Assembly (NCBI RefSeq): GCF_000718785.1
Contig: NZ_JOCA01000029.1
Span: 36,614 to 100,613, forward strand
DNA length: 64,000 bases
Source of the DNA: Streptomyces sp. NRRL WC-3626
Lineage (GTDB): Bacteria; Actinomycetota; Actinomycetes; Streptomycetales; Streptomycetaceae
Reading direction: 5' to 3'
Shown one piece after another: positions 1 to 64,000 of the stretch. The position numbers and the translations under genes were made by a program. Position 1 is the stretch's first letter. Each line of letters opens with the position of its first letter. The notes under the pieces were generated by a model. The model saw nothing but the letters and a program-made list of their open reading frames with translations. It was not told the origin of the DNA and did not search any database.

Positions 1-1
1 T

Positions 2-283
2 TCAGAAGGTGCGCTGCGGTGCGCCGGGTGCCGTGAGATGGTCGGCCATGCCTTGCTTGACCCCGCGGACGAACGCGCCGATCTCCTCGGGCGTGTAGAT
101 GAGCGCCGGGCCGGCGGGGTCCGTCGACTGCCGCACGGCGACGCGTCCGTCGTCGAGCCGCTTCGTCTCGACGCACTGCCCCCCGTTGGGCCCGCTCCAC
201 GGGCGCTCCCAGCCCTGCTCGCCGAGATCGGCGGCGGGCATGCCGTTGTAGATGTGGACGGTGCCGTCGGTGTTCGTCGTCAT
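2..283 (-). CDS. DUF397 domain-containing protein
   Basis: A 93-residue protein of the DUF397 family, very common in Streptomyces as the partner of an XRE/DUF5753 regulator. The core is visible in WERPWSGPNGGQCVETKRL and the C-terminal YTPEEIGAFVRGVKQG. The ATG overlaps the stop of the upstream regulator by four bases (ATGA), so the two are almost certainly translated together. Family members act with their cognate regulator, some in developmental control; the biochemical role is unknown. The stop codon lies two bases from the window edge, so the C-terminus is complete. Confidence 0.9.
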   Translation of the reverse strand: MTTNTDGTVHIYNGMPAADLGEQGWERPWSGPNGGQCVETKRLDDGRVAVRQSTDPAGPALIYTPEEIGAFVRGVKQGMADHLTAPGAPQRTF

Positions 284-1152
284 GAGTACTCCTTGCGCAT
301 ACGGTTCAGGAGTGCCTTGCCGGTCCGGGACGAGGTCATCAGGGACATCCTGTTGTGAGCCTCGAGGTGCGCGACGACGTCCTCGCGTTCGTCCAGGTAC
401 ATCGAGGCCGAGAGGATCTCGCTGTAGACGATGTCGGGCAGTTCCGGTTCTTCGAACCTGAAGTAGGTGAAGGGGGCGCAGGCGCCGACGTGGGCACCGA
501 CCTCGAAGGGCAGGATGTCGATGCTGACATGGTCCAGCTCCGAGACCTCGAGCAGACGCTCTATCTGCTCCCGCATCACGTCGGGTCCCGCGACGACACG
601 GTGCAGGACGGCCTCCTCCATGACCACCCAGAGGGTCGGGGCGTTCTCCCGTTCGAGAAGGCTCTGCCGGCGCAGCCGCAGATGGACCCGCCGCTCCACC
701 TCGTCGTCGGTGCCGTTCGGTAATCCGCCGCTCAGTACCGCGCGGGCGTAGGCGGGAGTCTGCAGGAGGCCGGTGACGTAGTGGGGTTCGTAGGTGCGCA
801 GGGTGCTCGCGCCGGTCTCCAGGCTGACGTAGGCGGTGAACCAGCCGGGCAGTACGTCGCGGTAGGCGTGCCACCAGCCGGGCTTGTTGGCCTGTTCGGC
901 GAGTTCGACGAACTCGTCCGTCTCCTGCCGGCCGGCCCCGTAGGTCTCCAACAGCTTCTCGACGTACAGGGGTTTGAGGGCGACCTCGGCCTTCTCCAGA
1001 CGGCGGATGGTCAGGGGAGTCACACGCAGCGCCTTGGCGGCGTCGGCCAGCGAGGCGCCCGCGTTCTGCCGCATCTCCTGCAGCCGCCTGCCGAGGATCA
1101 TGCGCAGTACCGTCGGGGCGCTCGTACCGGCGCCGGATCGAGCCTCGCTCAC
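280..1152 (-). CDS. XRE-family regulator with DUF5753 domain
   Basis: A 290-residue helix-turn-helix regulator. The XRE domain lies at about residues 20-75 (GRRLQEMRQNAGASLADAAK) and the DUF5753 ligand/partner domain fills roughly 95-285, including the conserved PGWWHAYRDVLPGWF. I chose the GTG at 1152 because GGAGGAGG sits about 8 bases upstream; the open frame extends further but without a ribosome site. It is the first gene of a two-gene operon with the DUF397 protein. In the family such pairs regulate development or antibiotic production; the target here is unknown. Confidence 0.9.
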   Translation of the reverse strand: MSEARSGAGTSAPTVLRMILGRRLQEMRQNAGASLADAAKALRVTPLTIRRLEKAEVALKPLYVEKLLETYGAGRQETDEFVELAEQANKPGWWHAYRDVLPGWFTAYVSLETGASTLRTYEPHYVTGLLQTPAYARAVLSGGLPNGTDDEVERRVHLRLRRQSLLERENAPTLWVVMEEAVLHRVVAGPDVMREQIERLLEVSELDHVSIDILPFEVGAHVGACAPFTYFRFEEPELPDIVYSEILSASMYLDEREDVVAHLEAHNRMSLMTSSRTGKALLNRMRKEYS

Positions 1153-1437
1153 GCCCTGCCTCCTCCGGGAACACCAACTGCCCTGATTCTGACAGGCACT
1201 TGATGATGGCACCAGCCTGATGACGTCTCGCTGAAATTATCAGGGAAGCGGTTGCAGTCTGAAGTGGCCTGCGAGCATAGTTGAGTCGTGAGGCAGCCCT
1301 CCCGACCGGATGGCGCACCGTCAACTCCTGCATGAGCGCGAGGAGTTACATTCCTCCGCACTCAGAAGAGCAGCCCGTCCCGTCCGCTCAGGTCCGCTCT
1401 CTGCGCCGCCGCTCGTACGCACTGGAAGGCGATCAAC

Positions 1438-1884
1438 GTGACCCCCCACACGGCCTCCTCACTCGAACTCTTATCCGCCATGCCTCCGCACCGGGAACGC
1501 TGGTTCGACCTGCCGACGATCCGGTCGAGTGTGCGCACGGCCCGCGACACGGCCCGCCGGCAGCTCCGCACCTGGGGACTTCCCGGCGATGTGTGCATGG
1601 ACGCCGTCCTGCTCGTCTCCGAGCTGACCACCAACGCCGTCGTCCACTCCACGGGGACCGGCATGCTGTGCGGGCTGTCGGTGACCTCCGGCGAGCGGCT
1701 GCGGATCGAGGTGCACGACGCCGGCCGTACGGCGGCGTCGCCGGCCGGCGCCCGGCCGGGCCCCGATGAAGAGAGCGGCCGGGGCCTGCTGATCGTGCAG
1801 CAGCTGGCGACCTCCTGGGGCACCGACTGCTCCACCCGTACGGGCGGGAACGCGGTGTGGGCCGTCCTGCGGATCGACCCCTGA
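1438..1884 (+). CDS. ATP-binding protein, anti-sigma-factor kinase type (HATPase_c)
   Basis: A 148-residue stand-alone GHKL ATPase like the many RsbW/SpoIIAB-type proteins of Streptomyces. The N-box is ELTTNAVVH (62-70), a DxG-type motif lies at HDAG (93-96) and a glycine-rich box at SGRGLLIV (113-120). Such proteins bind sigma factors or phosphorylate anti-anti-sigma partners; no partner is adjacent. GTG start with GGAAGG upstream. Residue 12 is encoded by TTA (1471-1473), the rare leucine codon read by the bldA tRNA, so translation may be developmentally gated. Transcribed away from the XRE/DUF397 pair. Confidence 0.85.
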   Translation: MTPHTASSLELLSAMPPHRERWFDLPTIRSSVRTARDTARRQLRTWGLPGDVCMDAVLLVSELTTNAVVHSTGTGMLCGLSVTSGERLRIEVHDAGRTAASPAGARPGPDEESGRGLLIVQQLATSWGTDCSTRTGGNAVWAVLRIDP

Positions 1885-2197
1885 CCCGCGCTTTCGGCCC
1901 CGGTGCGGCCGAGGGCCGGCGGCGCGCTCGTCGACCGGGCAGCGCGCCGTCATCAGGGGCGACCCCGCGCTGTCCATCCGCGGCGCCGAGGCGACGGAAT
2001 CCTGGTGCGTCCTCACCTCGGTCCCGGCGACGACGTCCGATCCCTCCGGAGGAGTACCCGGCAGGCTCCCCGTGCCGGTCGAAGGATCTTGGCGGAAGAG
2101 CCCGGGACACTCCGGTCACCCGCTCCTCGCGCGTCGCGGTGAGTTCTGCCCGCTCCGGCGGTCGTACTGTCGGGACCACGACCGAGGAGGACTTCTG

Positions 2198-2779
2198 ATG
2201 CGTGACGTGACCTATTCGATGAGCGTCTCACTCGACGGCTACATCGTCGGCCCGGACGGCGGCTTCGACTGGACCGCGCCCGAGCCCGACGTCTTCCGCT
2301 TCTGGATCGACGAGATCCGGCAGGTCGACGTCCACCTGCTGGGACGACGGCTGTACGAGACGATGCTGTACTGGGAGACCGCCGACCAGGACAGGTCGCT
2401 CGACGACGCCGAACGCGAGTGGACAGCGCTCTGGAACCCGCTGCCGAAGGTGGTGTTCTCCACCACGCTGTCGACGGTGCGGGGCGGCAACGCCCGTCTG
2501 GCCTCCGGCGGTCTGGCACAGGAGATCGAGCGGCTGCGGGCCGAGCCGGGAGAGGGCGAGATCGCGATCGGCGGCGCGACCCTCGCCGCCGAGGCCGGCG
2601 CGCTGGGCCTGATCGACGAGTACCGGGTCATGGTCTACCCGGTGCTGGTCGGCGGTGGCATCCCGTTCTTCCCCCGGGACGAGCGCCGGGTGGATCTCGA
2701 ACTCGTCGAGACGCGCACCTTCGCCTCGAAATTCGTCTACCTCCGGTACCGCGCACGCCGGAGCGCGGACACGGCCTGA
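2198..2779 (+). CDS. Dihydrofolate reductase family protein (RibD C-terminal fold)
   Basis: A 193-residue single-domain protein of the family widely annotated as dihydrofolate reductase-like. Typical features are the N-terminal SMSVSLDGYIVGPDG and the C-terminal VYPVLVGGGIPFF. GAGGAGG lies just upstream of the ATG. Most actinobacterial members are uncharacterised NADPH-dependent reductases rather than folate enzymes, so the substrate is open. It stands alone and converges on the WYL regulator downstream. Confidence 0.88.
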   Translation: MRDVTYSMSVSLDGYIVGPDGGFDWTAPEPDVFRFWIDEIRQVDVHLLGRRLYETMLYWETADQDRSLDDAEREWTALWNPLPKVVFSTTLSTVRGGNARLASGGLAQEIERLRAEPGEGEIAIGGATLAAEAGALGLIDEYRVMVYPVLVGGGIPFFPRDERRVDLELVETRTFASKFVYLRYRARRSADTA

Positions 2780-2827
2780 CCGACGCCGACGGTGTCGAGA
2801 CCCGGCAGGCAGGCGCCGGACGGCGGC

Positions 2828-3757
2828 TCAGTCCGTGTAGCGCGCGGCCAGGGTTCGTACGGTGGCGGCGATACGATCGCGGAGTTCGGCCGGTGCCATG
2901 ACGTCGATGTCGGTGCCCAGCCGCAGGAACTCCCCGTGGGCGTGGTCGATCGACTCGATCGGTATCCGCGCCTCGGTCCACCCGTCGCTCGTGGGAGTCA
3001 CCCCGAGGCGGCGCGCACCTTCCGGGGTGAGCCGGACGAGAGCCTCCGCGGTGTGCAGCCGGGCTCGGAAGCCGGCCAGCTGGCTCGTCCAGTACGCGGC
3101 CAGGTCGAACCCGCCCGGCGCGGCGAACTCCTCCAGCGGCCGCAGGCCGAGGATCTGGTCGACCCGGTAGGTGCGTACCCCGGACGGACCGGCCGCGACG
3201 AGGTACCAGCGGCCCGCCTTGAGCACGAGCCCGTACGGTTCCACCCGCCGCTCGATCTCCTTTGGCGCCCGCCAGCGCCGGTACCGCAGGAGCAGCGCCC
3301 GCCGCTCCCATACGGCGGCGGCGACCGCGCTCAGGTGGGGCGTACGGTCGGTGCCGCCGCCGTACCAGCCGGGAGCGTCGAGCAGGAAGCGTTCCTGAAT
3401 CCGCCCGGCGTGCTCACGCAACGGCTCGGGAAGGGCGGCCCGCAGCTTCAGCTGGGCGGCGGCGAGCGCCTCACCGAGGCCGAGTTCGGCGGCGGCACCG
3501 GGAACCGCGGCGAGGAATGCGGCCCGCGCCTCGCCCTCGGTCAGCCCGGTCAGCCGAGTCCGGTATCCGTCGACGAGTCGATAGCCGCCCGCATGGCCGG
3601 CGTCGCCGTACAGCGGGATACCGGCGGTGCTGAGCGCCTCGACGTCCCGGTAGACCGTACGGACGGAGACCTCCAGCTCCTCGGCCAGCTGTTGCGCGGT
3701 CATGCGCCCCCGGTCCTGGAGCAGCAGCAACAGGGTGACCAGCCGGCTCGCGCGCAT
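2828..3757 (-). CDS. YafY-type HTH/WYL transcriptional regulator
   Basis: A 309-residue regulator with an N-terminal winged HTH (VSVRTVYRDVEALSTAGIPLY, about 30-50) and a central WYL domain (RRVEPYGLVLKAGRWYLVA), ending with a C-terminal WCX-like extension. WYL domains sense small ligands or nucleic acid. It diverges from a NIPSNAP protein 56 bp away and the gap contains a perfect 6-5-6 palindrome, so it most likely controls itself and that neighbour. Confidence 0.9.
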   Translation of the reverse strand: MRASRLVTLLLLLQDRGRMTAQQLAEELEVSVRTVYRDVEALSTAGIPLYGDAGHAGGYRLVDGYRTRLTGLTEGEARAAFLAAVPGAAAELGLGEALAAAQLKLRAALPEPLREHAGRIQERFLLDAPGWYGGGTDRTPHLSAVAAAVWERRALLLRYRRWRAPKEIERRVEPYGLVLKAGRWYLVAAGPSGVRTYRVDQILGLRPLEEFAAPGGFDLAAYWTSQLAGFRARLHTAEALVRLTPEGARRLGVTPTSDGWTEARIPIESIDHAHGEFLRLGTDIDVMAPAELRDRIAATVRTLAARYTD

Positions 3758-3772
3758 GCCGTTCAGTATTCA

Positions 3773-3789
3773 CTGACAGGGGATGTCAG
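3773..3789. promoter_or_regulatory. Palindromic operator between WYL regulator and NIPSNAP gene
   Basis: CTGACA-N5-TGTCAG is a perfect inverted repeat with spacer GGGGA, midway between the two divergent start codons. TGACA-N5-TGTCA arrangements are found at promoters of YafY-type regulators in actinomycetes. Assignment to the neighbouring regulator is by position. Confidence 0.6.
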
Positions 3790-3813
3790 GGGAGCGTCCC
3801 TAGCCTACGGGGC

Positions 3814-4386
3814 ATGAGCATCGTCGAACTCCGGCAGTACACCCTCCGCCCCGGAGCCCGGGACACACTGATCGAGCTGTTCGAGCGCGAGTTCGTCACC
3901 GGGCAGCGGGCGGTGGGCATCACCGTCGGCGGCCGGTTCCGCGACCTGGACGATCCGGACCGCTTCGTCTGGCTGCGGATGTTCCCCGACATGGCGTCCC
4001 GCCGGCGCTCGCTGGAGGCCTTCTACACCGGCCCGGTCTGGCGGAAGCACCGTGACGCGGCCAACGCCACGATGACCGACAGCGACGACGTCCTGCTTCT
4101 GCGCGGCCCGGGCTTCACGCCCGCGCCCGGCACCCGCGAGGTCCTCGCGACCGTCTGCCACCGCCCGGACGCGTCGGCCTTCGACGCGTACGCCGCCCGC
4201 CACCTGAACCCGGCCCACGCCCTGCACCGCACCGAGCACGCCGAGAACGACTACCCCCGCCTCCCGGTCCGCACCGGGGAGGACGTCCGGGTGTGGTTCG
4301 GCCCGGCAAAACCACCGCCCTGGCCGGCCGCCGGCCTGCGGCTCGAACCGGTGACGGCCGTTCTGCCCCCCGCCGGTCGCGCCTAG
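3814..4386 (+). CDS. NIPSNAP family protein
   Basis: A 190-residue protein of the dimeric ferredoxin-like NIPSNAP fold. The N-terminus (IVELRQYTLRPGARDTLIELF) and the FVWLRMFPDM segment match the family. Bacterial members are often next to WYL or TetR regulators and may be small enzymes or stress proteins; the reaction is unknown. It starts 56 bp from the divergent WYL gene, which probably controls it. Confidence 0.88.
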   Translation: MSIVELRQYTLRPGARDTLIELFEREFVTGQRAVGITVGGRFRDLDDPDRFVWLRMFPDMASRRRSLEAFYTGPVWRKHRDAANATMTDSDDVLLLRGPGFTPAPGTREVLATVCHRPDASAFDAYAARHLNPAHALHRTEHAENDYPRLPVRTGEDVRVWFGPAKPPPWPAAGLRLEPVTAVLPPAGRA

Positions 4387-4587
4387 AACGTTCGCCGCCG
4401 AGGTGGCGTCAGCGACCTGTGACGCACCACGACGGCTCCCGGCTCCCACGGGCCTCGCGCGCGGCACGTCCCGCGGCCCCGGCCTCCGCCTGCGCGCGAC
4501 GTCCGGCACGGGACAGGTGCCAGAGCCGGCCCTCCCCCCGGATGTGGGCGCCGTCCCCCCGTAGCGAGAGCCCGCGAGAGCCGCTCC

Positions 4588-4614
4588 TTGTCTAGACCTA
4601 CTTTGTCTAGACCT
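4588..4614. promoter_or_regulatory. Two tandem DasR-like (dre) boxes
   Basis: The octamer GTCTAGAC occurs twice, at 4590-4597 and 4605-4612, 15 bp apart, each inside TTGTCTAGACC. The known DasR consensus contains TGGTCTAGACCA, so each box differs by about two bases. DasR, a GntR regulator, represses N-acetylglucosamine use genes; the gene downstream is a GH3 N-acetylhexosaminidase. The rest of the 328-bp gap from 4387 shows nothing else. Confidence 0.7.
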
Positions 4615-4714
4615 CTTGCCCCACTCGCCTCCGCGGGCTACGTTTCCCGCGTTCGGAGTACCGCACGTTCCCTTCAACTCCCGTACTGGGCAAGGCTGGA
4701 AGGAGCATGTCCGC

Positions 4715-6547
4715 ATGCAGGACCGGAGTCTGTCCAGGCGTACCGTCCTCACCTCCGCCACCGTGGTCGCCGCGAGTGCGACCGGCGTCGTGGGCGTGGC
4801 GGCGACCCCCGCGGTCGCGCACCGGCGCGACAGCCGCCTCAAGAAGATCATCTCCAGGATGAGCATCGAGGCGAAGATCGGCCAGCTGTTCGTGCCCTAC
4901 TTCCACGGAACGTCGGCGACTTCCCCCAGCCGGTCCGACCAGGACCGCAACCTCGCGGCCCTCGGCGTCCGCACCGTGGCCGAGCTCATCGCCAAGTATC
5001 ACATCGGCGGTGTCATCTACTTCCACGGCTGGACGAACAACATCCAGGACCCCCGCCAGATCGCGGAGTTGAGCAACGGCGTGCAGCGGGCCTCGCTCGC
5101 CCTGCCCACGCCCATCCCGGCCCTGATCTCCATCGACCAGGAGCACGGGGTCAACGTCCGCATCGGCAGCGGCGCCACCCAGCTCCCCGGCGCGATGGCG
5201 CTCGGTGCGGGCGGCTCGCTCTCCGACGCGCGCACCGCCGGATGGATCTCGGGCACCGAACTCGCCGCCCTCGGCATCCATCAGAACTTCGCCCCGGTCG
5301 CCGACGTCAACGTCAACCCGGCCAACCCCATCATCAACATCCGCTCCTTCGGCGCCGACGCCCGCGACGTCGGCCGGATGGTGGCTGCCCAGGTGACGGG
5401 ATATCAGCAGGCCGGCGTCATAGCGTGCGCCAAGCACTTCCCGGGGCACGGGGACACCGGCGAGGACAGCCACACCGGTCTGCCCGTGATCACCCACACC
5501 CGCGAGGAGTGGGACCGTATCGACGCCCCGCCCTTCAGGGCCGCGATCGCCGCCGGTGTCGACTCGATCATGACCGCGCACCTCCAGGTCCCCGCGCTCG
5601 ACCCCAGCAACGACCCGGCCACCCTGTCGCCCGCGATCCTCCAGGGCGTACTGCGCGGCGAACTCGGTTTCGACGGTGTGATCGTCACCGACGCCCTCAA
5701 CATGCAGGGCGTGCGCACCAAGTACGGCGACGACCGCGTCCCCGTCCTCGCCCTGAAGGCCGGCGCCGACCAACTCCTCTTCCCGCCGGACATCGCCGTC
5801 GCCTACAACGGCGTCCTGGCCGCTGTCCGCAGCGGGGAGATCACCGAAGCCAGGCTCGACGAGTCGGTCCTGCGCATCCTGCGGATCAAGGAGAAGGCCG
5901 GCCTGCTCAGCGGCAGCCCCTATGTCCCGCGGAAGGAGGTCGACCGGATCGTCGGCGCCCGCCGGCACCGGCACGCCGCCGCCCGCATCGCCGAGCGCAC
6001 CACCACCCTGCTCGTCAACGAGGACAGGACGCTCCCGCTGCGCCGCAGCCAGAGGAAGCTGCTCGTGGTCGGAGCCAGCCCCGCCTTCCCGACCGACGAC
6101 ACCCGCACGACCGTGCCCGAACTGGCCGCGGCCTTCGACGACCTGGGCTACCGCACCACCCACCTCGCCACCGGCCGGACCCCCGACACGGCGAAGATCG
6201 ACGAGGCGGTCGCCGCCGCACAGGGCCGCGACGCCGTGATCGTCACCACCGACAACATCAACGCGACCAGCCCCCAACGCACCCTCATCTCCCGCCTGCT
6301 CGCGACGGGCGTCCCCGTCATCCACCTCGCGGTGCGCAACCCCTACGACATCGCCCACCTCGCCGACGTCCGGGCCTCCTTGGCCTCCTACTGCTGGACC
6401 GAGGTCGAACTGCGCGCCGCCGCACGGGTGATCGCCGGCCGGGTCGAACCGCGTGGCAAGCTCCCCGTGCCCATCCAGCGGGCCGACGACCCGACCCGGT
6501 ACCTCTTCCGCTCCGGACACGGCCTCTCGTACGACGGCGTCGACTGA
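4715..6547 (+). CDS. Secreted GH3 beta-N-acetylhexosaminidase (Tat substrate)
   Basis: A 610-residue glycoside hydrolase family 3 enzyme. The N-terminus carries a Tat-type signal with SRRTVLTSA at 7-15 and a hydrophobic stretch ending near TPAVAH. The NagZ-type catalytic loop KHFPGHGDT (240-248) with DSH (251-253) marks an N-acetylglucosaminidase, where Asp-His acts as general acid, and D326 in VTDALNM is the expected nucleophile. A C-terminal GH3 sandwich domain follows. ATG chosen because GGAAGGAG lies 9 bases upstream. Exported enzymes of this type release GlcNAc from chitin or peptidoglycan fragments, in line with the DasR-like boxes upstream and the strong terminator downstream. Confidence 0.93.
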   Translation: MQDRSLSRRTVLTSATVVAASATGVVGVAATPAVAHRRDSRLKKIISRMSIEAKIGQLFVPYFHGTSATSPSRSDQDRNLAALGVRTVAELIAKYHIGGVIYFHGWTNNIQDPRQIAELSNGVQRASLALPTPIPALISIDQEHGVNVRIGSGATQLPGAMALGAGGSLSDARTAGWISGTELAALGIHQNFAPVADVNVNPANPIINIRSFGADARDVGRMVAAQVTGYQQAGVIACAKHFPGHGDTGEDSHTGLPVITHTREEWDRIDAPPFRAAIAAGVDSIMTAHLQVPALDPSNDPATLSPAILQGVLRGELGFDGVIVTDALNMQGVRTKYGDDRVPVLALKAGADQLLFPPDIAVAYNGVLAAVRSGEITEARLDESVLRILRIKEKAGLLSGSPYVPRKEVDRIVGARRHRHAAARIAERTTTLLVNEDRTLPLRRSQRKLLVVGASPAFPTDDTRTTVPELAAAFDDLGYRTTHLATGRTPDTAKIDEAVAAAQGRDAVIVTTDNINATSPQRTLISRLLATGVPVIHLAVRNPYDIAHLADVRASLASYCWTEVELRAAARVIAGRVEPRGKLPVPIQRADDPTRYLFRSGHGLSYDGVD

Positions 6548-6556
6548 AGCCGGACA

Positions 6557-6589
6557 GACGCCCGGCCGGGGGAGCCCCGGCCGGGCGTC
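6557..6589. terminator. Intrinsic terminator, 15-bp perfect stem
   Basis: GACGCCCGGCCGGGG and its complement flank a GAG loop, nine bases after the GH3 stop and eleven before the stop of the convergent GH27 gene, so it can serve both. No U-tract, as is usual in Streptomyces. Confidence 0.85.
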
Positions 6590-6600
6590 ACACGCACTGA

Positions 6601-8685
6601 TCAGCAAGTGGCGTCGAGACCCGCCCAGTTGGCCCGGTCGTTGTAGCCGCCGTCGCCGCCGTCCCCGACCACCAAGTCGAGCACCCGGACACCACTCAGG
6701 TCGACATCGGCCTCGCGGACGTCGTCGCGGCCCAGCACGCCGCTGTCGTACAGCACCCGTCCGTCACCGATCACCTGGAACGTCGAAGTGCCGCCGTCCG
6801 GACCGACGTTGCGTACCGCGTCGTCGATGCCGACGGTCGTCGTCAGCCGGGTGCACCGGTCGCCGAGGTAGTAGCGGACGGTGGAGGGGGAGGCGACGCC
6901 GAGGCCGGTCGCATACTCCTGGCCGAGCATGCTGATCGGCGTCCAGCCACCGACGCTCCGGTCGACCGTCGGGCTCATCCACCCGCTGGTGGCGCTGATC
7001 CAGTCGTGGTGCGACAGCACGACGTCACCGTCCGGCGCCACCGGCGCCACCACCAGAGCCGCGGCCGTCTCCTGCTCCAGCCGCCCCTTGCCCGTCACCG
7101 CGTACGACGTCGTGGCGGTCAACGCGGTGCTGCCCGGAGCGGCGTCGGCCGGCAGAGTCACGTCGAAGGCCAGAGCCACGGAGCGCCCGGGCGTCAGCAG
7201 TTTCGGCGCCCTGCCGACCGGCCGGACCGTCCAGCCGTCCGGCACCGACAGTTCGACCCGCGGTGCGAACACCGGCCGCGCACCGTCGTTGCGCACGGTG
7301 ACCTCGACCTGGGCGCTGTCGCCGCCGGCGGCCACCGGGGCGACCCCGGCCGGCACCGCGTCGCCGCCGACGTCCGTCACCTGCGGCAGACCCGCCACGA
7401 CATGCGGAACACCGGGCTTGCCCGTCGCCCGGCCGACCCGGAACAGGGCCGCGCCATGGGCGGGGACGGCGGCACTGATGGTGCCGGCGCTCTCGGTGAC
7501 CCGGTCGGTCCAGACGTCCTCGAGGGCGAACCGCTTCCCGGACAGCCCGACCGACCGGGCACTCGTGGTGAGCGTCGCCGGACTGTCACCGCGGTTCAGC
7601 AGCAGCACCGCGCGGTCACCGTCCGCCAGCCGCTTCACCCACGTCTCCGTCGTACCGGCAGGGCCGACACGTACGGCCTGGACGCCGGCGGTGTCCTGGT
7701 TGATCGCGAGGACGTCGCGGTCCTGGAGGATGCCGAGCGAGGTCTCGCTGAGCTCACGGATGTCGCTGCCGATCACCAGCGGTGCGGCCGCCACCGACCA
7801 CAGGCTCATCTGCGTACGGAACTCCTCGTCGTTCATCCCGAGTTCGGGACCGAGGTAGTCGGGGTCGTTGAAGTGCCCCGGCCCGGCGACCTCCGGGTGC
7901 CGCGCGTTCGCGTCGTAGTTGCGCAGCACGTCCTTGAACTTGATCTCGCCGACGAAGCCGACGTCCGTGTACGTCCGCCAGGACTGCGCGATCCCGGGCG
8001 CGTACGACCAGGAGTGCGTCGACTGCTGCTCCTCCGGGTAGTCGCCCCAGTCCGGGGAGGTCACCGGGTTGCAGAGGTTGAAGAGCATGGGGCGCCGGCT
8101 GGCGTTGTTGCGCAGCGCCTTCGCGAACTCGGTGTACACCGTCTTCGGGTCGAGGTCCGCGGCGATCCCGCAGAGGTAGTCCACCTTGACCGCGTCGAAC
8201 TCCCAGGCGGCGAACCGGTCCGCGTCACGCTGGTAGTGACCGTGGCTGCCCAGACCGCACTTGCCCGGAATGTAGGGACCGGCGTCGGTGTAGATGCCCG
8301 CCTTCAGCCCCTTGGCGTGGATGTAATCGACCAGCGGCTTCAGCCCGTTGGGGAACTGCTCGGGGTTGGGCACCAGGTCGCCGGCCGAGCTGCGCGGTGT
8401 CGGGGCCGCCCAGTTGCCGTCGATCCAGACGTACTCGTAGCCGGCGTCGCGTAGACCACTGCTGACCAGGAAATCGGCCGTCGACCTGATCTCCGCCTCG
8501 GTCGGATCGCCGCCCAGGGCGTAGTACGTGTTCCAGCCCATGTACGGCGTCGGGCTCAGCATCTGCCCGGCTCCCGCCGGTGCCGCGGCGGCCTCGTCAC
8601 CGGCCAGGGGAGCGGCTTGGACGGGCGCCTGTGCGACCAGCAAGCCGGTCAGCAGAGCCAGCAGGACGGTGAGATGTCGTTTCAC
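6601..8685 (-). CDS. Secreted GH27 alpha-galactosidase with NPCBM domain
   Basis: A 694-residue exported enzyme. A Sec signal peptide (VKRHLTVLLALLTGLLVAQA) is followed by a GH27 barrel: PYMGWNTYY near 48-55, nucleophile D169 in VKVDYL and acid/base candidate D274 in NDPDYLG. After the barrel come a C-terminal beta-domain, an NEW3-like alpha-galactosidase-associated domain (about 450-540) and an NPCBM galactose-binding-like module to the end (about 555-694). GTG start with AAGGAT upstream. It would remove terminal alpha-galactose (or a related sugar) from plant oligosaccharides or galactomannan. An AT-rich palindrome lies in its upstream region. Confidence 0.92.
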   Translation of the reverse strand: MKRHLTVLLALLTGLLVAQAPVQAAPLAGDEAAAAPAGAGQMLSPTPYMGWNTYYALGGDPTEAEIRSTADFLVSSGLRDAGYEYVWIDGNWAAPTPRSSAGDLVPNPEQFPNGLKPLVDYIHAKGLKAGIYTDAGPYIPGKCGLGSHGHYQRDADRFAAWEFDAVKVDYLCGIAADLDPKTVYTEFAKALRNNASRRPMLFNLCNPVTSPDWGDYPEEQQSTHSWSYAPGIAQSWRTYTDVGFVGEIKFKDVLRNYDANARHPEVAGPGHFNDPDYLGPELGMNDEEFRTQMSLWSVAAAPLVIGSDIRELSETSLGILQDRDVLAINQDTAGVQAVRVGPAGTTETWVKRLADGDRAVLLLNRGDSPATLTTSARSVGLSGKRFALEDVWTDRVTESAGTISAAVPAHGAALFRVGRATGKPGVPHVVAGLPQVTDVGGDAVPAGVAPVAAGGDSAQVEVTVRNDGARPVFAPRVELSVPDGWTVRPVGRAPKLLTPGRSVALAFDVTLPADAAPGSTALTATTSYAVTGKGRLEQETAAALVVAPVAPDGDVVLSHHDWISATSGWMSPTVDRSVGGWTPISMLGQEYATGLGVASPSTVRYYLGDRCTRLTTTVGIDDAVRNVGPDGGTSTFQVIGDGRVLYDSGVLGRDDVREADVDLSGVRVLDLVVGDGGDGGYNDRANWAGLDATC

Positions 8686-8820
8686 ATCGGATCCTTCGCT
8701 GTCCGATCAGGCGTGCGACCCGTCCCTGCCGTGAGCGGTGATCGCGCCGCGGGCCCGGTCAACAGCCGCACGCCTGCGATTGTTTGCCAGGATCTTCCAG
8801 GGGCCGCCGCCGCGCGTCAA

Positions 8821-8845
8821 TAATATTTCCTAAATTAAGATTTAG
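8821..8845. promoter_or_regulatory. AT-rich palindromic element upstream of the GH27 gene
   Basis: A 25-bp stretch that is nearly all A/T in a very GC-rich context. It includes the perfect inverted repeat CTAAAT-TAAG-ATTTAG (8830-8845) preceded by TAATATTTC. The position, 145 bp upstream of the alpha-galactosidase start, suits an operator for a sugar-responsive repressor (a ROK or LacI type is a guess). It also lies downstream of nothing transcribed toward it except the VOC gene, which ends at 8883 on the same strand. Confidence 0.45.
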
Positions 8846-8882
8846 CGGTCAGGGGGCGCCTCCAGCGCCGAAGCGGCGGAAC

Positions 8883-9323
8883 CTAGCCGATCCTTTCGGC
8901 CAGAGCGAGGATGATCCCCGACGGCCCACGGAGGTCGCAGAGACGGTAGAGGTCCTCGTACTGCGCCACCTCACCGAGCAGCTCGGCGCCATGACCGCGC
9001 AGGCGGGCGATGGTGTCGTCGATGTCGTCGACGGCGAACATGACACGGTGCAGACCCAGTGTGTGCGGTGGCGGGTCGAGCGGCCCGGCGGCGACCGCCT
9101 CGGGTGCGTGGAACTTCGTCAGCTCCAGCCTGCCGTGCCCGTCCGGGGTGCGCATCATCGCGACGGCACTGCGAACCCCGTCCAGGCCGAGCATCCGGTC
9201 CGGCGTGGCTCCCTCGATCAACGCCTCGCCCTCCAGCTCCATGCCGAGCTCGGTGAAGAAGGCGACGGCGGCCTCCAGGTCGTCGACGACGATGGCCACG
9301 TTGTCCATCCGCTGAATCGCCAT
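8883..9323 (-). CDS. VOC family protein (glyoxalase/bleomycin-resistance fold)
   Basis: A 146-residue protein with two beta-alpha-beta-beta-beta modules: IQRMDNVAIVVDDLEAAVAF at the N-terminus and HRVMFAVDDIDDTIARLR in the second half. AGGAG lies 9-10 bases before the ATG at 9323; the frame runs further upstream without a better start. VOC proteins bind a divalent metal and catalyse isomerisation, dioxygenation or drug binding; nothing nearby indicates which. Confidence 0.85.
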   Translation of the reverse strand: MAIQRMDNVAIVVDDLEAAVAFFTELGMELEGEALIEGATPDRMLGLDGVRSAVAMMRTPDGHGRLELTKFHAPEAVAAGPLDPPPHTLGLHRVMFAVDDIDDTIARLRGHGAELLGEVAQYEDLYRLCDLRGPSGIILALAERIG

Positions 9324-9535
9324 GAGGTACTCCTGCTTCGTCGCGGGGTCGGTTCCGGCAACCCGACTATGCCGTACCACCCTCCGAAGCCACGTCACGT
9401 TCCGGCCGCCGGCCACGACGAGCGGACGCGGCCGCACAGGGCAACGACCGCGGAGATCGTCCATAGCGGCGGACGACACCTCACGGAGGACATGATGGGC
9501 AGGCTGGGCACACTACGGAGAAGGGGCGTGACACC

Positions 9536-9712
9536 ATGCCGGACAGTGAACCGGACGTCATGTACGCCGACACCGCCACCGGCATCTCCTTCGCCCTGAC
9601 CAAGACCCGCCTCACGCGCCACTTCACCACCGCACAACGACTCGCCGACCCGACGGCCGGCGGAGAGCGGCCCGGACGCGTGAGTCGCCGCTGTCTCCGG
9701 GCACCTCCTTGA
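9536..9712 (+). pseudogene. Possible C-terminal remnant of a serine beta-lactamase-like hydrolase
   Basis: A 58-codon frame reading YADTATGISFALTKTRL followed by AQRLAD resembles the last strand and helix of class-C beta-lactamase/CubicO hydrolases. No catalytic region exists upstream and the reading becomes arginine-rich and non-coding-like after about residue 42. It is either debris of a lost gene or chance; the gap between the VOC and NmrA-like genes holds nothing else recognised. Confidence 0.35.
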
Positions 9713-9779
9713 TCGGCCGCCGTCGGCCGACGGCCTCGCCCATGACCTGAGTCACTCCTGTCGCAAGCCTGCTCCGCCG

Positions 9780-9806
9780 CCTCACATTTTTCCTGCCTGC
9801 GTCGTC
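9780..9806 (+). promoter_or_regulatory. Candidate ECF41-type promoter
   Basis: CCTCACA at 9780-9786 and CGTC at 9803-9806, 16 bases apart, resemble the ECF41 promoter pattern (TGTCACA, about 16 bases, CGTC) known upstream of ECF41 partner genes. Two of seven bases in the upstream box differ. It sits 45 bp before the NmrA-like start that precedes the ECF41 sigma gene. Confidence 0.35.
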
Positions 9807-9851
9807 ATGTCGGTGAGGGCGGCGACCGGCGCCCCGGAACGGAGTGAGGAA

Positions 9852-10586
9852 ATGAAGGTCTTCATCGCTGGTGGGCGCGGCCGTGTGGGGTCCCGTCTCG
9901 CAGACAACCTGGAAGCCAAGGGCATCGAGGTGGTCCCGGGAGGACTCGAGGACGGGATCGACGTGATCTCGGGCAAGGGACTCGCCGAGGCTCTCGTCGG
10001 AGTCGACACCATCGTGAACGTCCTCAACACCCCCCGCTTCGACGCGGAGGGGGCGATCTCGTTCTTCGAGGGAGCGATCGGCAACCTGACCGCGGAGGGC
10101 GGGCGGGCAGGTGTGCGTCATCACATCGTGCTCTCCATCGTCGGCGTCGGCGAAGGGGACGCATCCGAGATCGGGTACTACCTCGGCAAGGTGGCGCAGG
10201 AGAAGGCCGTACGATCCGCGCCGATCCCCGCCACCATCATCCGGGCCACCCAGTTCCAGAGTTACATTCCTGTCCTCATCGACCAGCACACCGTGGACGG
10301 GAAGGTTCTCGCTCCGAGGTCGTTCATCCAGCCCGTCGAGCTGGACGAGGTCGTCGAACTGCTCGCCGAGGCCGTCACGACCCTGGAACCGGGAAGTGCG
10401 GTCGAGATCGCCGGACCCGACCGCTTTTACCACGACGACCTCTTCCGCGCCACCCTGGCCGACCGCGGAGACAGTCGTGAGGTTGTGACCGTGGAAGGGC
10501 AGGAGCCCCTCGAGGCCATGGTTCCGCGCGGCGCGCATCGGAAAGGCCTCGTGAGGTACCCGATTGCCGGGATCCCCACCGCCTGA
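9852..10586 (+). CDS. NmrA-like NAD(P)-binding oxidoreductase/epimerase
   Basis: A 244-residue atypical SDR. The N-terminal nucleotide-binding loop is IAGGRGRVGSRL (5-16); the middle contains HHIVLSIVGVG and YYLGKVAQEKAV, which places tyrosine and lysine as in this family. ATG chosen with GGAGTGAGGAA upstream. It directly precedes an ECF41 sigma factor. Genes of the carboxymuconolactone decarboxylase/oxidoreductase/epimerase group are the known partners and main targets of ECF41 factors, so this is probably the target gene of the sigma factor next door. Confidence 0.85.
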   Translation: MKVFIAGGRGRVGSRLADNLEAKGIEVVPGGLEDGIDVISGKGLAEALVGVDTIVNVLNTPRFDAEGAISFFEGAIGNLTAEGGRAGVRHHIVLSIVGVGEGDASEIGYYLGKVAQEKAVRSAPIPATIIRATQFQSYIPVLIDQHTVDGKVLAPRSFIQPVELDEVVELLAEAVTTLEPGSAVEIAGPDRFYHDDLFRATLADRGDSREVVTVEGQEPLEAMVPRGAHRKGLVRYPIAGIPTA

Positions 10587-10669
10587 AGGCGACAGTAAAA
10601 GGATGCGGGAACGTTCCACTATGTGCCGATAGTTCACGCGTGCCGCGCTCCAATGGGAAAGGGTGCCCC

Positions 10670-11638
10670 ATGTCGGAAGATCTTCCCGCCGAATCCGCCG
10701 AATCCGGTCGCGCCGAGTGCGAGAAATCGCCGGCTCTCGATTCGGTCATGGCGGAGCGGCATCGTCTGCTGTCGCTGGCCTTTCGCATGATGGGCACCCT
10801 GGCCGATGCCGAGGACGTCGTGCAGGAGACTTATGTGAGGTGGTACCGCCTCGAGCCCGAGAAACGGGACGCCATTGCCGCGCCCGCGGCATGGCTGACG
10901 CGAGTCGCGAGCCGCATCTCACTCGACCTGCTGGGTTCCGCGCGGGCACGGCGGGAGACGTACGTCGGACAATGGCTGCCGGAGCCGGTTCCGGCCGACC
11001 TCTTCGCGGACACGGCGAAGGCGCCGCTGAACTCCGCTCGTCTCGCCGCTGACCCGCTCGAACGTGTCACCCTCGATGATGCCGTCAGCATGGCATTGCT
11101 GACGGTCCTCGAGTCCATGACGCCGGCAGAGCGAGTGACGTTCGTGCTGCATGATGTGTTCGGCGTCCCATTCGACGAGATCGCTGATGTCGTAGGCCGT
11201 TCAGCGGCGGCGACGAGGCAATTGGCGACGTCCGCGCGCCGCCACGTTCGCCGAGGAAGACGCGCACAGGTCGCTCCCCACCAGCATGACGAGGTCGTCC
11301 GGGCATTCCGTGGCGCAACTGTCGGAGGGAATATCGAGGAACTGCTCCGCGTGTTGGCTCCGGACGTCGAACTACGAGTGGACGGCGGCGGCTTCGTCAA
11401 TGCGGCACCTCAGGTCATCCGCGGCTCCGATCATGTGGCCCGGTGGCTCATGGGAGTGATGCGCAAGCAGCCCGCCCTCCGTTTCGAGCGACGCGACACC
11501 GCGGACGGTCTCGGATACATTCTTCGAGACGAGGGGCGTCGGTACGGGTTGGCCACCTTCGACGTCGGTGACGAACGCGTCACGAGCGTGTGGCTGATGC
11601 TGAACCCCATGAAGCTGACGAATTGGCCACTCGACTGA
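10670..11638 (+). CDS. ECF41-family RNA polymerase sigma factor (SigJ-like)
   Basis: A 322-residue ECF sigma factor with a fused C-terminal SnoaL-like domain. Sigma region 2 covers about 25-90 (AFRMMGTLADAEDVVQETY), region 4 about 135-190 (PAERVTFVLHDVFGVPFDEIA). The extension carries both ECF41 hallmarks: DGGG (238-241) and NPxKL as NPMKL (312-316). In this group no anti-sigma factor is used; the SnoaL-like domain itself controls activity. Start taken at ATG 10670 after GGGAAAGGG. It follows the NmrA-like gene by 83 bp. Confidence 0.92.
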   Translation: MSEDLPAESAESGRAECEKSPALDSVMAERHRLLSLAFRMMGTLADAEDVVQETYVRWYRLEPEKRDAIAAPAAWLTRVASRISLDLLGSARARRETYVGQWLPEPVPADLFADTAKAPLNSARLAADPLERVTLDDAVSMALLTVLESMTPAERVTFVLHDVFGVPFDEIADVVGRSAAATRQLATSARRHVRRGRRAQVAPHQHDEVVRAFRGATVGGNIEELLRVLAPDVELRVDGGGFVNAAPQVIRGSDHVARWLMGVMRKQPALRFERRDTADGLGYILRDEGRRYGLATFDVGDERVTSVWLMLNPMKLTNWPLD

Positions 11639-11765
11639 CAAGCCATTGCTCAACACCAGGCCATGCGGCTGATCGCCGCCGGACGCACCAACGACCTGGC
11701 GTACGACCACGGCTCGGTCCCCGGCCACCTCCACGGCCGAAATCCGTCCAGGACCCGCGGGGGAC

Positions 11766-11972
11766 CTAGCGGCGGCTGTTGCGCAGTCGGGTGATGGCGG
11801 CCTGAAGGCCCTCGAAGGCGTGCTGCTCATGGCGTGGGGTGGTGCGCGCCGCCGGCAGCAGGCTGTCACGCGCTGCCCGCGCCCGGGCGTAGGCGTCGAA
11901 TCGGACGAGGACCTCGTCGACGAGATCCGAGGGCGGGGGAGGGGGCATGTGAGGGTCGTCCTGGGACGGCAT
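11766..11972 (-). CDS. Small hypothetical protein
   Basis: A 68-residue reading frame with Streptomyces-like codon use: a proline run (MPPPPPSDLV) followed by a predicted helical part rich in Ala, Arg and Leu. No family recognised. There is no clear ribosome site at 11972; the internal ATG at 11948 is an alternative. The 128 bp between the ECF41 stop and this gene contain nothing identifiable. Confidence 0.4.
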   Translation of the reverse strand: MPSQDDPHMPPPPPSDLVDEVLVRFDAYARARAARDSLLPAARTTPRHEQHAFEGLQAAITRLRNSRR

Positions 11973-12255
11973 GGAGGGTCATTTCGGGGGAGGGGGTCGA
12001 GAACGCCAAGCGGCGGCACAGCCGCGGGACGCACAACCGTGCACGTCGCGGGGAACCATACGTAGCCACGTCACCCACCGGCAGGCACCGGGTTCGGCAA
12101 CCTGGCGCCCCGCCACATTGCCGGAACCGGGCAAGGTGAGCCGGAGCCAGTGCGCCCGGTGCGAGCTCTGCCTTGCCCACCCGTTGTGCCACTACACTCG
12201 CCGTGGCACGACGGAACACGGTCAGTAACCGGCCGGAAACGAACGGGGGAGCGGT

Positions 12256-13215
12256 ATGGCGACGGGGGGATGGGGTCCGGGAAACGGCCCAGGTCAACCA
12301 GGGGGCAACGGCCCGGGAGGCCAAGGCGGCTGGGGCGCTCCGTACGGACCACCGCAGGGCGGCCCCTACGGTCCACCGCCACCGAACCCGGCCGGCCCCT
12401 ACCCGAACCAGCCGCCGTATCCCTACGGGCTCCAGCCCGCCAGGCGCCGCCGCGGCTGTCTCTCGCTGGCTTCCCCCTTCGGGCTCGTCGGCGCGATCCT
12501 CCGCTCCGCGCACCGCGCCGCCACCAGGCTCTTCGCACAGGACGGCGACGGCCGGATCGAAGACCGCACCGTGGACCGGGTCCAGCTGGCCCGCACGATA
12601 CTCGGCGCCGCCGCCACCATCGCCCTGATCCTCGCCTACAACGTGAACCCGGACCGCTGGGAGGACGCGGCGTACGGCGGTGCCGCCCAGCTGCTCGTCG
12701 CCCCGTTCGTGCTGATCATCGCCGCACCGCTGGTGATCGTGGGCTTCATCTCCTACGCACCCCCGCACCTGCGGCCGCATCTCCGCTCCCGGCTGCGTAC
12801 CCCGCTCAAGGCGGTGGGCTGGTACGTGCTGGCGCTGATCGTGATCGGGGGAGTCCTCGCCCTCACGGCCATGACGGTCAACGCCGACGACGGGAAGGAC
12901 TGGTGGGAGTACGTTCTCGCCGTCGCCTCGCTCATCGTGATCGTGTGGGGCTTCCCCTTCTTCTTCATGGCGTCGCTCTACTCGGCCCGCAGCGCCTTCA
13001 ACAGCGCCCAGGTCCACCCGATGCTGCCGCCCGTCCTCACCCTCACACTGGTCTGGGTGTTCGCGGCCTTCAGCCTGATCGGCGACGGCATGCCACCCGG
13101 CCCACCCCTCGTCCAGCTCTGCTCCACCCTCGGCGGCCCGCTGACGGTGACCGCCGTCTCCCTGTGGGAACTACGCCGGATGCGAACCCGCTTCGGCGTC
13201 ACCCTGCGCACCTGA
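12256..13215 (+). CDS. Integral membrane protein with Gly/Pro-rich N-terminal tail
   Basis: A 319-residue protein. The first 65 residues are low-complexity Gly, Pro, Tyr and Asn (repeated YGPP/GGPY units), followed by a basic patch PARRRRG. Five hydrophobic segments follow: about 110-126, 145-165, 185-210, 220-240 and 255-275. The tail is probably cytoplasmic, a layout common in actinobacterial membrane proteins of unknown role. GGGGGAGCGGT precedes the ATG. The 283 bp upstream hold no other gene I can support. Confidence 0.82.
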   Translation: MATGGWGPGNGPGQPGGNGPGGQGGWGAPYGPPQGGPYGPPPPNPAGPYPNQPPYPYGLQPARRRRGCLSLASPFGLVGAILRSAHRAATRLFAQDGDGRIEDRTVDRVQLARTILGAAATIALILAYNVNPDRWEDAAYGGAAQLLVAPFVLIIAAPLVIVGFISYAPPHLRPHLRSRLRTPLKAVGWYVLALIVIGGVLALTAMTVNADDGKDWWEYVLAVASLIVIVWGFPFFFMASLYSARSAFNSAQVHPMLPPVLTLTLVWVFAAFSLIGDGMPPGPPLVQLCSTLGGPLTVTAVSLWELRRMRTRFGVTLRT

Positions 13216-13235
13216 TCCGGCCGGCCGGCACCCTT

Positions 13236-13263
13236 CCTGAGGGCGTGAACTCCCGCCCTCAGG
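13236..13263. terminator. Bidirectional terminator
   Basis: CCTGAGGGCG and its complement CGCCCTCAGG enclose an 8-base loop. It lies 20 bases after the membrane-protein stop and overlaps the stop codon of the convergent DJ-1-like gene. Confidence 0.75.
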
Positions 13264-13953
13264 AGAGGACTTCGAGCAGCCGGTTCGCGAGGACGTCGGC
13301 CGAGTGCGGGTTCTGCCCCGTGATCAGGTTGCGGTCCTCCACCTGTACGGCTCCCACATGGGGCCACGGCTGAACTCGACGCCGATCTTGTCCTTGAGTT
13401 CGTCCTCCAGCAACCACGGCGCCTTGGCCGCCAGCCCTACGGCTTCCTCCTCGTCGTTGGTGAAACCCGTGACCCGGTAGCCCTTGAACGGCGACTCCCC
13501 GTGGATCCTCGTGGCCAGCAGGGCCGAGGGGGCATGGCACACGATCGCCAACGGCTTGCCCGAGGCGAGCTGCGCGGTGAGAATCCGTCCGGCGTCTGCG
13601 TCCAGCCACAGATCCGACATCGGGCCATGACCACCGGGCAGATAGACCGCGTCGTAGTCCTCCAAGCGGACGTCCGACAACTTCAACGGGCGGCGCATGA
13701 CCTCGGCGGAACGGATGATGGACTCCAGTTCAAGAGCCCCCTCCTCACCCCCGGCCATGGAGGGACGCAGGCTCATCATGTCGACACTGGGCGTCACACC
13801 GTTCGGTGTGGCGACCACGACCTCGTGCCCCGCATCGGTGACCTTCTTGTACGGGAGCGCGAACTCCTCGGCCCAGTAGCCGGTCGCGTACCGCGTACCG
13901 TCCTTGAGCACCCAGTACGTCGCACCGGACACCACGAAAAGTATCCTCGCCAT
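13259..13953 (-). pseudogene. DJ-1/PfpI family protein, frameshifted near the C-terminus
   Basis: The first 200 residues are a normal type-1 glutamine-amidotransferase-like protein: MARILFVVSG start, the elbow AIVCHAPSALL with the catalytic cysteine, and GYRVTGFTNDEEEAVGL. After GPMWEPY the frame slips (about 13345) and stops at 13324, whereas the expected ending VEDRNLITGQNPHSADVLA continues in the next frame to 13259. One base lost in the GTACAGGTGG region would explain it. Start at 13953 chosen because AGAAGG lies 9 bases upstream. Members are chaperone-like proteins or glyoxalase III. Real mutation and sequencing error cannot be told apart here. Confidence 0.82.
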
Positions 13954-14315
13954 CTGCATGCACCTTCTCTCCGCAACGGACATGTGCATCGGTTCGGAGG
14001 ATCAAGACACGAGAAACCAGCCTAATCCCCTTGCCGCACAGGTGCATCCGCAGCCGGGGTCCACCGCGGCACCGACGTGAGCGAGACCGAGACCCGCAGA
14101 CCTTCGAGCGCGACCACACGTGATGTCCCGCGGTGGTCCGGCCGTACGAGACCGTGTCCGGGTAGTGCTTGCGCAGGTCGGCCATCGTCATCCGGTCGAA
14201 CACCCGGTCGGGAAGGACGCCGCGCGTGTGCAACCCGGATGCACCAGCGGCTCACCCGCGAAACGATGGGTGGACGCGGTGGCGAGTGAACCGGGCGCCG
14301 GAGAGGAGAACGTTC
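13954..14315. other. Intergenic region, no supported gene
   Basis: This 362-bp gap carries the promoters of the DJ-1-like gene and of the MOSC fusion. A minus-strand reading around 14150-14233 (FDRMTMADLRKHYPDTVSYG) looks protein-like but has no start site, no recognised family and soon turns arginine-rich; it may be debris. Confidence 0.4.
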
Positions 14316-16040
14316 ATGCCCTCGTTGCTGTCGGTGAACGTCGGAATGCCGCGGGACGTGTCCTGGCAAGGCAGGACGGTGCACACCGGCGTATGGAAGG
14401 AACCGGTATCGGGCCCGGTGATGGTCCGCCGCCTCAATATCGACGGTGACGGACAGGGCGACCGGGCGGGACACGGCGGTGAACAGCGTGCCGTCCTCGT
14501 CTACCAGGTGCAGTCCTACCGGTACTGGCAGGAGCATTTTCGCCGAAACGACTTCGTCCACGGTGAATTCGGTGAGAACCTGACCGTCGACGGCCTCGGT
14601 GACGCCGAAGTGTGCATCGGCGACCGTTACGCCATCGGAGAGGCGGAGTTCGAGGTCACCCAGCCCAGAGTCACCTGCTATCGCGTCGGGATGCGTGTGG
14701 GGGAGCCCGAACTGCCCGCCCTGCTGGTGAGTCACCACCGCCCCGGCTTCTACATGCGGGTGATCCGAGAAGGCCACATCCAGGCCGGTGACCCGATCGT
14801 GAAGACACGCACCGGACCGGGTCCGCTGAGTGTGGCCGACGCCGACGCCCTGCTCTACCTGCCCCACCGAGACCCCGACGAGCTCCGCCTCGCCCTGTCC
14901 ATCCCCGCTCTGAGCCCCGGGTGGCGCAACTCCTTCCACGACCTGCTGGCCGACGCCGACCGCGGCACGGCGGCCCCCGGCCCGACCTGGACGGGCTTTC
15001 GCCCGCTGCACGTGGACGAGGTGGTCGCCGAGAACTCCTTCGTCACCTCCCTGTATCTGAGCTCGCCCGACGGAACCCCCCTGCCGGAAGTCCGGGCCGG
15101 CCAGTACCTCACACTGCGGCTTCCCTCGGTCGCACAGCCGGCGCCCGTACGCAGCTACTCCCTGTCCTCGACGCCGGTCGACGGACGGTACAGGATCAGT
15201 GTCAAGCACGAACCCCACGGCACGGTGAGCGGCTACCTGACCACGCGGGCGCATCCGGGGGAGTTGCTCGACGCCGCGGCGCCCCGCGGGGAGTTCGTGT
15301 TGACGGACGGCAGCGAGCCGGTGGTTCTCGTCTCGGCCGGTATCGGCCTGACGCCGGTGCTGGCCATACTCCACGAACTCGCCGCCCACCACCGCGAACG
15401 CGAGGTCTGGTGGATCCACGGCGCCCGCCGGCCCGAGGAGCATCCGCTCGCCACGGAAGCCCACGACCTGGTCACCTCGCTCCCGCACGGGCACGAGCAC
15501 ATCTACTACAGCTTGGCCGCACCCAGAGACCGACACGGCGGTGGCTTCTCGTACGGGCGGCTCACGGCGGACATCCTGACGGCCCTGTCCTTGCCGGCCG
15601 ACGCCATCGCCTACCTCTGCGGACCCGCCGTCTTCATGGCGGACATGCGGCAGGCCCTCGAGTCCGCGGGTATCGAGGCCGACCGTATCCACGTCGAAGC
15701 CTTCTCCCCCCTGCCTTCCACGAACCCGGGCGTCACCCCGCGGTCCGCCGTATCGCCCCATCAGCCTGCGGGCGCGCCGGGTACCGGACCCCAGGTGTCA
15801 TTCGCCCGCAGCGGCATCTCCACCCCGTTCCCCGATGACCGACGCAGCCTGCTCGAACTCGCCGAAGCCTGCGACGTCCCGACCCGCTGGAGCTGCCGTA
15901 CCGGCGTATGTCACACCTGCGCCACACCGCTGTTGTCCGGCACGGTCACCTACGAGCCCGAACCGCTCGAATCGCCGCCGCCCGGCGAGGCGTTGATCTG
16001 CTGCGCCCGACCGGACGACGACATCGTCCTCGATATGTGA
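14316..16040 (+). CDS. MOSC domain - flavin reductase - [2Fe-2S] ferredoxin fusion
   Basis: A 574-residue three-part protein. Residues about 1-165 are a YiiM-like MOSC domain (PVMVRRLNIDGDGQGD, HGEFGENLTVDGL, VTCYRVGMRV). Residues about 225-445 form a ferredoxin-reductase module, with the flavin-binding RSYSLSS and the nucleotide-binding LVSAGIGLTPVLAIL. The C-terminus is a plant-type ferredoxin with CRTGVCHTC and a later ICCARP, giving the usual four cysteines. GAGGAG lies 8 bases before the ATG. MOSC proteins bind molybdenum cofactor and reduce N-hydroxylated or sulfoxide-type compounds with electrons from such reductases, so this fusion is probably self-sufficient. It stands alone. Confidence 0.9.
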   Translation: MPSLLSVNVGMPRDVSWQGRTVHTGVWKEPVSGPVMVRRLNIDGDGQGDRAGHGGEQRAVLVYQVQSYRYWQEHFRRNDFVHGEFGENLTVDGLGDAEVCIGDRYAIGEAEFEVTQPRVTCYRVGMRVGEPELPALLVSHHRPGFYMRVIREGHIQAGDPIVKTRTGPGPLSVADADALLYLPHRDPDELRLALSIPALSPGWRNSFHDLLADADRGTAAPGPTWTGFRPLHVDEVVAENSFVTSLYLSSPDGTPLPEVRAGQYLTLRLPSVAQPAPVRSYSLSSTPVDGRYRISVKHEPHGTVSGYLTTRAHPGELLDAAAPRGEFVLTDGSEPVVLVSAGIGLTPVLAILHELAAHHREREVWWIHGARRPEEHPLATEAHDLVTSLPHGHEHIYYSLAAPRDRHGGGFSYGRLTADILTALSLPADAIAYLCGPAVFMADMRQALESAGIEADRIHVEAFSPLPSTNPGVTPRSAVSPHQPAGAPGTGPQVSFARSGISTPFPDDRRSLLELAEACDVPTRWSCRTGVCHTCATPLLSGTVTYEPEPLESPPPGEALICCARPDDDIVLDM

Positions 16041-16170
16041 ACAGCGGAAGACGCCCCAGTACAGCGGCAATGCGACGACTGCGAACACGTACCGGTCCGA
16101 CCGGGGCCGAGACGGCAGGTCGTCCGGCACCGGGTGCGGGCGGCGACCGGTCGTCGCCCGCACCCGCCGA

Positions 16171-16884
16171 TCAGTGACCGGCGCTCTGACCACCGTCGAC
16201 GTGCAGTACCTCGCCGGTGACGAACGGCGCGTTCTCCAGGAACAGAACGGCGTCGACGATGTCACCGATCTCACCCATCCGCCCGACCGGATGCAGGGCG
16301 GCGAACGTGTCGAAGTTCTCCTCCGCATGCATCGGGGTCTTGATGACGCCCAGGGCGACCGCGTTGCTGCGGATGCCCTCGGACGCGTACTCGATGGCCA
16401 GCGCCTTGGTGGCCGACTGCAGGCCGCCCTTGGTCAGGGAGGCCAGCACCGACGGCACGGCGGACAGGGCGTGGTCGACCAGGCTCGTGCCGACCTGGAC
16501 GACGTGGCCGCGGCCTTGGCGGAGCATCTGCTCGACGGCGAGCTGGGTGAGGCGGAAGAACCCCGACAGGTTGACTCCGACGACCGCGTCGAAGTCCTCC
16601 CGCGTGTACGCGGTGAACGGCTTGGCGACGAAGAGTCCGGCGTTGTTGATCAGGGTGTCGATGCGGCCGAACCGTTCGATGGCGGTGGCGGCGACGCGCT
16701 CGGCCGTGGCCGGGTCGGAGATGTCGCCCTGGACGGCCACGACGTCGGGTTCGTCCGAGGCGGCAATGGTCCGCGAGGTGGCGACCACGGCGTAACCGAG
16801 CTTGCGGTAGGTCTCGACCAGGGCGGCGCCGATGCCCTGGGACGCGCCGGTGATCACGGCGACCTTCTTGGCGGAGCTGCTCAT
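16171..16884 (-). CDS. SDR family oxidoreductase lacking the canonical Tyr
   Basis: A 237-residue short-chain dehydrogenase. The cofactor loop is GASQGIGA, NNAG is present, and the C-terminal GEVLHVDGGQSAGH is typical. At the catalytic site, the lysine of LASLTKGG has alanine four residues before it where the YxxxK motif needs tyrosine, so activity may be altered or lost. It diverges from a small operon; a perfect 16-bp palindrome stands in front of its start and recurs at the TetR gene 1.2 kb away, suggesting that TetR represses it. Confidence 0.88.
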   Translation of the reverse strand: MSSSAKKVAVITGASQGIGAALVETYRKLGYAVVATSRTIAASDEPDVVAVQGDISDPATAERVAATAIERFGRIDTLINNAGLFVAKPFTAYTREDFDAVVGVNLSGFFRLTQLAVEQMLRQGRGHVVQVGTSLVDHALSAVPSVLASLTKGGLQSATKALAIEYASEGIRSNAVALGVIKTPMHAEENFDTFAALHPVGRMGEIGDIVDAVLFLENAPFVTGEVLHVDGGQSAGH

Positions 16885-16957
16885 GATGTCCTTCTTCGCT
16901 CTCGAGTGGGGGTGACGGTGCCGGCGCGTGTGCATCGGCCGGTCGTGAGCAAGAACC

Positions 16958-16973
16958 AGACGACCGGTCGTCT
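16958..16973. promoter_or_regulatory. TetR-type operator, copy 1 (SDR promoter)
   Basis: AGACGACCGGTCGTCT, a perfect 16-bp palindrome 74 bp upstream of the SDR start. Related copies lie at 17125-17140 and 18084-18099. Confidence 0.7.
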
Positions 16974-17124
16974 AATTTCCGGCCTTCCCGCCGCGAGTGT
17001 CGTCCCGGAACGCTCTGACCTGCGGTGAGAGGCTGAACCTCCCAGCAAGGAGGAAAGGGGTCATGGAGCGCGTCATGGAGAAGGCAGGCGTCGAACGGGC
17101 ACGACTGTACGGTGAGCTAGGGAA

Positions 17125-17140
17125 AGGTGACCGGTCGTCT
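17125..17140. promoter_or_regulatory. TetR-type operator, copy 2
   Basis: AGGTGACCGGTCGTCT matches the palindrome at 16958 in 14 of 16 positions, with one arm intact. It is 119 bp upstream of the isomerase-like gene. Confidence 0.6.
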
Positions 17141-17258
17141 AGTCGGTTTCACCGTCATCCGCGCGCAGCCGCCCCCCTGGCGGAGCGTGCGACCCGATAC
17201 CCCTCGCCGTCCGGCGACGACCGGCCGACCATGGACCCACTCACTCAGGAGGAACACG

Positions 17259-17561
17259 ATGGACGAGTTCTTGGTCGTACTCACCACGACCGTGCCGCAG
17301 GGGACGGACCCCGCCGAGGTCGACCGGCGTCGCGCGGCCGAGTCGGTCCGGGCGAAGGAACTGGCCGGCAGCGGTCACCTCGTTCGGTTGTGGCGGCCGG
17401 TGGGCGAGCGTCACAGCATCGGTCTGTGGCGCGCGGAGGACGAGGCGGACCTGCGCGAGAACGTCATCGGCAGCCTGCCCCTGTGGCCTTGGATGACCGC
17501 CGACGTGACCGCCGTACAGCCGCACCCCAACGACCCGGGGCCTGCCGCCCCCACCGCGTGA
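17259..17561 (+). CDS. Muconolactone delta-isomerase-like protein
   Basis: A 100-residue protein with the ferredoxin-like fold of muconolactone isomerase: MDEFLVVLTTTVPQG start and GERHSIGLWRAEDEADLRE, with SLPLWPWM near the C-terminus. AGGAGG lies 6 bases before the ATG. No other catechol/protocatechuate pathway genes are near, so it more likely acts with the neighbouring SDR and SnoaL-like protein on some small molecule. Probably controlled by the TetR gene downstream through the operator at 17125. Confidence 0.8.
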   Translation: MDEFLVVLTTTVPQGTDPAEVDRRRAAESVRAKELAGSGHLVRLWRPVGERHSIGLWRAEDEADLRENVIGSLPLWPWMTADVTAVQPHPNDPGPAAPTA

Positions 17562-17677
17562 TCTCCACCCCGGCCGTGACCGGCAAGCGGGCCGAACCCA
17601 TGGACCCGCCCATCCTTCACCACGAACGCCGATCGCCAGGCGCGACCGGTGTCGCACGTCAGCGAGAGGACTCGGCG

Positions 17678-18049
17678 ATGAACGGAACAGCGGAGCAGGA
17701 AGCCGTCGTACGCGGCGTCATGGACCAGTGGAAGTCCGCGGTCGACGCGCACGAACCGGAGAAGGCCGCGGCGCTCTTCACCGAGGACGCCATCTTCCAG
17801 GGACTCCATCCCTACAGCGTCGGCCGCGAAGGCGTCGCCCGGTACTACGACTCCCAGCCCCGCGGGCTGGCGGCCGAGTACTCGTTGCTCGAAACCCGGA
17901 GCCTCGCGGACGGCGTTCTCCTCGGGTATCTCGCGGTCGACTTCACCTTCACCGACAAGCCGGGCATTCATGTCACCCTCAGCGTCGTCCTCAAGCGCGA
18001 CGGTGCCCGGTGGTACCTCACCCACTACCAGGTGACCAGGCTCGACTGA
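17678..18049 (+). CDS. SnoaL-like/SgcJ-EcaC family protein
   Basis: A 123-residue NTF2-fold protein (VVRGVMDQWKSAVDAHEPEK, ALFTEDAIFQGL, FTDKPGIHVTLSVVLKRDG). AGAGGA is 7 bases upstream of the ATG. Members are small enzymes or binding proteins, often encoded with oxidoreductases. It lies 116 bp after the isomerase-like gene in the same direction and just before the TetR gene, so the three plausibly form one regulated unit. Confidence 0.85.
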   Translation: MNGTAEQEAVVRGVMDQWKSAVDAHEPEKAAALFTEDAIFQGLHPYSVGREGVARYYDSQPRGLAAEYSLLETRSLADGVLLGYLAVDFTFTDKPGIHVTLSVVLKRDGARWYLTHYQVTRLD

Positions 18050-18083
18050 CGCTCCGCCCGGGCTGTTCCGCCTCCGAGGTGAT

Positions 18084-18102
18084 AGACGAATGGTCGTATA
18101 CT
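18084..18102 (+). promoter_or_regulatory. TetR operator copy 3 overlapping a leaderless promoter
   Basis: AGACGAATGGTCGTAT (18084-18099) matches the palindrome at 16958 in 13 of 16 positions. A good -10 box, TATACT, occupies 18097-18102, only 6 bases before the ATG of the TetR gene, so transcription probably starts at the ATG and the operator would block it: direct autorepression. Confidence 0.65.
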
Positions 18103-18108
18103 CGACGC

Positions 18109-18732
18109 ATGGGGCGCACGAGTGATGCCGGAAGCAGGATCCTCGGCGCCGCGCGGTCGCTCATCGAACTGCGGGGCTACTCCGCGCTGGGTGTGGCGGA
18201 GATCTGCAAGACGGCCGGGGTTCCCAAGGGCAGTTTCTACTACTTCTTCGACTCCAAAGAGACCCTCGCGCTGGCCGTGATCGACGAACACTGGGCCGCT
18301 CAGCAGCGGGACTGGGAACGCGTCCTCGGAAGCGATGACGTGCCGTTGCAGCGGCTCCGGCGGTTGTTCGAGGAGACCGAGGCCGCGCAGCGCGCCGGCC
18401 AGGCCGCCCGCGGCACGGTCTCCGGCTGTATGTTCGGCAACCTCACCCTGGAGCTGAGCAATCAGACCGACGCGATCCGGAGCCGCCTCCAGCAGATCTT
18501 CGACGCCCAGGTCGACATGGTCGAGGGTGTGATCAGCGAGGCGCTGCGGCAAGGAGCCGTCTCGGTCGCCGGCACCCGTGCCGCGGCCCGCTCGGTGGTG
18601 GCCCAACTGGAGGGCCAGGTGCTGTTCGCGAAGCTCTACAACAACCCGGCCCGGCTCGATGCGCTGTGGGACGACTGCCTGGCGCTGCTCGGTGCCCACC
18701 CCTCCCGGCCGGCTGGCGGACACGCCACCTGA
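18109..18732 (+). CDS. TetR/AcrR family transcriptional regulator
   Basis: A 207-residue repressor with an N-terminal HTH (YSALGVAEICKTAGVPKGSF then YYFFDSKETL, about 24-54) and a ligand-binding C-terminal domain of the TetR_C type. There is no ribosome site; a -10 box immediately before the ATG suggests a leaderless mRNA. Three related palindromes at its own promoter, near the isomerase-like gene and before the divergent SDR define a probable local regulon. Confidence 0.9.
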   Translation: MGRTSDAGSRILGAARSLIELRGYSALGVAEICKTAGVPKGSFYYFFDSKETLALAVIDEHWAAQQRDWERVLGSDDVPLQRLRRLFEETEAAQRAGQAARGTVSGCMFGNLTLELSNQTDAIRSRLQQIFDAQVDMVEGVISEALRQGAVSVAGTRAAARSVVAQLEGQVLFAKLYNNPARLDALWDDCLALLGAHPSRPAGGHAT

Positions 18733-18810
18733 CCGGAGCGAGAGGCCGCCGAACTCCGCGTCCGCGCCCGGACGGGGTACGGAGCGTCATACGCGGAGTC
18801 CACGCCGACA

Positions 18811-19743
18811 TCATGGCGCCTCGGACGGCCGGCGCCGGTACGGGTCGCCGTCGGGGAGCCAGGCGTCGGGTCCGTCGAGGCCCAGGTCTCCCACGTCGTC
18901 GCACAAGGCGTCGACCACGCCGGTGACTTCGGGGCGTGAGTCGCTGCGACGCCACACGAGCGACCAGGTCCAGTGGATCTCGGGCGCCACGACGGGACGC
19001 CGGACCAGATCAGGAGGGACCGAAGCGGTCTGTCCCTTCGGGGAGTTGACGACCGGGCGGCCGGTGCGGCGGACGTGGTCGAAGAACGCCGGCCCGGTGA
19101 TGCCGTTGTCGGAGATGCGTATTGCGCGTGCCCCCGTGTCCCGGGCCAACCGCTCGGCGTACGCGTTCCACGACGACCAGGAGGTGGTGTCGTCGTCCAG
19201 CAGGACGACGGTGTCCCGGGCCGCCACATCACCGGTGTCGCCCGCCGGCGCGAGGGCGTGGAGCCGGTCGGCGCCGACGAGCCTGGAGCGCAGGCCGAGC
19301 CTCTCCAGATCCCCCGTCCGCACCCAGCACACGGCCAGGTCCAGGCTCCCGTCGGCGACCCGCCCGGCCTGGGTGTGCGAGGGCGCCACCCACGCGTCGA
19401 CGTGCACCTGCGCCACGGACGACGTGCGGGCGAGGAGGTCCGCCGGGACCCAGTTGACGTAACCGAGTCGGATCGGCTCCGAACCGGACAACCGGCGTGC
19501 CTGGTGCCGGAAGCCGTCGGCCTGTTCCAACAGGGCACGCGCACGCGGAAGCAGCGCCGCACCGGCGGTGGTGAGCGCCACCGAGCAGCGGTCGCGGTCG
19601 AACAGCCGCACGCCGAGATCCCGTTCCAGAGCCTTGATCTGCTGGGACAGGGACGGACCGGCGATCAGGAGCCGTTCGGCGGCCCGGCCGAAGTTGAGCT
19701 CTTCGGCGACCGCCACGAAGTACCGCACCTGACGCAGCTCCAT
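18811..19743 (-). CDS. LysR family transcriptional regulator
   Basis: A 310-residue LTTR. The HTH is at the N-terminus (MELRQVRYFVAVAEELNFGR, then LSQQIKALERDLGVRLFDR), followed by a periplasmic-binding-like effector domain. The start at 19743 matches the usual MELRQ beginning; an in-frame ATG three codons upstream is possible. LTTRs normally control a divergent gene, here the GPP34 protein starting 219 bp away, but no T-N11-A box stands out. Confidence 0.88.
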   Translation of the reverse strand: MELRQVRYFVAVAEELNFGRAAERLLIAGPSLSQQIKALERDLGVRLFDRDRCSVALTTAGAALLPRARALLEQADGFRHQARRLSGSEPIRLGYVNWVPADLLARTSSVAQVHVDAWVAPSHTQAGRVADGSLDLAVCWVRTGDLERLGLRSRLVGADRLHALAPAGDTGDVAARDTVVLLDDDTTSWSSWNAYAERLARDTGARAIRISDNGITGPAFFDHVRRTGRPVVNSPKGQTASVPPDLVRRPVVAPEIHWTWSLVWRRSDSRPEVTGVVDALCDDVGDLGLDGPDAWLPDGDPYRRRPSEAP

Positions 19744-19961
19744 GCCGGACATGCTATGCCGCGTGGAGCCGGGCCCTCCCGCAGAGAGGACACCGGTCGG
19801 GGCCCGGCGGTCCCGCAACGAGCCCCGCCCTCCACGCGTGCTTATCGTGTCGGGGGAGTGGTTGAATGCCCTGGTCCCCTCCGCCGCTCGGTCACCGGCC
19901 GACGCACCGAGCCGGAACGGCTCGGCCGGCCATGATCGCCCTGCCACATCTGGAGCCGCAC

Positions 19962-20564
19962 ATGACCACCGCCCGGGACCTCGCGATCGTTGCCGCCGGA
20001 CCGGAGAGCAACCCCGGCGTGGAACAGGGGGACCTCTCGCTCGCTCTGGCGGGAGCCGAACTGATCGACCTCATCGACTCCCACACCGTCACCCTCGAGA
20101 GCGACCGGCTCGTGCCCGGCGCGCCGCCGGAGATCGACGACCGCTCGTTGCGGGAGGCCGCCTCGGCGCTCCTGCGGCAGGAACCGTACGAGACCGTGGG
20201 GGACTGGCTGCGGCGCCGCGGCCGGGACCTCGCCGCGCACTACCGTGCCACGCTCGAAGCGGACGGGCTGGTGGCACCCGCCCGCCCCCGGCGCAACCCG
20301 TTCCGCCGGGCCAGTCCGACGTCGCCGGACGCCCCGGAGCTGCGCCTGGCAGCCGAGCGCTGGAGCACCGGCGAGCCCGCCCTCCTCGGACTGGCGGCCG
20401 CGGCGGGCGTCACCGACCAGCCGGACACCCCGTCCACCGGACTGACCGACGACCAGGGCGTCGTCGTGGGCACCGTCTACGACGCCGTCACACAACTGGC
20501 CGCCGTGCGGCAACGTGAAACCATCGAGCAGGCGGCCTTCGACAACATCTGGCGGGGCAACTGA
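19962..20564 (+). CDS. GPP34 (GOLPH3/Vps74-like) family protein
   Basis: A 200-residue all-helical protein of the GPP34 family, numerous in Streptomyces. Diagnostic parts are VEQGDLSLALAGAELIDLI, the repeated basic segment RRRGRDLAAHYRATLEADG and the ending RETIEQAAFDNIWRG. GGAG lies 6 bases before the ATG. The eukaryotic homologue binds phosphatidylinositol-4-phosphate at Golgi membranes; the role in bacteria is unknown, probably peripheral to the membrane. Confidence 0.85.
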   Translation: MTTARDLAIVAAGPESNPGVEQGDLSLALAGAELIDLIDSHTVTLESDRLVPGAPPEIDDRSLREAASALLRQEPYETVGDWLRRRGRDLAAHYRATLEADGLVAPARPRRNPFRRASPTSPDAPELRLAAERWSTGEPALLGLAAAAGVTDQPDTPSTGLTDDQGVVVGTVYDAVTQLAAVRQRETIEQAAFDNIWRGN

Positions 20565-20696
20565 GCCGGGGGAGCGGTGGCAGGACGGACGACTCGGCCG
20601 TCTTGGTCTTCGGTGAAGCGGTCGGTGCTCTCCCTCGCACGGTGCCCTCCTGGCATCCGCCATCCGTATTCCGGATGAAGCCCCTTGGGTCCGGGC

Positions 20697-21065
20697 GTGT
20701 CCGCTGTGCTCGGTGGTGTCATAGCCGGGGGACTCGTCCTCGCGGGAGGGTCACCGGCTGCCGCAGCCTCCTGCAGCATCACGGCCGGCAATGTGCTGAA
20801 GACCGGCGCCTCCACCGGGGACTCCTGGGTCACCGGCTACGGTGCCTGGACCGGCAGCGGCTGCGGTGACATGAAGATCAAGATTCAGCGCAAGGTCCTG
20901 GGGATCTGGTACACCGCGAACAGCGACGGCTGGGACGCCAGCGGCGACAGCTCCGGCAACGTTTCCCTTCCGACCAAGTGCAGCGGTACGCAGACCTGGC
21001 GGGTGTGGCTGGACGGGGAGAACACCGACAGCAGGACCGGCCCCACCAAGTCGATCACCTGCTAG
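20697..21065 (+). CDS. Small secreted protein
   Basis: About 122 residues: a hydrophobic signal sequence (VSAVLGGVIAGGLVLAGGSP then AAAA) and a mature part with four cysteines (SCSI, SGCGD, TKCSG and a C-terminal SITC). Start uncertain: GTG at 20697 or TTG at 20685 are in frame, but the natural-looking ATGAAG at 20675 is in another frame, so the true N-terminus may have been broken by an indel. No family recognised; it resembles the other small exported proteins at 34.6, 35.1, 41.4 and 50.5 kb in layout only. Confidence 0.65.
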   Translation: MSAVLGGVIAGGLVLAGGSPAAAASCSITAGNVLKTGASTGDSWVTGYGAWTGSGCGDMKIKIQRKVLGIWYTANSDGWDASGDSSGNVSLPTKCSGTQTWRVWLDGENTDSRTGPTKSITC

Positions 21066-21181
21066 CGCTCTGACCAGCCCCCGGCCCAGCACCTCGAAAT
21101 CGGCGGCCGCCATCCCGTAGCCGGCGGCCATGACGCCAGCATCGCCCTCGCCGCCGAGCGGCCGCGAGTCCGGCGCCATGC

Positions 21182-21859
21182 TCAGTCGGACGGGGCGCCT
21201 GTGTCGATGATCCGATATCCCACGCCGGGGGTGGTGGTGATGACCGGGGGGTCTCCGAGTTTGCGTCGCAGGCGGCTGATGGTCACCGTGACGGTGTTGG
21301 TGAACGGGTCGGCGTGTTCGTCCCACACCTGTTCGAGGAGGTCCTCCGCGCTGAGGAAGGCGGGGCTCTCGTTCAGGAGGGCTTCGAGTACCGCGAATTC
21401 CTTGACGGAGAGGTCGAGTTGGTGACCGTCGCGGCTGACGGTGCGGCGTATCGGGTCGAGTTCGATGCCCGCCGTGCGCAGGATGCGGGACCGGGCGGCG
21501 GGGCGGCGGCGTGCCAGGGCGCGGATGCGCAGGATGAGTTCGGGAAAGTGGAAGGGTTTGGCGAGGTAGTCGTCGGCGCCCAGGGTCAGGCCGCGCACGC
21601 GGTCCCCGGGTGAAGCGGCGGCGGTCAGCATGAGGACCATCTCGCGGCCGTCCCGCTCGGTGATCATCTGACAGAGGGTGTCGCCGTGGATGCCTGGCAG
21701 ATCGCGGTCGAGCAGGACGACGTCGTACGTGTTGACGTCCAGCTTGGCCGCGGCGTCGAGCCCGTCGTGGGCCACGTCCACGGCCATGCCCTGGTCGCGC
21801 AGTCCCTCGGCGATGACTTCGGCGAGGGGGCGGGCGTCCTCGACCACCAGGACTCTCAA
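21182..21859 (-). CDS. OmpR/PhoB-family response regulator
   Basis: A 225-residue regulator: receiver domain with acidic pocket ED at 7-8, phosphoacceptor D51 (VVLLDRDLPG) and lysine in LAKPFHFPEL; then a winged-helix DNA-binding domain (TNTVTVTISRLRRKLG). The start is a TTG that overlaps the stop of the kinase gene upstream (TTGA), so expression is translationally coupled to it. It probably acts on the divergent ABC transporter operon, where 11-bp-spaced direct repeats are present. Confidence 0.92.
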   Translation of the reverse strand: MRVLVVEDARPLAEVIAEGLRDQGMAVDVAHDGLDAAAKLDVNTYDVVLLDRDLPGIHGDTLCQMITERDGREMVLMLTAAASPGDRVRGLTLGADDYLAKPFHFPELILRIRALARRRPAARSRILRTAGIELDPIRRTVSRDGHQLDLSVKEFAVLEALLNESPAFLSAEDLLEQVWDEHADPFTNTVTVTISRLRRKLGDPPVITTTPGVGYRIIDTGAPSD

Positions 21860-23109
21860 CGCGCCGCGCTCGTCTCTGTGCCGGGGGCTTCCGCCGTCGG
21901 CCTGCCGTCCGTGCGAGGGAGGGCGACGGTGACGCACAGGCCGCCGTCGGGGCGGGCGCGCAGGTCGAGGGTGCCGTGGTGGGCCTGGGTGATGGCCGCG
22001 ACGATGGAGAGGCCGAGGCCGCTGCCCTGGCCGGTGCCGGTCCGGTCGGCGCCAAGGCGGCGGAAGGGCCGCGCGAGGTCCGCCACCCGCCGCTGGTCGA
22101 GGGCCGGTCCGCTGGACTCGACGACGAGGGACACTGCGCCCGCGTCGTCTCCTTCGGCCCGGACCGCGACACTGATCCAGCCCCCGGGGTCGTTGTGCGC
22201 GATCGCGTTGTCGACCACGTTGTCGGCCATGCGGCGCAGCAGCGTCCCGCTGCCCCGCACCCACGCGGAGTCGTCGATCCGGCTCTCACGCACCGTCAGG
22301 CCCTTGGCCGCGATGTCCTTCGCCCGTCCGGTCAGGGCGGTCAGCGCGAGTTGGCCGAGGGCGAGGCGCGCCGAGTCGGTGAACTCGCCGTGCTGAGTGC
22401 GAGCCAGGACGAGGAAGCTCTCCAGCAGCCGGTCCACCTGGTCGAGTTCGGCGCGCATCCGGGCGGCCAGCGTGCCCGTGGTCGCGGGTACTGGGCCCGG
22501 CTTGGCGAGGGCCACGTCCAGGGAGGCCCGCATCGTGGTGAGAGGGGTGCGCAGCTCGTGGGAGGCGTTGGCGACGAAGAGGCGCTGGGCGTCGAAGGAG
22601 TGCTCCAGGCGGCCGAGGAGGTCGTCGATGGTGTCGGCGAGGTCCTTCACCTCGTCACCGCGGCCGCCCATGGCCAGGCGTTCGTGCAGGCTGTCGGCGG
22701 TGATCCGGCGGGTTGCCGCCGTCATCACGCGTAGCGGGCGCAGCACCCGGCCGGCGACGAGCCAGCCGAGGCCGACCGAGACCACCGCCATGACGCCGAG
22801 GGCGATGGCGGAGCCGATCAGGATCTGCCGGGACTGGGTGTCGTGCGCCTGGGCCAACCGCTGCTCCAACTCGTCGATGCGGCCCTGGGCCTGTGCCGTC
22901 GTGGCGGGCTGACCGGTGCCGCCATCGGGGGCGGTCCGGCTGGAGCGCGATCCGCCGGACGCCACCACGGCCGCGATGGCCAGCAGCGCCGTTCCCGACA
23001 GCAGGAACGCAGTCACGTACAAGGCGGTGAAGCGGGTGCGGGCAGTGCCACGGCGCAGGCCGAGCCGGGCGGTCAGGCCCGCGAGCCGTCGGGGCGGGCC
23101 CCATTTCAT
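21856..23109 (-). CDS. Sensor histidine kinase
   Basis: A 417-residue membrane kinase. Two membrane segments (about 28-50 and 96-120) enclose a short external loop of about 45 residues with a helical EQRLAQAHDTQ stretch. A HAMP domain follows, then the H-box FVANASHELRTPL, the N-box VVDNAIAH and the G-box GQGSGLGLSIVAAI. ATG at 23109 is preferred because AGGGGAG is 7 bases upstream; an ATG at 23115 is too close to it. The small sensor loop resembles kinases that detect membrane or cell-wall stress. Confidence 0.92.
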   Translation of the reverse strand: MKWGPPRRLAGLTARLGLRRGTARTRFTALYVTAFLLSGTALLAIAAVVASGGSRSSRTAPDGGTGQPATTAQAQGRIDELEQRLAQAHDTQSRQILIGSAIALGVMAVVSVGLGWLVAGRVLRPLRVMTAATRRITADSLHERLAMGGRGDEVKDLADTIDDLLGRLEHSFDAQRLFVANASHELRTPLTTMRASLDVALAKPGPVPATTGTLAARMRAELDQVDRLLESFLVLARTQHGEFTDSARLALGQLALTALTGRAKDIAAKGLTVRESRIDDSAWVRGSGTLLRRMADNVVDNAIAHNDPGGWISVAVRAEGDDAGAVSLVVESSGPALDQRRVADLARPFRRLGADRTGTGQGSGLGLSIVAAITQAHHGTLDLRARPDGGLCVTVALPRTDGRPTAEAPGTETSAAR

Positions 23110-23174
23110 CCGCATGCTCCCCTCTCGCCACCCCGCCAGGACACGTACCAGGCCAGGCTAAGCCGAGGCGCCTA

Positions 23175-23224
23175 ACAGCGGGATGACAGCGGCCGTTCGG
23201 CTCCTGTGACTCGCGCCGTCACAG
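23175..23224. promoter_or_regulatory. Response-regulator boxes between kinase and ABC operon
   Basis: ACAGCGG occurs at 23175-23181 and 23186-23192, an 11-bp period typical of OmpR-family binding. Downstream, CTGTGAC (23204-23210) and GTCACAG (23218-23224) form a perfect inverted repeat just before the ABC start. Both lie in the divergent promoter region. Confidence 0.5.
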
Positions 23225-23234
23225 GGTGGGGCCC

Positions 23235-24182
23235 ATGAGCGATGAGAGTACGAAGGCGACGATCGAGGTCATCGGTCTGCGTAAACGCTTCGGGCCACAG
23301 CTGGCTCTGGACGGGATGACGTTCACCGTGCGGCCCGGACGGGTGACCGGCTTCGTCGGCCCGAACGGCGCGGGCAAGTCCACCACCATGCGCGTGATCC
23401 TGGGCCTCGACGCGGCTGAGGAGGGAAAAGCCCTGGTTGACGGTGTGCCGTACCGCACCCTGCGTCGCCCGCTTCGGCATCTGGGGGCACTGCTCGACGC
23501 CTCCGCGCTGCAGCCGAGCCGCACCGCCCGCAACCACCTGCTGTGGCTGGCCCACTCGCAGGGCGTGCCGGCCCGGCGGGTGGACGAGATCCTCGAACAG
23601 GCCGGCCTGGGCACGGCGGCCCGGCGCAAGGCCGGCGGCTTCTCGCTGGGCATGCGCCAGCGCCTGGGGATCGCGGCGGCGCTGATCGGTGACCCGCCGG
23701 TCGTCATGCTGGACGAGCCGTTCAACGGCCTCGACCCCGACGGCATCGTGTGGATGCGCGGCTTCCTGTCGTCGCTGGCCCGGCAAGGCCGCGCCGTCCT
23801 GGTCTCCAGTCACCTGATGAGTGAACTCGAAGACACCGCGGACCATCTCGTGGTGATCGGCCGCGGCCGGGTCGTCGCGGACACCAGCGTGTCCGAACTG
23901 CTCGCCGAGGCGTCCGGCGGCCGGGTCACCCTGCGCACCTCCGCGCCTGCGTACGCCGCCCAGGTCCTGCACGGCGCGGGCGCCACCGTTCTCGCCTCCG
24001 GCGCCGACACCCTCGTCGTTACGGGCCTGCCCGACGAGGAGATCGTGGCCCTGCTCGCCCGGAACGGGGTGCCGTTCTCCCAGGTGTCCGCGCATCGGGC
24101 GACGCTCGAAGAGGCGTACATGAAGCTCACCCGGGACGCGGTGGAGTACCGGGGCATCCCGGCGAGGGAGGCCACGCGATGA
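23235..24182 (+). CDS. ABC transporter ATP-binding protein (drug/bacitracin-exporter type)
   Basis: A 315-residue ATPase. Walker A is GPNGAGKST (42-50), the signature is FSLGMRQRL (the LxxGMxQRL variant of BcrA/DrrA-like exporters) and Walker B is VVMLDEPFNGLD. Its stop overlaps the ATG of the first permease (ATGA). Together with two permeases it forms an exporter divergent from a two-component system, a standard arrangement for antibiotic or envelope-stress response. Start at ATG 23235; GTG at 23226 is possible. Confidence 0.92.
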   Translation: MSDESTKATIEVIGLRKRFGPQLALDGMTFTVRPGRVTGFVGPNGAGKSTTMRVILGLDAAEEGKALVDGVPYRTLRRPLRHLGALLDASALQPSRTARNHLLWLAHSQGVPARRVDEILEQAGLGTAARRKAGGFSLGMRQRLGIAAALIGDPPVVMLDEPFNGLDPDGIVWMRGFLSSLARQGRAVLVSSHLMSELEDTADHLVVIGRGRVVADTSVSELLAEASGGRVTLRTSAPAYAAQVLHGAGATVLASGADTLVVTGLPDEEIVALLARNGVPFSQVSAHRATLEEAYMKLTRDAVEYRGIPAREATR

Positions 24183-25741
24183 CCGCCACCCTCACCTCGC
24201 GCCCCCCGGCCACGGGGCGCGCCGGGCAGGGCGGGTTCCTCAGGACGCTGCACGCCGAGTGGACGAAGTTCCGTACGGTACGCGGCTGGGTCCTCGCCAC
24301 GGCGGGGGCGCTCCTGGCGACGATCGTGGTCGGCCTGCTCGGCACGGCCGCCCCCGCCCCCGGCGGTCGCGGGGCCCACTCCGCCTCGTACCCGGAGGGC
24401 CCCGGCGGCGAGGCCGTCAACGACAGCTTCTACTTCGTCCGCAAGACGCTCACCGGAGACGGCGCCCTCACCGTTCACCTGCGGTCGCTGACCGGCGTGG
24501 CCGACACCGGGACCGGCAGGACGGCCCGGGGTGCGCAGCCCTGGGCGAAGGCCGGGATCATCGTGAAGGAGAACCTCACCCAGGGATCCCCGTACGCGGC
24601 GGTCATGGCCACCGGCGGCCACGGCGTGCGCATGCAGTACAACTACACGCACGACACGGCGGGCCCACCCGGCGAGGTCTCCCAGGCTTCCCCGCGCTGG
24701 CTGCGCCTGGTCCGCTCCGGTGACCGTCTCACCGGTTCCACCTCTACCGACGGCTCCCACTGGACCAAGGTCGGCCATGCCAAGGTGCCGGGGCTTGCGC
24801 GCACCGTACAGGCCGGGCTCTTCGCGACGTCACCGCAGGCGAAACAGGACACCGCGGCGGGCACGGGCTTCAGCCCAGCCGTGGCCACCGGCACCTTCGG
24901 CCGCCCCGCTCTCACCGGCGACTGGTCCCAGGGGGCGTGGAGCGGCACACAGGTGGGCGGCGACGCGGGCACCTCCGGCAGCTACACGAACACCAGCGAG
25001 GGCGGCTTCACCCAGACCGACGGCGGCGGGTTCACCGTAACCGGGGCCGGTGACATCGCACCGGTCGTCGGCGGGCCCGTCATGGGCGTCGGCTTCTCCG
25101 CCGAGAACTTCCTCGTCGGCACCTTCGCCGGACTGATCGTGGTGATCGCCGTGGCCACGGTGTTCATCACTGGCGAGTACCGGCGCGGTTTGCTGCGCAC
25201 GACCATGGCGGCAACTCCCCTGCGGGGCCGGGTGCTTGGTGCCAAGGCGTTGGTGGCCGGGGGTGTCGCGTTCGCCATGGGTCTGGTGGCCGCCGCGATC
25301 ACTGTTCCCCTCGGGGAACGCAGCGCGCGTGGCAGGGGCTTTCATGTCTTCCCCGTCACGTCGGCGACCGAAGTGCGCGTCATGGTCGGCACCGGGCTGC
25401 TCTGCGCGGCCGCCGCGGTGCTCGCTCTCGGCGCCGGCGCCCTGCTGCGGCGCAGCGGCGCGGCTGTCGCCCTGGTCATCGCGTCGATCGTGCTGCCCTT
25501 CCTGCTCGCCACCTCCGGCGTACTGCCCCCGGGCGTCTCGGAGTGGCTGCTGCGGGTGACCCCGGCTGCGGGCTTCTCCATCCAGCAGACCCTGCCCCAG
25601 TACACGCAGGTGCTCAGCGTGTACGAGCCGTCGACCGGCTACTACCCGCTGGCGCCATGGGTCGGCCTCGCCGTGCTGTGCGGATACGCCACGCTCGCCC
25701 TCGGTCTGGCCGTGGTGCGGCTGCGCGGGAGGGACGTATGA
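24179..25741 (+). CDS. ABC transporter permease with large extracytoplasmic insert
   Basis: A 520-residue permease. The N-terminal segment (LHAEWTKFRTVRGWVLAT) is typical of ABC-2 permeases. Between the first membrane helix (about 36-56) and the remaining five (from about 310) lies a roughly 240-residue external region, whose part SPRWLRLVRSGDRLTGSTST with following DGSHWTKVG matches DUF1349/concanavalin-like beta-sandwich domains. The core membrane part contains ITGEYRRGLLRTT. Such an insert could bind a peptide or glycan outside the cell. Overlaps both neighbours by four bases. Confidence 0.88.
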   Translation: MTATLTSRPPATGRAGQGGFLRTLHAEWTKFRTVRGWVLATAGALLATIVVGLLGTAAPAPGGRGAHSASYPEGPGGEAVNDSFYFVRKTLTGDGALTVHLRSLTGVADTGTGRTARGAQPWAKAGIIVKENLTQGSPYAAVMATGGHGVRMQYNYTHDTAGPPGEVSQASPRWLRLVRSGDRLTGSTSTDGSHWTKVGHAKVPGLARTVQAGLFATSPQAKQDTAAGTGFSPAVATGTFGRPALTGDWSQGAWSGTQVGGDAGTSGSYTNTSEGGFTQTDGGGFTVTGAGDIAPVVGGPVMGVGFSAENFLVGTFAGLIVVIAVATVFITGEYRRGLLRTTMAATPLRGRVLGAKALVAGGVAFAMGLVAAAITVPLGERSARGRGFHVFPVTSATEVRVMVGTGLLCAAAAVLALGAGALLRRSGAAVALVIASIVLPFLLATSGVLPPGVSEWLLRVTPAAGFSIQQTLPQYTQVLSVYEPSTGYYPLAPWVGLAVLCGYATLALGLAVVRLRGRDV

Positions 25742-26574
25742 GTCTCCTGAGCGGTGCACGACTCACGAGCACGGCGGACGGCGGGTGGAGGGGGGACTTC
25801 GGCCTCGCCCTGCATGCGGAGTGGACCAAGCTGCGCACCGTAGGAGACATGGGCAGATTGCTCCTTCTCGCGGTCGCACTGACCGTGGCCGTCGGCTGCG
25901 GCACCGCCAAGGCCGTGAAGTGCCCGGACGCGGGGTGCGGCCAGGACGCCGTCAAGGTTGCGCTGACCGGCGTCACCGTCGGGCAGGCGGTCGTCGCCGT
26001 CTTCGCGGTGCTGGCCGTCAGCGGCGAGTACGGCACCGGCATGATCCGCACCACGTTCACGGCGGTGCCGAACCGGCTCACCGTCCTGACCGCCAAGGCG
26101 ACGGTTCTCACCACGGTCGTCCTGGCCTCCGGGACGGTTGCCGTCCTGGCCTCCCTCCTCGTCGGCCGCTCCATCCTGCCAGGCAACGGATTCACCGAGG
26201 CGCACGGCTATGCCCCGCTGCACCCGACCGACGGCCCGACCCTGCGCGCGGCCGTGGGCTCGGTCCTCTACCTCGTCCTGATCGCCCTGATCGGCCTCGG
26301 TGTGGCGACGGCGGTACGGGAGGCGGCGACCGCCATCGGGATCGTGCTCGGACTGCTCTACCTCTTCCCGGTCGTCACCCAGGTGGTCAACGACCCGGAG
26401 TGGCAGCGCCACCTCCAGCAGATCTCGCCCATGACCGCCGGACTCGCCGTCCAAGCCACCGTCCATCTGCGCGAGCTGCCCATCGGCCCATGGGCCGGCC
26501 TGGGCGTGCTCGCCACGTGGGCCGCGGCCGCGTTGCTGGTCGGCAGCCTGCTGCTGCACAGGCGCGACGCCTAG
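25738..26574 (+). CDS. ABC transporter permease
   Basis: A 278-residue ABC-2-type permease with about six membrane helices. LHAEWTKLRTVGD at the N-terminus and VSGEYGTGMIRTTF parallel the first permease, so the two probably form a heterodimer with the ATPase. The start overlaps the upstream stop (ATGA). Ends the operon. Confidence 0.9.
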   Translation: MSLLSGARLTSTADGGWRGDFGLALHAEWTKLRTVGDMGRLLLLAVALTVAVGCGTAKAVKCPDAGCGQDAVKVALTGVTVGQAVVAVFAVLAVSGEYGTGMIRTTFTAVPNRLTVLTAKATVLTTVVLASGTVAVLASLLVGRSILPGNGFTEAHGYAPLHPTDGPTLRAAVGSVLYLVLIALIGLGVATAVREAATAIGIVLGLLYLFPVVTQVVNDPEWQRHLQQISPMTAGLAVQATVHLRELPIGPWAGLGVLATWAAAALLVGSLLLHRRDA

Positions 26575-26851
26575 CCGAATCGAGCCGTCCGCGAGCACGG
26601 TGGCTTCGGGCCTCTCCCCGGCCCGGCGCCTCACCCGGTCAACGATGCGGCCGACAGGGAGCGACGCTGGGCGGGCAGGTCTGCAGGATGCCGGCCCGGA
26701 CCCACGGTCCGCCGCCGCCCGGGCGGCTTCCACCTCGGGCACGGTGCGATCTCGTTCGGCCCGGTCTCCTCTCTGAACCCGTACGTATGGTCCCTCGAGG
26801 CCGTCGACAAACCCGTGGCACATGCGTACCGTCCCGGGCCAGGATGCGGCT

Positions 26852-27478
26852 ATGCGTCATGTCCAGAGCGATCCGGAGTTGCAGGATCTGGTTCGGCGGT
26901 TCGTCACGCCTGACCGGCGTTACCTACGGCTGGGCGGGGGCCTTCTGCGGCTGGACCCGGTCGAGCGTTCCGCGTTCGTGCGGGATCTGGCGCAGGCTGC
27001 CCACGAGATCACTCCCGCAGAGCTGGGCATCCTCTTCGAGGGTGGATGGCGGGAGCGCAAGACCGCCGCCTGGCTGGTTGCCGTGGCCCACAGGACCGAG
27101 TTCCGCGACCTCGTGGGCCGACTCCTGTTGGCCAGCGAGGGGCCGTATGCGGGCGCGGCGTACTGCGTCGTCCTTGCGAAGTTCGGCAGTGCGGCGGATG
27201 CCGAACTCCTCAGCGCATACCTTGATCACTACTTGTCCCGTCCCGACCTCGACTACGACCAGGCAGTCGTCCTAGGAACGCTCCTGCACCTGGATGAGAT
27301 CCTGGGCTCCGCGTACACGACACGGTTCCTCGCCCCGGGCGGCCCCTGGGACCGATGGCTCGAGGTCCGGGCCGTGGCGGCTCTCGACCCGCAGTACTGT
27401 CGGCTGGCCGTGAAGCAACTCCGTGCTTTCGTGGAGGAGACCGCTGAGGTCTTCGCCTCGCTGGACTGCGGGAGCTGA
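26852..27478 (+). CDS. DUF6000 family protein
   Basis: A 208-residue protein of unknown function. The core FEGGWRERKTAAWLVAVAHR and the following helical repeats match DUF6000 proteins of Streptomyces. ATG at 26852 was preferred over 26822 because AGGA lies 8 bases upstream. It is two bases from the next gene, a DUF5958 protein. The 277 bp upstream hold nothing recognised. Confidence 0.82.
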   Translation: MRHVQSDPELQDLVRRFVTPDRRYLRLGGGLLRLDPVERSAFVRDLAQAAHEITPAELGILFEGGWRERKTAAWLVAVAHRTEFRDLVGRLLLASEGPYAGAAYCVVLAKFGSAADAELLSAYLDHYLSRPDLDYDQAVVLGTLLHLDEILGSAYTTRFLAPGGPWDRWLEVRAVAALDPQYCRLAVKQLRAFVEETAEVFASLDCGS

Positions 27479-27480
27479 TC

Positions 27481-27771
27481 ATGACCGAGCGAGACATCAT
27501 CCTCAACGAACTCGCCCAAGGCCTGCGCCCGATGTCACAGGGCATCGAGTGGTTCGACGCCCACGGCCCGGAGGAGCAGGCCGAAGTGCTCCTGTTCCTG
27601 CGCCATCACTGTGTGCAGGCGCGCGCCGTCACGGAAGACGCACCGGAGAGTATCCGGCGTGCCGGGCTACGCCCGACCCACACGCGGACCGGCTGCCACG
27701 TAGTCGTCGGGCTCGGCATGGACGTCGGCGTAAGGCGGCTTGTTTCCACTGCTGTCGCGGGGCGAGGATGA
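27481..27771 (+). CDS. DUF5958 family protein, probably C-terminally truncated
   Basis: The first 65 residues (LLxELAQGLRPMSQGIEWFD type start, then LLFLRHHCVQARAVTEDAPE, SIRRAGLRPTHT) are a clean match to DUF5958. After RPTHT the family normally continues for about 50 more residues, but here the frame turns into unrelated GCHVVVGLGMDVGVRR and stops at residue 96. An indel or deletion near 27685 probably removed the true C-terminus. Adjacent to DUF6000 in the same operon. Confidence 0.65.
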   Translation: MTERDIILNELAQGLRPMSQGIEWFDAHGPEEQAEVLLFLRHHCVQARAVTEDAPESIRRAGLRPTHTRTGCHVVVGLGMDVGVRRLVSTAVAGRG

Positions 27772-27804
27772 TCAGAATCGACCGGTGATCGTGGAGGAGG
27801 CCGA

Positions 27805-28440
27805 ATGTCCGGAGCCGGTGGTGACGGAACTGCCGAGGCTGTTGACCGCGGTACCGCTCCTGCGGCGCCGGCTGCCGGTGGCCGGATCATCTTCTTGAAC
27901 GGGACGTCCAGTTCGGGTAAATCCAGCATCGCGAAGGCCCTGCTCCAGATCCTGGACGAGCCGTCCTTCCATATGCCCGTGGATGCCTTCCACGCGATGC
28001 GCTCGCGCAGGGAGGTTTCCTCGGAGGAACTGCCCGATGTGCTTCGCCGCACGTGGATGGGCTATCACCGTGCGGTCGCGGGGATGGCGGCGGCCGGCAA
28101 CGACATCGTGGTGGATCATGTGTTGAGCGAGGAGTGGCGGCTGCTGGACTGCCTCGGGCTCTCTCGTCCGGCGGACGTTGTCCTGGTCGGTGTGCGGTGC
28201 TCGCTGGAGGAGCTTGAACGGCGTGAGCAGGCGCGCGGCGACCGTCCGGCGGGCCTCGCGGCGCGGCAGTTCCGGCGCGTCCATGCGCATGGCCTGTACG
28301 ACGTCGAATGCGATACGAGCACAGCCGGCGCCCTGGACTGCGCTCGGCAGATCAGCGCCTTCCTGTCACAACGGCCGTTCCCGACCGCGTTCCAGCAGCT
28401 TCGAACCAAGCTGCGCCCGGACCTGCCGGCCGCCGGCTGA
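27805..28440 (+). CDS. Chloramphenicol phosphotransferase-like P-loop kinase
   Basis: A 211-residue protein with a Walker A loop IIFLNGTSSSGKSS near 28-41 and the acidic DAFHAMRSR segment, followed by VVDHVL and VLVGVRCSLEELERRE. This is the CPT family, which includes chloramphenicol 3-O-phosphotransferase, but most members phosphorylate unknown substrates, so resistance is not implied. GGAGGAGG lies 5 bases before the ATG. Confidence 0.85.
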   Translation: MSGAGGDGTAEAVDRGTAPAAPAAGGRIIFLNGTSSSGKSSIAKALLQILDEPSFHMPVDAFHAMRSRREVSSEELPDVLRRTWMGYHRAVAGMAAAGNDIVVDHVLSEEWRLLDCLGLSRPADVVLVGVRCSLEELERREQARGDRPAGLAARQFRRVHAHGLYDVECDTSTAGALDCARQISAFLSQRPFPTAFQQLRTKLRPDLPAAG

Positions 28441-28575
28441 CGGCCCACGGTTCTCCAACGCGGCGGGTGGAGGCCGAGCGCCTACGTTGGTCGGGGAGGA
28501 CTTGGTGGGGCGGATTCGATGACGGGGCCCGTTGGAGGATGCTGTCGGTCTCGGTGCGGCCGGGACGTCTCCCGG

Positions 28576-29565
28576 TCAGGATCGGTGGGCGTACGAGGTG
28601 AGGCGCTCGGCGAGCGCGGTGACGAGCGTGCGGAGTTCGTCGGGGCGTTCGATGACGAACGGCCGGTCGAGTGAGGCGAGTACCGCGGGCAACCAGTCGA
28701 TCCGCTCCGCCCGCAGTTCGACGCGCAGCCAGCGTTCGGTTTCGTGGTTCTCGTCGGACGCGGGCTCGTTGTCTTCCACGCTCGCGACGCTGGCCGGAAG
28801 GCGGGCGCGGATCTGCTCGACCGTCCCGTGGATCCGCAACGTCACCTGATGCCGGTAGTCGGCTGTGGCGAACCCCGACACGACGCGCTGCGCCGGATCG
28901 AAACCCGCGGGAACTTCGAACGAGCCGGGCAGGGTCCGGGCATCCGCGATGCGATCGAGCCGGAAGGTCCGCTCCTCGTCGATCAGGGCGTCCTTGCCCG
29001 TGACGTACCACCGGCTCTCATGGGCGACGATCCCGTACGCGTGCAGCGTGCGTTCGCTGCGCCGTCCGTCGCGGTCGGTGTAGCGCATCGAGACGGGCCG
29101 GTGGTGGCGCACCGCATCGGCGAGCGTGAGCAGTACCGCAGCGTCCGGGGTGTCGAACGCGCCGGGCTGATCCGTGAAGGCGAGGGAGTCCAGGAGTGTG
29201 TCGAGCCGGCGGGCGATGTGCTTGGGCAGCACCCGCCGGATTTTGGCTGATGCCGTCTCGTTCGCCGTGTGCTGCGTCGTCGTCAACCCTGCCCGGCGGC
29301 CGACGGCCAAGCCGAGCAGCACGGCCAGCGCTTCCTCGTCGTTGAGCATCAGCGGAGGCAAGCGGTACCCGGGGGCGAGCCGGTAGCCGCCGTAGCGGCC
29401 GCGGACCGATTCCACGGGCACGTCGAGGTCGATCAGCTGCCCTACGTACCGGCGCACGGTGCGCCCTTCGACGCCGAGCCGGCCGGCGAGTTCGGTGACC
29501 GTCCGGGTGCCGCCCGACTGCAGGAGCTCCAGGAGGGTCAGTACGCGGCCTGTGGGTCGAGGCAT
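28576..29565 (-). CDS. YafY-type HTH/WYL transcriptional regulator
   Basis: A 329-residue regulator: HTH of DeoR/HTH_11 type (TVTELAGRLGVEGRTVRRYV), WYL domain (RTLHAYGIVAHESRWYVTG) and C-terminal WCX-like domain. It diverges from a VOC protein 94 bp away with an inverted repeat between them. Such regulator/VOC pairs are frequent in Streptomyces. The 135 bp before it (from 28441) contain nothing clear. Confidence 0.9.
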   Translation of the reverse strand: MPRPTGRVLTLLELLQSGGTRTVTELAGRLGVEGRTVRRYVGQLIDLDVPVESVRGRYGGYRLAPGYRLPPLMLNDEEALAVLLGLAVGRRAGLTTTQHTANETASAKIRRVLPKHIARRLDTLLDSLAFTDQPGAFDTPDAAVLLTLADAVRHHRPVSMRYTDRDGRRSERTLHAYGIVAHESRWYVTGKDALIDEERTFRLDRIADARTLPGSFEVPAGFDPAQRVVSGFATADYRHQVTLRIHGTVEQIRARLPASVASVEDNEPASDENHETERWLRVELRAERIDWLPAVLASLDRPFVIERPDELRTLVTALAERLTSYAHRS

Positions 29566-29586
29566 GTTCGCAGCCTACGCGAATAC

Positions 29587-29603
29587 GGGACCGATTCTGT
29601 CCC
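29587..29603. promoter_or_regulatory. Inverted repeat between WYL regulator and VOC gene
   Basis: GGGAC-N7-GTCCC with spacer CGATTCT, immediately upstream of the WYL start and 56 bp from the VOC start. A likely operator for the WYL protein; it differs from the CTGACA-N5-TGTCAG element at 3773. Confidence 0.5.
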
Positions 29604-29658
29604 CTATTACTCGTAGCCTGCGACGTGCACGCCTCACGCACCGCCAAGGAGATTCCCC

Positions 29659-30057
29659 ATGGACTTCGTCTCGATCCGCGTCATCACCAGCGACGTCGCG
29701 CGCCTCGTCGGCTTCTACGAGCGAATCACGGGGGCGCGGGCGACCTGGGCCACCGAGGATTTCGCCGAACTCAGGACCGAGAGCGCCACGCTCGCGATTG
29801 CCGGCACCCGCACGGTCCCGCTCTTCGCCCCGGACTCTGCCGGCCCGGCGGACAACCGCAGCGTGATCATCGAGTTCCTCGTCGACGACGTGGACCGCGT
29901 TCACCGGAACCTGACCGGCTTCGTCGCAGGCTTCGTCGCAGGGCCCACCACGATGCCCTGGGGCAACCGATCGCTGCTGCTGCGTGACCCCGACGGCAAC
30001 CTCGTCAACTTCTTCACGCCCGTCACCCCGGCGGCCATCGAGAAGTTCGCACGTTGA
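29659..30057 (+). CDS. VOC family protein
   Basis: A 132-residue glyoxalase-fold protein (MDFVSIRVITSDVARLVGFY, and LLLRDPDGNLVNFFTPV near the end, with the metal-binding glutamate position in IIEFLVDDV). It contains a perfect 12-base duplication giving FVAGFVAG, which lengthens a loop by four residues. Likely repressed by the divergent WYL regulator and followed by a terminator. Confidence 0.87.
   Translation: MDFVSIRVITSDVARLVGFYERITGARATWATEDFAELRTESATLAIAGTRTVPLFAPDSAGPADNRSVIIEFLVDDVDRVHRNLTGFVAGFVAGPTTMPWGNRSLLLRDPDGNLVNFFTPVTPAAIEKFAR
29917..29940 (+). repeat. 12-bp perfect tandem duplication inside the VOC gene
   Basis: GGCTTCGTCGCA occurs twice head to tail (29917-29928, 29929-29940), in frame. 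Confidence 0.9.
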
Positions 30058-30080
30058 CCCCACGCGCCGCCGTTTCACGA

Positions 30081-30107
30081 GGGAGCCCTGCGAAACCCAG
30101 GGCTCCC
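30081..30107. terminator. Terminator after the VOC gene
   Basis: GGGAGCCCTG and CAGGGCTCCC around a 7-base loop, 23 bases after the VOC stop. Confidence 0.8.
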
Positions 30108-30215
30108 CCGGGAAGTCGGCCACCGAATCCAAGGAGCGCCACCAGCAGATGGCATCCGAACACACCGATGCGTGTCAGAAGCCGCCGCCGATGGAGCCGG
30201 CCCGGACGGTGGCTG

Positions 30216-31340
30216 TCACAGCGTCGCCTCGAAGGCACTGATGCTTTCGTCGACGTAGGGGATGTCGTCCAGGCCGCTGCTGAGGCGGACGTACTCACCG
30301 GTGGTGACCGACTCGTCGATGGACGTGAGGATGTCCAGGGCGTGGTACGCCAGGTCACCGGTGGCGATGTGGGCCCGTCCAGCGCGCAGGGCGCGGGCCA
30401 TGTCGAGTACGCCCAGGCCGCGGCCCGCCGCGACGTCCGCCGAGGGGACCGTATGCCATACGGGATCCCCGCCGTCGCCGGCGAGCGAGCCCCGGGTGAT
30501 CTTGACGTCGCCGCTGAAGTGGTTGGGGTCGGGCAGGACCATGGTGCCCTCGGTGCCGGTGATCTCGACGACACCGACGCGTGTGAGGGGCGAGTCGAAA
30601 CTGAAGACGCTCTGGCTGATGCCTCCGGCGGCGAACTGGATGAGCGCGGAGACATGGGTGGGCACCGTGACGTCGAACCTCGTTCCCGCCCGGTCGCCGG
30701 TGCGTATGGTGCGCACCGTGCGGCCGGTGGACCCCAGAGCGGCGACGCGCTCGGCGGGACCGAAGAGGTTGAGGAGCGTGGTGATGTAGTAGGGGCCCAT
30801 GTCGAACAGCGGGCCGGCGCCCTTGGCGAAGAGGAACTCGGGGCTGGGGTGCCAGGCATCGGGTCCGGCGTACTGCATCACGGTCTGCGCGGACAGTGGC
30901 CGCCCGATGTCGCCGCGAGCCAGCGCGCGCCGCGCGGTCTGCACGGCAGGCCCGAGGACCGTGTCGGGGGCTACGCCCACGCGCAGCCCGGCGGCTGCGG
31001 CCTGGTCCAGGACCGAGCGGGCGCTGTCCCGGTCGATGGCGAGGGGCTTTTCGGACCACACGTGCTTGCCCGCCGCCAATGCGCGGGAGGAGACGTCGGC
31101 GTGGGCGGCCGGAACGGTGAGGTTGACGACGATGCCGACTTCGTCGTGGGCGAGGACGTCGGCCGCGGTGCCCGAACGCGGGACGCCGTGCTTGTCCGCC
31201 TGGGCCCGGGCGCGCCCGGTGTCCAGGTCGCCGACGATGTGAACCCGAAGGTCGGGGAAGGACGTGAGGCTCCGAAGGTACTGGTCGCTGATGTTGCCGG
31301 CGCCGATGAGGCCGACTCCGACCGGGCCGTGGTTGCTCAT
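30216..31340 (-). CDS. Gfo/Idh/MocA family oxidoreductase
   Basis: A 374-residue NAD(P)-dependent dehydrogenase: Rossmann motif VGLIGAGNISDQYL near the N-terminus, the family EKP motif in HVWSEKPLAIDR and a substrate domain with FDMGPYYITTLLNLFGP. The start shares one base with the stop of the upstream isomerase gene (TGATG), so they are coupled. The pair is typical of inositol or rare-sugar metabolism; the precise sugar is unknown. Confidence 0.9.
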   Translation of the reverse strand: MSNHGPVGVGLIGAGNISDQYLRSLTSFPDLRVHIVGDLDTGRARAQADKHGVPRSGTAADVLAHDEVGIVVNLTVPAAHADVSSRALAAGKHVWSEKPLAIDRDSARSVLDQAAAAGLRVGVAPDTVLGPAVQTARRALARGDIGRPLSAQTVMQYAGPDAWHPSPEFLFAKGAGPLFDMGPYYITTLLNLFGPAERVAALGSTGRTVRTIRTGDRAGTRFDVTVPTHVSALIQFAAGGISQSVFSFDSPLTRVGVVEITGTEGTMVLPDPNHFSGDVKITRGSLAGDGGDPVWHTVPSADVAAGRGLGVLDMARALRAGRAHIATGDLAYHALDILTSIDESVTTGEYVRLSSGLDDIPYVDESISAFEATL

Positions 31341-32149
31341 CAGCGGATGCCCTTTGTGTGGAGGTAGCGGACGGCGGCTTCGATGCCGTCGAGGACGTCG
31401 CCGTCGTAGTGGTCGAACTCGATGACCGCCCAGCGGGCGTGGCGCGCGGCGCTCAGTGCGGCGTCCAGGGGTATCTGGCCCTGCCCGGGAGCGACCTGGC
31501 CGGTGTCGGCGGGATCGAACGGGACGCCGGAGAAGAACGGATCGTCGATGACCGCGCCGTCCTTGACGTGCAGAGCCTCTACACGGCTGCCCAGCCGCTC
31601 CACCAGGGACACCGGGTCGTTGCCGCCGGCCGCGGCCCAGTACAGGTCGATCTCCAGTTTGACCCGAGGGTCGAGGAGTCCGGCGAAGTGTTCGAAGGCG
31701 CTGACGCCCTTGATCTCGTGGACGAACTCCTGGGAGTGGTTGTGATAGCCGACGGCGAGACCGTGGGCGGCGGCGGCTTCGGCTGCCTGGTTCAGACGGT
31801 CGGCGGTCGCGGCGACATCGCTCTCGTGGACCCAGCGGTCCGGGGCCACGAACGGGTCGAAGACGGTCTCCAGCCCCAGGGCGAGGGCGGCTTGGAGCGT
31901 CTCTTCCAGACGCGCGACCTGCCCGCTCGCCGAGGAGGCGTCCGGCGAGAGGAATCCCGCGTGCCCGGTACGGGCCGTGAGGCCCGCCTCCCGCAGGTCA
32001 GCCGGGAGAGTGTCGGCGCGGCTGACGAAGTCGTAGACCTCCACCGTGTGCAGGCCGAGGGCGGCGATCTGGGCCAGTGTGCGTTTTTCGTTCGCTTCCA
32101 GAAGGTGCCGGACGGAGTAGAGCTGCAGGGCCATCTGAGGTGCAGGCAT
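31340..32149 (-). CDS. Sugar phosphate isomerase/epimerase (AP endonuclease 2-like TIM barrel)
   Basis: A 269-residue TIM-barrel protein: QMALQLYSVRHLLEAN at the start, GYHNHSQEF, KLEIDLYWAAAGG and VEALHVKDG carry the expected metal-binding His/Glu/Asp residues. GGAGAGGA lies about 10 bases upstream of the ATG at 32149. First gene of the operon with the Gfo/Idh/MocA oxidoreductase. An operator of the TetR protein encoded at 33370 stands 65 bp upstream of its start. Confidence 0.9.
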   Translation of the reverse strand: MPAPQMALQLYSVRHLLEANEKRTLAQIAALGLHTVEVYDFVSRADTLPADLREAGLTARTGHAGFLSPDASSASGQVARLEETLQAALALGLETVFDPFVAPDRWVHESDVAATADRLNQAAEAAAAHGLAVGYHNHSQEFVHEIKGVSAFEHFAGLLDPRVKLEIDLYWAAAGGNDPVSLVERLGSRVEALHVKDGAVIDDPFFSGVPFDPADTGQVAPGQGQIPLDAALSAARHARWAVIEFDHYDGDVLDGIEAAVRYLHTKGIR

Positions 32150-32213
32150 GCCGAAGGAGTCCTCTCCGGAGGAGTGGTGAATGCGCGTCAGGGCTGTCCT
32201 CGACCAGCACAAT

Positions 32214-32231
32214 ACCGACACCCCTGTCGGT
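32214..32231. promoter_or_regulatory. TetR-type operator at the isomerase operon
   Basis: ACCGACA-CCCC-TGTCGGT, a perfect 7-4-7 palindrome whose arms are identical to those at 33328-33345. It lies in the 329-bp gap between the isomerase and TauE genes, which otherwise shows only promoter space. Confidence 0.75.
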
Positions 32232-32478
32232 TTTCTAGAGTGGCGTCGCGCATGCCTTCCGCGACAGCACCCCGGCGCCATCGGAGTGTGGTGCACGCTG
32301 CTGAAACGCCCACTCGCCGGTCGAGCCCTCGCTGGCCCCGTCCACGGAATTGGACAGTGGTTGCACATCGCTTTCGGGGAGCAGTTGGATCGGCCGGGGC
32401 CTCCGTTCACCAGAGCGGGAGGCGCCCGGTCCGGAACCTCGCCGGGGCATGTTCGTGCCATCTCGCAAGGGAGTTGTG

Positions 32479-33264
32479 TTGACCTGGTCGACAGGAGTAC
32501 TCGGGTTTCTCGCCGGGCTCGTCATATCGGTGGCCACCTCTCCAGTGGGTGTCTCCGGAGCGGTCTTCCTGCTTCCCGTGCAGGTCAGCATCCTGGGCGT
32601 GCCAAGCCCGGCGGTCACACCGACGAACCTGCTGTACAACGTCGTGGCGGGCCCAGGTGCGCTGCTGCGGTATTGGCGAGCCGGGAGTCTGGACGGCCCC
32701 TTGGCCCGGCTGCTCGTCGCGGGCGCCGTGCCCGGCGTTGTCATCGGCGCGGTGATCCGCGTCTTCGCCGTTCCGGGCCCTCGGGTCTATCGCCTTCTCA
32801 TCGCCGCGCTGCTGCTTCCACTCGGACTGTGGCTGTGGCTGCGGACCGTGCGCCCCGCACCGGCACGCGTCACCCGTGAGCCGAAGCCCCGCCCGACCAC
32901 GTTGCTGGCCCTGGCCGTCGGCGTTGCCGGAGGCATCTACGGGATCGGGGGCGGCTCCCTGCTCGGCCCGATCCTCGTCGGTCGCGGAGCACCCGTGGCA
33001 ACCGTGGCGCCCGCCGCCCTGGCCTCCACCTTCATGACATCTGTGGTCGGTGCGATCACCTACGCGCTGCTCTCCCTCGCGGCCGCCGGTGACGTCGCCC
33101 CGGACTGGCCCCTGGGCTTGTCCTGCGGGCTCGGCGGCCTGGCCGGCGGCTACATAGGAGCCCGTGTCCAGCCGCATGTGCCCGAGACCGCGCTACGGCT
33201 CCTGCTCGCCACCCTGGCCACAGGCATCGGTGCCCTGTACGCGATCCATTCCCTGCGCTGCTGA
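32479..33264 (+). CDS. Sulfite exporter TauE/SafE family membrane protein
   Basis: About 261 residues with seven to eight hydrophobic helices. Family signatures are the paired SPVGVSGAVFLLP and VGVAGGIYGIGGGSLLGP repeats. TTG at 32479 is preferred with AGGGAG five bases upstream; the GTG just before it and an ATG at 32449 are alternatives. TauE/SafE proteins move organic sulfur or sulfite anions. It sits between two copies of the same operator and may belong to the same regulon as the sugar genes. Confidence 0.87.
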   Translation: MTWSTGVLGFLAGLVISVATSPVGVSGAVFLLPVQVSILGVPSPAVTPTNLLYNVVAGPGALLRYWRAGSLDGPLARLLVAGAVPGVVIGAVIRVFAVPGPRVYRLLIAALLLPLGLWLWLRTVRPAPARVTREPKPRPTTLLALAVGVAGGIYGIGGGSLLGPILVGRGAPVATVAPAALASTFMTSVVGAITYALLSLAAAGDVAPDWPLGLSCGLGGLAGGYIGARVQPHVPETALRLLLATLATGIGALYAIHSLRC

Positions 33265-33325
33265 GGTCATGGCGAGCGGAACACGCCAGGCCCGGTGCAG
33301 GGGCAGGGGAGAGCGTCGCCACACA

Positions 33326-33347
33326 ATACCGACAGAACTGTCGGTAT
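33326..33347. promoter_or_regulatory. TetR-type operator at the regulator's own promoter
   Basis: ATACCGACAG and CTGTCGGTAT flank AA, a perfect 10-2-10 palindrome 22 bp before the TetR start. The inner arms equal those at 32214-32231. Confidence 0.8.
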
Positions 33348-33369
33348 CCAGAGTGGATAGCATCGAATC

Positions 33370-34008
33370 ATGAGCGATCCGACAGTCCCCGCGCCGAACG
33401 GCGCGCGCAACTACCCCAAAGGGGAGCGGCGCCGAGCGCAGATCATCGAGGCGGCCTTCACCGCCTTCGGGCAGGGCGGGTACCGCAACGCGAGCATGGT
33501 CCAGCTGGCCGCCGCATGCGGCGTCTCCCGTGCAGGACTACTGCATCACTTCCCCACCAAGGAAGCGTTGCTCGAAGCCGTCCTGGCCCAGCGTGAACTC
33601 CAGGACGACGCGCACTTCTTCAACTCCGGAGCCGCCGCCCAGGCTGCCGAAGACGGTCTGGAGTACTTCGCCAGCCTGATCCGCCTGTTGGCGCACAATC
33701 AGGAGAATCCGACCATCGTGAGCCTGTTCGCAGTCCTCTCCAGCGAGGCCACTGCACCCGACCATCCCGCCCGCCCGTATTTCGTCGCCCGCTACGACCG
33801 CGTACGGCGCGAGACTCGAACGGCACTGGAGAACCTGTCTCGACGGGGCCTGCTGCGTTCCCATGTAGACGCCGAGTACCTGCCGGCGTCGCTGCTTGCC
33901 ATGATCGATGGCCTACAGGTGCAGTGGCTCCTCGACCCTCAAGCGATAGACATGCCCACTCAACTCCGAGCCCGCCTCCGGGAGATCATCCACGCCGAGA
34001 TCCCCTAG
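33370..34008 (+). CDS. TetR/AcrR family transcriptional regulator
   Basis: A 212-residue regulator: HTH at about 22-65 (RAQIIEAAFTAFGQGGYRNA, CGVSRAGLLHHFPTKEALLE) and a C-terminal ligand domain. The matching operators at its own promoter and before the isomerase/oxidoreductase operon 1.2 kb away point to control of both. The ligand is probably a sugar derivative; that is inference. Confidence 0.92.
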   Translation: MSDPTVPAPNGARNYPKGERRRAQIIEAAFTAFGQGGYRNASMVQLAAACGVSRAGLLHHFPTKEALLEAVLAQRELQDDAHFFNSGAAAQAAEDGLEYFASLIRLLAHNQENPTIVSLFAVLSSEATAPDHPARPYFVARYDRVRRETRTALENLSRRGLLRSHVDAEYLPASLLAMIDGLQVQWLLDPQAIDMPTQLRARLREIIHAEIP

Positions 34009-34596
34009 ATCGCAGCCGGAGATTGGCTCGATCACCGCCCACGATCCGGCGGGACGCTCGGCGTCGGAGCCGACGTGCGCACCCTGCACACGACCGAGCT
34101 GCCCCCGGCGATGCGAGCCTTCCGTCGCTGCCCGAGCGCTGGCGGCCGTGGTGGAGGACGAATCGCCGAGCGAGGTGGCCACGCTCATCCGCACAGCCGG
34201 TAACCCTGCCCGGTGTCGGCGAGGATCAGGTGCGGGGCGCCGAGCTTGCCCCGCAGCCGGCTGATGGCGGCCTACAGCGGTCGTACGGGGGGCGGCGGTG
34301 CCGAAGCCGCACAGGCAAGAGCGAGGGCACTACAAGATCGCGTCCTTGATCTCGCGCAGGTCGTGTTCCGGCGGCCGCCCGAAGTCCAGGGCCCTGCCCC
34401 GATGTGAGGCCATCGCGGCGGCGATCCTCAACCACCCCGGCTTCGTCGCCGCATCAACGGCCACCCGGCGCGCGTGCCGTGAGGTGGCGACCCGCCGGGA
34501 GGTCCGGATGAGCGCGCAAGCCCGATCATGTCGCGCCCTCCGCCCATCGACCCACCACACCCGAGCCGGTTCGACAAGCGGATCGCCGTCCTTGAC
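34009..34596. other. Degenerate region without an intact gene
   Basis: This 588-bp stretch holds short protein-like pieces in several frames: the winged-helix tail at 34185-34271 (separate entry) and, on the minus strand near 34330-34440, a segment RALDFGRPPEHDLREIKDAIL ending in a stop that looks like a conserved C-terminus of unknown family. It reads like eroded genes. Confidence 0.5.
34185..34271 (-). pseudogene. Remnant of an OmpR-type winged-helix domain
   Basis: Twenty-eight codons ending in a stop read AAISRLRGKLGAPHLILADT followed by GQGYRL, the usual C-terminal wing of OmpR-family regulators. An in-frame stop directly upstream and no receiver or HTH helices show it is a fragment. 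Confidence 0.55.
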
Positions 34597-34950
34597 TCAG
34601 CACCCCGCCGTAACGTTCCCGCAGTAGATCCACCCTCTGGTGAAGCCGTTGTCGACGTAGTACCACCTGTTCCCGAACTCGTTGTAGGCGTAGTGACTCC
34701 ACAGCAGACTGTCTCCAGGGGCCGTGTTGTAGTACCACTCACACGCTTCCTTGTAGCAGGCACGAATCTTGCCGCCCCGAGAGACGGTCGAGTACCACGC
34801 CATGGGCGTGACCGCACCGGAGGCAGTGTCTGCTGCTTCCGCCGGCGGGGCGGCGGGTGCGGCCTGAGCCGAACCCGCCATGGTGGTTGCGAGTCCGGAC
34901 GCAAGGAGCACACCGGACGCGAGAACGGACAGGGCAACGGGCATTCTCAT
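34597..34950 (-). CDS. Small secreted protein with four cysteines
   Basis: A 117-residue exported protein: signal peptide (MRMPVALSVLASGVLLASGL) with cleavage near AQAAPA, then a mature region of about 85 residues rich in Tyr and Trp (CYKEACEWYYNT, YNEFGNRWYYVDNG) and four cysteines. GGAG lies 6 bases before the ATG. No family recognised. It lies just downstream of, and in the same direction as, another small exported protein gene. Confidence 0.75.
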   Translation of the reverse strand: MRMPVALSVLASGVLLASGLATTMAGSAQAAPAAPPAEAADTASGAVTPMAWYSTVSRGGKIRACYKEACEWYYNTAPGDSLLWSHYAYNEFGNRWYYVDNGFTRGWIYCGNVTAGC

Positions 34951-35096
34951 GGGATCTCCACAGGTTCGTCGGCCGGCCCGAGAGGGCGGGCGGGGCTGAT
35001 GCGGCGGGCCGGTGGTTGGAGACCTCGCCGCGAGCCCGGAGAGGCCTCCAACCGTCGAACCCGGTCTGACCAATTCAGGTCCTTCGGGGTGGTTCG

Positions 35097-35558
35097 TCAG
35101 TTCCAGCTGCCGCATCTCCGCGAGGCCCCGGCGTCACTGGTGCACACTCTGAACCTGGCCTGATCACCGGTGTAGGGGTAGGTGGCCCATGCCCACAGCC
35201 CGCCCGCGTCGGGCGCGCATCCCACGCCGCATGTGGCCTCGAGAACGAGTTCGCGGTCGGAGCCGCTTGACGTGTAGCCGACCCACAACTCGGCCCGTCG
35301 GCCGTCCTTGGCGGTGTCCTCCAGATAGGTGGGCAACTCGTCGTACTCCGGGGACATCCACCACATGTCCGGGTCGTAGCACACTGTGCCTTGGAAGTAG
35401 GCGCCAGTGACGGACGTGTAGATGTTGCGGCAGCCTGCGGCCGTCGCGGCTGATGTGGCGGAAGCCGTGCTTGTCAGGCCGGTGAAGGCGAGACCGGCGG
35501 TAAGGGCGACAGCGGTCAGGATGCGACTGGGAGTCCTGCCAACCTTGGCCTTGCCCAA
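35097..35558 (-). CDS. Small secreted protein with six cysteines
   Basis: A 153-residue exported protein starting at TTG 35558, with GGAGG about 8 bases upstream. Signal peptide (PSRILTAVALTAGLAFTGLT) with a cleavage site near SATSA; the mature part has six cysteines (GCRNI, VCYDPD, TCGVGC, RVCTS, RRCGS). Family unknown. The divergent gene 278 bp away encodes an XRE-RICIN membrane protein. Confidence 0.72.
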   Translation of the reverse strand: MGKAKVGRTPSRILTAVALTAGLAFTGLTSTASATSAATAAGCRNIYTSVTGAYFQGTVCYDPDMWWMSPEYDELPTYLEDTAKDGRRAELWVGYTSSGSDRELVLEATCGVGCAPDAGGLWAWATYPYTGDQARFRVCTSDAGASRRCGSWN

Positions 35559-35835
35559 TGTTCCCCTCCTCGGAAGAAAGCCGATGTCCAGCGCGACAGA
35601 AGGCGCCACACGACGTGGAGATTGCTCTGTTGCGTCGAAGACGAGGCTGACGAGTCGGCGACGACTGCCGCACGACGATTCGATCGGCGATGAGCATGTC
35701 CGCGCGGCCACTGAACTGACAAGGCAAGCCACCGTTCACGTCTGTTCGGAACAAGGCTCACTGCATTCCGAACGCACTCGAACAAGGCCGGTTTCGATAG
35801 CAACCGATCACCGCACGCGGGCGCATGCTGAGGCA

Positions 35836-36852
35836 ATGAGCCAGAGAAGGGCCGGTTCCACCGGGCCGGCGGAGGAACCACCACAACCAGCGCACGCCAG
35901 CACCCCTGCCGAGTTCGCTGCGGCACTGCGCACGCTGCGCCTCTGGACCGGACTGACCTACCGCCAGCTTGAGGACAAGGCCGCCGCCCACACCGACCCA
36001 CTCCCGGCCAGCACAGTCGCAACCACTCTCGGCCGTACCACTCTGCCCCGAGAGCGGTTTGTCGGCGCCTTCACCCGCGCGTGCGGCCTGAGTGAAGAAG
36101 ACGTACGTCAGTGGCTCGAGGTACGCCGCCGCATCGCCACCGAAGAGCCCGCACCAACCGGCGACGAGGGGGGCGACGATCGCGACGTATCGACCAATGG
36201 TGTGTCCGTCCCCGCGCACGCCTCGCGGTGGCGCCGGGCGGCCGCCCTTCTCGGTGCCGCGAGCATCGCGGTCGCGGGCACACTTGGCGTCGACAGCTTC
36301 TTCAACGGCACACCGGCGCCGGCCACCCAGCCCTCGCTACCGGTGACCGGACTGCGCATGCTGGCCGTGGGCAGCTGGGCACGTATCCACCCCGCTCGCG
36401 CACCAGAGCTGTGTCTCACCGAAGGCAGGGATCGCACAGGCCGATACCGAACCGCCGTCACCGCTCAACGACTCTGTACGAAGGCCGTCCTGCCTCTGGT
36501 GTTCCTCGAACCGCTGGGCAAGGACACCGTGCAGATCCAGTGGCATCACCCGAAGTACGGCATCGGCTGCCTCACGGTTCTCATGAAGGGGCCGGGGCGC
36601 GACCTTCTTGAGCCCCGGGACGACTGTGCCGACGACAACCGGGCCCAACAGTTCCGCATCGAACCCTTCGGCCCGCCAGCTACAGCTCACTTCCGCATCC
36701 GCCCGGTCGCCACCGGCCGCTGTCTGAGCCTGCGTGACCAAGACACCGAGGACGGGTCGGAAGTCGTTCAGGGCCGCTGCTCCGGCGCCGCGGACCAGGA
36801 CTTCCTGATCGAACTGACCTCACCTCCGCACGTCGCTGCCGGACGCACCTGA
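35836..36852 (+). CDS. XRE helix-turn-helix protein with membrane segment and RICIN-like domain
   Basis: A 338-residue protein in three parts. Residues about 25-105 are an XRE-type HTH (FAAALRTLRLWTGLTYRQLE, TLPRERFVGAFTRACGL). One hydrophobic helix follows at about 137-153 (AAALLGAASIAVAGTLG). The C-terminal 160 residues form a beta-trefoil lectin-like domain, with the QxF/W-type repeat RAQQFRIEPF and GRCLSLRDQDTEDGSEVVQG. The topology implies cytoplasmic DNA-binding and an external sugar-binding sensor. Divergent from a secreted protein, and the intergenic 277 bp show no clear operator. Confidence 0.85.
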   Translation: MSQRRAGSTGPAEEPPQPAHASTPAEFAAALRTLRLWTGLTYRQLEDKAAAHTDPLPASTVATTLGRTTLPRERFVGAFTRACGLSEEDVRQWLEVRRRIATEEPAPTGDEGGDDRDVSTNGVSVPAHASRWRRAAALLGAASIAVAGTLGVDSFFNGTPAPATQPSLPVTGLRMLAVGSWARIHPARAPELCLTEGRDRTGRYRTAVTAQRLCTKAVLPLVFLEPLGKDTVQIQWHHPKYGIGCLTVLMKGPGRDLLEPRDDCADDNRAQQFRIEPFGPPATAHFRIRPVATGRCLSLRDQDTEDGSEVVQGRCSGAADQDFLIELTSPPHVAAGRT

Positions 36853-37077
36853 CGCCGGAGGACATTCCGCTCGCACTGAGGCATCGAGCCGTTCTGCTGC
36901 CGGCCCGGCACCGATGGCGCCCACGAGAAGGGCGGAGCCGAGGGGGCAGATCGGCCACTACCGCCGCAACCCCCCAGGCCGTGGCGTTCCGCACGGGACG
37001 CCACGGCGCTCCCGCCGTACGGCGGTGCCTGGTCGCCGCGGATGGTTCTCTCCCCGAGAGCGACGAGCTGCAACATC

Positions 37078-37460
37078 GGACTGACCCCGGTCATCGACCA
37101 GCGGCAGCTCACCGTGCAGGAGGCCCGTCACCGCCTGGCTCGCGCGATCTGCCACGGCGGCCGGGGCCAGATCCGGCAGGCGTACCGCGAGGGTCAGGAG
37201 GACCAGCCGGCCAGGCTCGAACTGGTACTCAACGCCGTGGTCCTGTGGAACACCCGCACGTTGACGCCGCTGTGGCGCAGCCGCGGGCCGAAGGTCACGA
37301 AATCAAGGACGAGGACGTCGCCCGCCTCTCCCCGCTCAAGGACCGGCACATCAACTTCTTGGGCCGCTGCCTGTTCAGCATCACGGCCAGCGGTCCCGGC
37401 CGTGGGCTGCGGCCCTTCTCCGATCCGGATGCGGCCGAGGACGCCGACGAGGAGGAGTAG
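37078..37460 (+). mobile_element. Tn3-family transposase C-terminal remnant (frameshifted)
   Basis: The last 125 codons of a Tn3-type TnpA: VIDQRQLTVQEARHRLARAI and LELVLNAVVLWNTR in one frame, then VDAAVAQPRAEGHEIKDEDV and ARLSPLKDRHINFLGR in the next, ending in an acidic EDADEEE and a stop. One base is missing near 37258. Nothing upstream to 36853 belongs to the transposase. Confidence 0.8.
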
Positions 37461-37504
37461 CCGGGGGCAGTCCGTCTCGAAGGCGTCCCCTCCCACGTGT
37501 GCGG

Positions 37505-39094
37505 TCAGGGAGCGGGTATGGCCTCGGCCGGGGTTTTCTCGTCGGTGTCCACGGAGGGGGTGGTGGGGCCGCGGAAGGCGATGTAGACGAAGAGGGCGGC
37601 CATGATGGCGGCGCCTGCCCACATGGCCTGCTGCCAGCCGTCGACGAAGGACTGCTGGGCCGTGTGGAGCAGGTCCTGTGCGTGCGATCCGGTACTGTCC
37701 GCGACCTCGACGGCGTTGGCGACGCCTTCGCGGGCGGTGTCCGCGGCGCTGTGGGGGATGTCGTTCAGCTTGTCGCCGATGGAGCTTCGGTAGCCGGCGG
37801 AGACGAGCGCGCCGAGCAGCGCGACGCCGAGTGCGGTGCCGAACTCGCGGGTGACGTCGTTGAGGGCGGAGGCGACGCCCTGCTTCTCGGGCGGCAGGGA
37901 GGCGGTGATGGCTTCTGTGGAGGGGGTCATCGACAGGCCCATGCCGACGCCCATGGCGACCAGGCCGGGCAGGACGGAGAGGTAGCCGCCCTCGACGGAG
38001 ACGAACAGGGCCATGAGCGCCATGCCGACGCCGGCCAGCGCGATGCCCGCCGCCATGGTCGAGCGGGCGCCGGTGCGTGCGGCGAGCTGGGGGGCCAGAC
38101 CGGAGGCCACCATCATGGCCAGGGCCATGGGCATCATCGCGACCGTGGACAGCAGGCCGGACCAGCCGAGTACGGCCTGGAAGAACGGGAAGAGGACGAC
38201 TCCGATACCCGCCTGGACGCCGAAGACCACCAGCAGGGTGATCGACCCGCCGGCCAGGGTGCGCTCGCGGAACAGCCGCACATCCAGCAGGCCGGCGTCG
38301 CGGCGGTGCAGCTCCCAGATGATGAAGCCCGCGCCGGTGGCGAGGCCGACGGTGAGGCTCATCAGCGTCGCGGGGGCGCTCCAGCCGTGTTCGGGGCCTT
38401 CCTGCAGAACGAAGATGAGGCCGGTCGCGGCGATCACGGACAGCAGGGCGCCGACGGTGTCGAACCGGTGGGACGAGGTCTCGCGGGAGTTGGGAACCGC
38501 CTTCAGCGCCATTGCCAGAGCTGCGACGGTGAGGACGGCGGGGAGGGCGAACAGCCAGCGCCAGTCGGCGACATCGACCAGCAGCGCGGAGAGGAACATG
38601 CCCAGGATGCCGCCGCCTCCGGCGATGCCGGTCCACACGCCGATCGCCTTGCCGCGCTGTTCGGCGGGGAAGGTGGAGGTGATGACGGCCAGCGTGATCG
38701 GCATGATCATTGCGGCGCCGATACCGCTGGCCGCGCGGGCGGCGAGCATGACTTCCGCGGTCGGGGCCAGGCCCGCGGTGACGGTGGCGATGCCGAAGAG
38801 GCCCAGTCCGGCGATGAGCGTGGGCTTGCGGCCCAGGCGGTCGCCCAGGGCGCCGAGCGTCAGCAGCAGGGCGGCCAGGAACAGGGTGTAGATGTTGATG
38901 ATCCACAAAACCGTGCTCTGGGACGCACCGTATTCCACGGCCATATGGGTCTGCGCGACATTCAGCCCGGTCACCGAGGCGATGACCGCCATCAGCGCGA
39001 TGGAGACAGCGGTCAGGACCTTGCGCAGCTGAAGCGGGTCGGGGATACCCCCGTCACCGTCCTCCGCGGCCTGTGCGGGTGGGTTCGTACTCAT
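37505..39094 (-). CDS. MFS drug exporter, DHA2 (EmrB/QacA-like) family
   Basis: A 529-residue protein with 14 predicted membrane helices. Motif A is LGALGDRLGRKPT and a motif C-like region is GPALGGVL-like IAGGGGILGMFLSALL. GAGAGGA lies 7 bases before the ATG. The family exports drugs by proton antiport. The divergent XRE-cupin regulator 375 bp away is a plausible controller. Confidence 0.92.
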   Translation of the reverse strand: MSTNPPAQAAEDGDGGIPDPLQLRKVLTAVSIALMAVIASVTGLNVAQTHMAVEYGASQSTVLWIINIYTLFLAALLLTLGALGDRLGRKPTLIAGLGLFGIATVTAGLAPTAEVMLAARAASGIGAAMIMPITLAVITSTFPAEQRGKAIGVWTGIAGGGGILGMFLSALLVDVADWRWLFALPAVLTVAALAMALKAVPNSRETSSHRFDTVGALLSVIAATGLIFVLQEGPEHGWSAPATLMSLTVGLATGAGFIIWELHRRDAGLLDVRLFRERTLAGGSITLLVVFGVQAGIGVVLFPFFQAVLGWSGLLSTVAMMPMALAMMVASGLAPQLAARTGARSTMAAGIALAGVGMALMALFVSVEGGYLSVLPGLVAMGVGMGLSMTPSTEAITASLPPEKQGVASALNDVTREFGTALGVALLGALVSAGYRSSIGDKLNDIPHSAADTAREGVANAVEVADSTGSHAQDLLHTAQQSFVDGWQQAMWAGAAIMAALFVYIAFRGPTTPSVDTDEKTPAEAIPAP

Positions 39095-39220
39095 GGATTT
39101 CCTCTCAAAAGGGCATGCCGGGATGGTTCGTAGCGGGCTGGTCGCCGAGCGGAAAGAAGGGGGGCGGGCGCCGCGCGGATCGGCAGATGACCGGACGACG
39201 GCGGGTGCCGTGCCGCAGCG

Positions 39221-39373
39221 TCAGGAAGCGGGCGTGTCGTCCTGGGCCGCGTAGAGGGCCGCGTCGGTGTCCGCAGTGGCCAGCACGCTGTTGATGTGAG
39301 CGCCGGCCAGGGCTCCGGCCGCTGCGGCGGCACCGACCTGGTCGCTCGCGTAGGGAGAAGTCGTCACAGCCAT
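39221..39373 (-). CDS. Small hypothetical protein between exporter and regulator
   Basis: A 50-residue frame (SDQVGAAAAAGALAGAHINS core, ending AAQDDTPAS) with consistent GC3 bias; a start at 39424 would make it 67 residues. AGGAAAGG is 10 bases before the ATG at 39373. No family recognised; could be a short conserved protein of unknown role or chance. Confidence 0.4.
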   Translation of the reverse strand: MAVTTSPYASDQVGAAAAAGALAGAHINSVLATADTDAALYAAQDDTPAS

Positions 39374-39450
39374 GCCCTCCGGCCTTTCCTGCGCGTGGCC
39401 CCACACGGTGCGGGCCATCTGCACACGACGCTAAGCCGGGCATGCACTTA

Positions 39451-39468
39451 AGGCATACGATGTTGCCT
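39451..39468. promoter_or_regulatory. Palindrome overlapping the XRE-cupin promoter
   Basis: AGGCA (39451-39455) and TGCCT (39464-39468) flank TACGATGT. A -10-like TACGAT ends 7 bases before the ATG at 39469, which suggests a leaderless mRNA controlled by this element. Confidence 0.45.
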
Positions 39469-40059
39469 ATGACGCAAGAAGATGGAGATCTGGACAGCCT
39501 CGTGCGCAAACGCCTGCGCGCTCTGCGGGTGGCGCAGGGCTGGTCCCTGGAAGAGCTGGCGAAGCGGGCCAACCTCAGCCAGTCCTCGCTGAGCCGCATC
39601 GAGAACGGCCAGCGCCGCCTCGCTCTGGACCAGCTCGTCACCCTCGCCCGCGCTTTGGACACCACCCTCGATCAGCTGGTGGAGACCGCCACCGACGACG
39701 TCGTCTCCAGCCCGACGGTCGATGCCACTCACAGCCGGATGCGCTGGAGCATCAAGGCCGACCCTGGAATGAGCGTGGTGCGCCAGCGACTGACCGAGCC
39801 TCCCCCCGTGAATCCGGCGCGCATGCGCGCCCACCCGGGACGTGAATGGCTCGTCGTCCTGTCCGGGACCGCCGTCCTGATGCTCGGCCACCACCGTCTG
39901 CGCCTGGAGACCAACCAGGCGGCCGAGTTCCCCACGATGATGCCGCACGCGATCGGCGCCGAAGGCGGGCCCTGCGAGATCCTGGGCATCTTCGACCGCG
40001 ATGCCCGCCGCGGGCACCAGCGCGATGACGCCGACAGTCCTGAGAGCCCTACCGCCTAG
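39469..40059 (+). CDS. XRE-family regulator with cupin domain
   Basis: A 196-residue regulator: HTH at about 10-65 (VRKRLRALRVAQGWSLEELA, ANLSQSSLSRIENGQRR) and a C-terminal cupin barrel (REWLVVLSGTAVLMLGHHRL, PHAIGAEGGPCEILGIFDRD). This architecture is common for regulators that sense small ligands and control exporters or oxidoreductases. It diverges from the MFS gene and is followed by a methyltransferase. Confidence 0.9.
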   Translation: MTQEDGDLDSLVRKRLRALRVAQGWSLEELAKRANLSQSSLSRIENGQRRLALDQLVTLARALDTTLDQLVETATDDVVSSPTVDATHSRMRWSIKADPGMSVVRQRLTEPPPVNPARMRAHPGREWLVVLSGTAVLMLGHHRLRLETNQAAEFPTMMPHAIGAEGGPCEILGIFDRDARRGHQRDDADSPESPTA

Positions 40060-40183
40060 CGGCCGACTCCGCGGCCCGGCGCCGAATCGGGCTCTTGCGC
40101 GTCGGGCATCACCCCCGGCCATCGCCTTGCGCTGACAGGGATTTTCCGTGCCGTTAACGCATAGCCGTTCTAGGGTGAAGAGC

Positions 40184-41047
40184 ATGAGCCACGCACACAC
40201 CCATGCCCCTCACAGCCGGCACCACGACCACCGGATCGGCACCGGCGTCCAGGCCGAGATCCTCGACCTGGACGCCGAGGTCCTCGCCGAGCACACCGCC
40301 TCCATCACCGCATGGCTGCCGCTGACGGCCCGCCCGCACCACCTCGTGGACCTGGGCTGCGGCACCGGCGCGGGCACCTTCGCCCTCCTCGACCGCTTCC
40401 CCGACGCACACATCACCGCCGTCGACGCCTCCGCCGACCACCTGCAACGCCTGCGCGCCCAGGCGTGCGCCCGCGGCGTCGAGGACCGCGTGCGCACGGT
40501 GCAGGCCGACCTCGACGACGTCGCCTGGCCGGACCTCGGCTCACCGGACCTGGTGTGGGCGTCGGCCTCGATGCACCACATGGCCCACCCGGACCATGTG
40601 CTGCGCACCGTCCATGACACGCTCGCGCCCGGCGGCCTGTTCGCCGTCGTGGAACTGGCCGGCCATCCCCGTTTCCTACCCGAGAACGCCCCTGCCAACC
40701 GGCCCGGCCTCGAAGAGCGCGTCCACGCCGCGGCCGACCGCCTCCAGGCCGAACACATGCCCCACCGCGGCGCCGACTGGGGCCCGATGCTGACCGCAGC
40801 CGGCTTCACCGTGGAAGGCGAACGCACCATCACCGTCAACCTCGAAGGCGAACGCAGCGAGGCAATCGGCCGTTACGCCATCGGCGTCCTGCAGCGCATC
40901 CGCAGCGTCGTCGCCGACAGGCTCACCACCGAAGACCTCGCCGCGTTCGACCAACTCCTCGACACCAGCAGTCCGCACAGCATCCTGCACCGCGACGACC
41001 TGACGGTACGCACCGAACGCACCGTCTGGGCCGCCCGGCGCGCCTGA
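40184..41047 (+). CDS. Class I SAM-dependent methyltransferase
   Basis: A 287-residue protein. A histidine-rich N-terminus (HAHTHAPHSRHHDHRIGTG) precedes the SAM-binding motif HLVDLGCGTGAGTF and an acidic post-II motif. ATG chosen with GAAGAG upstream. The His-rich tail could bind metal but this is not shown. Substrate unknown. It follows the XRE-cupin gene by 124 bp. Confidence 0.9.
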   Translation: MSHAHTHAPHSRHHDHRIGTGVQAEILDLDAEVLAEHTASITAWLPLTARPHHLVDLGCGTGAGTFALLDRFPDAHITAVDASADHLQRLRAQACARGVEDRVRTVQADLDDVAWPDLGSPDLVWASASMHHMAHPDHVLRTVHDTLAPGGLFAVVELAGHPRFLPENAPANRPGLEERVHAAADRLQAEHMPHRGADWGPMLTAAGFTVEGERTITVNLEGERSEAIGRYAIGVLQRIRSVVADRLTTEDLAAFDQLLDTSSPHSILHRDDLTVRTERTVWAARRA

Positions 41048-41132
41048 CGCCGGGCACGAGGGGCGCCGCACCCGACGGGTCACGCACAACCAGGCCGCCA
41101 CCTCCGCGTGACGCGAGACCACTCGTAAACTC

Positions 41133-41312
41133 CGGTACGTGGTGGAGCAGACCTTCGCCCTGCTCCACCACTTCAGGCGCCTCGCTGTCCGCTGGGGACG
41201 CCGCACCGAACTCCACGACGCCTTCGTCTCCCTGGCCTGCAGCCTCATCTGCTGGCGACGCCTCAAGAAGGCCCAGCGTGAGCGCGACGGCTCAGACCCT
41301 CGAACGCTATAG
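41133..41312 (+). mobile_element. IS5-type transposase C-terminal remnant
   Basis: In-frame LRYVVEQTFALLHHFRRLAV followed by RWGRRTELHDAFVSLACSLI and CWRRLKK is the conserved end of the DDE transposase of IS5-related elements. Nothing of the N-terminal or DDE core precedes it. It matches the family of the N-terminal half found at 47168 on the same strand. Confidence 0.8.
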
Positions 41313-41398
41313 GTACGCAGGGCAGCGGGGGCCCTCCATGCTGGGGTGCACGTGCCGCGAAGCACGCACAAACGTCCAAGCTGCCACGGGGAGTACAT

Positions 41399-41743
41399 AT
41401 GACTGCCGTAAGGCCCCTTGCTGCTGTGACGGGAAGCATCGTCCTGGCTGTGAGCGGTCTGACCGCGCTGACCGCCACGCCGGCCGCCGCCGCAGGCCAG
41501 TGCGGGAGAGCCACCACGAAGGAGGTCGTTGGCGCAAAGATCACATACAGCGTCTGCTGGAACGACGACGGTGAGAACCTGGTTCAAGGAACCCTTTATG
41601 ACACCCTGAACGACAGGAAGTTTGCCAATGCCGAGTCCAAGATCGGCCCCTGGCATTCGCAGATGGCGACGGGTAGCAGTCAAACCTTCTCCACCGGCTG
41701 GCAGCTTTCTGGCAAAATAAGTGTCACCATTTGGCGTATGTGA
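41399..41743 (+). CDS. Small secreted protein
   Basis: A 114-residue exported protein: signal peptide (AAVTGSIVLAVSGLTALTAT, cleavage near PAAAAG) and a mature domain of about 80 residues with two cysteines (QCGRAT, SVCWNDDG). GGGGAG lies 6 bases upstream. Codon use is less GC-biased than its neighbours toward the C-terminus. No family recognised. Confidence 0.75.
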   Translation: MTAVRPLAAVTGSIVLAVSGLTALTATPAAAAGQCGRATTKEVVGAKITYSVCWNDDGENLVQGTLYDTLNDRKFANAESKIGPWHSQMATGSSQTFSTGWQLSGKISVTIWRM

Positions 41744-41847
41744 ACGCTTTTAAGGGATTGCCGGGAAGCAAGTCGTGGCTTCCATCTGCGGGACTCGTTG
41801 AATCTCAATGGGCTGTCAAGCCCCGGGAGGCACGAACAGCTTGATCC

Positions 41848-42045
41848 GCCGGGACGCCGGAGGGTCCACCACAGCGGCTCATCCGGCCCGTCGAGGGCCT
41901 GCGGGCGCACCTGCTGCTGGGTAGAGCCGCAACCAGACGAACGCGTCGCTGGAGGCGGCGATCCATTGCAGGGCCTGGGAGCCCTTGCGGATGACGCCGA
42001 TCGTCTGGTTACCGGGGCTGACCCGGTCCCGGCTGACGCCGAGGC
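41848..42045 (-). mobile_element. Remnant of a tyrosine site-specific recombinase
   Basis: Minus-strand codons read SRDRVSPGNQTIGVIRKGSQ, then ALQWIAASSDAFVWLRLY and, after a frame change, DEPLWWTLRRP. This series matches the central part of actinobacterial phage-type integrases, upstream of the catalytic Arg-His-Tyr region, which is absent. Confidence 0.6.
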
Positions 42046-42097
42046 TCCGAGGCCCGGGGGCCGGCCGAGATGGAGAAGGCGACCAGCGCGCGGTCGC

Positions 42098-42270
42098 AAC
42101 AGGTCCTCCGTGCCGTCCTGGTAGCGCTGGTAGAGCTGCCCGGCCCGGCCGAAGATCTTCCGGGCGAGCGCGTGGCGGCCGTCCTGGAGGTTGGCCTGCA
42201 TCTTGATCTGGCGCCGGTAGCCGGGCTCGTCGGCCAGGCGCAGAATGTGGAGGGTCTTCGCGATCCGCCG
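42098..42270 (-). mobile_element. Tn3-family transposase fragment
   Basis: Minus-strand codons read RRIAKTLHILRLADEPGYRR followed by QIKMQANLQDGRHALARKIF and GQLYQRYQDGTEDLL, a segment found near the C-terminus of Tn3-type TnpA proteins. It differs in sequence from the remnants at 37.1 and 42.9 kb, so it came from a different element. Confidence 0.7.
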
Positions 42271-42400
42271 ACTTCTTTGGGGGTGGCTGTGTGGCGCGAG
42301 GCGTGTGGGGGCAACTTCATGCAGCTCAGCGCAGGTGTGGGCAGCCGTATCGTGTGCAACTCATGTGGCGCCACTCGACGGTTGTGTAGGGTCGCCGATC

Positions 42401-42874
42401 ATGACTGATGACTGGCGCCAGGACCGGATCGGTAGCGCGCTTCGGGGTGAGAACCCTGCGGTGCTCCGCAAGCTGGCGGCGGGATTCGCGGTGATCGGGG
42501 ACGTCCAGTTCCTGCCGGGTTACTCGGTGCTTCTGGTGGATGATCCTCCGGTGCAGCGGCTGTCGGAACTTCCGAAGAGCAGGCGGCTGGCGTTTCTCTC
42601 CGATATGGACAAGCTGGGCGAGGTCGTCGAGCGCGCTTGCAGGCGGTTGGACCCGGCTTTTCGGCGGGTCAATCTGGAAATCCTCGGGAACACCGACCCG
42701 TTCCTGTATGCGCACGTGTGGCCGCGGTTCGACTGGGAGCCGACCGATTTTGTGGGTCGGCCGGTGTGGCTCTATCCGCGTGACCGGTGGAGCGACGGCC
42801 AATACGCGCTTGGCCGACAGCACGACGCGATGCGCGAGGCAATCGGTGAGGAACTGGACCGTCTCGCCTCCTGA
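42401..42874 (+). CDS. HIT-like (diadenosine polyphosphate hydrolase-like) protein
   Basis: A 157-residue protein: DWRQDRIGSALRGENPAVLR at the start, FLPGYSVLLVDDPPVQRLSE and FLYAHVWPRFDWEP. The last corresponds to the HIT triad region but only one histidine remains, so hydrolase activity is doubtful. A perfect 17-bp terminator follows the stop directly. It is intact while flanked on both sides by transposase debris. Confidence 0.75.
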   Translation: MTDDWRQDRIGSALRGENPAVLRKLAAGFAVIGDVQFLPGYSVLLVDDPPVQRLSELPKSRRLAFLSDMDKLGEVVERACRRLDPAFRRVNLEILGNTDPFLYAHVWPRFDWEPTDFVGRPVWLYPRDRWSDGQYALGRQHDAMREAIGEELDRLAS

Positions 42875-42875
42875 A

Positions 42876-42913
42876 ACGTTCTGGTGGCAACCGACGGGTT
42901 GCCACCAGAACGT
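42876..42913. terminator. Intrinsic terminator, 17-bp perfect stem
   Basis: ACGTTCTGGTGGCAACC and its complement flank a GACG loop, starting two bases after the stop of the HIT-like gene. Confidence 0.9.
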
Positions 42914-42931
42914 CAGTGACAGGAGATGCGT

Positions 42932-44133
42932 ACTGCCGCCGAACGGCGCGGCCACAACATCGACAAGCGGGACCGTGACGACGTCGGCCGCGCCGCCCGG
43001 AAGGCGGGCAAGTTCCTGGGGTACGCCGTCAGTCGGGGACGTACTACCCGCTGGGTGAGACGGTGCCGGTGCACAAGGCGATGGAAGGGGACTGGGCGGA
43101 GGTCGTCCACCGGACCGACAAGCGGGGCCGGCGCCGGGTGGTGCGAACACCGGGATCAAGGCCGTGGCGTCCGGCGGCCACGGGCACACCGAGGACGAGC
43201 TGCGGTACGTGCGGCGCCGGTATCTGTCGGCGGAGTCGGCCCGCGCCATCGCCGTCCAGATCGCGAACGCCACCTTCGCCGCCCGCAGCGCTGGGCTGTG
43301 GGGCCAGGGCTCGACCGCGGTCGCCTCCGACTCCACGCACGTGCGCGCCTACGACCAGAACCTGTTCACCGAGTGGCACTCGCGCTACGGCGGGCGCGGG
43401 GTGCTCATCTACTGGCACGTGGAGAAGAAGTCCCTGGCGATCCACTTCCAGCTGATCAACTGCACCGTCTCCGAGGTTGCCGCGATGATCGAGGGCGCGA
43501 TGCGGCACTGCACCACCATGGACGTCGAGGTCAACTACGCAGACAGCCAAGGCCAGTCGGAGATCGGGTTCGGCATCACGGGGTTGCTGAACTTCGATCT
43601 GCTGCCGCGTATCAAGCGGATCAACAAGGTGAAGCTGTACCGGCCCGTGGCCGGCGAACCGGACGCCTACCCGCAGCTCACCCCGGCGCTGACCCGGCCG
43701 GTCCGCTGGGAACTCATCGCCCAGCAGTACGACCAGATGATCAAGTACGCCACCGCGATCCGGACGCGGACCGGGTCCACCGAGGCGATCCTGCGCCGCG
43801 AACTCCGTGATCGCCTACGGCAAGGGCGGGGAGATCGCGTCGAACCGGCGCGACGAGCAGGAGATGTTCGTCCTGTGCCTGCGCATCCTGCAATCGGCCC
43901 TGGTCTTCGTGAACACTCTGATGCTCCAGGACATCCTCGGTGAACCCGAATGGGCCGACCTCCTCACGCCCGCCGACCAGCGCGGCCTGATCCCGCTGTT
44001 CTGGTCCCACGTCCGGCCCTACGGCGTGGTGAACCTCGACACGGACACCCGCCTCGACCTCACCGCGGTGACCGTTCCCGGCTCTCGGGCCGCAGACGGC
44101 AAGGCCGTACGTTCCACCGTGGTGGAAACATGA
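42932..44133 (+). mobile_element. Tn3-family transposase with two internal deletions
   Basis: Reading frames in order show RRGHNIDKRDRDDVGRAARK, GTYYPLGETVPVHKAMEGDW with RTDKRGRRRVVR, then directly ANTGIKAVASGGHGHTEDEL, a long intact stretch (TEWHSRYGGRGVLIYWHVE, NFDLLPRIKRINKVKLYRPV, TGSTEAILRR), then directly NSVIAYGKGGEIASNRRDEQ to a stop. Compared with full TnpA proteins, about 170 codons are missing at 43140 and about 60-70 at 43800, plus a frameshift near 43040. Non-functional. The 186 bp after it hold nothing recognised. Confidence 0.85.
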
Positions 44134-44319
44134 ACCTGCGCAGGTACAGCACGTCGATCGGGCCGCGCCAGCGTGGGGCGGCACCGGCTCACAGCTGCCC
44201 TGGGCTTACTCGAAACATGCGCGTGAAGCTCCAGAGTGGGCAGCTCTCCGTCCCGAGGCTACGGTTCCACCTGCGCGGCCCAACCTCGGCGGACGCGATG
44301 GCTTCCGTAGTGGCGGCGG

Positions 44320-45147
44320 TCAAAGGCTCTTCAGCGCAGCGGCGCTGGGGCTGCCGGCTTCTGCCGTGTACATCACCAAGGAGAAGCCTGAGCCGGGCAG
44401 GCTGAGGGTGTGCCGGTCGATTTCCAGCTCGCCCAGTGTGCGGTGATGCAGGTTTTTTCGCACGCTGGGCATGGGGCGCACAGCGTGATTACGCCAGCTG
44501 CTCGCAAAATCTGGATCGTGGGCTGCGAACTCGTTGATTAGCTCTGCGAGCACGTTATCCGTGGGGTGCCGAACGCTGGCTGCGCGCAATTGAGCGGCTG
44601 CCTGCTGAGAGAAATCGGACTCCGAACCGGGCGCGCCGGTGCAGAGGGTGGCACGGAATCTCGTCGACATGCGCGTGACGTTGCGCTCGTCAGGTGTGAG
44701 ACGGGAGAAGTCTGTAATCAGAGCTGCGGCTGCTGCGTTCCAGGCGACGATGTCTTGCCGGTCGTTGACGATGTAGGCAGGGATGCCGTCAAGTCTGCCG
44801 AGTAGCTGCTGGGCATCCTCGGGTACGTGCTCTGGCGCGCCGCCGTTCTCCGCTGGCAGCACTTGTCCGGCCAGGCGGGCCAGATGGTCACGCTCTGCTT
44901 CGGTGAGCTGGAGAGCCGTCGCCAGCGCAACCAACACCTGCGGTGAGGGCCGGGGTGCCCGTGCCTGTTCCAGTCGTTCGTAGTAGCTCACCGACACCTG
45001 TGCCAGGGCGGCTACCTCTTCGCGGCGCAGTCCAGGTGTGCGACGGGCGCGCCGGCCTGGTGGAAGCGTCGCTTCGGCCGGCACATCTTCTGGTCGCAGT
45101 TCCTCGCGGCGCCGGCGGAGGAAGGCTGCGAGTTCCTGGCTGCTCAC
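44320..45147 (-). CDS. XRE-family regulator, MmyB-like ligand domain
   Basis: A 275-residue regulator: HTH at about 35-85 (RTPGLRREEVAALAQVSVSY, YERLEQAR) and an MmyB-like PAS-type domain (IPAYIVNDRQDIVAWNAAAA through LSLPGSGFSLVMYTAE). Proteins of this type usually repress a divergent oxidoreductase gene, here a SnoaL-like/NmrA-like operon 126 bp away, with a long inverted repeat in the gap. Confidence 0.9.
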   Translation of the reverse strand: MSSQELAAFLRRRREELRPEDVPAEATLPPGRRARRTPGLRREEVAALAQVSVSYYERLEQARAPRPSPQVLVALATALQLTEAERDHLARLAGQVLPAENGGAPEHVPEDAQQLLGRLDGIPAYIVNDRQDIVAWNAAAAALITDFSRLTPDERNVTRMSTRFRATLCTGAPGSESDFSQQAAAQLRAASVRHPTDNVLAELINEFAAHDPDFASSWRNHAVRPMPSVRKNLHHRTLGELEIDRHTLSLPGSGFSLVMYTAEAGSPSAAALKSL

Positions 45148-45168
45148 TCTTTCATCCTGGCACAGGAG

Positions 45169-45211
45169 GGACAGCTAAGCCTCGCACTGCCGGTCCGGGG
45201 CTTAGCTGTCC
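45169..45211. promoter_or_regulatory. 13-bp inverted repeats between XRE regulator and its target operon
   Basis: GGACAGCTAAGCC (45169-45181) and GGCTTAGCTGTCC (45199-45211) are exact complements with 17 bases between, so centres are 30 bp or about three helical turns apart. Confidence 0.7.
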
Positions 45212-45273
45212 GTTCCGCGCCCACACATCTGCTGTGCATGGTGGCATGGTCGGTTTGTTGACTACGAGGAGAA

Positions 45274-45717
45274 ATGGTGTCCAGGACCCCCGAGGAAACT
45301 TTTCGCCGCATGATCGATCTGATGCTGGTCAAAGACATGAATGCCGTGGCAGATCTGTGGGCGCCTGACGGAATTGCGGAATTCCCTTTCGCAGCCGGGA
45401 GCTCCCCTCGCGTTCTCCGCGGACGTGAGGAGGTACGTGCCTACCTCGCCCACTATCCGGAGCTGATGGACATGAAGGAGGTGACCGCACTTACCGTGCG
45501 ACCCACGGATCAAACGGACACCGTCGTCGTGGAGTGGACGGCCACCGGCCGCACCGTGGCCACCTCCCAGCCCTACCGCCTGGACTACATCGTGGTTCTC
45601 GCGGTCCGCGACGGGCTGATCGCTCTGTTCCGGGATTACTGGAGCCCGCTGTCGGCGGCCGCCGCTGCCGGGGGTCTCGCCGGGCTGATCGACTCGCTGG
45701 AAAGGAAGGACGTCTGA
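45274..45717 (+). CDS. SnoaL-like (NTF2-fold) protein
   Basis: A 147-residue protein (TPEETFRRMIDLMLVKDMNA, DLWAPDGIAEFPFAAG, LDYIVVLAVRDGLIALFRDY). AGGAG lies 2 bases from the ATG and 5 from the in-frame GTG at 45277, which may be the real start. The stop shares a base with the next start (TGATG). Probably a small enzyme or binding partner of the oxidoreductase it is coupled to. Confidence 0.87.
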   Translation: MVSRTPEETFRRMIDLMLVKDMNAVADLWAPDGIAEFPFAAGSSPRVLRGREEVRAYLAHYPELMDMKEVTALTVRPTDQTDTVVVEWTATGRTVATSQPYRLDYIVVLAVRDGLIALFRDYWSPLSAAAAAGGLAGLIDSLERKDV

Positions 45718-46559
45718 TGTCCGGAGTGCTGGTGACCGGAGGCACCGGCAAGACCGGCAAGACGCTGGTGCAAGAGCTCCGCAACGCTGGTGTGCCAGCT
45801 CGGGGAGCCAGCCGGAACCCGACCGCAGCCGATCCTGATGCGATCCGCTTCGACTGGAATGACCCGACCACATATGGACCTGCGCTCGACGGGATGGACC
45901 GGGTCTTCCTGCTTCCGCCGGTGGAGAGTGTGGACCCGCTGCCGCTGGTCGAGCCCTTCCTGCGCCAAGCGCAGCGAGCCGGTGTCCGGCGACTCGTGAT
46001 GCTCGGCTCCGCCATTGTGCTGCCGAATGCGCCCAGCGCTGTGGAGGTGGCCGCTCAGGTTCAGGCTCAGCCCGGAGGTGTCGTACTCCGCGCGTCTGGC
46101 TTCATGCAGAACTTCCTGCGCCCGCACCCCCTGGCCGAGCGCATCCATCGACTCGGTGAGATCCGCACCGCAGCCGGTGACGGCAAGCTGGGGTGGGTCG
46201 ATGCGCGGGACATCGCGGCCAGTGCTGCCGCGCTGTTGGCTGACCTGGGGGTGGACGCTCGAAGCGACTACCTGATCACCGGACCACACGGGATGAGCTA
46301 CCCACAGGCCGCGCAGATCATCACCGCGCGGACCGGCAGACAGGTTCGGGTGGAGCGTATTACGCAGGAGGAACAGGCTGCTGCCTACCGTGCCTCCGGA
46401 ATGCCAACCGAGTTCTCTGCCGCGCTTGCCGCCGTCGAGCGCGGCATCAAGGAGGGACGTGAAGACCAGGTCAGCACCGCGGTGCTCGAACTGACCGGCC
46501 GTCCGCCGCGCGCCTTTGCCGAATTCGTCTCTGATCACGCGTACGAGTGGACGCAGTAG
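45717..46559 (+). CDS. NmrA-like NAD(P)-binding protein
   Basis: A 280-residue atypical SDR: VLVTGGTGKTGKTLVQEL at the N-terminus, RLVMLGSAIVLPN, and GWVDARDIAASAAALLADLG. The family includes quinone-reductase-like and redox-sensing proteins. Coupled to the SnoaL-like gene and probably repressed by the divergent XRE regulator. Confidence 0.88.
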   Translation: MSGVLVTGGTGKTGKTLVQELRNAGVPARGASRNPTAADPDAIRFDWNDPTTYGPALDGMDRVFLLPPVESVDPLPLVEPFLRQAQRAGVRRLVMLGSAIVLPNAPSAVEVAAQVQAQPGGVVLRASGFMQNFLRPHPLAERIHRLGEIRTAAGDGKLGWVDARDIAASAAALLADLGVDARSDYLITGPHGMSYPQAAQIITARTGRQVRVERITQEEQAAAYRASGMPTEFSAALAAVERGIKEGREDQVSTAVLELTGRPPRAFAEFVSDHAYEWTQ

Positions 46560-46664
46560 TGCCTGAACAGCAGCTATGTGCGGTCGAGGAGGAACCACGC
46601 AGAGAGTGCAGTGTGGCGTCACGTGATGTGACGCCCCATCGGATGGGACGCGGCCCGCCTGCGC

Positions 46665-46697
46665 CTGCCGCAGTAAATGCCGGATTTACTGCGGCAG
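46665..46697. terminator. Terminator after the NmrA-like operon
   Basis: CTGCCGCAGTAAAT and its exact complement flank a GCCGG loop, 105 bases after the stop. Confidence 0.75.
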
Positions 46698-46729
46698 AGC
46701 TTCCAGCGTGATCATCGCGGCCTGCGGCG

Positions 46730-47172
46730 GGCTCTCCGGTCGCCACAGGCGAGGTGCCGTAGGTGTGTGCTTGATCTGGGACAGGCGCGTTCGCCCCACG
46801 GGCTGTACTAGTACGACTTCGTCAGCTCGCCGGCGACCTCCTCCTTCAGTACCTCACCCGACAGGCCGAGGTAGGTGAGGTCGCTCGTGCTGTCCGCCGT
46901 CTTCGACGCGGTGCGGTCCAGCGGGTCGAAGGTGTACGTGGTGGACTTCATCGCGCCGGTGTCGCCCCTCTTCTGGGACTCCACGACGTGGTCGACGCCG
47001 TCGTACGCGCTCCGGGAGACGACCTCCCCCTGTGACGTCACCGATTCCTGGCGGCCGAAGGGGTCGTAGGTGTAGCCGACTGTGACCCCGGATGCCGTCA
47101 CGGTCAGGCTTGTCGAAGTGGCCTGGTAGGCGGTGACCGATCTGACGATTCGGCCGTTCGTGATGCTGTGAG
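46730..47172 (-). pseudogene. Fragment of an RHS/YD-repeat protein
   Basis: A 120-codon stretch with YD-repeat features: TVGYTYDPFGRQESVTSQGE, STTYTFDPLDRTASKTADST, LTYLGLSGEVLKEEVAGELT. After LTKSY a TAG replaces the usual glutamine of QYSPWGE, and the next part (YSPWGER, LSQIKHT) continues across a frameshift to about 46730. The upstream end is cut by an IS5-type sequence at 47168. The toxin-bearing C-terminus and nearly all of the repeat shell are missing. Confidence 0.75.
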
Positions 47173-47565
47173 TACCCGGCCGTGGATCGTGGACGACGAC
47201 TTGTGGGCACTGATCGAACCGCTGCTGCCGCTTGGCCGGACCGGCTCTGCCTGCAGGCATCCTCTACGTCCTCCACAACGGCATAGCCTGGCAACTGTTA
47301 CCCCCTGAGCTGCGGTTCGGCTCCGGGCGGACCTGCTGGAGATGCCTGGACCGCTGGCAGAAGGCAGGCGCCTTCGACCAGTTTGCACCGCATCCTGCTG
47401 GCCGAACTGGACGCGCCCGGCGAACTCGAATGGTCTCGCGCGTGTGTGACGGCTCCCACATCCGCGCGGAAAGGGGGTGCCGACACCGGTCCGTCGCCGA
47501 TCGGCCGGCGCAAGACGGGCAGCAAACATCACCTGATCTGCGACGGTTGCGGCAGCCCTGACGGC
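47168..47565 (+). mobile_element. IS5-type transposase N-terminal half, deleted
   Basis: From GTG 47168: STRPWIVDDDLWALIEPLLP, then after a gap and frame change GILYVLHNGIAWQLLPPELR, CWRCLDRWQKAGAFDQ, and later DTGPSPIGRRKTGSKHHLIC. This is the N-terminal half of an IS5-related transposase with several indels. The catalytic C-terminal half is absent here; a C-terminal piece of the same family is at 41133. Confidence 0.8.
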
Positions 47566-47756
47566 ACGGCCGTGTCCGCAAAGCCGACTTCGGTGCACAG
47601 GTCAACGTGTCCCGCCGGGTATAGCCGAACGCGCACAGGTCCAAGACGACGCAGAGAGAGATCTCGGTTGCCCCGCATATCGAGCGTCCACTATCGGCAG
47701 GACCCGACCGCGCCCCGTGGTACGACAGAACGTTCACCCATGAGAAGGTTGCGGTC

Positions 47757-48290
47757 ATGACAGTTGGCGCGCCGGACAGCGGGGTTTCACTCGAGACGAG
47801 TCGCCTGCTGCTGCGACCTTGGCGGGTAGCCGAGGCTGTCGTCCAGCGTGAACTGTGGACCGAACGTGATCCGAGAGTGCCGCCGCACCGCCGGATCGAC
47901 ACGGACGGACACCCCACGGTCGCGGAGCTCGAGGATTCGATCCGCACCAACAAGGTTTGGTCGACCGGGTTGCTGGCGGTCGAACGGAAGGCATCTCGTG
48001 ACGTCATCGGCTACTGCGGCCTCGTCGACAGCGGACGAGGACCCGTAGGGGAACCTGAACTCGCATTCGAGCTGCTACGCCGAGTTTGGAGTCAGGGATA
48101 CGCGACCGAGGCATCGTTGGCGGTCTTGGCATGGGCGCGATCATCCGGGTGCGAACGTCTGTGGGCCACGGTCTGGGACTGGAACACCGCTTCGCGCCGA
48201 GTGCTGGCCAAGGTCGGATTCACAGAGACCGATCGGAAGGAAGTGGACGCGGTGCACGGGACCACCCTATTCACCACGAGACGCCTCTGA
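47757..48290 (+). CDS. GNAT family N-acetyltransferase
   Basis: A 177-residue acetyltransferase of the RimJ/RimL type: LETSRLLLRPWRVAEA at the start, IGYCGLVDSGRG, then the acetyl-CoA loop RRVWSQGYATEA and NTASRRVLAKVGF. AGAAGG lies about 8 bases before the ATG. The middle of the protein is slightly unusual (RDPRVPPHRRIDTDGHP). Substrate unknown. Confidence 0.88.
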   Translation: MTVGAPDSGVSLETSRLLLRPWRVAEAVVQRELWTERDPRVPPHRRIDTDGHPTVAELEDSIRTNKVWSTGLLAVERKASRDVIGYCGLVDSGRGPVGEPELAFELLRRVWSQGYATEASLAVLAWARSSGCERLWATVWDWNTASRRVLAKVGFTETDRKEVDAVHGTTLFTTRRL

Positions 48291-48458
48291 CATATCCGAA
48301 GCCCGGCGAACGGATCGGGATCAGATAAAGGTGGCGACACCCGCGCATTCTCACCGGAGAGCTCGGGCGTTCCCTTGGCTCAGCTGGTGCCATCGGCACC
48401 GACCCTGACGCAGCATGCCCCCCGAGCCTCGTGAGGCTACGGGACAACCCTCAGGTAG

Positions 48459-48560
48459 CACTTCGAGGCCTGGGGCTTCCGCAAGGTCGGGGAGCGTCAG
48501 CCTTTCCCGGACTCCCCGGTGTACGCGGTCATGCTGGCTGAACTGCCACTCTCACGCTGA
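48459..48560 (+). pseudogene. C-terminal remnant of a second GNAT acetyltransferase
   Basis: Thirty-three codons after a TAG read HFEAWGFRKVGERQPFPDSP then VYAVMLAEL, the typical last strand and helix of GNAT proteins. No acetyl-CoA-binding part precedes it. Confidence 0.6.
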
Positions 48561-48604
48561 CGCATCATCGTCGGCCGGCAGGTCGCGAACCACATGCGGA
48601 CCGC

Positions 48605-49082
48605 GCTCCCGCTGGAAGTTCAAGTACGGCTCGAAGATCCATCTGATCACCGAGCGGACCGGTCTGCCCCTGTCCGTGGGCATCTCCGATGCCCATGTCC
48701 ACGACAGTCAGGCCCTGATCCTGCTCGTGAAGGGCATCCCTCCAGTCCGGTCCCGCCGAGGACCGCGCCGACGAAGGCCCGGCAAGCTCCACGCGGACAA
48801 GGGCTACGACTACCGTCACCTGCGGCACTGGTTGGCACAGCGCGCTATTCAGCACCGCATCGCACGTAAGGGCATCGAGACCTCACAGCGACTCGGTCGA
48901 CACCGCTGGACGATCGAACGGACAATGGCTGGCTTGCCGGCTGCCGCCGACTCCACCGCCGTGACGAACGCAAGGCCGATCACTTTCTCGCCTTCGCGAG
49001 CATCGCCTGCACCATCATCTGCTTCCGCGGGCTCAACTCTGGGAGAAGCCGCGCGAGCGCTCAGGCGTTGGCGGCTCCGTAG
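48605..49082 (+). mobile_element. IS5-type transposase C-terminal half, frameshifted
   Basis: Codons read KYGSKIHLITERTGLPLSVG, ISDAHVHDSQALILLVKGIP, KLHADKGYDYRHLRHWL and GRHRWTIERTM, then, one base out of frame from about 48930, WLAGCRRLHRRDERKADHFL with AFASIACTIICFRGLN to a TAG. This is the DDE core and end of an IS5-type transposase, a different family from the copies at 41.1 and 47.2 kb. The N-terminal part is absent. Confidence 0.8.
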
Positions 49083-49645
49083 TGGAGGGCGCCGCCTATC
49101 GGCAGCAAGTATCCAACGCCCCGTTCCTGCGGCATCTGCCCTGCCAATGTTCCGGCGTCAGCACAGCCGGAGACCTCGAACCCGACGACCCCCAAGCTGA
49201 AGGCGGCTCTGGTGAACGTCTCCCTGCCGATGGCAGCCAGCCAGTCGTCCATCACGTCGGATCTGAAGAAAGGCCGACCGTCCCAGTAGGCGAGGCCGGC
49301 GTTGCCCAGCGCGCCGACCGGAACATAGAAGTCCAGCCAGTCGCTGCTGTCATCGCCGCCACGGATGGCCACACAACCACACACGACCAGCTGGTTCGTC
49401 GGCAGACGCACCTGACCGCGAAGGTGGCCGTACTCGGTCAGAGAGCCAACTGTGCACGGCACCGGATCCTGCTCCTCAGGCTCGAGGTCGCTCCTGCCGC
49501 AGCACCCTTGGACACCTGCCGCAACCCACAGGGCTGTCAGTACGTCCTGCAACCGGGCATCATCGGTCGCCCCGATCTCGATCGCCAGCTCATAGAAGCC
49601 GTCGGACCAGTTGGTCGGGTTCCGGAAGGAAGCAGAAGACGTCAT
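49061..49645 (-). CDS. Hypothetical protein
   Basis: About 194 residues with normal codon bias and mixed composition (FRNPTNWSDGFYELAIEIGA, LDFYVPVGALGNAGLAYWDG, MPQERGVGYLLPIGGALHYG). No family recognised; the look is of a soluble alpha/beta protein. No ribosome site before the ATG at 49645, so the start is uncertain. Its 3' end overlaps the convergent IS remnant by 22 bases, so the true C-terminus may have been replaced. Confidence 0.6.
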   Translation of the reverse strand: MTSSASFRNPTNWSDGFYELAIEIGATDDARLQDVLTALWVAAGVQGCCGRSDLEPEEQDPVPCTVGSLTEYGHLRGQVRLPTNQLVVCGCVAIRGGDDSSDWLDFYVPVGALGNAGLAYWDGRPFFRSDVMDDWLAAIGRETFTRAAFSLGVVGFEVSGCADAGTLAGQMPQERGVGYLLPIGGALHYGAANA

Positions 49646-50043
49646 GACGTGATCATGCGTCCATGCCTGGTCCAGAGCCACCGTATTCGGGCTGCGGTCA
49701 ACCAAATGAGATGACGTCTCAAGCCAGTACCACCATCGAGGAGCACGAGTGACGGCACGGGACACCGCTCGTGAGCTGGATGTCCACGTGCACAGCGAAG
49801 CCCCGGGACTCATGCCGCCGCCCTGAGTCCCGGGGCTTCGTGCAGCGCGAGCCGTCAGCTCGGCTTGGGTTCCGGCTTTGAGGCCGGGCCATCTTTCGGA
49901 CCCACTGGCCGTCCGGCGCCGCCTCCGGCGGACTTGAGGCCATGCTGGTCGAGGAGGTGGGCGGGCGCTGCGAGACGCCGGGACGGGGCCGAGGGCAGGC
50001 GGTCTTTTCGAGGGGATGTGGTCCCTCGTCCTGTGCCGGACCG
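49646..50043. other. Intergenic region with a strong hairpin
   Basis: Apart from the 17-bp hairpin at 49796-49840, the 398 bp hold no supported gene; all frames are arginine- and serine-rich. Confidence 0.5.
49796..49840. terminator. Orphan intrinsic terminator, 17-bp perfect stem
   Basis: CGAAGCCCCGGGACTCA and TGAGTCCCGGGGCTTCG around an 11-base loop. No intact gene ends directly before it on either strand, suggesting that a gene has been lost here. Confidence 0.75.
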
Positions 50044-50232
50044 TCATGCGTGGAAGCACTCCGGATCGGTCTCACCAGCCGCGGTGAAGCACAGCCGCAG
50101 GCCGGCTCGGTCCGGGGCGCCAATCATCGCGGTGAAGCGGTAGACGTCGGTGTCCGCGGTGCTGTCGATGACGACTCTGCGCGGCCGGACGCCGAGGACC
50201 GACAGCTGCCCCGCTATGCAGTCGTTCCCCAT
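50044..50232 (-). CDS. Small hypothetical protein
   Basis: A 62-residue frame (CIAGQLSVLGVRPRRVVIDS, DVYRFTAMIGAPDRAGLRLC) with normal third-position bias and AGGTG upstream of its ATG. No signal peptide and no family recognised. It may be a fragment. Confidence 0.4.
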   Translation of the reverse strand: MGNDCIAGQLSVLGVRPRRVVIDSTADTDVYRFTAMIGAPDRAGLRLCFTAAGETDPECFHA

Positions 50233-50492
50233 CGGTACACCTCACTCGACTCCCGGGTTCGGGCCGGCCCGCCGGATCGGTCTCATCCGGCCAGGGCCCA
50301 CGCAGCGCGCCGTCCCCCGCCTGCCGCATCGCACCGGGCATCCCGGCAGGTCAGAGGGTGGGACGTCCCACGGTCTCCCAAGCGAACGGATGCTGTGGCC
50401 CGCGCCCAATCTGACCGGCAATCTCTGGAGTGCCGAACCCGTAGCGCATCCCACCGGGTTCGGCCCCCGGTCGACAACGAGAAAGGAAAACA

Positions 50493-50878
50493 ATGAAACT
50501 GCGTTCGCGTGTGATGCGTTCCGTGATGGCCGCTGCTCTGGCTGCCGGAGGCGTGACGGCCGCGGTCACGGTACCGGCCGCGGCCGCGCCGGCCCGAGCC
50601 CAGGCCTGTTACGACCACTCGGTCGGCTACGAGACGGTCGAGGTCGGCGAAAAGCACAGGTGGCCGCGTACGGGGTGGGCCACGACCAGTTCGTACTGCG
50701 CCGACATCAACGTCAAGGCCAACTTCCCGACGTACGGGTCTGCTTCCGTAAGACCGGCTGCAACAGCTCCAAGACCGCCTACTCGCGTACCTGGATCGAG
50801 GCGGCCACCAACGTCCTGGATGGAACGCAGTACTACCTACAGTTCTCCAGCTACAGCGCGGGTCTGGCGTCGGCCTGA
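50493..50878 (+). pseudogene. Small secreted protein, frameshifted
   Basis: A good signal peptide (RSVMAAALAAGGVTAAVTVP, then AAAAPARA) and ribosome site (AAAGGA) precede a mature domain with YCADINVKANFPT. At about 50738 the sensible reading moves to another frame: RVCFRKTGCNSSKTAYSRTW, IEAATNVLDGTQYYLQFSSY, stop at 50878. A single-base indel explains it. Without correction the first frame runs on through the terminator with no sense. Confidence 0.7.
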
Positions 50879-50894
50879 CCGTCCGGCCTCCGAA

Positions 50895-50948
50895 CGCCTG
50901 ATGGCTCCGCTTTCCCCGTACGTATGGGGAAAGCGGAGCCATCAGGCG
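50895..50948. terminator. Intrinsic terminator, 23-bp perfect stem
   Basis: Perfect complementary arms at 50895-50917 (beginning CGCCTGATGGCTCC) and 50926-50948 with an 8-base loop, 16 bases after the stop of the frameshifted secreted protein. Confidence 0.92.
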
Positions 50949-50989
50949 TGAGCCCGGCTGAGTGAGTCCCGGTCACCGCAGTGGCCCTC

Positions 50990-51190
50990 GACGGGCCGGG
51001 CACACCGCCGCCGCCTCGCGCAAGGCATCGTCCAGGCCGGCCGCAGGGGTGGGGAGGGAGCGACGCCCGTCCTCGTCGCGCTGGTCGAAGACCTCCGGCC
51101 GCCTGCCCCGGCCGGCCGGCCCTCCCGGAACCGACAGCAGATCCTGCACCAGACCCCATTCGTCATCGCGCATGTCCAACCGTGACCACG
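50990..51190 (-). mobile_element. Possible IS5/IS4-type transposase N-terminal remnant
   Basis: The minus-strand reading MRDDEWGLVQDLLSVPGGPA then GRGRRPE resembles the start of IS5-group transposases (D-EW-LV--LLPVPG). The following part does not match, so this is a small eroded piece or chance. Confidence 0.35.
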
Positions 51191-51356
51191 CGACACTTCG
51201 ACAACGGGCTGGGCTCGACATCCGCGAGCTGTCAAGGGGCCCTTCCTCCATGCCTCCACACCGGCGGAATCACCCGGGCCAGGCCCCTGTTCGAACCCCA
51301 CCGACCACCCGAGCGGAAAGAGAACAGCCAGCTACTGCGGCAGTTGGGAATACGTC

Positions 51357-52103
51357 TCACCCGGGCCATGTCCCCACGTCCTCCGTCACGGGCAGGCACT
51401 CGGCGAGCAGGTCGACGACGTCGCGCCAGGCTCGCTGCGCGTGCCGTGGGTGGTAGCCGACGCCGGGGACCACGGGGTGGTCGACCGGCGGGTGGTGGAA
51501 GGCGTGCAAGGCTCCGCCGTAAACCACGAGGCGCCAGTCGACGCCCGCGGCCTGCATCTCAGCCGTGAACGCGTTCCGTTGCGCGGGCGGCATGATCGGG
51601 TCTTCCGACCCGACCCCGGCCCACACCGGGCAGCGAATGCGCGCCGCCTCGCCCGGTCGGCCCGTGGTCAGCGCGTTGACTGTCCCGATCGCGCGCAGGT
51701 CGACGCCGTCGCGCCCGAGTGCCAACCCGACGGCGCCCCCGGTGCCGTAGCCGACGGCGGCGATCCGGTCGGGGTCGGTCCGCGGCTCGGCGCGCAACAC
51801 GTCGAGCGCCGCATGACCGATGTCTCGCATCCGGTCGGGGTCGGCGAGAAGCGGCATGCAACGGGCCAGCATCTCCTCGGGGTCACCCAGATAGCGCTCG
51901 CCGTGAAGGTCGAAGGCCAGCACTACGTATCCCAGCTCGGCGAGAGCATCGGCCCGGCGGCGCTCGACGTCGCCGAGCCCCATGCCCTCTGGCCCGAGCA
52001 ACACCGCGGGCCGGCGGTCGACACCGGCCGGGAGCGCGAGGTGCCCGGTCATCGTCAAACCGTCGGCCGGGTACTCGACCGTACGCGTCGTAATCCTCGT
52101 CAT
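51357..52103 (-). CDS. Dienelactone hydrolase family protein without canonical nucleophile
   Basis: A 248-residue alpha/beta-hydrolase of the DLH group: TGHLALPAGVDRRPAVLLGP, LGYVVLAFDLHGERYLGDPE, and GSEDPIMPPAQRNAF with ALHAFHHP giving Asp and His. At the nucleophile elbow the sequence is AVGYGTGGAVG; glycine occupies the place of the usual Cys or Ser, so it may use a different chemistry or bind rather than cleave. ATG at 52103; no clear ribosome site, perhaps leaderless. Confidence 0.85.
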   Translation of the reverse strand: MTRITTRTVEYPADGLTMTGHLALPAGVDRRPAVLLGPEGMGLGDVERRRADALAELGYVVLAFDLHGERYLGDPEEMLARCMPLLADPDRMRDIGHAALDVLRAEPRTDPDRIAAVGYGTGGAVGLALGRDGVDLRAIGTVNALTTGRPGEAARIRCPVWAGVGSEDPIMPPAQRNAFTAEMQAAGVDWRLVVYGGALHAFHHPPVDHPVVPGVGYHPRHAQRAWRDVVDLLAECLPVTEDVGTWPG

Positions 52104-52117
52104 GAGACTGGACCGTA

Positions 52118-52471
52118 GTGATCGTCGGGACCGGTCCGGCCGCTGTTCTGCCACTGGCAGAACAGCGCTTCGCCACCAAGCCCCGTCTGGACGTGGGCGG
52201 CTTCGTCCTCACCGACGACGACACCTACTACCGGATCCTGACGTTCGCGCACTACAGCAAGCGGGCCAGGAACGAGATTCCGGAAGGCCATCCGCTCGCG
52301 CGGTACGCGGTCACCGGGGCCGGCCTCAAGCCGGCGACCGGCGGACAACTCCCCGACGACGCGTTCACCATCCGCTACCCGGAGCTGGACCCCGCCTGGG
52401 ACTTCGATTTCGGGGACCACGGTGAAATGACCCGCCGACTGCCCCGCTTGGCGGCTCTCCATCTGGAGTGA
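52118..52471 (+). CDS. Hypothetical protein
   Basis: A 117-residue frame with consistent codon bias: LDVGGFVLTDDDTYYRILTF, AHYSKRARNEIPEGHPLARY, DPAWDFDFGDHGEMTRRLPR. It looks like a real globular or truncated protein but I cannot assign a family. The GTG at 52118 is only 14 bases from the divergent start of the DLH-like gene, leaving no promoter space, so this start is probably wrong or the gene has lost its 5' part. Confidence 0.5.
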   Translation: MIVGTGPAAVLPLAEQRFATKPRLDVGGFVLTDDDTYYRILTFAHYSKRARNEIPEGHPLARYAVTGAGLKPATGGQLPDDAFTIRYPELDPAWDFDFGDHGEMTRRLPRLAALHLE

Positions 52472-52582
52472 GGGGGGCTCGCGGGCAGGACGGACAGGTA
52501 CTCGTCCAGGCCTCACGGACAGTGAAACGCACCGCACTGACGATGGACGTCGTCCAGCCTGAAACTGCAGGTCACAGGATCG

Positions 52583-52654
52583 GTGCGGGCCGAGGGCCGC
52601 GGGAGCCGGGACGAGGACATCGCCCGGCTTTCCCCGCTTGAGGGCCGGCACCCT
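52583..52654 (+). mobile_element. Tn3-family transposase C-terminal scrap
   Basis: Twenty-four codons read VRAEGRGSRDEDIARLSPLE followed by GRHP, the conserved tail motif of Tn3-type TnpA (compare the remnant at 37.4 kb). It is cut off at the 3' end of the Old Yellow Enzyme gene. Confidence 0.6.
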
Positions 52655-53726
52655 ACAGGCGCGGGTAGTCGGTGTAGCCGTGGTGGTCGCCGCCGTAGAA
52701 GGTGGCGGGGTCCGGTGTGTTGTACGGACCCCGGGCGGCCAGACGGGCGGGCAGGTCGGGGTTGGCGAGGAACAGCGCTCCGAAGGCGATCATGTCCGCG
52801 GTGCCGTCCTGGACGAGCGTGAGTGCGTCCGGGCCGGTGGGCTCGGGGTGGGTGAGCGGGTTGAGGACGAACGTGGCGGGCCAGGTCTTGCGCAGGCGTG
52901 TGGTCAGTGTCCGGTCGGTGCCTTCGATCATGTGCAGGTAGGCGAGGTCCAGGGAGCCGAGCTCGGTGACCAGGTCGGTGTAGGTGTTCTCCACATCCAC
53001 CGCGTCCGTCTCGGCGATGTCGTTGTAGGGGTTTCCGGGCGAGATGCGGAAGCCGGTGCGGTGGCCGCCGATCGCTTCCGCGACGGCGGTGGCGACTTCC
53101 AGGCCGAAGCGGATCCGGCCGGTGACGCCGCCGCCCCAGTCGTCGGTGCGCCGGTTGGTGTCGGGTGCGAGGAACTGGTGGATCAGGTAGCCGTTGGCAC
53201 CGTGGATCTCCACGCCGTCGAAGCCGGCGGCGATCGCGTTGCGTGCCGCGTCGGCGAAGTCGGCGACGGTGCGGGCGATGGCGTCGGCGTCCAGTTCCTG
53301 CGGGGTGACGAAGTCCATCGGCCCTTGATGGGTGAACACCTGGCCCTTCGCGGCGACGGGTGAGGGCGCGACGGGGTTCAGACCGGGAGGAAGCAGGCTG
53401 GGATGGCCGATGCGGCCGGTGTGCATCAGCTGCGCGAAGATCACTCCGTCCTCGCGGTGGACGGCATCGGTGACCTTGCGCCAGGCGGCCACCTGCTCCG
53501 GCGAATGCAGGCCCGGCGTGTCGGGGTAGCCCCGGCCGACCGGCGAGGGCTGGATCCCTTCGGTGACGATGAGGCCGGCACTCGCGCGCTGGCTGTAGTA
53601 GGCCGCCATCAGATCGGTCGCGGTGGCTCCCGGTCCGTAGGCCCGGCTGCGGGTCATCGGCGCCATCACGATGCGGTTGGCCATCGGCCGGCCGGCCACA
53701 TCGATCGGGGTGAATGCGTCCGTCAT
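52653..53726 (-). CDS. Alkene reductase of the Old Yellow Enzyme family (NemA/XenB-like)
   Basis: A 357-residue FMN-dependent reductase: NRIVMAPMTRSRAYGPG, the substrate-binding HGANGYLIHQFLAPDTNRR, and the C-terminal GTADMIAFGALFLANPDLPA phosphate-binding region. GGGAG lies 6 bases before the ATG at 53726. It reduces activated C=C bonds and nitro compounds with NADPH. Together with the MarR regulator and the MDR oxidoreductase upstream it forms an electrophile/quinone-response locus. Confidence 0.93.
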   Translation of the reverse strand: MTDAFTPIDVAGRPMANRIVMAPMTRSRAYGPGATATDLMAAYYSQRASAGLIVTEGIQPSPVGRGYPDTPGLHSPEQVAAWRKVTDAVHREDGVIFAQLMHTGRIGHPSLLPPGLNPVAPSPVAAKGQVFTHQGPMDFVTPQELDADAIARTVADFADAARNAIAAGFDGVEIHGANGYLIHQFLAPDTNRRTDDWGGGVTGRIRFGLEVATAVAEAIGGHRTGFRISPGNPYNDIAETDAVDVENTYTDLVTELGSLDLAYLHMIEGTDRTLTTRLRKTWPATFVLNPLTHPEPTGPDALTLVQDGTADMIAFGALFLANPDLPARLAARGPYNTPDPATFYGGDHHGYTDYPRL

Positions 53727-54040
53727 GGAAATCTCCCTGTTGTCACGGAGCATGGAAGAGAAGAGGAGCCGGCCGTAGCGCGGATGCTCCGCGGGCGGTT
53801 CCGGCGCACCGGCCGGGGCGGCGGGGTCTGTGCCCGTGCGGCGCCTGCGGGCCCACGGCGCGCCAATGTGCGTATACGTGTTTTCCTCGACCGCCGCGGT
53901 GATGCCCTGCTCATACGCGTCGTCGAGGCGTCCGCGGAGGGTTGTCGCCCCGGGTGGCGAGGGCTGCCCCCGGGGCGCCCTCGCTCCGCGCGGGGCAGGG
54001 GGCGGTTCGCCCGGCGAGTGGGCCGCCTGCCCGTGCCCGG
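53727..54040. other. Intergenic region before the Old Yellow Enzyme gene
   Basis: The 314 bp contain a small palindrome CGTATACG (near 53870) and a minus-strand reading (RLDDAYEQGITAAVEENTYT) without start or family. Nothing firm. Confidence 0.4.
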
Positions 54041-54520
54041 TCAGTCGACAGGTGCCTGCCGGCTGTGGTCCCTGACCGACTTCTCGATGGTGCGGGCACA
54101 CGCGGTGAACATCTCGACCTGGTCAGGGGTCAGGTCGCGTACGGAGATCTGCTCCAGGGCGCGCCACATGTCGGCGATGGGCTCCCGCAGGGCGCGGCCG
54201 GCGTCGGTGAGGTGGACCACCATGACCCGCCGGTCGTGGGGAGCGGGTTCCCGGGTGAGCAGTCCGGCCTCCTGCATGCGGCGCAGTGACTTGGAGACGG
54301 TGGAGTGGTCGAGGCCGACACGCTCCAGGAGTTCCGCCTGGGTCCGGCCGTCGCGGTCGAAGAGCTGCATCAGCAGCAGCTCCTGTCCCGGGTGCAGGTT
54401 CATGGCGCGCAGCATGGCGGCGGCGTGGCCGCGGTGCGCGCGGGCGAGCTGGAAGATGGCGTAGCTCAGTCGCCCGTCGCGCGCCGCGTCCGGCAGGTCG
54501 GGTGAGGTGGTGTCGGACAT
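54041..54520 (-). CDS. MarR family transcriptional regulator
   Basis: A 159-residue winged-helix regulator (LSYAIFQLARAHRGHAAAML, QAELLERVGLDHSTVSKSLR, DRRVMVVHLTDAGRALREP). Encoded between the MDR oxidoreductase and the Old Yellow Enzyme on the same strand; two TGTGGC-type boxes upstream of the MDR gene are its likely targets. No conspicuous redox-sensing cysteine pair is present; one Cys lies near the C-terminus. Confidence 0.9.
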   Translation of the reverse strand: MSDTTSPDLPDAARDGRLSYAIFQLARAHRGHAAAMLRAMNLHPGQELLLMQLFDRDGRTQAELLERVGLDHSTVSKSLRRMQEAGLLTREPAPHDRRVMVVHLTDAGRALREPIADMWRALEQISVRDLTPDQVEMFTACARTIEKSVRDHSRQAPVD

Positions 54521-54554
54521 CGCTGCTCCCTGGTGACGCGGTTGGACCGGTCGG

Positions 54555-55469
54555 TCAGTCGACGGTGAGGACGATCTTGCCGCGGTTATGGCCGCCGTCG
54601 CTGGCCTGCTGCGCCTTGGCGGCTTCCGCCAGCGGGTGGGTGGCGCTGATCGTGGTCACCAGTGTGCCGTCGGCGGCCTGCCGGGCCAGTTCGGCCAGCC
54701 GTGCGGCGGAGCGGCGCTGCGGGCCCTCGGCGAAGACGACGCCGAGTTCACGGGCGCGGAAGTCGGCGGTGGTGACGATCCGGTCGGTGCCGCCGCGCAG
54801 GGTGATGGAGTTCTCCAGTGCGCCCTTGCCCGCGGCGTCGAAGACGGCGTCCACCCCGTCGGGGGCGAGCTCTCGGACCCGCTGGACCAGGTTGTCCCCG
54901 TAGACCAGCGCGGTCGCGCCGAGCGAGGTGACGTACTCCTGGTTGGCCGGTCCGGCGGTGCCGATGACGCGGGCGCCGCGTGCGACGGCGAGCTGGACGG
55001 CGATGGTGCCGAGCGCGCCGGACGCTCCGTGGATCAGCAGCGTCTCGCCTGAGGCGACGCCGAGCAGGTCCAGCACGCGTTCGGCACCGTCGCTCGCCAC
55101 GGGCAGGGCGGCGGCGTGTGTCCAGTCCAGGCCGGCCGGCTTGGGCGCGAGGACGGCCGCGGACGCCAGGGCGTACTGGGCGTAGGAGCCGGTGTCGGAC
55201 CAGCCCAGGACCTCGTCGCCCACCTTCAGGTGGTCGACGTCCTCGCCGACGGCGTCGACCACACCGGCGATCTCCCCGCCGGGCACGGCGGGCAGCGTGG
55301 TGGGGAAGATCGCCTCCATGACACCGGAGCGGATCTTGCCGTCCACCGGGTTGACGCCGACAGCCCGTACCCGCACACGGACCTGGCCGGGGCCGGGTCG
55401 AGGGATGTCGATCTCCGCCTCGTGCAGGACCTCGGTGCCGCCGAACGCGTCGAAAACGATGGCCTTCAT
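54555..55469 (-). CDS. NADP-dependent oxidoreductase, zinc-free MDR (quinone oxidoreductase-like)
   Basis: A 304-residue medium-chain reductase: MKAIVFDAFGGTEVLHEAEI, the GroES-like domain, then the cofactor loop LLIHGASGALGTIAVQLAVA. Zinc ligands are lacking. GAGGAG lies about 9 bases before the ATG. The family reduces quinones and enones by one or two electrons. First gene of the three on this strand, 34 bp before the MarR gene. Confidence 0.9.
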   Translation of the reverse strand: MKAIVFDAFGGTEVLHEAEIDIPRPGPGQVRVRVRAVGVNPVDGKIRSGVMEAIFPTTLPAVPGGEIAGVVDAVGEDVDHLKVGDEVLGWSDTGSYAQYALASAAVLAPKPAGLDWTHAAALPVASDGAERVLDLLGVASGETLLIHGASGALGTIAVQLAVARGARVIGTAGPANQEYVTSLGATALVYGDNLVQRVRELAPDGVDAVFDAAGKGALENSITLRGGTDRIVTTADFRARELGVVFAEGPQRRSAARLAELARQAADGTLVTTISATHPLAEAAKAQQASDGGHNRGKIVLTVD

Positions 55470-56177
55470 GGTTGCTGTCTCCTCAGGTGGATTCGCCGCA
55501 CCGGCCACTTCTGTGGCCAGCCACATAAAAGTAACACCGATTATGTGGCTAGCCAAGTAATTGCTCCGGGTGAGCTCCCGGAGGTCACCCGCACCCTGCG
55601 TGTGGCGCCGCGCCCGCGGTACCCGCCGTGCACCACGGGCCCTTCGCCCGCTGTCGGCCGTTCGCCGGCGACCGGGGCGCACCGGCGGTCCCGGCCCGGC
55701 GCAAAGCCCGACGCGAGCACGGCTGTCCCCGGCGCCGGGACTGTCGAACGGGGGCTCCGGCGCGCGTTCCGTGGTGCCGGTGAGTCGGGGTGCACGCTCC
55801 GTCACTTGGACGCGAGGTGTCCCAGGCGCACGGACAGTGGATCGTGCGGCCCCCTCTTCCTTCTTCAGCACAGGGGGCCGCACGTGGTGCGGCGTCGAGT
55901 GGCGCCTTGTGAGCATTCATGATGAGGGATCGCGTGCAATTGCAGAGCAGAAGTGCTGTTTTTCTCCTCAAAGGGATGAACCCCCGCGCTACGAGGCCCG
56001 CGAGGCGGGTGGCGGGGCGTAGCGGGAGATGGCGAATCTTCTTATTGTTCCGTAATCCCATGATCACATAGCGTCGGACGGCTGTGTGCGGCCATTCTGG
56101 CGGTCCCTCCTGATGGCGCTTCAGCACCGCCCGACGGAGGGCTCATTGGTGCCGTTCGATCACAGGAACAGAGTGCG
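55470..56177. other. 708-bp intergenic region
   Basis: It holds the MarR-type boxes at 55512-55557 near its left end and a moderately AT-rich stretch (about 55920-56060) that probably carries the promoter of the cassette starting at 56178. No reading frame in between resembles a known protein. Confidence 0.5.
55512..55557. promoter_or_regulatory. Two MarR-type boxes upstream of the MDR gene
   Basis: TGTGGC-CA-GCCACA (55512-55525) is a perfect palindrome; TGTGGC-TA-GCCAAG (55544-55557) is a near copy. Their centres are 32 bp apart. TTATGTGGC and GCCACATAA flanks agree with each other. Confidence 0.65.
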
Positions 56178-56444
56178 ATGTCGAGTAAGAAGGTGGTGGC
56201 CGCTGTCGTCCTGGCGGCGGCCCTTACATGGAGCACGGTGATGACCGTGCTCGGGCACGCGGCCGCCGCGGCGGTCCTGCTGCCCTCCCTGGGCCTGCTC
56301 GTGCAGCAGGTCGTCCAGGCGCTCACGGCGTCCGACGGACGTCCCCGTCCCGCGGACGCCGTACCGTCCTCCGCGGACGCCGTACCGCCCTCCGCCGGCG
56401 ACCCGGCCGGACTGCGGCGGGACGGTCAGGAGGCGCCGCGGTGA
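56178..56444 (+). CDS. Small membrane protein with duplicated tail
   Basis: An 88-residue protein: basic start MSSKK, two hydrophobic segments (about 6-26 and 29-48) and a hydrophilic tail with ADAVPSSADAVPPS, encoded by a 21-bp duplication. Its stop overlaps the start of the next gene. No family recognised; probably a membrane anchor or partner for the downstream regulator-like protein. Confidence 0.72.
   Translation: MSSKKVVAAVVLAAALTWSTVMTVLGHAAAAAVLLPSLGLLVQQVVQALTASDGRPRPADAVPSSADAVPPSAGDPAGLRRDGQEAPR
56351..56392 (+). repeat. 21-bp tandem repeat, two copies
   Basis: Copies 56351-56371 and 56372-56392, both starting CGCGGACGCCGTACCG, differ at one position (TCCTC against CCCTC) and encode ADAVPSS/ADAVPPS. 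Confidence 0.9.
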
Positions 56445-57322
56445 TGCCGTCGTCCGATGCCGCCCAGCCCCCACCACACAGCGTAAGACGGGGCCGCCCG
56501 CCGGCCCCCATCTCCCCGGAAGCGGGCCCGCTGCACCGCGCCTGGCTCGAACCCGTCCGCAACGTGCACCGCACCAGCGGCCTGACCCTGGACGATCTCG
56601 TCGACCGGTCCGGTTACTCCAAGACCCGGATCAGCGAACTCCTGCGCGGAAACGGCTACTACCCCGCCTGGGAGATCACCTTCAGCGTGATCCGCGCCCT
56701 GGACATCCCCACGGAACCCATGCGCCGGCTGTGGACGGCCGCCGCCCGCGAAGCCCGCAAGGGGCCGGAGTGGATCCGCCAGTGCATCGAACAGGTCGCC
56801 CACGAGGCCGAAGGACCCCCACTGCCCTACCAGGCGTTCACCGACACCATGTACCACCCCTACCTGGAATACGCCCGAGCCTTCCTCCTGACCGACCGGC
56901 GGGCCCGGGGTGTCGTCGCGGAGACCAACGACATCCTGTGGCTCTCCTGGAGCGAAGCCACCGCCAGCGCCAACCTCAACCGCTACGCCTGGCTCCTGCT
57001 GCGCTCCCGGGTCATGCTCCGCACCCCCCGCCACGAAGGCCACCCCGACCTGCGCGCCGCCGTCTTCTCCACCCGCGAGATCCGCACCCGTCAGGACCCC
57101 GGACACATGATCGCCCTGTCCGAACTGGTCGATCTCTTCGACGCCGTCAGCCGCCTGCCCGACGACCAGATGGACGTCGCCGTCCTGCACTACCTGTGCG
57201 GCATCCCCGACCAGCACATCCCCCACGTCCTCGGCCTGAGCCCCGCCATCGCCCACGCCGTCGACCACCACGCCCGCGCCACCGTCGAGGCCCTCCTCGA
57301 CGCCCCCGACACCCGGGAGTGA
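56441..57322 (+). CDS. XRE helix-turn-helix fused to a sigma-region-4-like domain
   Basis: About 293 residues. The N-terminal part carries an XRE-type HTH (about 45-95: SGLTLDDLVDRSGYSKTRIS, ELLRGNGYYPAWEITFSVIR). The middle is helical (LWLSWSEATASANLNRYAWL). The end, FDAVSRLPDDQMDVAVLHYL followed by IPDQHIPHVLGLSPAIAHAV, has the layout of ECF sigma region 4.2; no region 2 exists. GTG at 56441 is chosen because AGGAGG is 7 bases upstream and it overlaps the previous stop (GTGA); ATG at 56444 is possible. It cannot be a whole sigma factor; a regulator using a sigma-like domain to contact DNA or RNA polymerase is likely. Confidence 0.75.
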   Translation: MMPSSDAAQPPPHSVRRGRPPAPISPEAGPLHRAWLEPVRNVHRTSGLTLDDLVDRSGYSKTRISELLRGNGYYPAWEITFSVIRALDIPTEPMRRLWTAAAREARKGPEWIRQCIEQVAHEAEGPPLPYQAFTDTMYHPYLEYARAFLLTDRRARGVVAETNDILWLSWSEATASANLNRYAWLLLRSRVMLRTPRHEGHPDLRAAVFSTREIRTRQDPGHMIALSELVDLFDAVSRLPDDQMDVAVLHYLCGIPDQHIPHVLGLSPAIAHAVDHHARATVEALLDAPDTRE

Positions 57323-57333
57323 CCCCGCCCGCC

Positions 57334-58164
57334 ATGTCTGCCATCGACCAGCTCCTCGCCCGAGCCCGCCTGCACCACCATCCCGACGTCCCCGACGACA
57401 CCGTCCCCCACGACGACGGCACCTGCCCCGCCCCCCTGCCGGCCGCGGCCCCGCCCGCCGGCCCTGACCGCCCCGACGCGGCCGCGGCCCGGCAACTGCA
57501 CACGCTGTGCGAAACCGCCGTCACCGCCCTCACCCCCGACGTCCTGGCCTTCCTCACCGACCAGGTCCCCGACCACCACAGCGCCTGGCTCCTGGGCTGT
57601 GCCCTCCACCTCGCGGGCATCGAGGACGGCGCCCGCTTCTGGTGGCAGTACGCCGCCGGCGACGGCCACCCCCCGGCCTGCTACACCCTCTCCCTGCACC
57701 ACCGCGTCCGCGGCGAACAGCACGCCGCCGCCTTCTACGCCCAGCAGACCGGCCTCGACCTCACCCCCGAGGACGGGGCGCCGGAACCCCTCGCCGTCGC
57801 CGGCACATGCCCGCCCACGGACATCCGCTTCGACGCCGGACTCCCCACCGTGCTCCGCATACTCAGCGAACTCGCCGCCCCGGGCCGCCGACGCCGGTCC
57901 CACCGCATCGACGCCCTGACCAACTACGTCGCCGACGCCGTCACCCCCCATTACGACCGCCACCCGAACATCGAACTGCCCGTCCCCGAACCCCGGTTCG
58001 CCGACAGGATCGACTTCCTCCTCACCGCCGCCCCACCGTGGAAGGCCCGCACCCGCACCCCCCGCGCCACGGCGCCCGCCCTGCCCGTCCGCGCGGACCA
58101 CGACCGGAACGGGAACTCCCGGGCACGGCCGTCCTGCGCACATCGGGGCGCCGCCACGTCCTGA
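57334..58164 (+). CDS. Helical-repeat (Sel1/TPR-like) partner protein
   Basis: A 276-residue protein 11 bp after the XRE-sigma4 gene. After a flexible proline-rich region (about 20-50) comes a helical part with a Sel1-like unit: GARFWWQYAAGDGHPPACYT, LSLHHRVRGEQHAAAFYAQQ. The C-terminus is basic and low in complexity. No enzymatic motif. Position suggests it binds the upstream protein. The 190 bp after it hold no gene. Confidence 0.65.
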   Translation: MSAIDQLLARARLHHHPDVPDDTVPHDDGTCPAPLPAAAPPAGPDRPDAAAARQLHTLCETAVTALTPDVLAFLTDQVPDHHSAWLLGCALHLAGIEDGARFWWQYAAGDGHPPACYTLSLHHRVRGEQHAAAFYAQQTGLDLTPEDGAPEPLAVAGTCPPTDIRFDAGLPTVLRILSELAAPGRRRRSHRIDALTNYVADAVTPHYDRHPNIELPVPEPRFADRIDFLLTAAPPWKARTRTPRATAPALPVRADHDRNGNSRARPSCAHRGAATS

Positions 58165-58354
58165 CCCGGACACCGGCCGCGTGGCAGCGGGGCGCTCGCG
58201 CTCCGCCGTGCGGTCGGGCCAGGCCAAAGGGCGCACCGGGACCGCGAAGGCATGGTGCGCGATCCGCTCGGACGATGCTCCTCGGCCCCCGCGTCCGGTA
58301 CCGGGCCCCGCGCGGCCTTCGACGGACTCGGCGAACGGAGGGACAACGCCGGGC

Positions 58355-58720
58355 ATGGACCCGCTGCACCACCGCTCGCTCGAACCCTCCGCCGCAGATG
58401 TGCTGCGTGCCCGGTACGCGGGCCGTCTGCCCGGCCGCCTGGACGAGCTGACCGGACCGGTGCACGGGCGGGTCGAGCTCCCGCTGCACATCGCCTGGTC
58501 CGGCCTGCGCGCGTACGACCTCGACCGGCCGCGTCAGCGGATGAGCCTCTACCGGACCGTCCTGGCCGAGGGACGGCGCCAGGACCTCCTCGCCTTCCTG
58601 AACCGGGACCTGCTCGCCTCCCAGTGGCCGGCGCTGCGCACCCTGGTCGGCAGGCACATCCGCGATGTGTGGGAGGACGCCTTCCCCGAGCTCGCCCGTG
58701 AGGCGTCCACCGCCGCGTGA
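58355..58720 (+). CDS. Hypothetical partner of the AbiEii-type nucleotidyltransferase
   Basis: A 121-residue protein: VLRARYAGRLPGRLDELTGP, HGRVELPLHIAWSGLRAYDL, RQRMSLYRTVLAEGRRQDLL, REVWE-type ending DVWEDAFPELAREA. It is found in Streptomyces immediately before AbiEii-like nucleotidyltransferase genes, in the position of the antitoxin, but shares no recognisable HTH with AbiEi. GGAGG lies about 12 bases before the ATG. Confidence 0.65.
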   Translation: MDPLHHRSLEPSAADVLRARYAGRLPGRLDELTGPVHGRVELPLHIAWSGLRAYDLDRPRQRMSLYRTVLAEGRRQDLLAFLNRDLLASQWPALRTLVGRHIRDVWEDAFPELAREASTAA

Positions 58721-59387
58721 ACCTCAGCGGCCTACCCGCCGTCTCCTGTCCGACGTCCTCGCCGTCGGCACGCCCTACCCGCTGGTCATCACCGGCGGAT
58801 ACGCCGTCCAGGCGCACGGCCTGGTCGACCGGCTCAGCCAGGACCTCGACGTCGCCACGGAGAACCCCGCCCCCATGGCGGACATCGCCGAGCACCTGCG
58901 CCGGGCACTGACCGAACGGGGCTGGCGTGTGACGATGATCGGCGTCGACCCGCTGGCGGCACGCCTCGTGGCGGCCGCCCCGGACACCGGTGAGGACTGT
59001 GAGGTGGACGTCCTCAAGGAGAACCTGTGGGCCGCGCCGCTCACCACCGAGTACGGCCCCGTCCTCGCTCTCGACGACGTGATCGGCACCAAGGTCCGCG
59101 CCCTCGCCGACCGCGGCGCGGTCCGCGACCTGATCGACGTCCACGCCGCCTCCGTCCACCACACGGCCACCGAGCTCGAGCGGCTGGGCGAACGGCACGG
59201 CCGCGACGAGTTCCGCCGCCAGGACCTGCGTGACCGCCTGGCCGGCGCCGAGTGGTACGACGACGAGGAGTTCGCCTCCTACGGCCTCACCGGGGAGCAG
59301 ATCACGGAGCTCAGGGCATGGGCCCAGCAGTGGACGAGAGGGGGGAGTGGTCCGGTCAGGTATTGCCGTCTGGCGGGGACTCGGTGA
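58665..59387 (+). CDS. AbiEii/AbiGii-type nucleotidyltransferase (toxin-like)
   Basis: A nucleotidyltransferase-fold protein: LLSDVLAVGTPYPLVITGGY, AVQAHGLVDRLSQDLDVATE (the GG...DxD-type catalytic region), ECEVDVLKE-like CEVDVLKENLWA with the third acidic residue, and DDVIGTKVRALADRGAVRDL. The frame is open from ATG 58665, inside the previous gene, but the family normally begins MNL near the GTG at 58717, which is one frame off, so a one-base indel near 58735 may have altered the start. The C-terminus overlaps the convergent TetR gene by 32 bases. AbiEii toxins of this fold modify tRNA or nucleotides in type IV toxin-antitoxin systems. Confidence 0.75.
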   Translation: MCGRTPSPSSPVRRPPPREPQRPTRRLLSDVLAVGTPYPLVITGGYAVQAHGLVDRLSQDLDVATENPAPMADIAEHLRRALTERGWRVTMIGVDPLAARLVAAAPDTGEDCEVDVLKENLWAAPLTTEYGPVLALDDVIGTKVRALADRGAVRDLIDVHAASVHHTATELERLGERHGRDEFRRQDLRDRLAGAEWYDDEEFASYGLTGEQITELRAWAQQWTRGGSGPVRYCRLAGTR

Positions 59388-60018
59388 AGGCTCCGCCGGA
59401 TGCCGCAAGGGCGGCGCTCCTGGCTGCGTGGTCGGGCAGACGAGGATCGGGTGGCGTACGGAGAAGTACCAGCTGGTGGTACAGCGGCGCGGTGGCGGCG
59501 ATGAGCAGTTGCCGCGCGTTGGTGTGCACGGGGATGTCCCCGCGCCGGACTGCTCGCTGCACGACGATCTCGCAGCGTGCGTACCGGTCCTCCCAGAAGC
59601 GCTGTAGGGCACGGGCGGCTTCGTCGGAGCGGAAGGAGGCGGCGATCAAGGCTGTGGTGATCGGCGGCTGGGCGGTCAGCGCCGTCTGGATCTGGTGGTT
59701 CAGCGCCGCCAGGTCTCCTGGCAGGGAGCCGGTGTCCTCGGGCTGCCAGTCGTCGTAGCTCGCGGCGTCGAGGACGTCGGCGAGCAGTCCGCCGACGTCC
59801 CGCCAGCGTCGGTACACCGTCGTGCGGTGGACGCCCGCGCGGGCCGCGACGGCGTCCACGGTGAGTGCGTCGTAGCCGGCTTCCACCAGCTCGGTGCGCA
59901 CCGCGTCGAGCACCTGCATGCGGATGCGGCTGGTGCGACCGCCCGGGCGGCGTCGGGCCGCCGTCGGAGGCGAGGAATCTCCGACCGGGAATCCGGTTGC
60001 TCGGCGGGACGGCGTCAT
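59356..60018 (-). CDS. TetR/AcrR family repressor of the resistance operon
   Basis: A 220-residue regulator: basic leader, HTH at about 35-80 (MQVLDAVRTELVEAGYDALT, AGVHRTTVYRRWRDVGGLLA), then a TetR_C ligand domain. It diverges from the ABC-F gene 120 bp away with a palindromic operator between. Most likely it represses the ABC-F/virginiamycin B lyase operon and itself, and is released by a drug. Confidence 0.9.
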   Translation of the reverse strand: MTPSRRATGFPVGDSSPPTAARRRPGGRTSRIRMQVLDAVRTELVEAGYDALTVDAVAARAGVHRTTVYRRWRDVGGLLADVLDAASYDDWQPEDTGSLPGDLAALNHQIQTALTAQPPITTALIAASFRSDEAARALQRFWEDRYARCEIVVQRAVRRGDIPVHTNARQLLIAATAPLYHQLVLLRTPPDPRLPDHAARSAALAASGGAFTESPPDGNT

Positions 60019-60027
60019 GACAGCATC

Positions 60028-60051
60028 TTAATGCAACTGTTGTCGCACTAA
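60028..60051. promoter_or_regulatory. TetR operator at the resistance operon
   Basis: TTAATGCAAC and GTCGCACTAA flank TGTT: a 10-4-10 inverted repeat with two mismatches (inner TGCAAC/GTCGCA). It is 9 bp from the TetR start and covers the expected promoter region of the ABC-F transcript. Confidence 0.7.
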
Positions 60052-60071
60052 TGGAGTCGTCGATGCTCTTT

Positions 60072-60128
60072 CGAAGCGTTCACCTGGCCCAGCGGCCCGT
60101 GGGGGCCGCACCGACCTCGAATGCTTCG
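60072..60128 (+). promoter_or_regulatory. Structured leader, possible attenuator, before the ABC-F gene
   Basis: An outer pair CGAAGCGTTC (60072-60081) with GAATGCTTCG (60119-60128) encloses an inner hairpin GCGGCCC (60092-60098) with GGGCCGC (60103-60109). Such leaders control ABC-F resistance genes by drug-induced read-through. The outer stem ends 10 bases before the ATG and could also hide the ribosome site. Confidence 0.5.
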
Positions 60129-60138
60129 GAGTCTTCGC

Positions 60139-61728
60139 ATGCCTACGCAGATCACCGCTCTCGCCGTCAGCAAGTCGTTGGGCGGCAGGCTCGTCCTTGA
60201 CTCGGTGACGTGCTCGCTCGCCGCGGGCGAGCGCACGGGGATCATCGGCGAGAACGGGTCCGGCAAGACCACCTTGCTGCGCTTGCTCGCCGGCCTGGAA
60301 CGGCCCGACCAGGGAGAGGTCATCATCCACGCCGACGGCGGCGTCGGCTACCTCCCGCAGGACGGGCGGCTGCCGCCTGGTGCGACCGTGCGGGAGGTCA
60401 TCGACCGGGCCCTGGGCGAGCTGCGCGCGATCGAGCAGCGGATGCACCGCCTGGAGGCGGCGATGGCCGACGGCGACGAGTCGGGTATGGACGAGTACGG
60501 CGAGCTGCTGACGGTCTTCGAACTGCGTGGCGGCTACGAGGCCGACGCCCGCGTGGAACGCGCCCTGCACGGCCTCGGCCTGAGCCCGCTGGACCGTGAC
60601 CGTACCGTGGGCAGCCTGTCCGGCGGTGAGCAAGTCCGGCTGCGCCTGGCGGCCGTTCTGGCAGCAAGCCCGGAGGTGCTGCTGCTGGACGAGCCGACCA
60701 ACCATCTCGACGAGGAAGCCCTCGGCTGGCTGGAAGAACACCTGCGCACCCGGCGCGGCACCACCGTGGCGGTCTGTCACGACCGCGTCTTCCTGGAACG
60801 CGTGGCCACCAGTCTGCTGGAAGTGGACGCCGACCAGCGCAGCGTGATCCGGTACGGCAACGGTTACGCCGGCTACCTCGCCGAGAAGGCGGCAGCCCGC
60901 CAGCGGTGGGCACAGGCGCACGCCCAGTGGCAAGCCGACGTGGACCGGCTCCGTGAGACCGCCGCGACCACCGCCCGCCGGGTGGCCCCGGGCCGAGCGA
61001 TCAAGGACGGCAACAAGATGGCCTACGACCGGGCGGCAGGCCGCGTCCAGCAGTCGGTGGCCAGCCGGGTACGCCAGGCAGAGGAACGCCTGCGCCGCCT
61101 CCTGACGAACCCGGTCCCGTCCCCACCGCAGCCGTTGCGCTTCGCCCCCGTACTGCGGGCAGGCCATGCACGGGGCGTCCTACTCGATGCCGCTGACGTC
61201 AGCGTCTCAGCCCGGCTCGGCCTCACATCTCTTACGGTCACGGCCGGGGAACGCCTGCTGATCACCGGGCCGAACGGAGCGGGTAAGAGCACCTTGCTGC
61301 GTGTCCTGGCTGGCGACCTGGCCCCCGACAGCGGGACCGTCACCCGCCGGGGCAGGGTCGGCTACCTCCCGCAAGAACCGCAACTCGGCCGACCGGACGA
61401 CACGTTGCTGCCCGCCTTCGCCCGCGGACGAGCCGGTCAAGCCGCCGAGCACGTCGAGCAGCTGCTGGGGCTCGGCCTGTTCAACCGCGACCAGCTCACC
61501 GTTCCAGTGGGCACCTTGTCCACCGGGCAGCGGCAGCGTCTCGCCCTGGCACGGCTGGTCAGCGAACCGTCAGATGTCCTGCTGCTCGACGAGCCCACCA
61601 ACCATCTGTCCCCCGCCCTCGTCGAGGACCTGGAAGCCGCCCTGGCCGACTACGACGGCACCCTCGTGATCGTCAGCCACGACCGCCGGCTGATCCGGCG
61701 CTGGCACGGTGCGCACCTCGCCCTGTAG
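60139..61728 (+). CDS. ABC-F family ATPase, ribosomal protection type
   Basis: A 529-residue cytoplasmic protein with two ABC domains and no membrane part. First domain: Walker A GENGSGKTT (about 39-47), signature LSGGE, Walker B EVLLLDEPTNHLD. A long charged interdomain linker follows (about 250-345, AAATTARRVAPGRAIK...). Second domain: Walker A GPNGAGKST, signature LSTGQ, Walker B DVLLLDEPTNHLS. Antibiotic-resistance ABC-F proteins displace drugs from the ribosome. The partner virginiamycin B lyase downstream makes streptogramins (perhaps also lincosamides or pleuromutilins) the likely drugs. ATG at 60139 is preferred over 60121. Confidence 0.92.
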   Translation: MPTQITALAVSKSLGGRLVLDSVTCSLAAGERTGIIGENGSGKTTLLRLLAGLERPDQGEVIIHADGGVGYLPQDGRLPPGATVREVIDRALGELRAIEQRMHRLEAAMADGDESGMDEYGELLTVFELRGGYEADARVERALHGLGLSPLDRDRTVGSLSGGEQVRLRLAAVLAASPEVLLLDEPTNHLDEEALGWLEEHLRTRRGTTVAVCHDRVFLERVATSLLEVDADQRSVIRYGNGYAGYLAEKAAARQRWAQAHAQWQADVDRLRETAATTARRVAPGRAIKDGNKMAYDRAAGRVQQSVASRVRQAEERLRRLLTNPVPSPPQPLRFAPVLRAGHARGVLLDAADVSVSARLGLTSLTVTAGERLLITGPNGAGKSTLLRVLAGDLAPDSGTVTRRGRVGYLPQEPQLGRPDDTLLPAFARGRAGQAAEHVEQLLGLGLFNRDQLTVPVGTLSTGQRQRLALARLVSEPSDVLLLDEPTNHLSPALVEDLEAALADYDGTLVIVSHDRRLIRRWHGAHLAL

Positions 61729-61794
61729 GCGACTCCCACATCAGCCGCCGCCCGCTGACGCCCGTAATCACCCTCTTCGTCACATGGAGCCCCC

Positions 61795-62694
61795 ATGCCC
61801 CGCCGTGCCGTCTCGATCAAGCAGATACCCGTTTCCGGCCCAGCCTCGGGCCCCTACGCCATCACCACCGGACCCGACGACGCGCTGTGGTTCACCCTGG
61901 TCCACGCCGGTGAGATCGCCCGCCTGACGCCCGACGGCCAGCTCCACCGTTACCGGCTTGACTTGGCGACCTGCGGTCCGTCGGTCATCGCACCCGGCCC
62001 CGACGGGGCCCTGTGGTTCACCCGAAGCCGGGACCACCGCATCGGACGGATCACTGTGAGCGGGCAGATGTCCTCGTTTGCGGTCCCGACACCGGGCAGC
62101 GGCCCGTTCGGAATCACACCCGCCGGCGACGGCGCGCTGTGGTTCACGCAGATGCACACCGACCAGATCGGCCGCATCAGCACCGATGGCCGCGTGACGG
62201 AGTTCCCGCTGCCCGTCAGCGGCGCCTTCCCTTCCGCCATCACCACCGGGCCGGACGACGCGCTGTGGTTCACCCTGAACCGGACGAACGCGGTGGGCCG
62301 CATCAGCGTCGACGGAGACGTCACGATCCACCCGCTGCCCACCATGCAGGCAGGCCCGGTCGGCATCACGCGTGGCGTGGACAACGCACTGTGGCTGGTG
62401 GAGATCGGCGCCGGGCAGATCGGCCGGATCAGTACAGACGGCCGCATCCAGGAATACCCCCTCCCGGACCGTGCCTGCCGACCCCACGCGATCATCGCCG
62501 ACCCGGCGAGGGGTGTCTGCTGGTTCACCGAATGGGGCACCGGCCGAATCGGGTCCATCACCCCCGACGGGCACATCGAGGAGTATGACCTGCCGGGGGG
62601 CCGCTCCTGCGAACCGCACGGCCTTACGGTGGGACCGGACGATGCCCTCTACATTGCCTTGGAGATCGGAGAGATCACCCGAATCGAACCGTAG
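61795..62694 (+). CDS. vgb: Virginiamycin B lyase (streptogramin B lyase)
   Basis: A 299-residue seven-bladed beta-propeller with repeated GPDDALWFT and IGRISTDGR units. The residues known to matter in Vgb are present: His at 231 (CRPHAI) and the EPH pair Glu273/His275 (SCEPHGL). The enzyme linearises type B streptogramins by elimination at the ester bond, without water. GGAG lies 5 bases before the ATG. It follows the ABC-F gene by 66 bp and is probably cotranscribed, giving protection to both streptogramin A (ABC-F) and B (lyase). Confidence 0.9.
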   Translation: MPRRAVSIKQIPVSGPASGPYAITTGPDDALWFTLVHAGEIARLTPDGQLHRYRLDLATCGPSVIAPGPDGALWFTRSRDHRIGRITVSGQMSSFAVPTPGSGPFGITPAGDGALWFTQMHTDQIGRISTDGRVTEFPLPVSGAFPSAITTGPDDALWFTLNRTNAVGRISVDGDVTIHPLPTMQAGPVGITRGVDNALWLVEIGAGQIGRISTDGRIQEYPLPDRACRPHAIIADPARGVCWFTEWGTGRIGSITPDGHIEEYDLPGGRSCEPHGLTVGPDDALYIALEIGEITRIEP

Positions 62695-62778
62695 CCGACC
62701 CCTTGTGGGCCCTTCCTCCCCGCGGAGCCATCCGCATCTGAGGACGCGCGGGCCGTTGCCGCGGAGCCGACGGCGGTC

Positions 62779-63302
62779 CTTGACCCCGGTTCCTGGACAC
62801 GGGTTGTGCGGCTTGCGTCAGCGTAGTTGATGTCATTCGGAAGGCGTTCTCGTAGGTGATGGGGCTGCGGTGACCGAGGCGGGAGTGACGGCGGTGGCCG
62901 TTGTAGCGGTGCAGCCATCGGAACGCGTCGAGCCGGGTCTCGCGCTCGTCGTCCCAGTGCCCGCGGCCCTGGAGGGTCTCGCGTTTGAACGTCTCATTGA
63001 AGGACTCGGCGAGTGCGTTGTCCGCGCTGGAGCCGACCGCGCTCATGGACTGGCGGACGCCGGCCTGGTGGCAGGCGGCGGCGAAGGCCCGGCTGGTGTA
63101 CTGGGCGTCGTGATCGGTGTGCAGGACCGTTCCGGCGAGGCTGCCGCGGGTGCGTTCGGCGGCGGCCAGCGCGTCGCTTCGGGCCGCGACTCGTACACCG
63201 CGACCGCGTCCGCCTTGAACCGCGGCGGATAGATCTTCATGACCACGAGATGTCTCGGATCCTCAGGATCCAGTGTCTCGTGTGTCCAAGATCCGGGGTC
63301 AA
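62779..63302 (-). mobile_element. Deleted IS3-family element with intact ends
   Basis: Terminal inverted repeats of 21 bp at 62779-62799 and 63282-63302 (TTGACCCCGG start) match at 19 positions. On the minus strand the element begins with an OrfA start (MKIYPPRFKADAVAVYESRP then EAT), which breaks off and joins the OrfB integrase core (LAGTVLHTDHDAQYTSRAFA, SAVGSSADNALAESFNETFK, RYNGHRRHSRLG). Most of OrfA and the first part of OrfB are missing, so it cannot move by itself but could be mobilised. No clear target duplication is visible. Confidence 0.85.
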
Positions 63303-64000
63303 GGCCCTCCCTTTCTCCCCTCGCTGTCGTCCGGCGCGTGGGCAATCAGAAGTGCCTTGTTACGGCGGACGGAGGACCAGAAGGAGGCGCCGATCAGGAC
63401 GACGCCGACAAGACCGGTGACGATCTCGTTGATCTCGTACCGGATGGTGACGAGCAGGATCATCGCCAGGGCGCCGATCGCGTCGTGGGCGCCGTGCTCC
63501 AGGTAGACGTACTCGTCCAGGGTGCCCTGGCGGACCAGGTAGACCGTGAGCGATCGGACGTACATGGCGCCGATGCCGAGGCCGAGGGCCATCAGGACGA
63601 TGTCGTTGGTGATGGCGAAGGCGCCGATGACGCCGTCGAAGGAGAAAGAGGCGTCCAGGACCTCCAGGTAGAGGAACATGAAGAAGGCGGCCTTGCCGGC
63701 CAGGGCGACCGCGGAGCGGGGCCTGCCCTCGCGTTCGGCCCGCTCCTCGGCCTCGTGCTCGTCGTCCTCCTCCTCTTCGAGCTTGTCCTCGAAGAAGCCG
63801 GAGAGGCCGCCCACGATCATGTAGGTGATCAGGCCCGCAACCCCCGCGAGCAGGACCGTGGAGGACTTGTCGACGTGCGCGCCGCCATGCTGGTGGGCGT
63901 GGGTGGCGAAGGTCATGGCCGAGATCAGCAGGATGATCAGCGCGATGCAGACCGACAGCATGTCGACCTTGCCGAGCTTGGCCAGCGGCCGCTCCAGCCA
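63299..64000 (-). CDS. DUF475/TerC-like integral membrane protein (partial, 5' end outside window)
   Basis: The visible 233 residues contain about six membrane helices: SVCIALIILLISAMTFATH, STVLLAGVAGLITYMIVGGL, then a charged cytoplasmic loop (KLEEEEDDEHEAEERAERE), FFMFLYLEVLDASFSFDGVI and GAFAITNDIVLMALGLGIGA with the acidic residues of TerC-like proteins. The family is linked to tellurite resistance or metal homeostasis (manganese or calcium). The stop codon falls inside the terminal repeat of the IS3 element, so the natural C-terminus may have been changed by insertion. Confidence 0.88.
   Translation of the reverse strand, partial: WLERPLAKLGKVDMLSVCIALIILLISAMTFATHAHQHGGAHVDKSSTVLLAGVAGLITYMIVGGLSGFFEDKLEEEEDDEHEAEERAEREGRPRSAVALAGKAAFFMFLYLEVLDASFSFDGVIGAFAITNDIVLMALGLGIGAMYVRSLTVYLVRQGTLDEYVYLEHGAHDAIGALAMILLVTIRYEINEIVTGLVGVVLIGASFWSSVRRNKALLIAHAPDDSEGRKGGP

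Follow-up and report, generated by a model that had tools for sequence, protein, structure and literature searches.

Several described systems resemble parts of the locus reported here. Operons of the msr-mph type pair ABC-F ribosome protection with a drug-inactivating macrolide phosphotransferase, and we know of no fusion of these two proteins. Pip is a TetR protein that responds to pristinamycin. Vat-Vgb pairs combine an acetyltransferase for group A streptogramins with a lyase for group B. The actinobacterial ABC-F proteins of the ARE5 group (LmrC, VarM, TiaA, and Are5sc) are, in the published descriptions that we draw on, leader-controlled and act on group A streptogramins, lincosamides, and pleuromutilins; the control described there is transcription attenuation with a terminator. 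The ARE4 proteins CarA, TlrC, OleB, and SrmB are known for macrolide resistance, at least as Murina et al. present them (PMC6723617).

The present locus lies in a 64,000-nucleotide stretch of Streptomyces DNA, referred to as the window. Like msr-mph, it joins an ABC-F protein to an inactivating enzyme, but the enzyme is a predicted lyase rather than a phosphotransferase. It would follow the same A+B logic as Vat-Vgb pairs, but here an ABC-F gene stands divergent from the TetR gene. We propose, as a rather probable reading of the comparisons below, that the operon is a streptogramin-inducible two-layer defense. The original prediction had named a TetR gene divergent from an ABC-F gene followed by a Vgb gene, the latter two forming one operon under that TetR. 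The three genes were recovered in this arrangement with domain matches above cut-off, and the single-operon organization was supported. The inverted repeat that it described also proved real, but it had missed a leader hairpin and an upstream ORF between the operator and the ABC-F gene.

The repressor gene (59356..60018, minus strand) encodes a TetR_N domain and a C-terminal domain of the TetR_C_11 type (PF00440, 38 bits, and PF16859, 81 bits; both above cut-off). The ABC-F ATPase is encoded on the plus strand at 60139..61728. The longest ORF spans 60121–61728, and 60139, preceded by a GGAG Shine-Dalgarno motif at 60128..60131, is the likelier start. The vgb gene (61795..62694, plus strand) has a GGAG at 61786..61789 and begins 66 nt after the ABC-F stop. 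An Rfam match to Atu_Ti3 at 60835–60924 scored 27 bits against a cut-off of 50 and was taken as chance.

Between the divergent genes lies a conserved predicted operator, the 24-bp palindrome TTAATGCAACTGTTGTCGCACTAA at 60028..60051, which is imperfect and was not listed by a repeat finder. A palindrome of the same kind stands 104–173 nt upstream of the ABC-F gene in 26 of the 27 clade loci, L118 being the exception. The 7.9-Mb genome of the organism contains no other match with three or fewer mismatches, and the backward control gave none. When 0.98 Mb of Vgb-bearing loci were scanned with a consensus drawn beforehand from the same data, 16 sites scored at least 16/20, against 0.38 expected from 40 first-order Markov simulations. 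All 16 precede TetR-ABC-F, ABC-F, TetR-vat, TetR-vgb, or vgb genes, and the sites in front of vgb alone had not been used in making the consensus. The operators of L042, L045, L049, and L087 score less than 16, and in L042 and L045 the spacer is shorter.

The same operator is found upstream of vat (L048, where a TetR gene of the same group adjoins vat), before TetR-vgb (L057), and before vgb alone in eight genomes (L035, L037, L061, L077, L079, L090, L105, and L112) as well as in L013, L026, and L032. In seven of those eight genomes, where vgb has no local TetR gene, a TetR homologue elsewhere faces vat, with one or two operator-type sites between them; in the genome of L037 (L226), neither vat nor ABC-F was found beside the homologue. 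A site of at least 15/20 within 300 nt upstream occurs at only 13 of 110 vgb loci, so the majority of vgb genes, including that of L048, lie outside the TetR regulon. Among 199 congeneric genomes searched, 20 carry an ABC-F at least 65% identical to ours, and a TetR homologue adjoins it in 18 of these, our own included. An operator common to vat and vgb points to streptogramins, and TetR proteins of this group seem to regulate streptogramin resistance, although most vgb genes escape them. From this shared operator we infer that the TetR protein may be a drug-released repressor of a streptogramin regulon.

Downstream of the operator, a putative leader peptide is encoded by an upstream ORF of 45 codons (60063..60200, plus strand; MLFRSVHLAQ...) preceded by a GGAG at 60053..60056. 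The ORF overlaps the ABC-F start in a different frame. Its start is present in the 25 leaders compared (which exclude L118, L087, L042, L045, and L134–L143) and its GGAG in 19 of them. Entropy by codon position (1.02/0.96/0.72 in 24 of the 25, the near-copy L132 being left out) is not coding-like, so translation of the ORF is only inferred. The plus-strand leader can fold into a hairpin whose outer helix pairs 60072..60081, within codons 4–7 of the upstream ORF, with 60119..60128, and whose inner helix pairs 60092..60098 with 60103..60109. The 3′ end of the outer helix overlaps the ABC-F GGAG by one or two bases.

The hairpin is supported by covariation in 20 of the 25 leaders (L099, L129, L131, L132, and L133 were left out). 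Nine of its 17 pairs have changed on both sides, a count reached by 11 of 500 shuffles; its covariation score was reached by none of 500, and slid controls scored much lower. The pair-type count was not above that of the shuffles (188 of 500). A leader model finds the element in 21 of the 27 clade loci, 18 of which were used to build it, and misses L087, L099, L118, L129, L131, and L133. In 200 genomes, all 15 matches of at least 35 bits abut this ABC-F gene or a partial copy; at least four of them (our own, G132 C2, G088, and G402) are also in the model. ARE5 genes too have a leader, but a simple scan found no intrinsic terminator here, and an lmrC-type transcription attenuator was rejected for that reason. 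The overlap of the hairpin with the ribosome-binding site suggests that the leader is probably a translational attenuator.

The vgb gene lies directly behind the ABC-F gene in 10 of the 20 congeneric loci defined above and is absent from that position in the other 10. On the Vgb tree, three lineages show the linkage, and ABC-F::Vgb fusions in a single protein also occur in three lineages; one such natural fusion, P0002, is 851 amino acids long. In the fusion search, scoring was confined to the 7998 candidates with the most words in common, and 4122 passed; among the 120 of these that were listed, four are ABC-F with Vgb and 14 are alpha/beta hydrolase with Vgb. A structure model of a fusion (three sequences, pTM 0.42) has two folded parts joined by a low-confidence linker (residues 537–554). 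A literature search found no title on an ABC-F–Vgb operon or fusion.

Neighborhoods were compared in 80 named loci, the best by Vgb similarity of at least 456 confirmed relatives; having been chosen in this way, they give counts that are not prevalences. Within these stretches vgb repeatedly neighbors vat, and vat and ABC-F are mutually exclusive. Five of the 14 Vat proteins were scanned against NCBIfam and the other nine placed by BLAST clustering. Mutual exclusion was rejected as a rule, since the S. nigrescens genome (L225, L233) has both TetR-vat and TetR-ABC-F, and the ABC-F is thus not a simple replacement for vat. The module turns up again in several families of actinobacteria, which makes the earlier suggestion of a stand-alone resistance reservoir reasonable. 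The same prediction had placed the operon outside any visible streptogramin cluster; a simple gene caller found no gene longer than 694 amino acids in the window, and hence no megasynthase there.

The ABC-F protein has two ABC_tran stretches and passes the model for ribosomal-protection-like ABC-F proteins (NF000355, 410 bits; cut-off 380). The check on EttA/Uup-like ancestry proposed with the original prediction gave scores far below both cut-offs (288 versus 599 bits for EttA, 260 versus 900 for Uup), and by these profiles the protein is of the resistance type. Like ARE5 proteins it is actinobacterial and has a leader, but assignment to ARE5 was rejected at 36% identity to L192, the sole ARE5-type sequence compared. 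An ABC-F type present in 60 of 61 genomes, taken for ARE5 by its prevalence, is a distinct protein.

We consider one alternative unlikely but credible: the ABC-F would be an ARE4-type protector against macrolides and streptogramin B, Vgb would destroy the ejected streptogramin B, and group A drugs would not be covered. The best NCBIfam match is indeed to the TlrC/CarA/OleB/SrmB model (NF000171, 674 bits, below its cut-off of 800), and mean whole-protein identity is highest to that group (∼51%, versus 45% to the L191 type and 36% to ARE5), whose published association is with macrolides (PMC6723617). The repeated fusion with a B-type lyase fits this alternative, as does the presence of the same TetR group beside vgb alone and beside ABC-F alone. 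However, the tip of the interdomain linker that forms the drug-site loop (residues 270–310; 60946..61068, plus strand) shows a clade mean identity of only 23% to the CarA/TlrC-group tips, although the whole protein is 51% identical, versus 45% to the L191 type (in seven of 10 matches the L191 type directly follows a second ARE5-type paralogue). The tree places the protein in its own 28-row clade (100/99), not inside ARE4, and leaves unsettled the order of this clade, a 31-row ARE4-like group, a 12-row group, and L191. Unlike the ARE4 genes, the ABC-F gene adjoins TetR and vgb, and the operator also precedes vat, which encodes a group A enzyme. The group A arm would most likely fall to the ABC-F, as it does to vat where that gene takes the ABC-F position elsewhere in the regulon, and the label of "streptogramin A+B" resistance is plausible.

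Membership of Vgb in the streptogramin B lyase family, as originally predicted, is supported by PF24684 (461 bits; cut-off 50) and by matches to the solved Vgb structures 2qc5 (E = 8e-86) and 2z2n (E = 1e-80). H231, E273, and H275 are present as had been noted and, with E290, are invariant in 61 of 61 aligned Vgb sequences; we take these four to be the catalytic residues. The protein shares family and catalytic residues with staphylococcal VgbA and VgbB and with VgbC from Paenibacillus LC231, and the same elimination mechanism and lyase activity are predicted. It differs from these lyases in standing under a TetR gene and in having an ABC-F as its partner, to which it is joined in one protein in some relatives. 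It also scores below the VgbA and VgbB allele cut-offs (274 and 260 bits versus a curated 600), which lends something to the improbable view that only the fold is Vgb-like and that the substrate is another cyclic depsipeptide or a non-antibiotic; CylK, a propeller relative, reportedly performs different chemistry. The 61 of 61 conservation, the repeated vat neighborhood, and the shared operator argue against it. Least probable of all is a sensory or regulatory module in which the ABC-F mainly tunes expression under sub-inhibitory drug, a role ascribed to LmrC- and TiaA-like Streptomyces ARE5 proteins in published accounts (PMC8546547, PMC12421871). Against it, the 64-kb window has no giant biosynthetic gene, the genome has a single operator, and the ties to an enzyme family that destroys drugs, both as a coupled gene and as a fusion, speak for detoxification.

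In the inducible two-layer defense that we favor, TetR bound at 60028–60051, in the gap that separates tetR from the operon, would block transcription in the absence of drug, and the hairpin would partly mask the ribosome-binding site of the ABC-F gene. TetR would be released by a streptogramin, of whichever component. A drug-hit ribosome would then stall on the upstream ORF and open the hairpin, allowing translation of the ABC-F, which would eject the drug from the ribosome; Vgb, from the same operon, would linearize the B component. A more ambitious version, which we offer tentatively, is one of "eject and destroy": the ABC-F would knock the streptogramin off the ribosome and hand it to the adjacent lyase, a coupling so strong that a single polypeptide became its fixed form on three occasions, with the pair run by a dedicated streptogramin regulon and a leader RNA that senses the ribosome and represents a new family.

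Beyond the original prediction, our comparison adds the conservation of the predicted operator before ABC-F, vat, and vgb genes, the putative leader hairpin, and the ABC-F::Vgb fusions. Since streptogramins are a synergistic A+B pair, a defense that both protects the ribosome and destroys one of the components has general interest. Should the regulon be borne out, its single operator motif would aid the search for genes of streptogramin resistance across actinobacteria, and the leader would be a testable streptogramin sensor. The natural fusions offer a direct route to asking whether ejection and destruction are coupled.

The TetR gene (59356–60018, minus strand), an ABC-F gene (60139–61728, plus strand), the streptogramin B lyase gene vgb directly behind it (61795–62694, plus strand) and a palindrome between tetR and the divergent pair (60028–60051) all lie where the original prediction had placed them, within a 7.9-Mb genome. 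No gene found by a simple gene caller in the window exceeds 694 aa; the operon therefore has no giant biosynthetic enzyme nearby. The 3′ end of tetR overlaps, tail to tail and by 32 bp, that of an AbiEii-type nucleotidyltransferase gene (58665–59387, plus strand; 49 bits), for which no counterpart was matched in the other loci compared. Directly behind vgb lies the C-terminal remnant of an IS3-family transposase (62675–63046, minus strand), followed by a gene for a DUF475/TerC-like membrane protein. The window Vgb scores 461 bits against the lyase family PF24684, matches solved Vgb structures and keeps H231, E273, H275 and E290, which are invariant in 61 of 61 aligned sequences. Vgb-family genes above the cut-off are carried by 178 of 392 congeneric genomes. 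A lyase of this kind is thus nothing unusual, and what sets the locus apart is the arrangement of the genes.

That arrangement recurs. An ABC-F at least 65% identical was found in 20 of 199 congeneric genomes (its own included); TetR adjoins it in 18 of the 20 and vgb lies directly downstream in 10. Ten ABC-Fs of ∼60% identity were all accompanied by TetR, and none had vgb within the 1.5 kb examined. Among the 80 named loci, which are the best by Vgb similarity and mostly from Streptomyces, a complete window-type ABC-F adjoins vgb in eight (L038, L039, L042, L045, L078, L087, L088 and L099); the ABC-F beside vgb is internally deleted in L036, and TetR and vgb occur without an ABC-F of this type in L049 and L057. 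Linked loci reach beyond Streptomycetaceae, to Streptosporangium and Plantactinospora. On the Vgb tree, the ABC-F-linked lyases occupy three places: a large group from Streptomyces, and two further lineages that sit among unlinked lyases. These three positions are most simply explained if the pair was put together independently at least three times; the alternative is a single old linkage followed by many losses.

The two proteins are also joined covalently. L130 and L132 each encode ABC-F and Vgb in a single stop-free reading frame (890 and 887 codons). When long proteins containing a Vgb part were sought, 4122 matched; of the 120 listed, four carry ABC domains together with a Vgb domain: P0002 (851 aa, S. 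zhaozhouensis), P0074 (867 aa, Streptomyces sp. N2-109), P0077 (849 aa, Plantactinospora sp. S1510) and P0070 (549 aa, P. soyae), the last with an internally deleted ABC-F part. On the ABC-F tree, P0074 and P0077 pair with the unfused L038 and L087, respectively, and a third fused lineage is made up of L130/L132; the linkers of the lineages are unlike. Three separate fusion events would most simply account for this pattern. In a predicted fusion model both parts are folded and the linker (537–554) is of low confidence. Decayed or internally deleted ABC-F copies were seen in L036 (4948–5937), P0070, L209, L211 and L221; in L036 and P0070 the deletion falls between two repeated Walker B regions and leaves the lyase part intact. 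Fusions of an alpha/beta hydrolase (PF07859) to Vgb, ∼555 aa long, also occur among the 120 listed (P0060, P0098, P0109 and 11 others; named sources Streptomyces and Nonomuraea), and several loci, L052 and L055 among them, have a separate alpha/beta hydrolase gene directly upstream of vgb.

A site resembling TTAAyGCrAC-N4-GTyGCrTTAA lies 104–173 nt upstream of the ABC-F in 26 of 27 clade loci, L118 being the sole exception. A scan of 80 loci (980,784 bases) returned 16 sites that match the consensus at 16 or more of 20 positions, against a mean of 0.38 and a maximum of 2 in 40 simulated sets. All 16 precede TetR-ABC-F (L036, L038, L078, L088, L099), ABC-F alone (L039, in a genome with a 78% identical TetR elsewhere, L223), TetR-vat (L048), TetR-vgb (L057) or vgb alone (L035, L037, L061, L077, L079, L090, L105, L112), vat encoding a streptogramin A acetyltransferase. 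The eight genomes of this vgb-alone set all carry a TetR homologue elsewhere, which in seven faces vat across an operator-type site; neither vat nor ABC-F was found beside the homologue in the L037 genome. Three further sites precede vgb alone (L013, L026, L032); in two of these genomes, those of L013 and L026, a 60%-type TetR-ABC-F pair is present as well (L141 and L134, respectively). S. nigrescens combines TetR-vat, TetR-ABC-F and operator-vgb in one genome. The Vat calls rest on NF000311 as the best model (228–247 bits in the five scanned, below its cut-off of 300), and vat-like genes lie within the stretch examined in 14 of the 80 loci best by Vgb similarity. The simplest reading is a putative streptogramin-responsive TetR group, whose outputs would be vat, some vgb and the window-type ABC-F, in cis or in trans. 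A wide regulon is less credible because only 13 of 110 vgb loci carry a site (at least 15 of 20) within 300 nt upstream. The operator occurs once in the window's own genome. Two operator-like palindromes occupy the gap of the ∼60%-identity TetR-ABC-F pairs (L134–L143, L233). More distant TetR homologues (L236, L237, L240, L241) have related but different palindromes (TTAACGG / TAATGGGA-like) and are perhaps a sister regulator group.

Between operator and ABC-F, an upstream ORF (MLFRSVHLAQ...) starts at 60063 behind its own GGAG (60053–60056). A start codon is similarly placed in 25 leaders, 19 of them with GGAG; L049 and L087 have a very short ORF (MIR-stop) instead. Codon-position variability in the upstream ORF (1.02, 0.96 and 0.72 bits) runs opposite to that of a coding sequence, which speaks against its translation. 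The leader can form a nested hairpin, the 3′ arm of whose outer helix extends to the ABC-F GGAG. Across 20 leaders, 83.4% of cells pair, falling to 33–45% with slid partners. Changes on both sides affect 9 of 17 pairs (equalled by 11 of 500 shuffles), the covariation score was reached by none of the 500, and the number of pair types was no higher than shuffled (188/500). RNAalifold found compensatory change in 8 of 12 pairs; the window leader alone folds unremarkably (z −1.55). A covariance model of 18 leaders (R1) recognizes 21 of 27 clade loci, missing L087, L099, L118, L129, L131 and L133, and none of the ∼60%-identity loci L134–L143. In 200 family genomes all 15 matches of at least 35 bits, at least four of them model sequences themselves, adjoin a window-type ABC-F or a partial copy; nine weaker matches lie elsewhere. 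No Rfam family reached its cut-off, and no intrinsic terminator was found in the leader. The leader is read as a probable translational attenuator, unlike lmrC and the ARE5 genes, for which control through a terminator has been described (PMC8546547, PMC12421871).

The drug range of the ABC-F is less certain. Its clade (28 rows, support 100/99) lies near three others in a branching order that the tree does not settle: the macrolide group, with a Car(A) above its cut-off (L159, 1224 bits) among its members, a 12-row group, and L191. The ARE5-type falls outside these groups. Over the whole protein, the macrolide group is the closest at 51% identity, ahead of the L191-type (45%) and the ARE5-type L192 (36%); at the tip of the interdomain linker the order of the first two is reversed, with 45% identity to the L191-type and 23% to the macrolide group. 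In 7 of 10 matches an L191-type gene directly follows a second ARE5-type paralogue, and L191 and L192 are each preceded by the leader peptide reported for tiaA. That peptide is reported to stall in the presence of lincosamides, streptogramin A or a pleuromutilin, but not of erythromycin. Tandem pairs of the second ARE5-type paralogue and an L191-type gene within ∼110 nt were seen in four genomes (G020 contig C53, G019 C1, G059 C25 and G003 C4; L244–L247). Because of the L191-like tip, the context of L191 and the operator shared with vat, we lean towards an action on streptogramin A, which seems about twice as likely as one on macrolides or streptogramin B. The proposed compact A+B resistance operon is plausible, and better supported through the operator common to vat, with the ABC-F as its putative group A arm.

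The streptogramin-defence module is real and recurrent, with natural fusions, and is probably doubly regulated, by TetR and by the leader, as judged from sequence.
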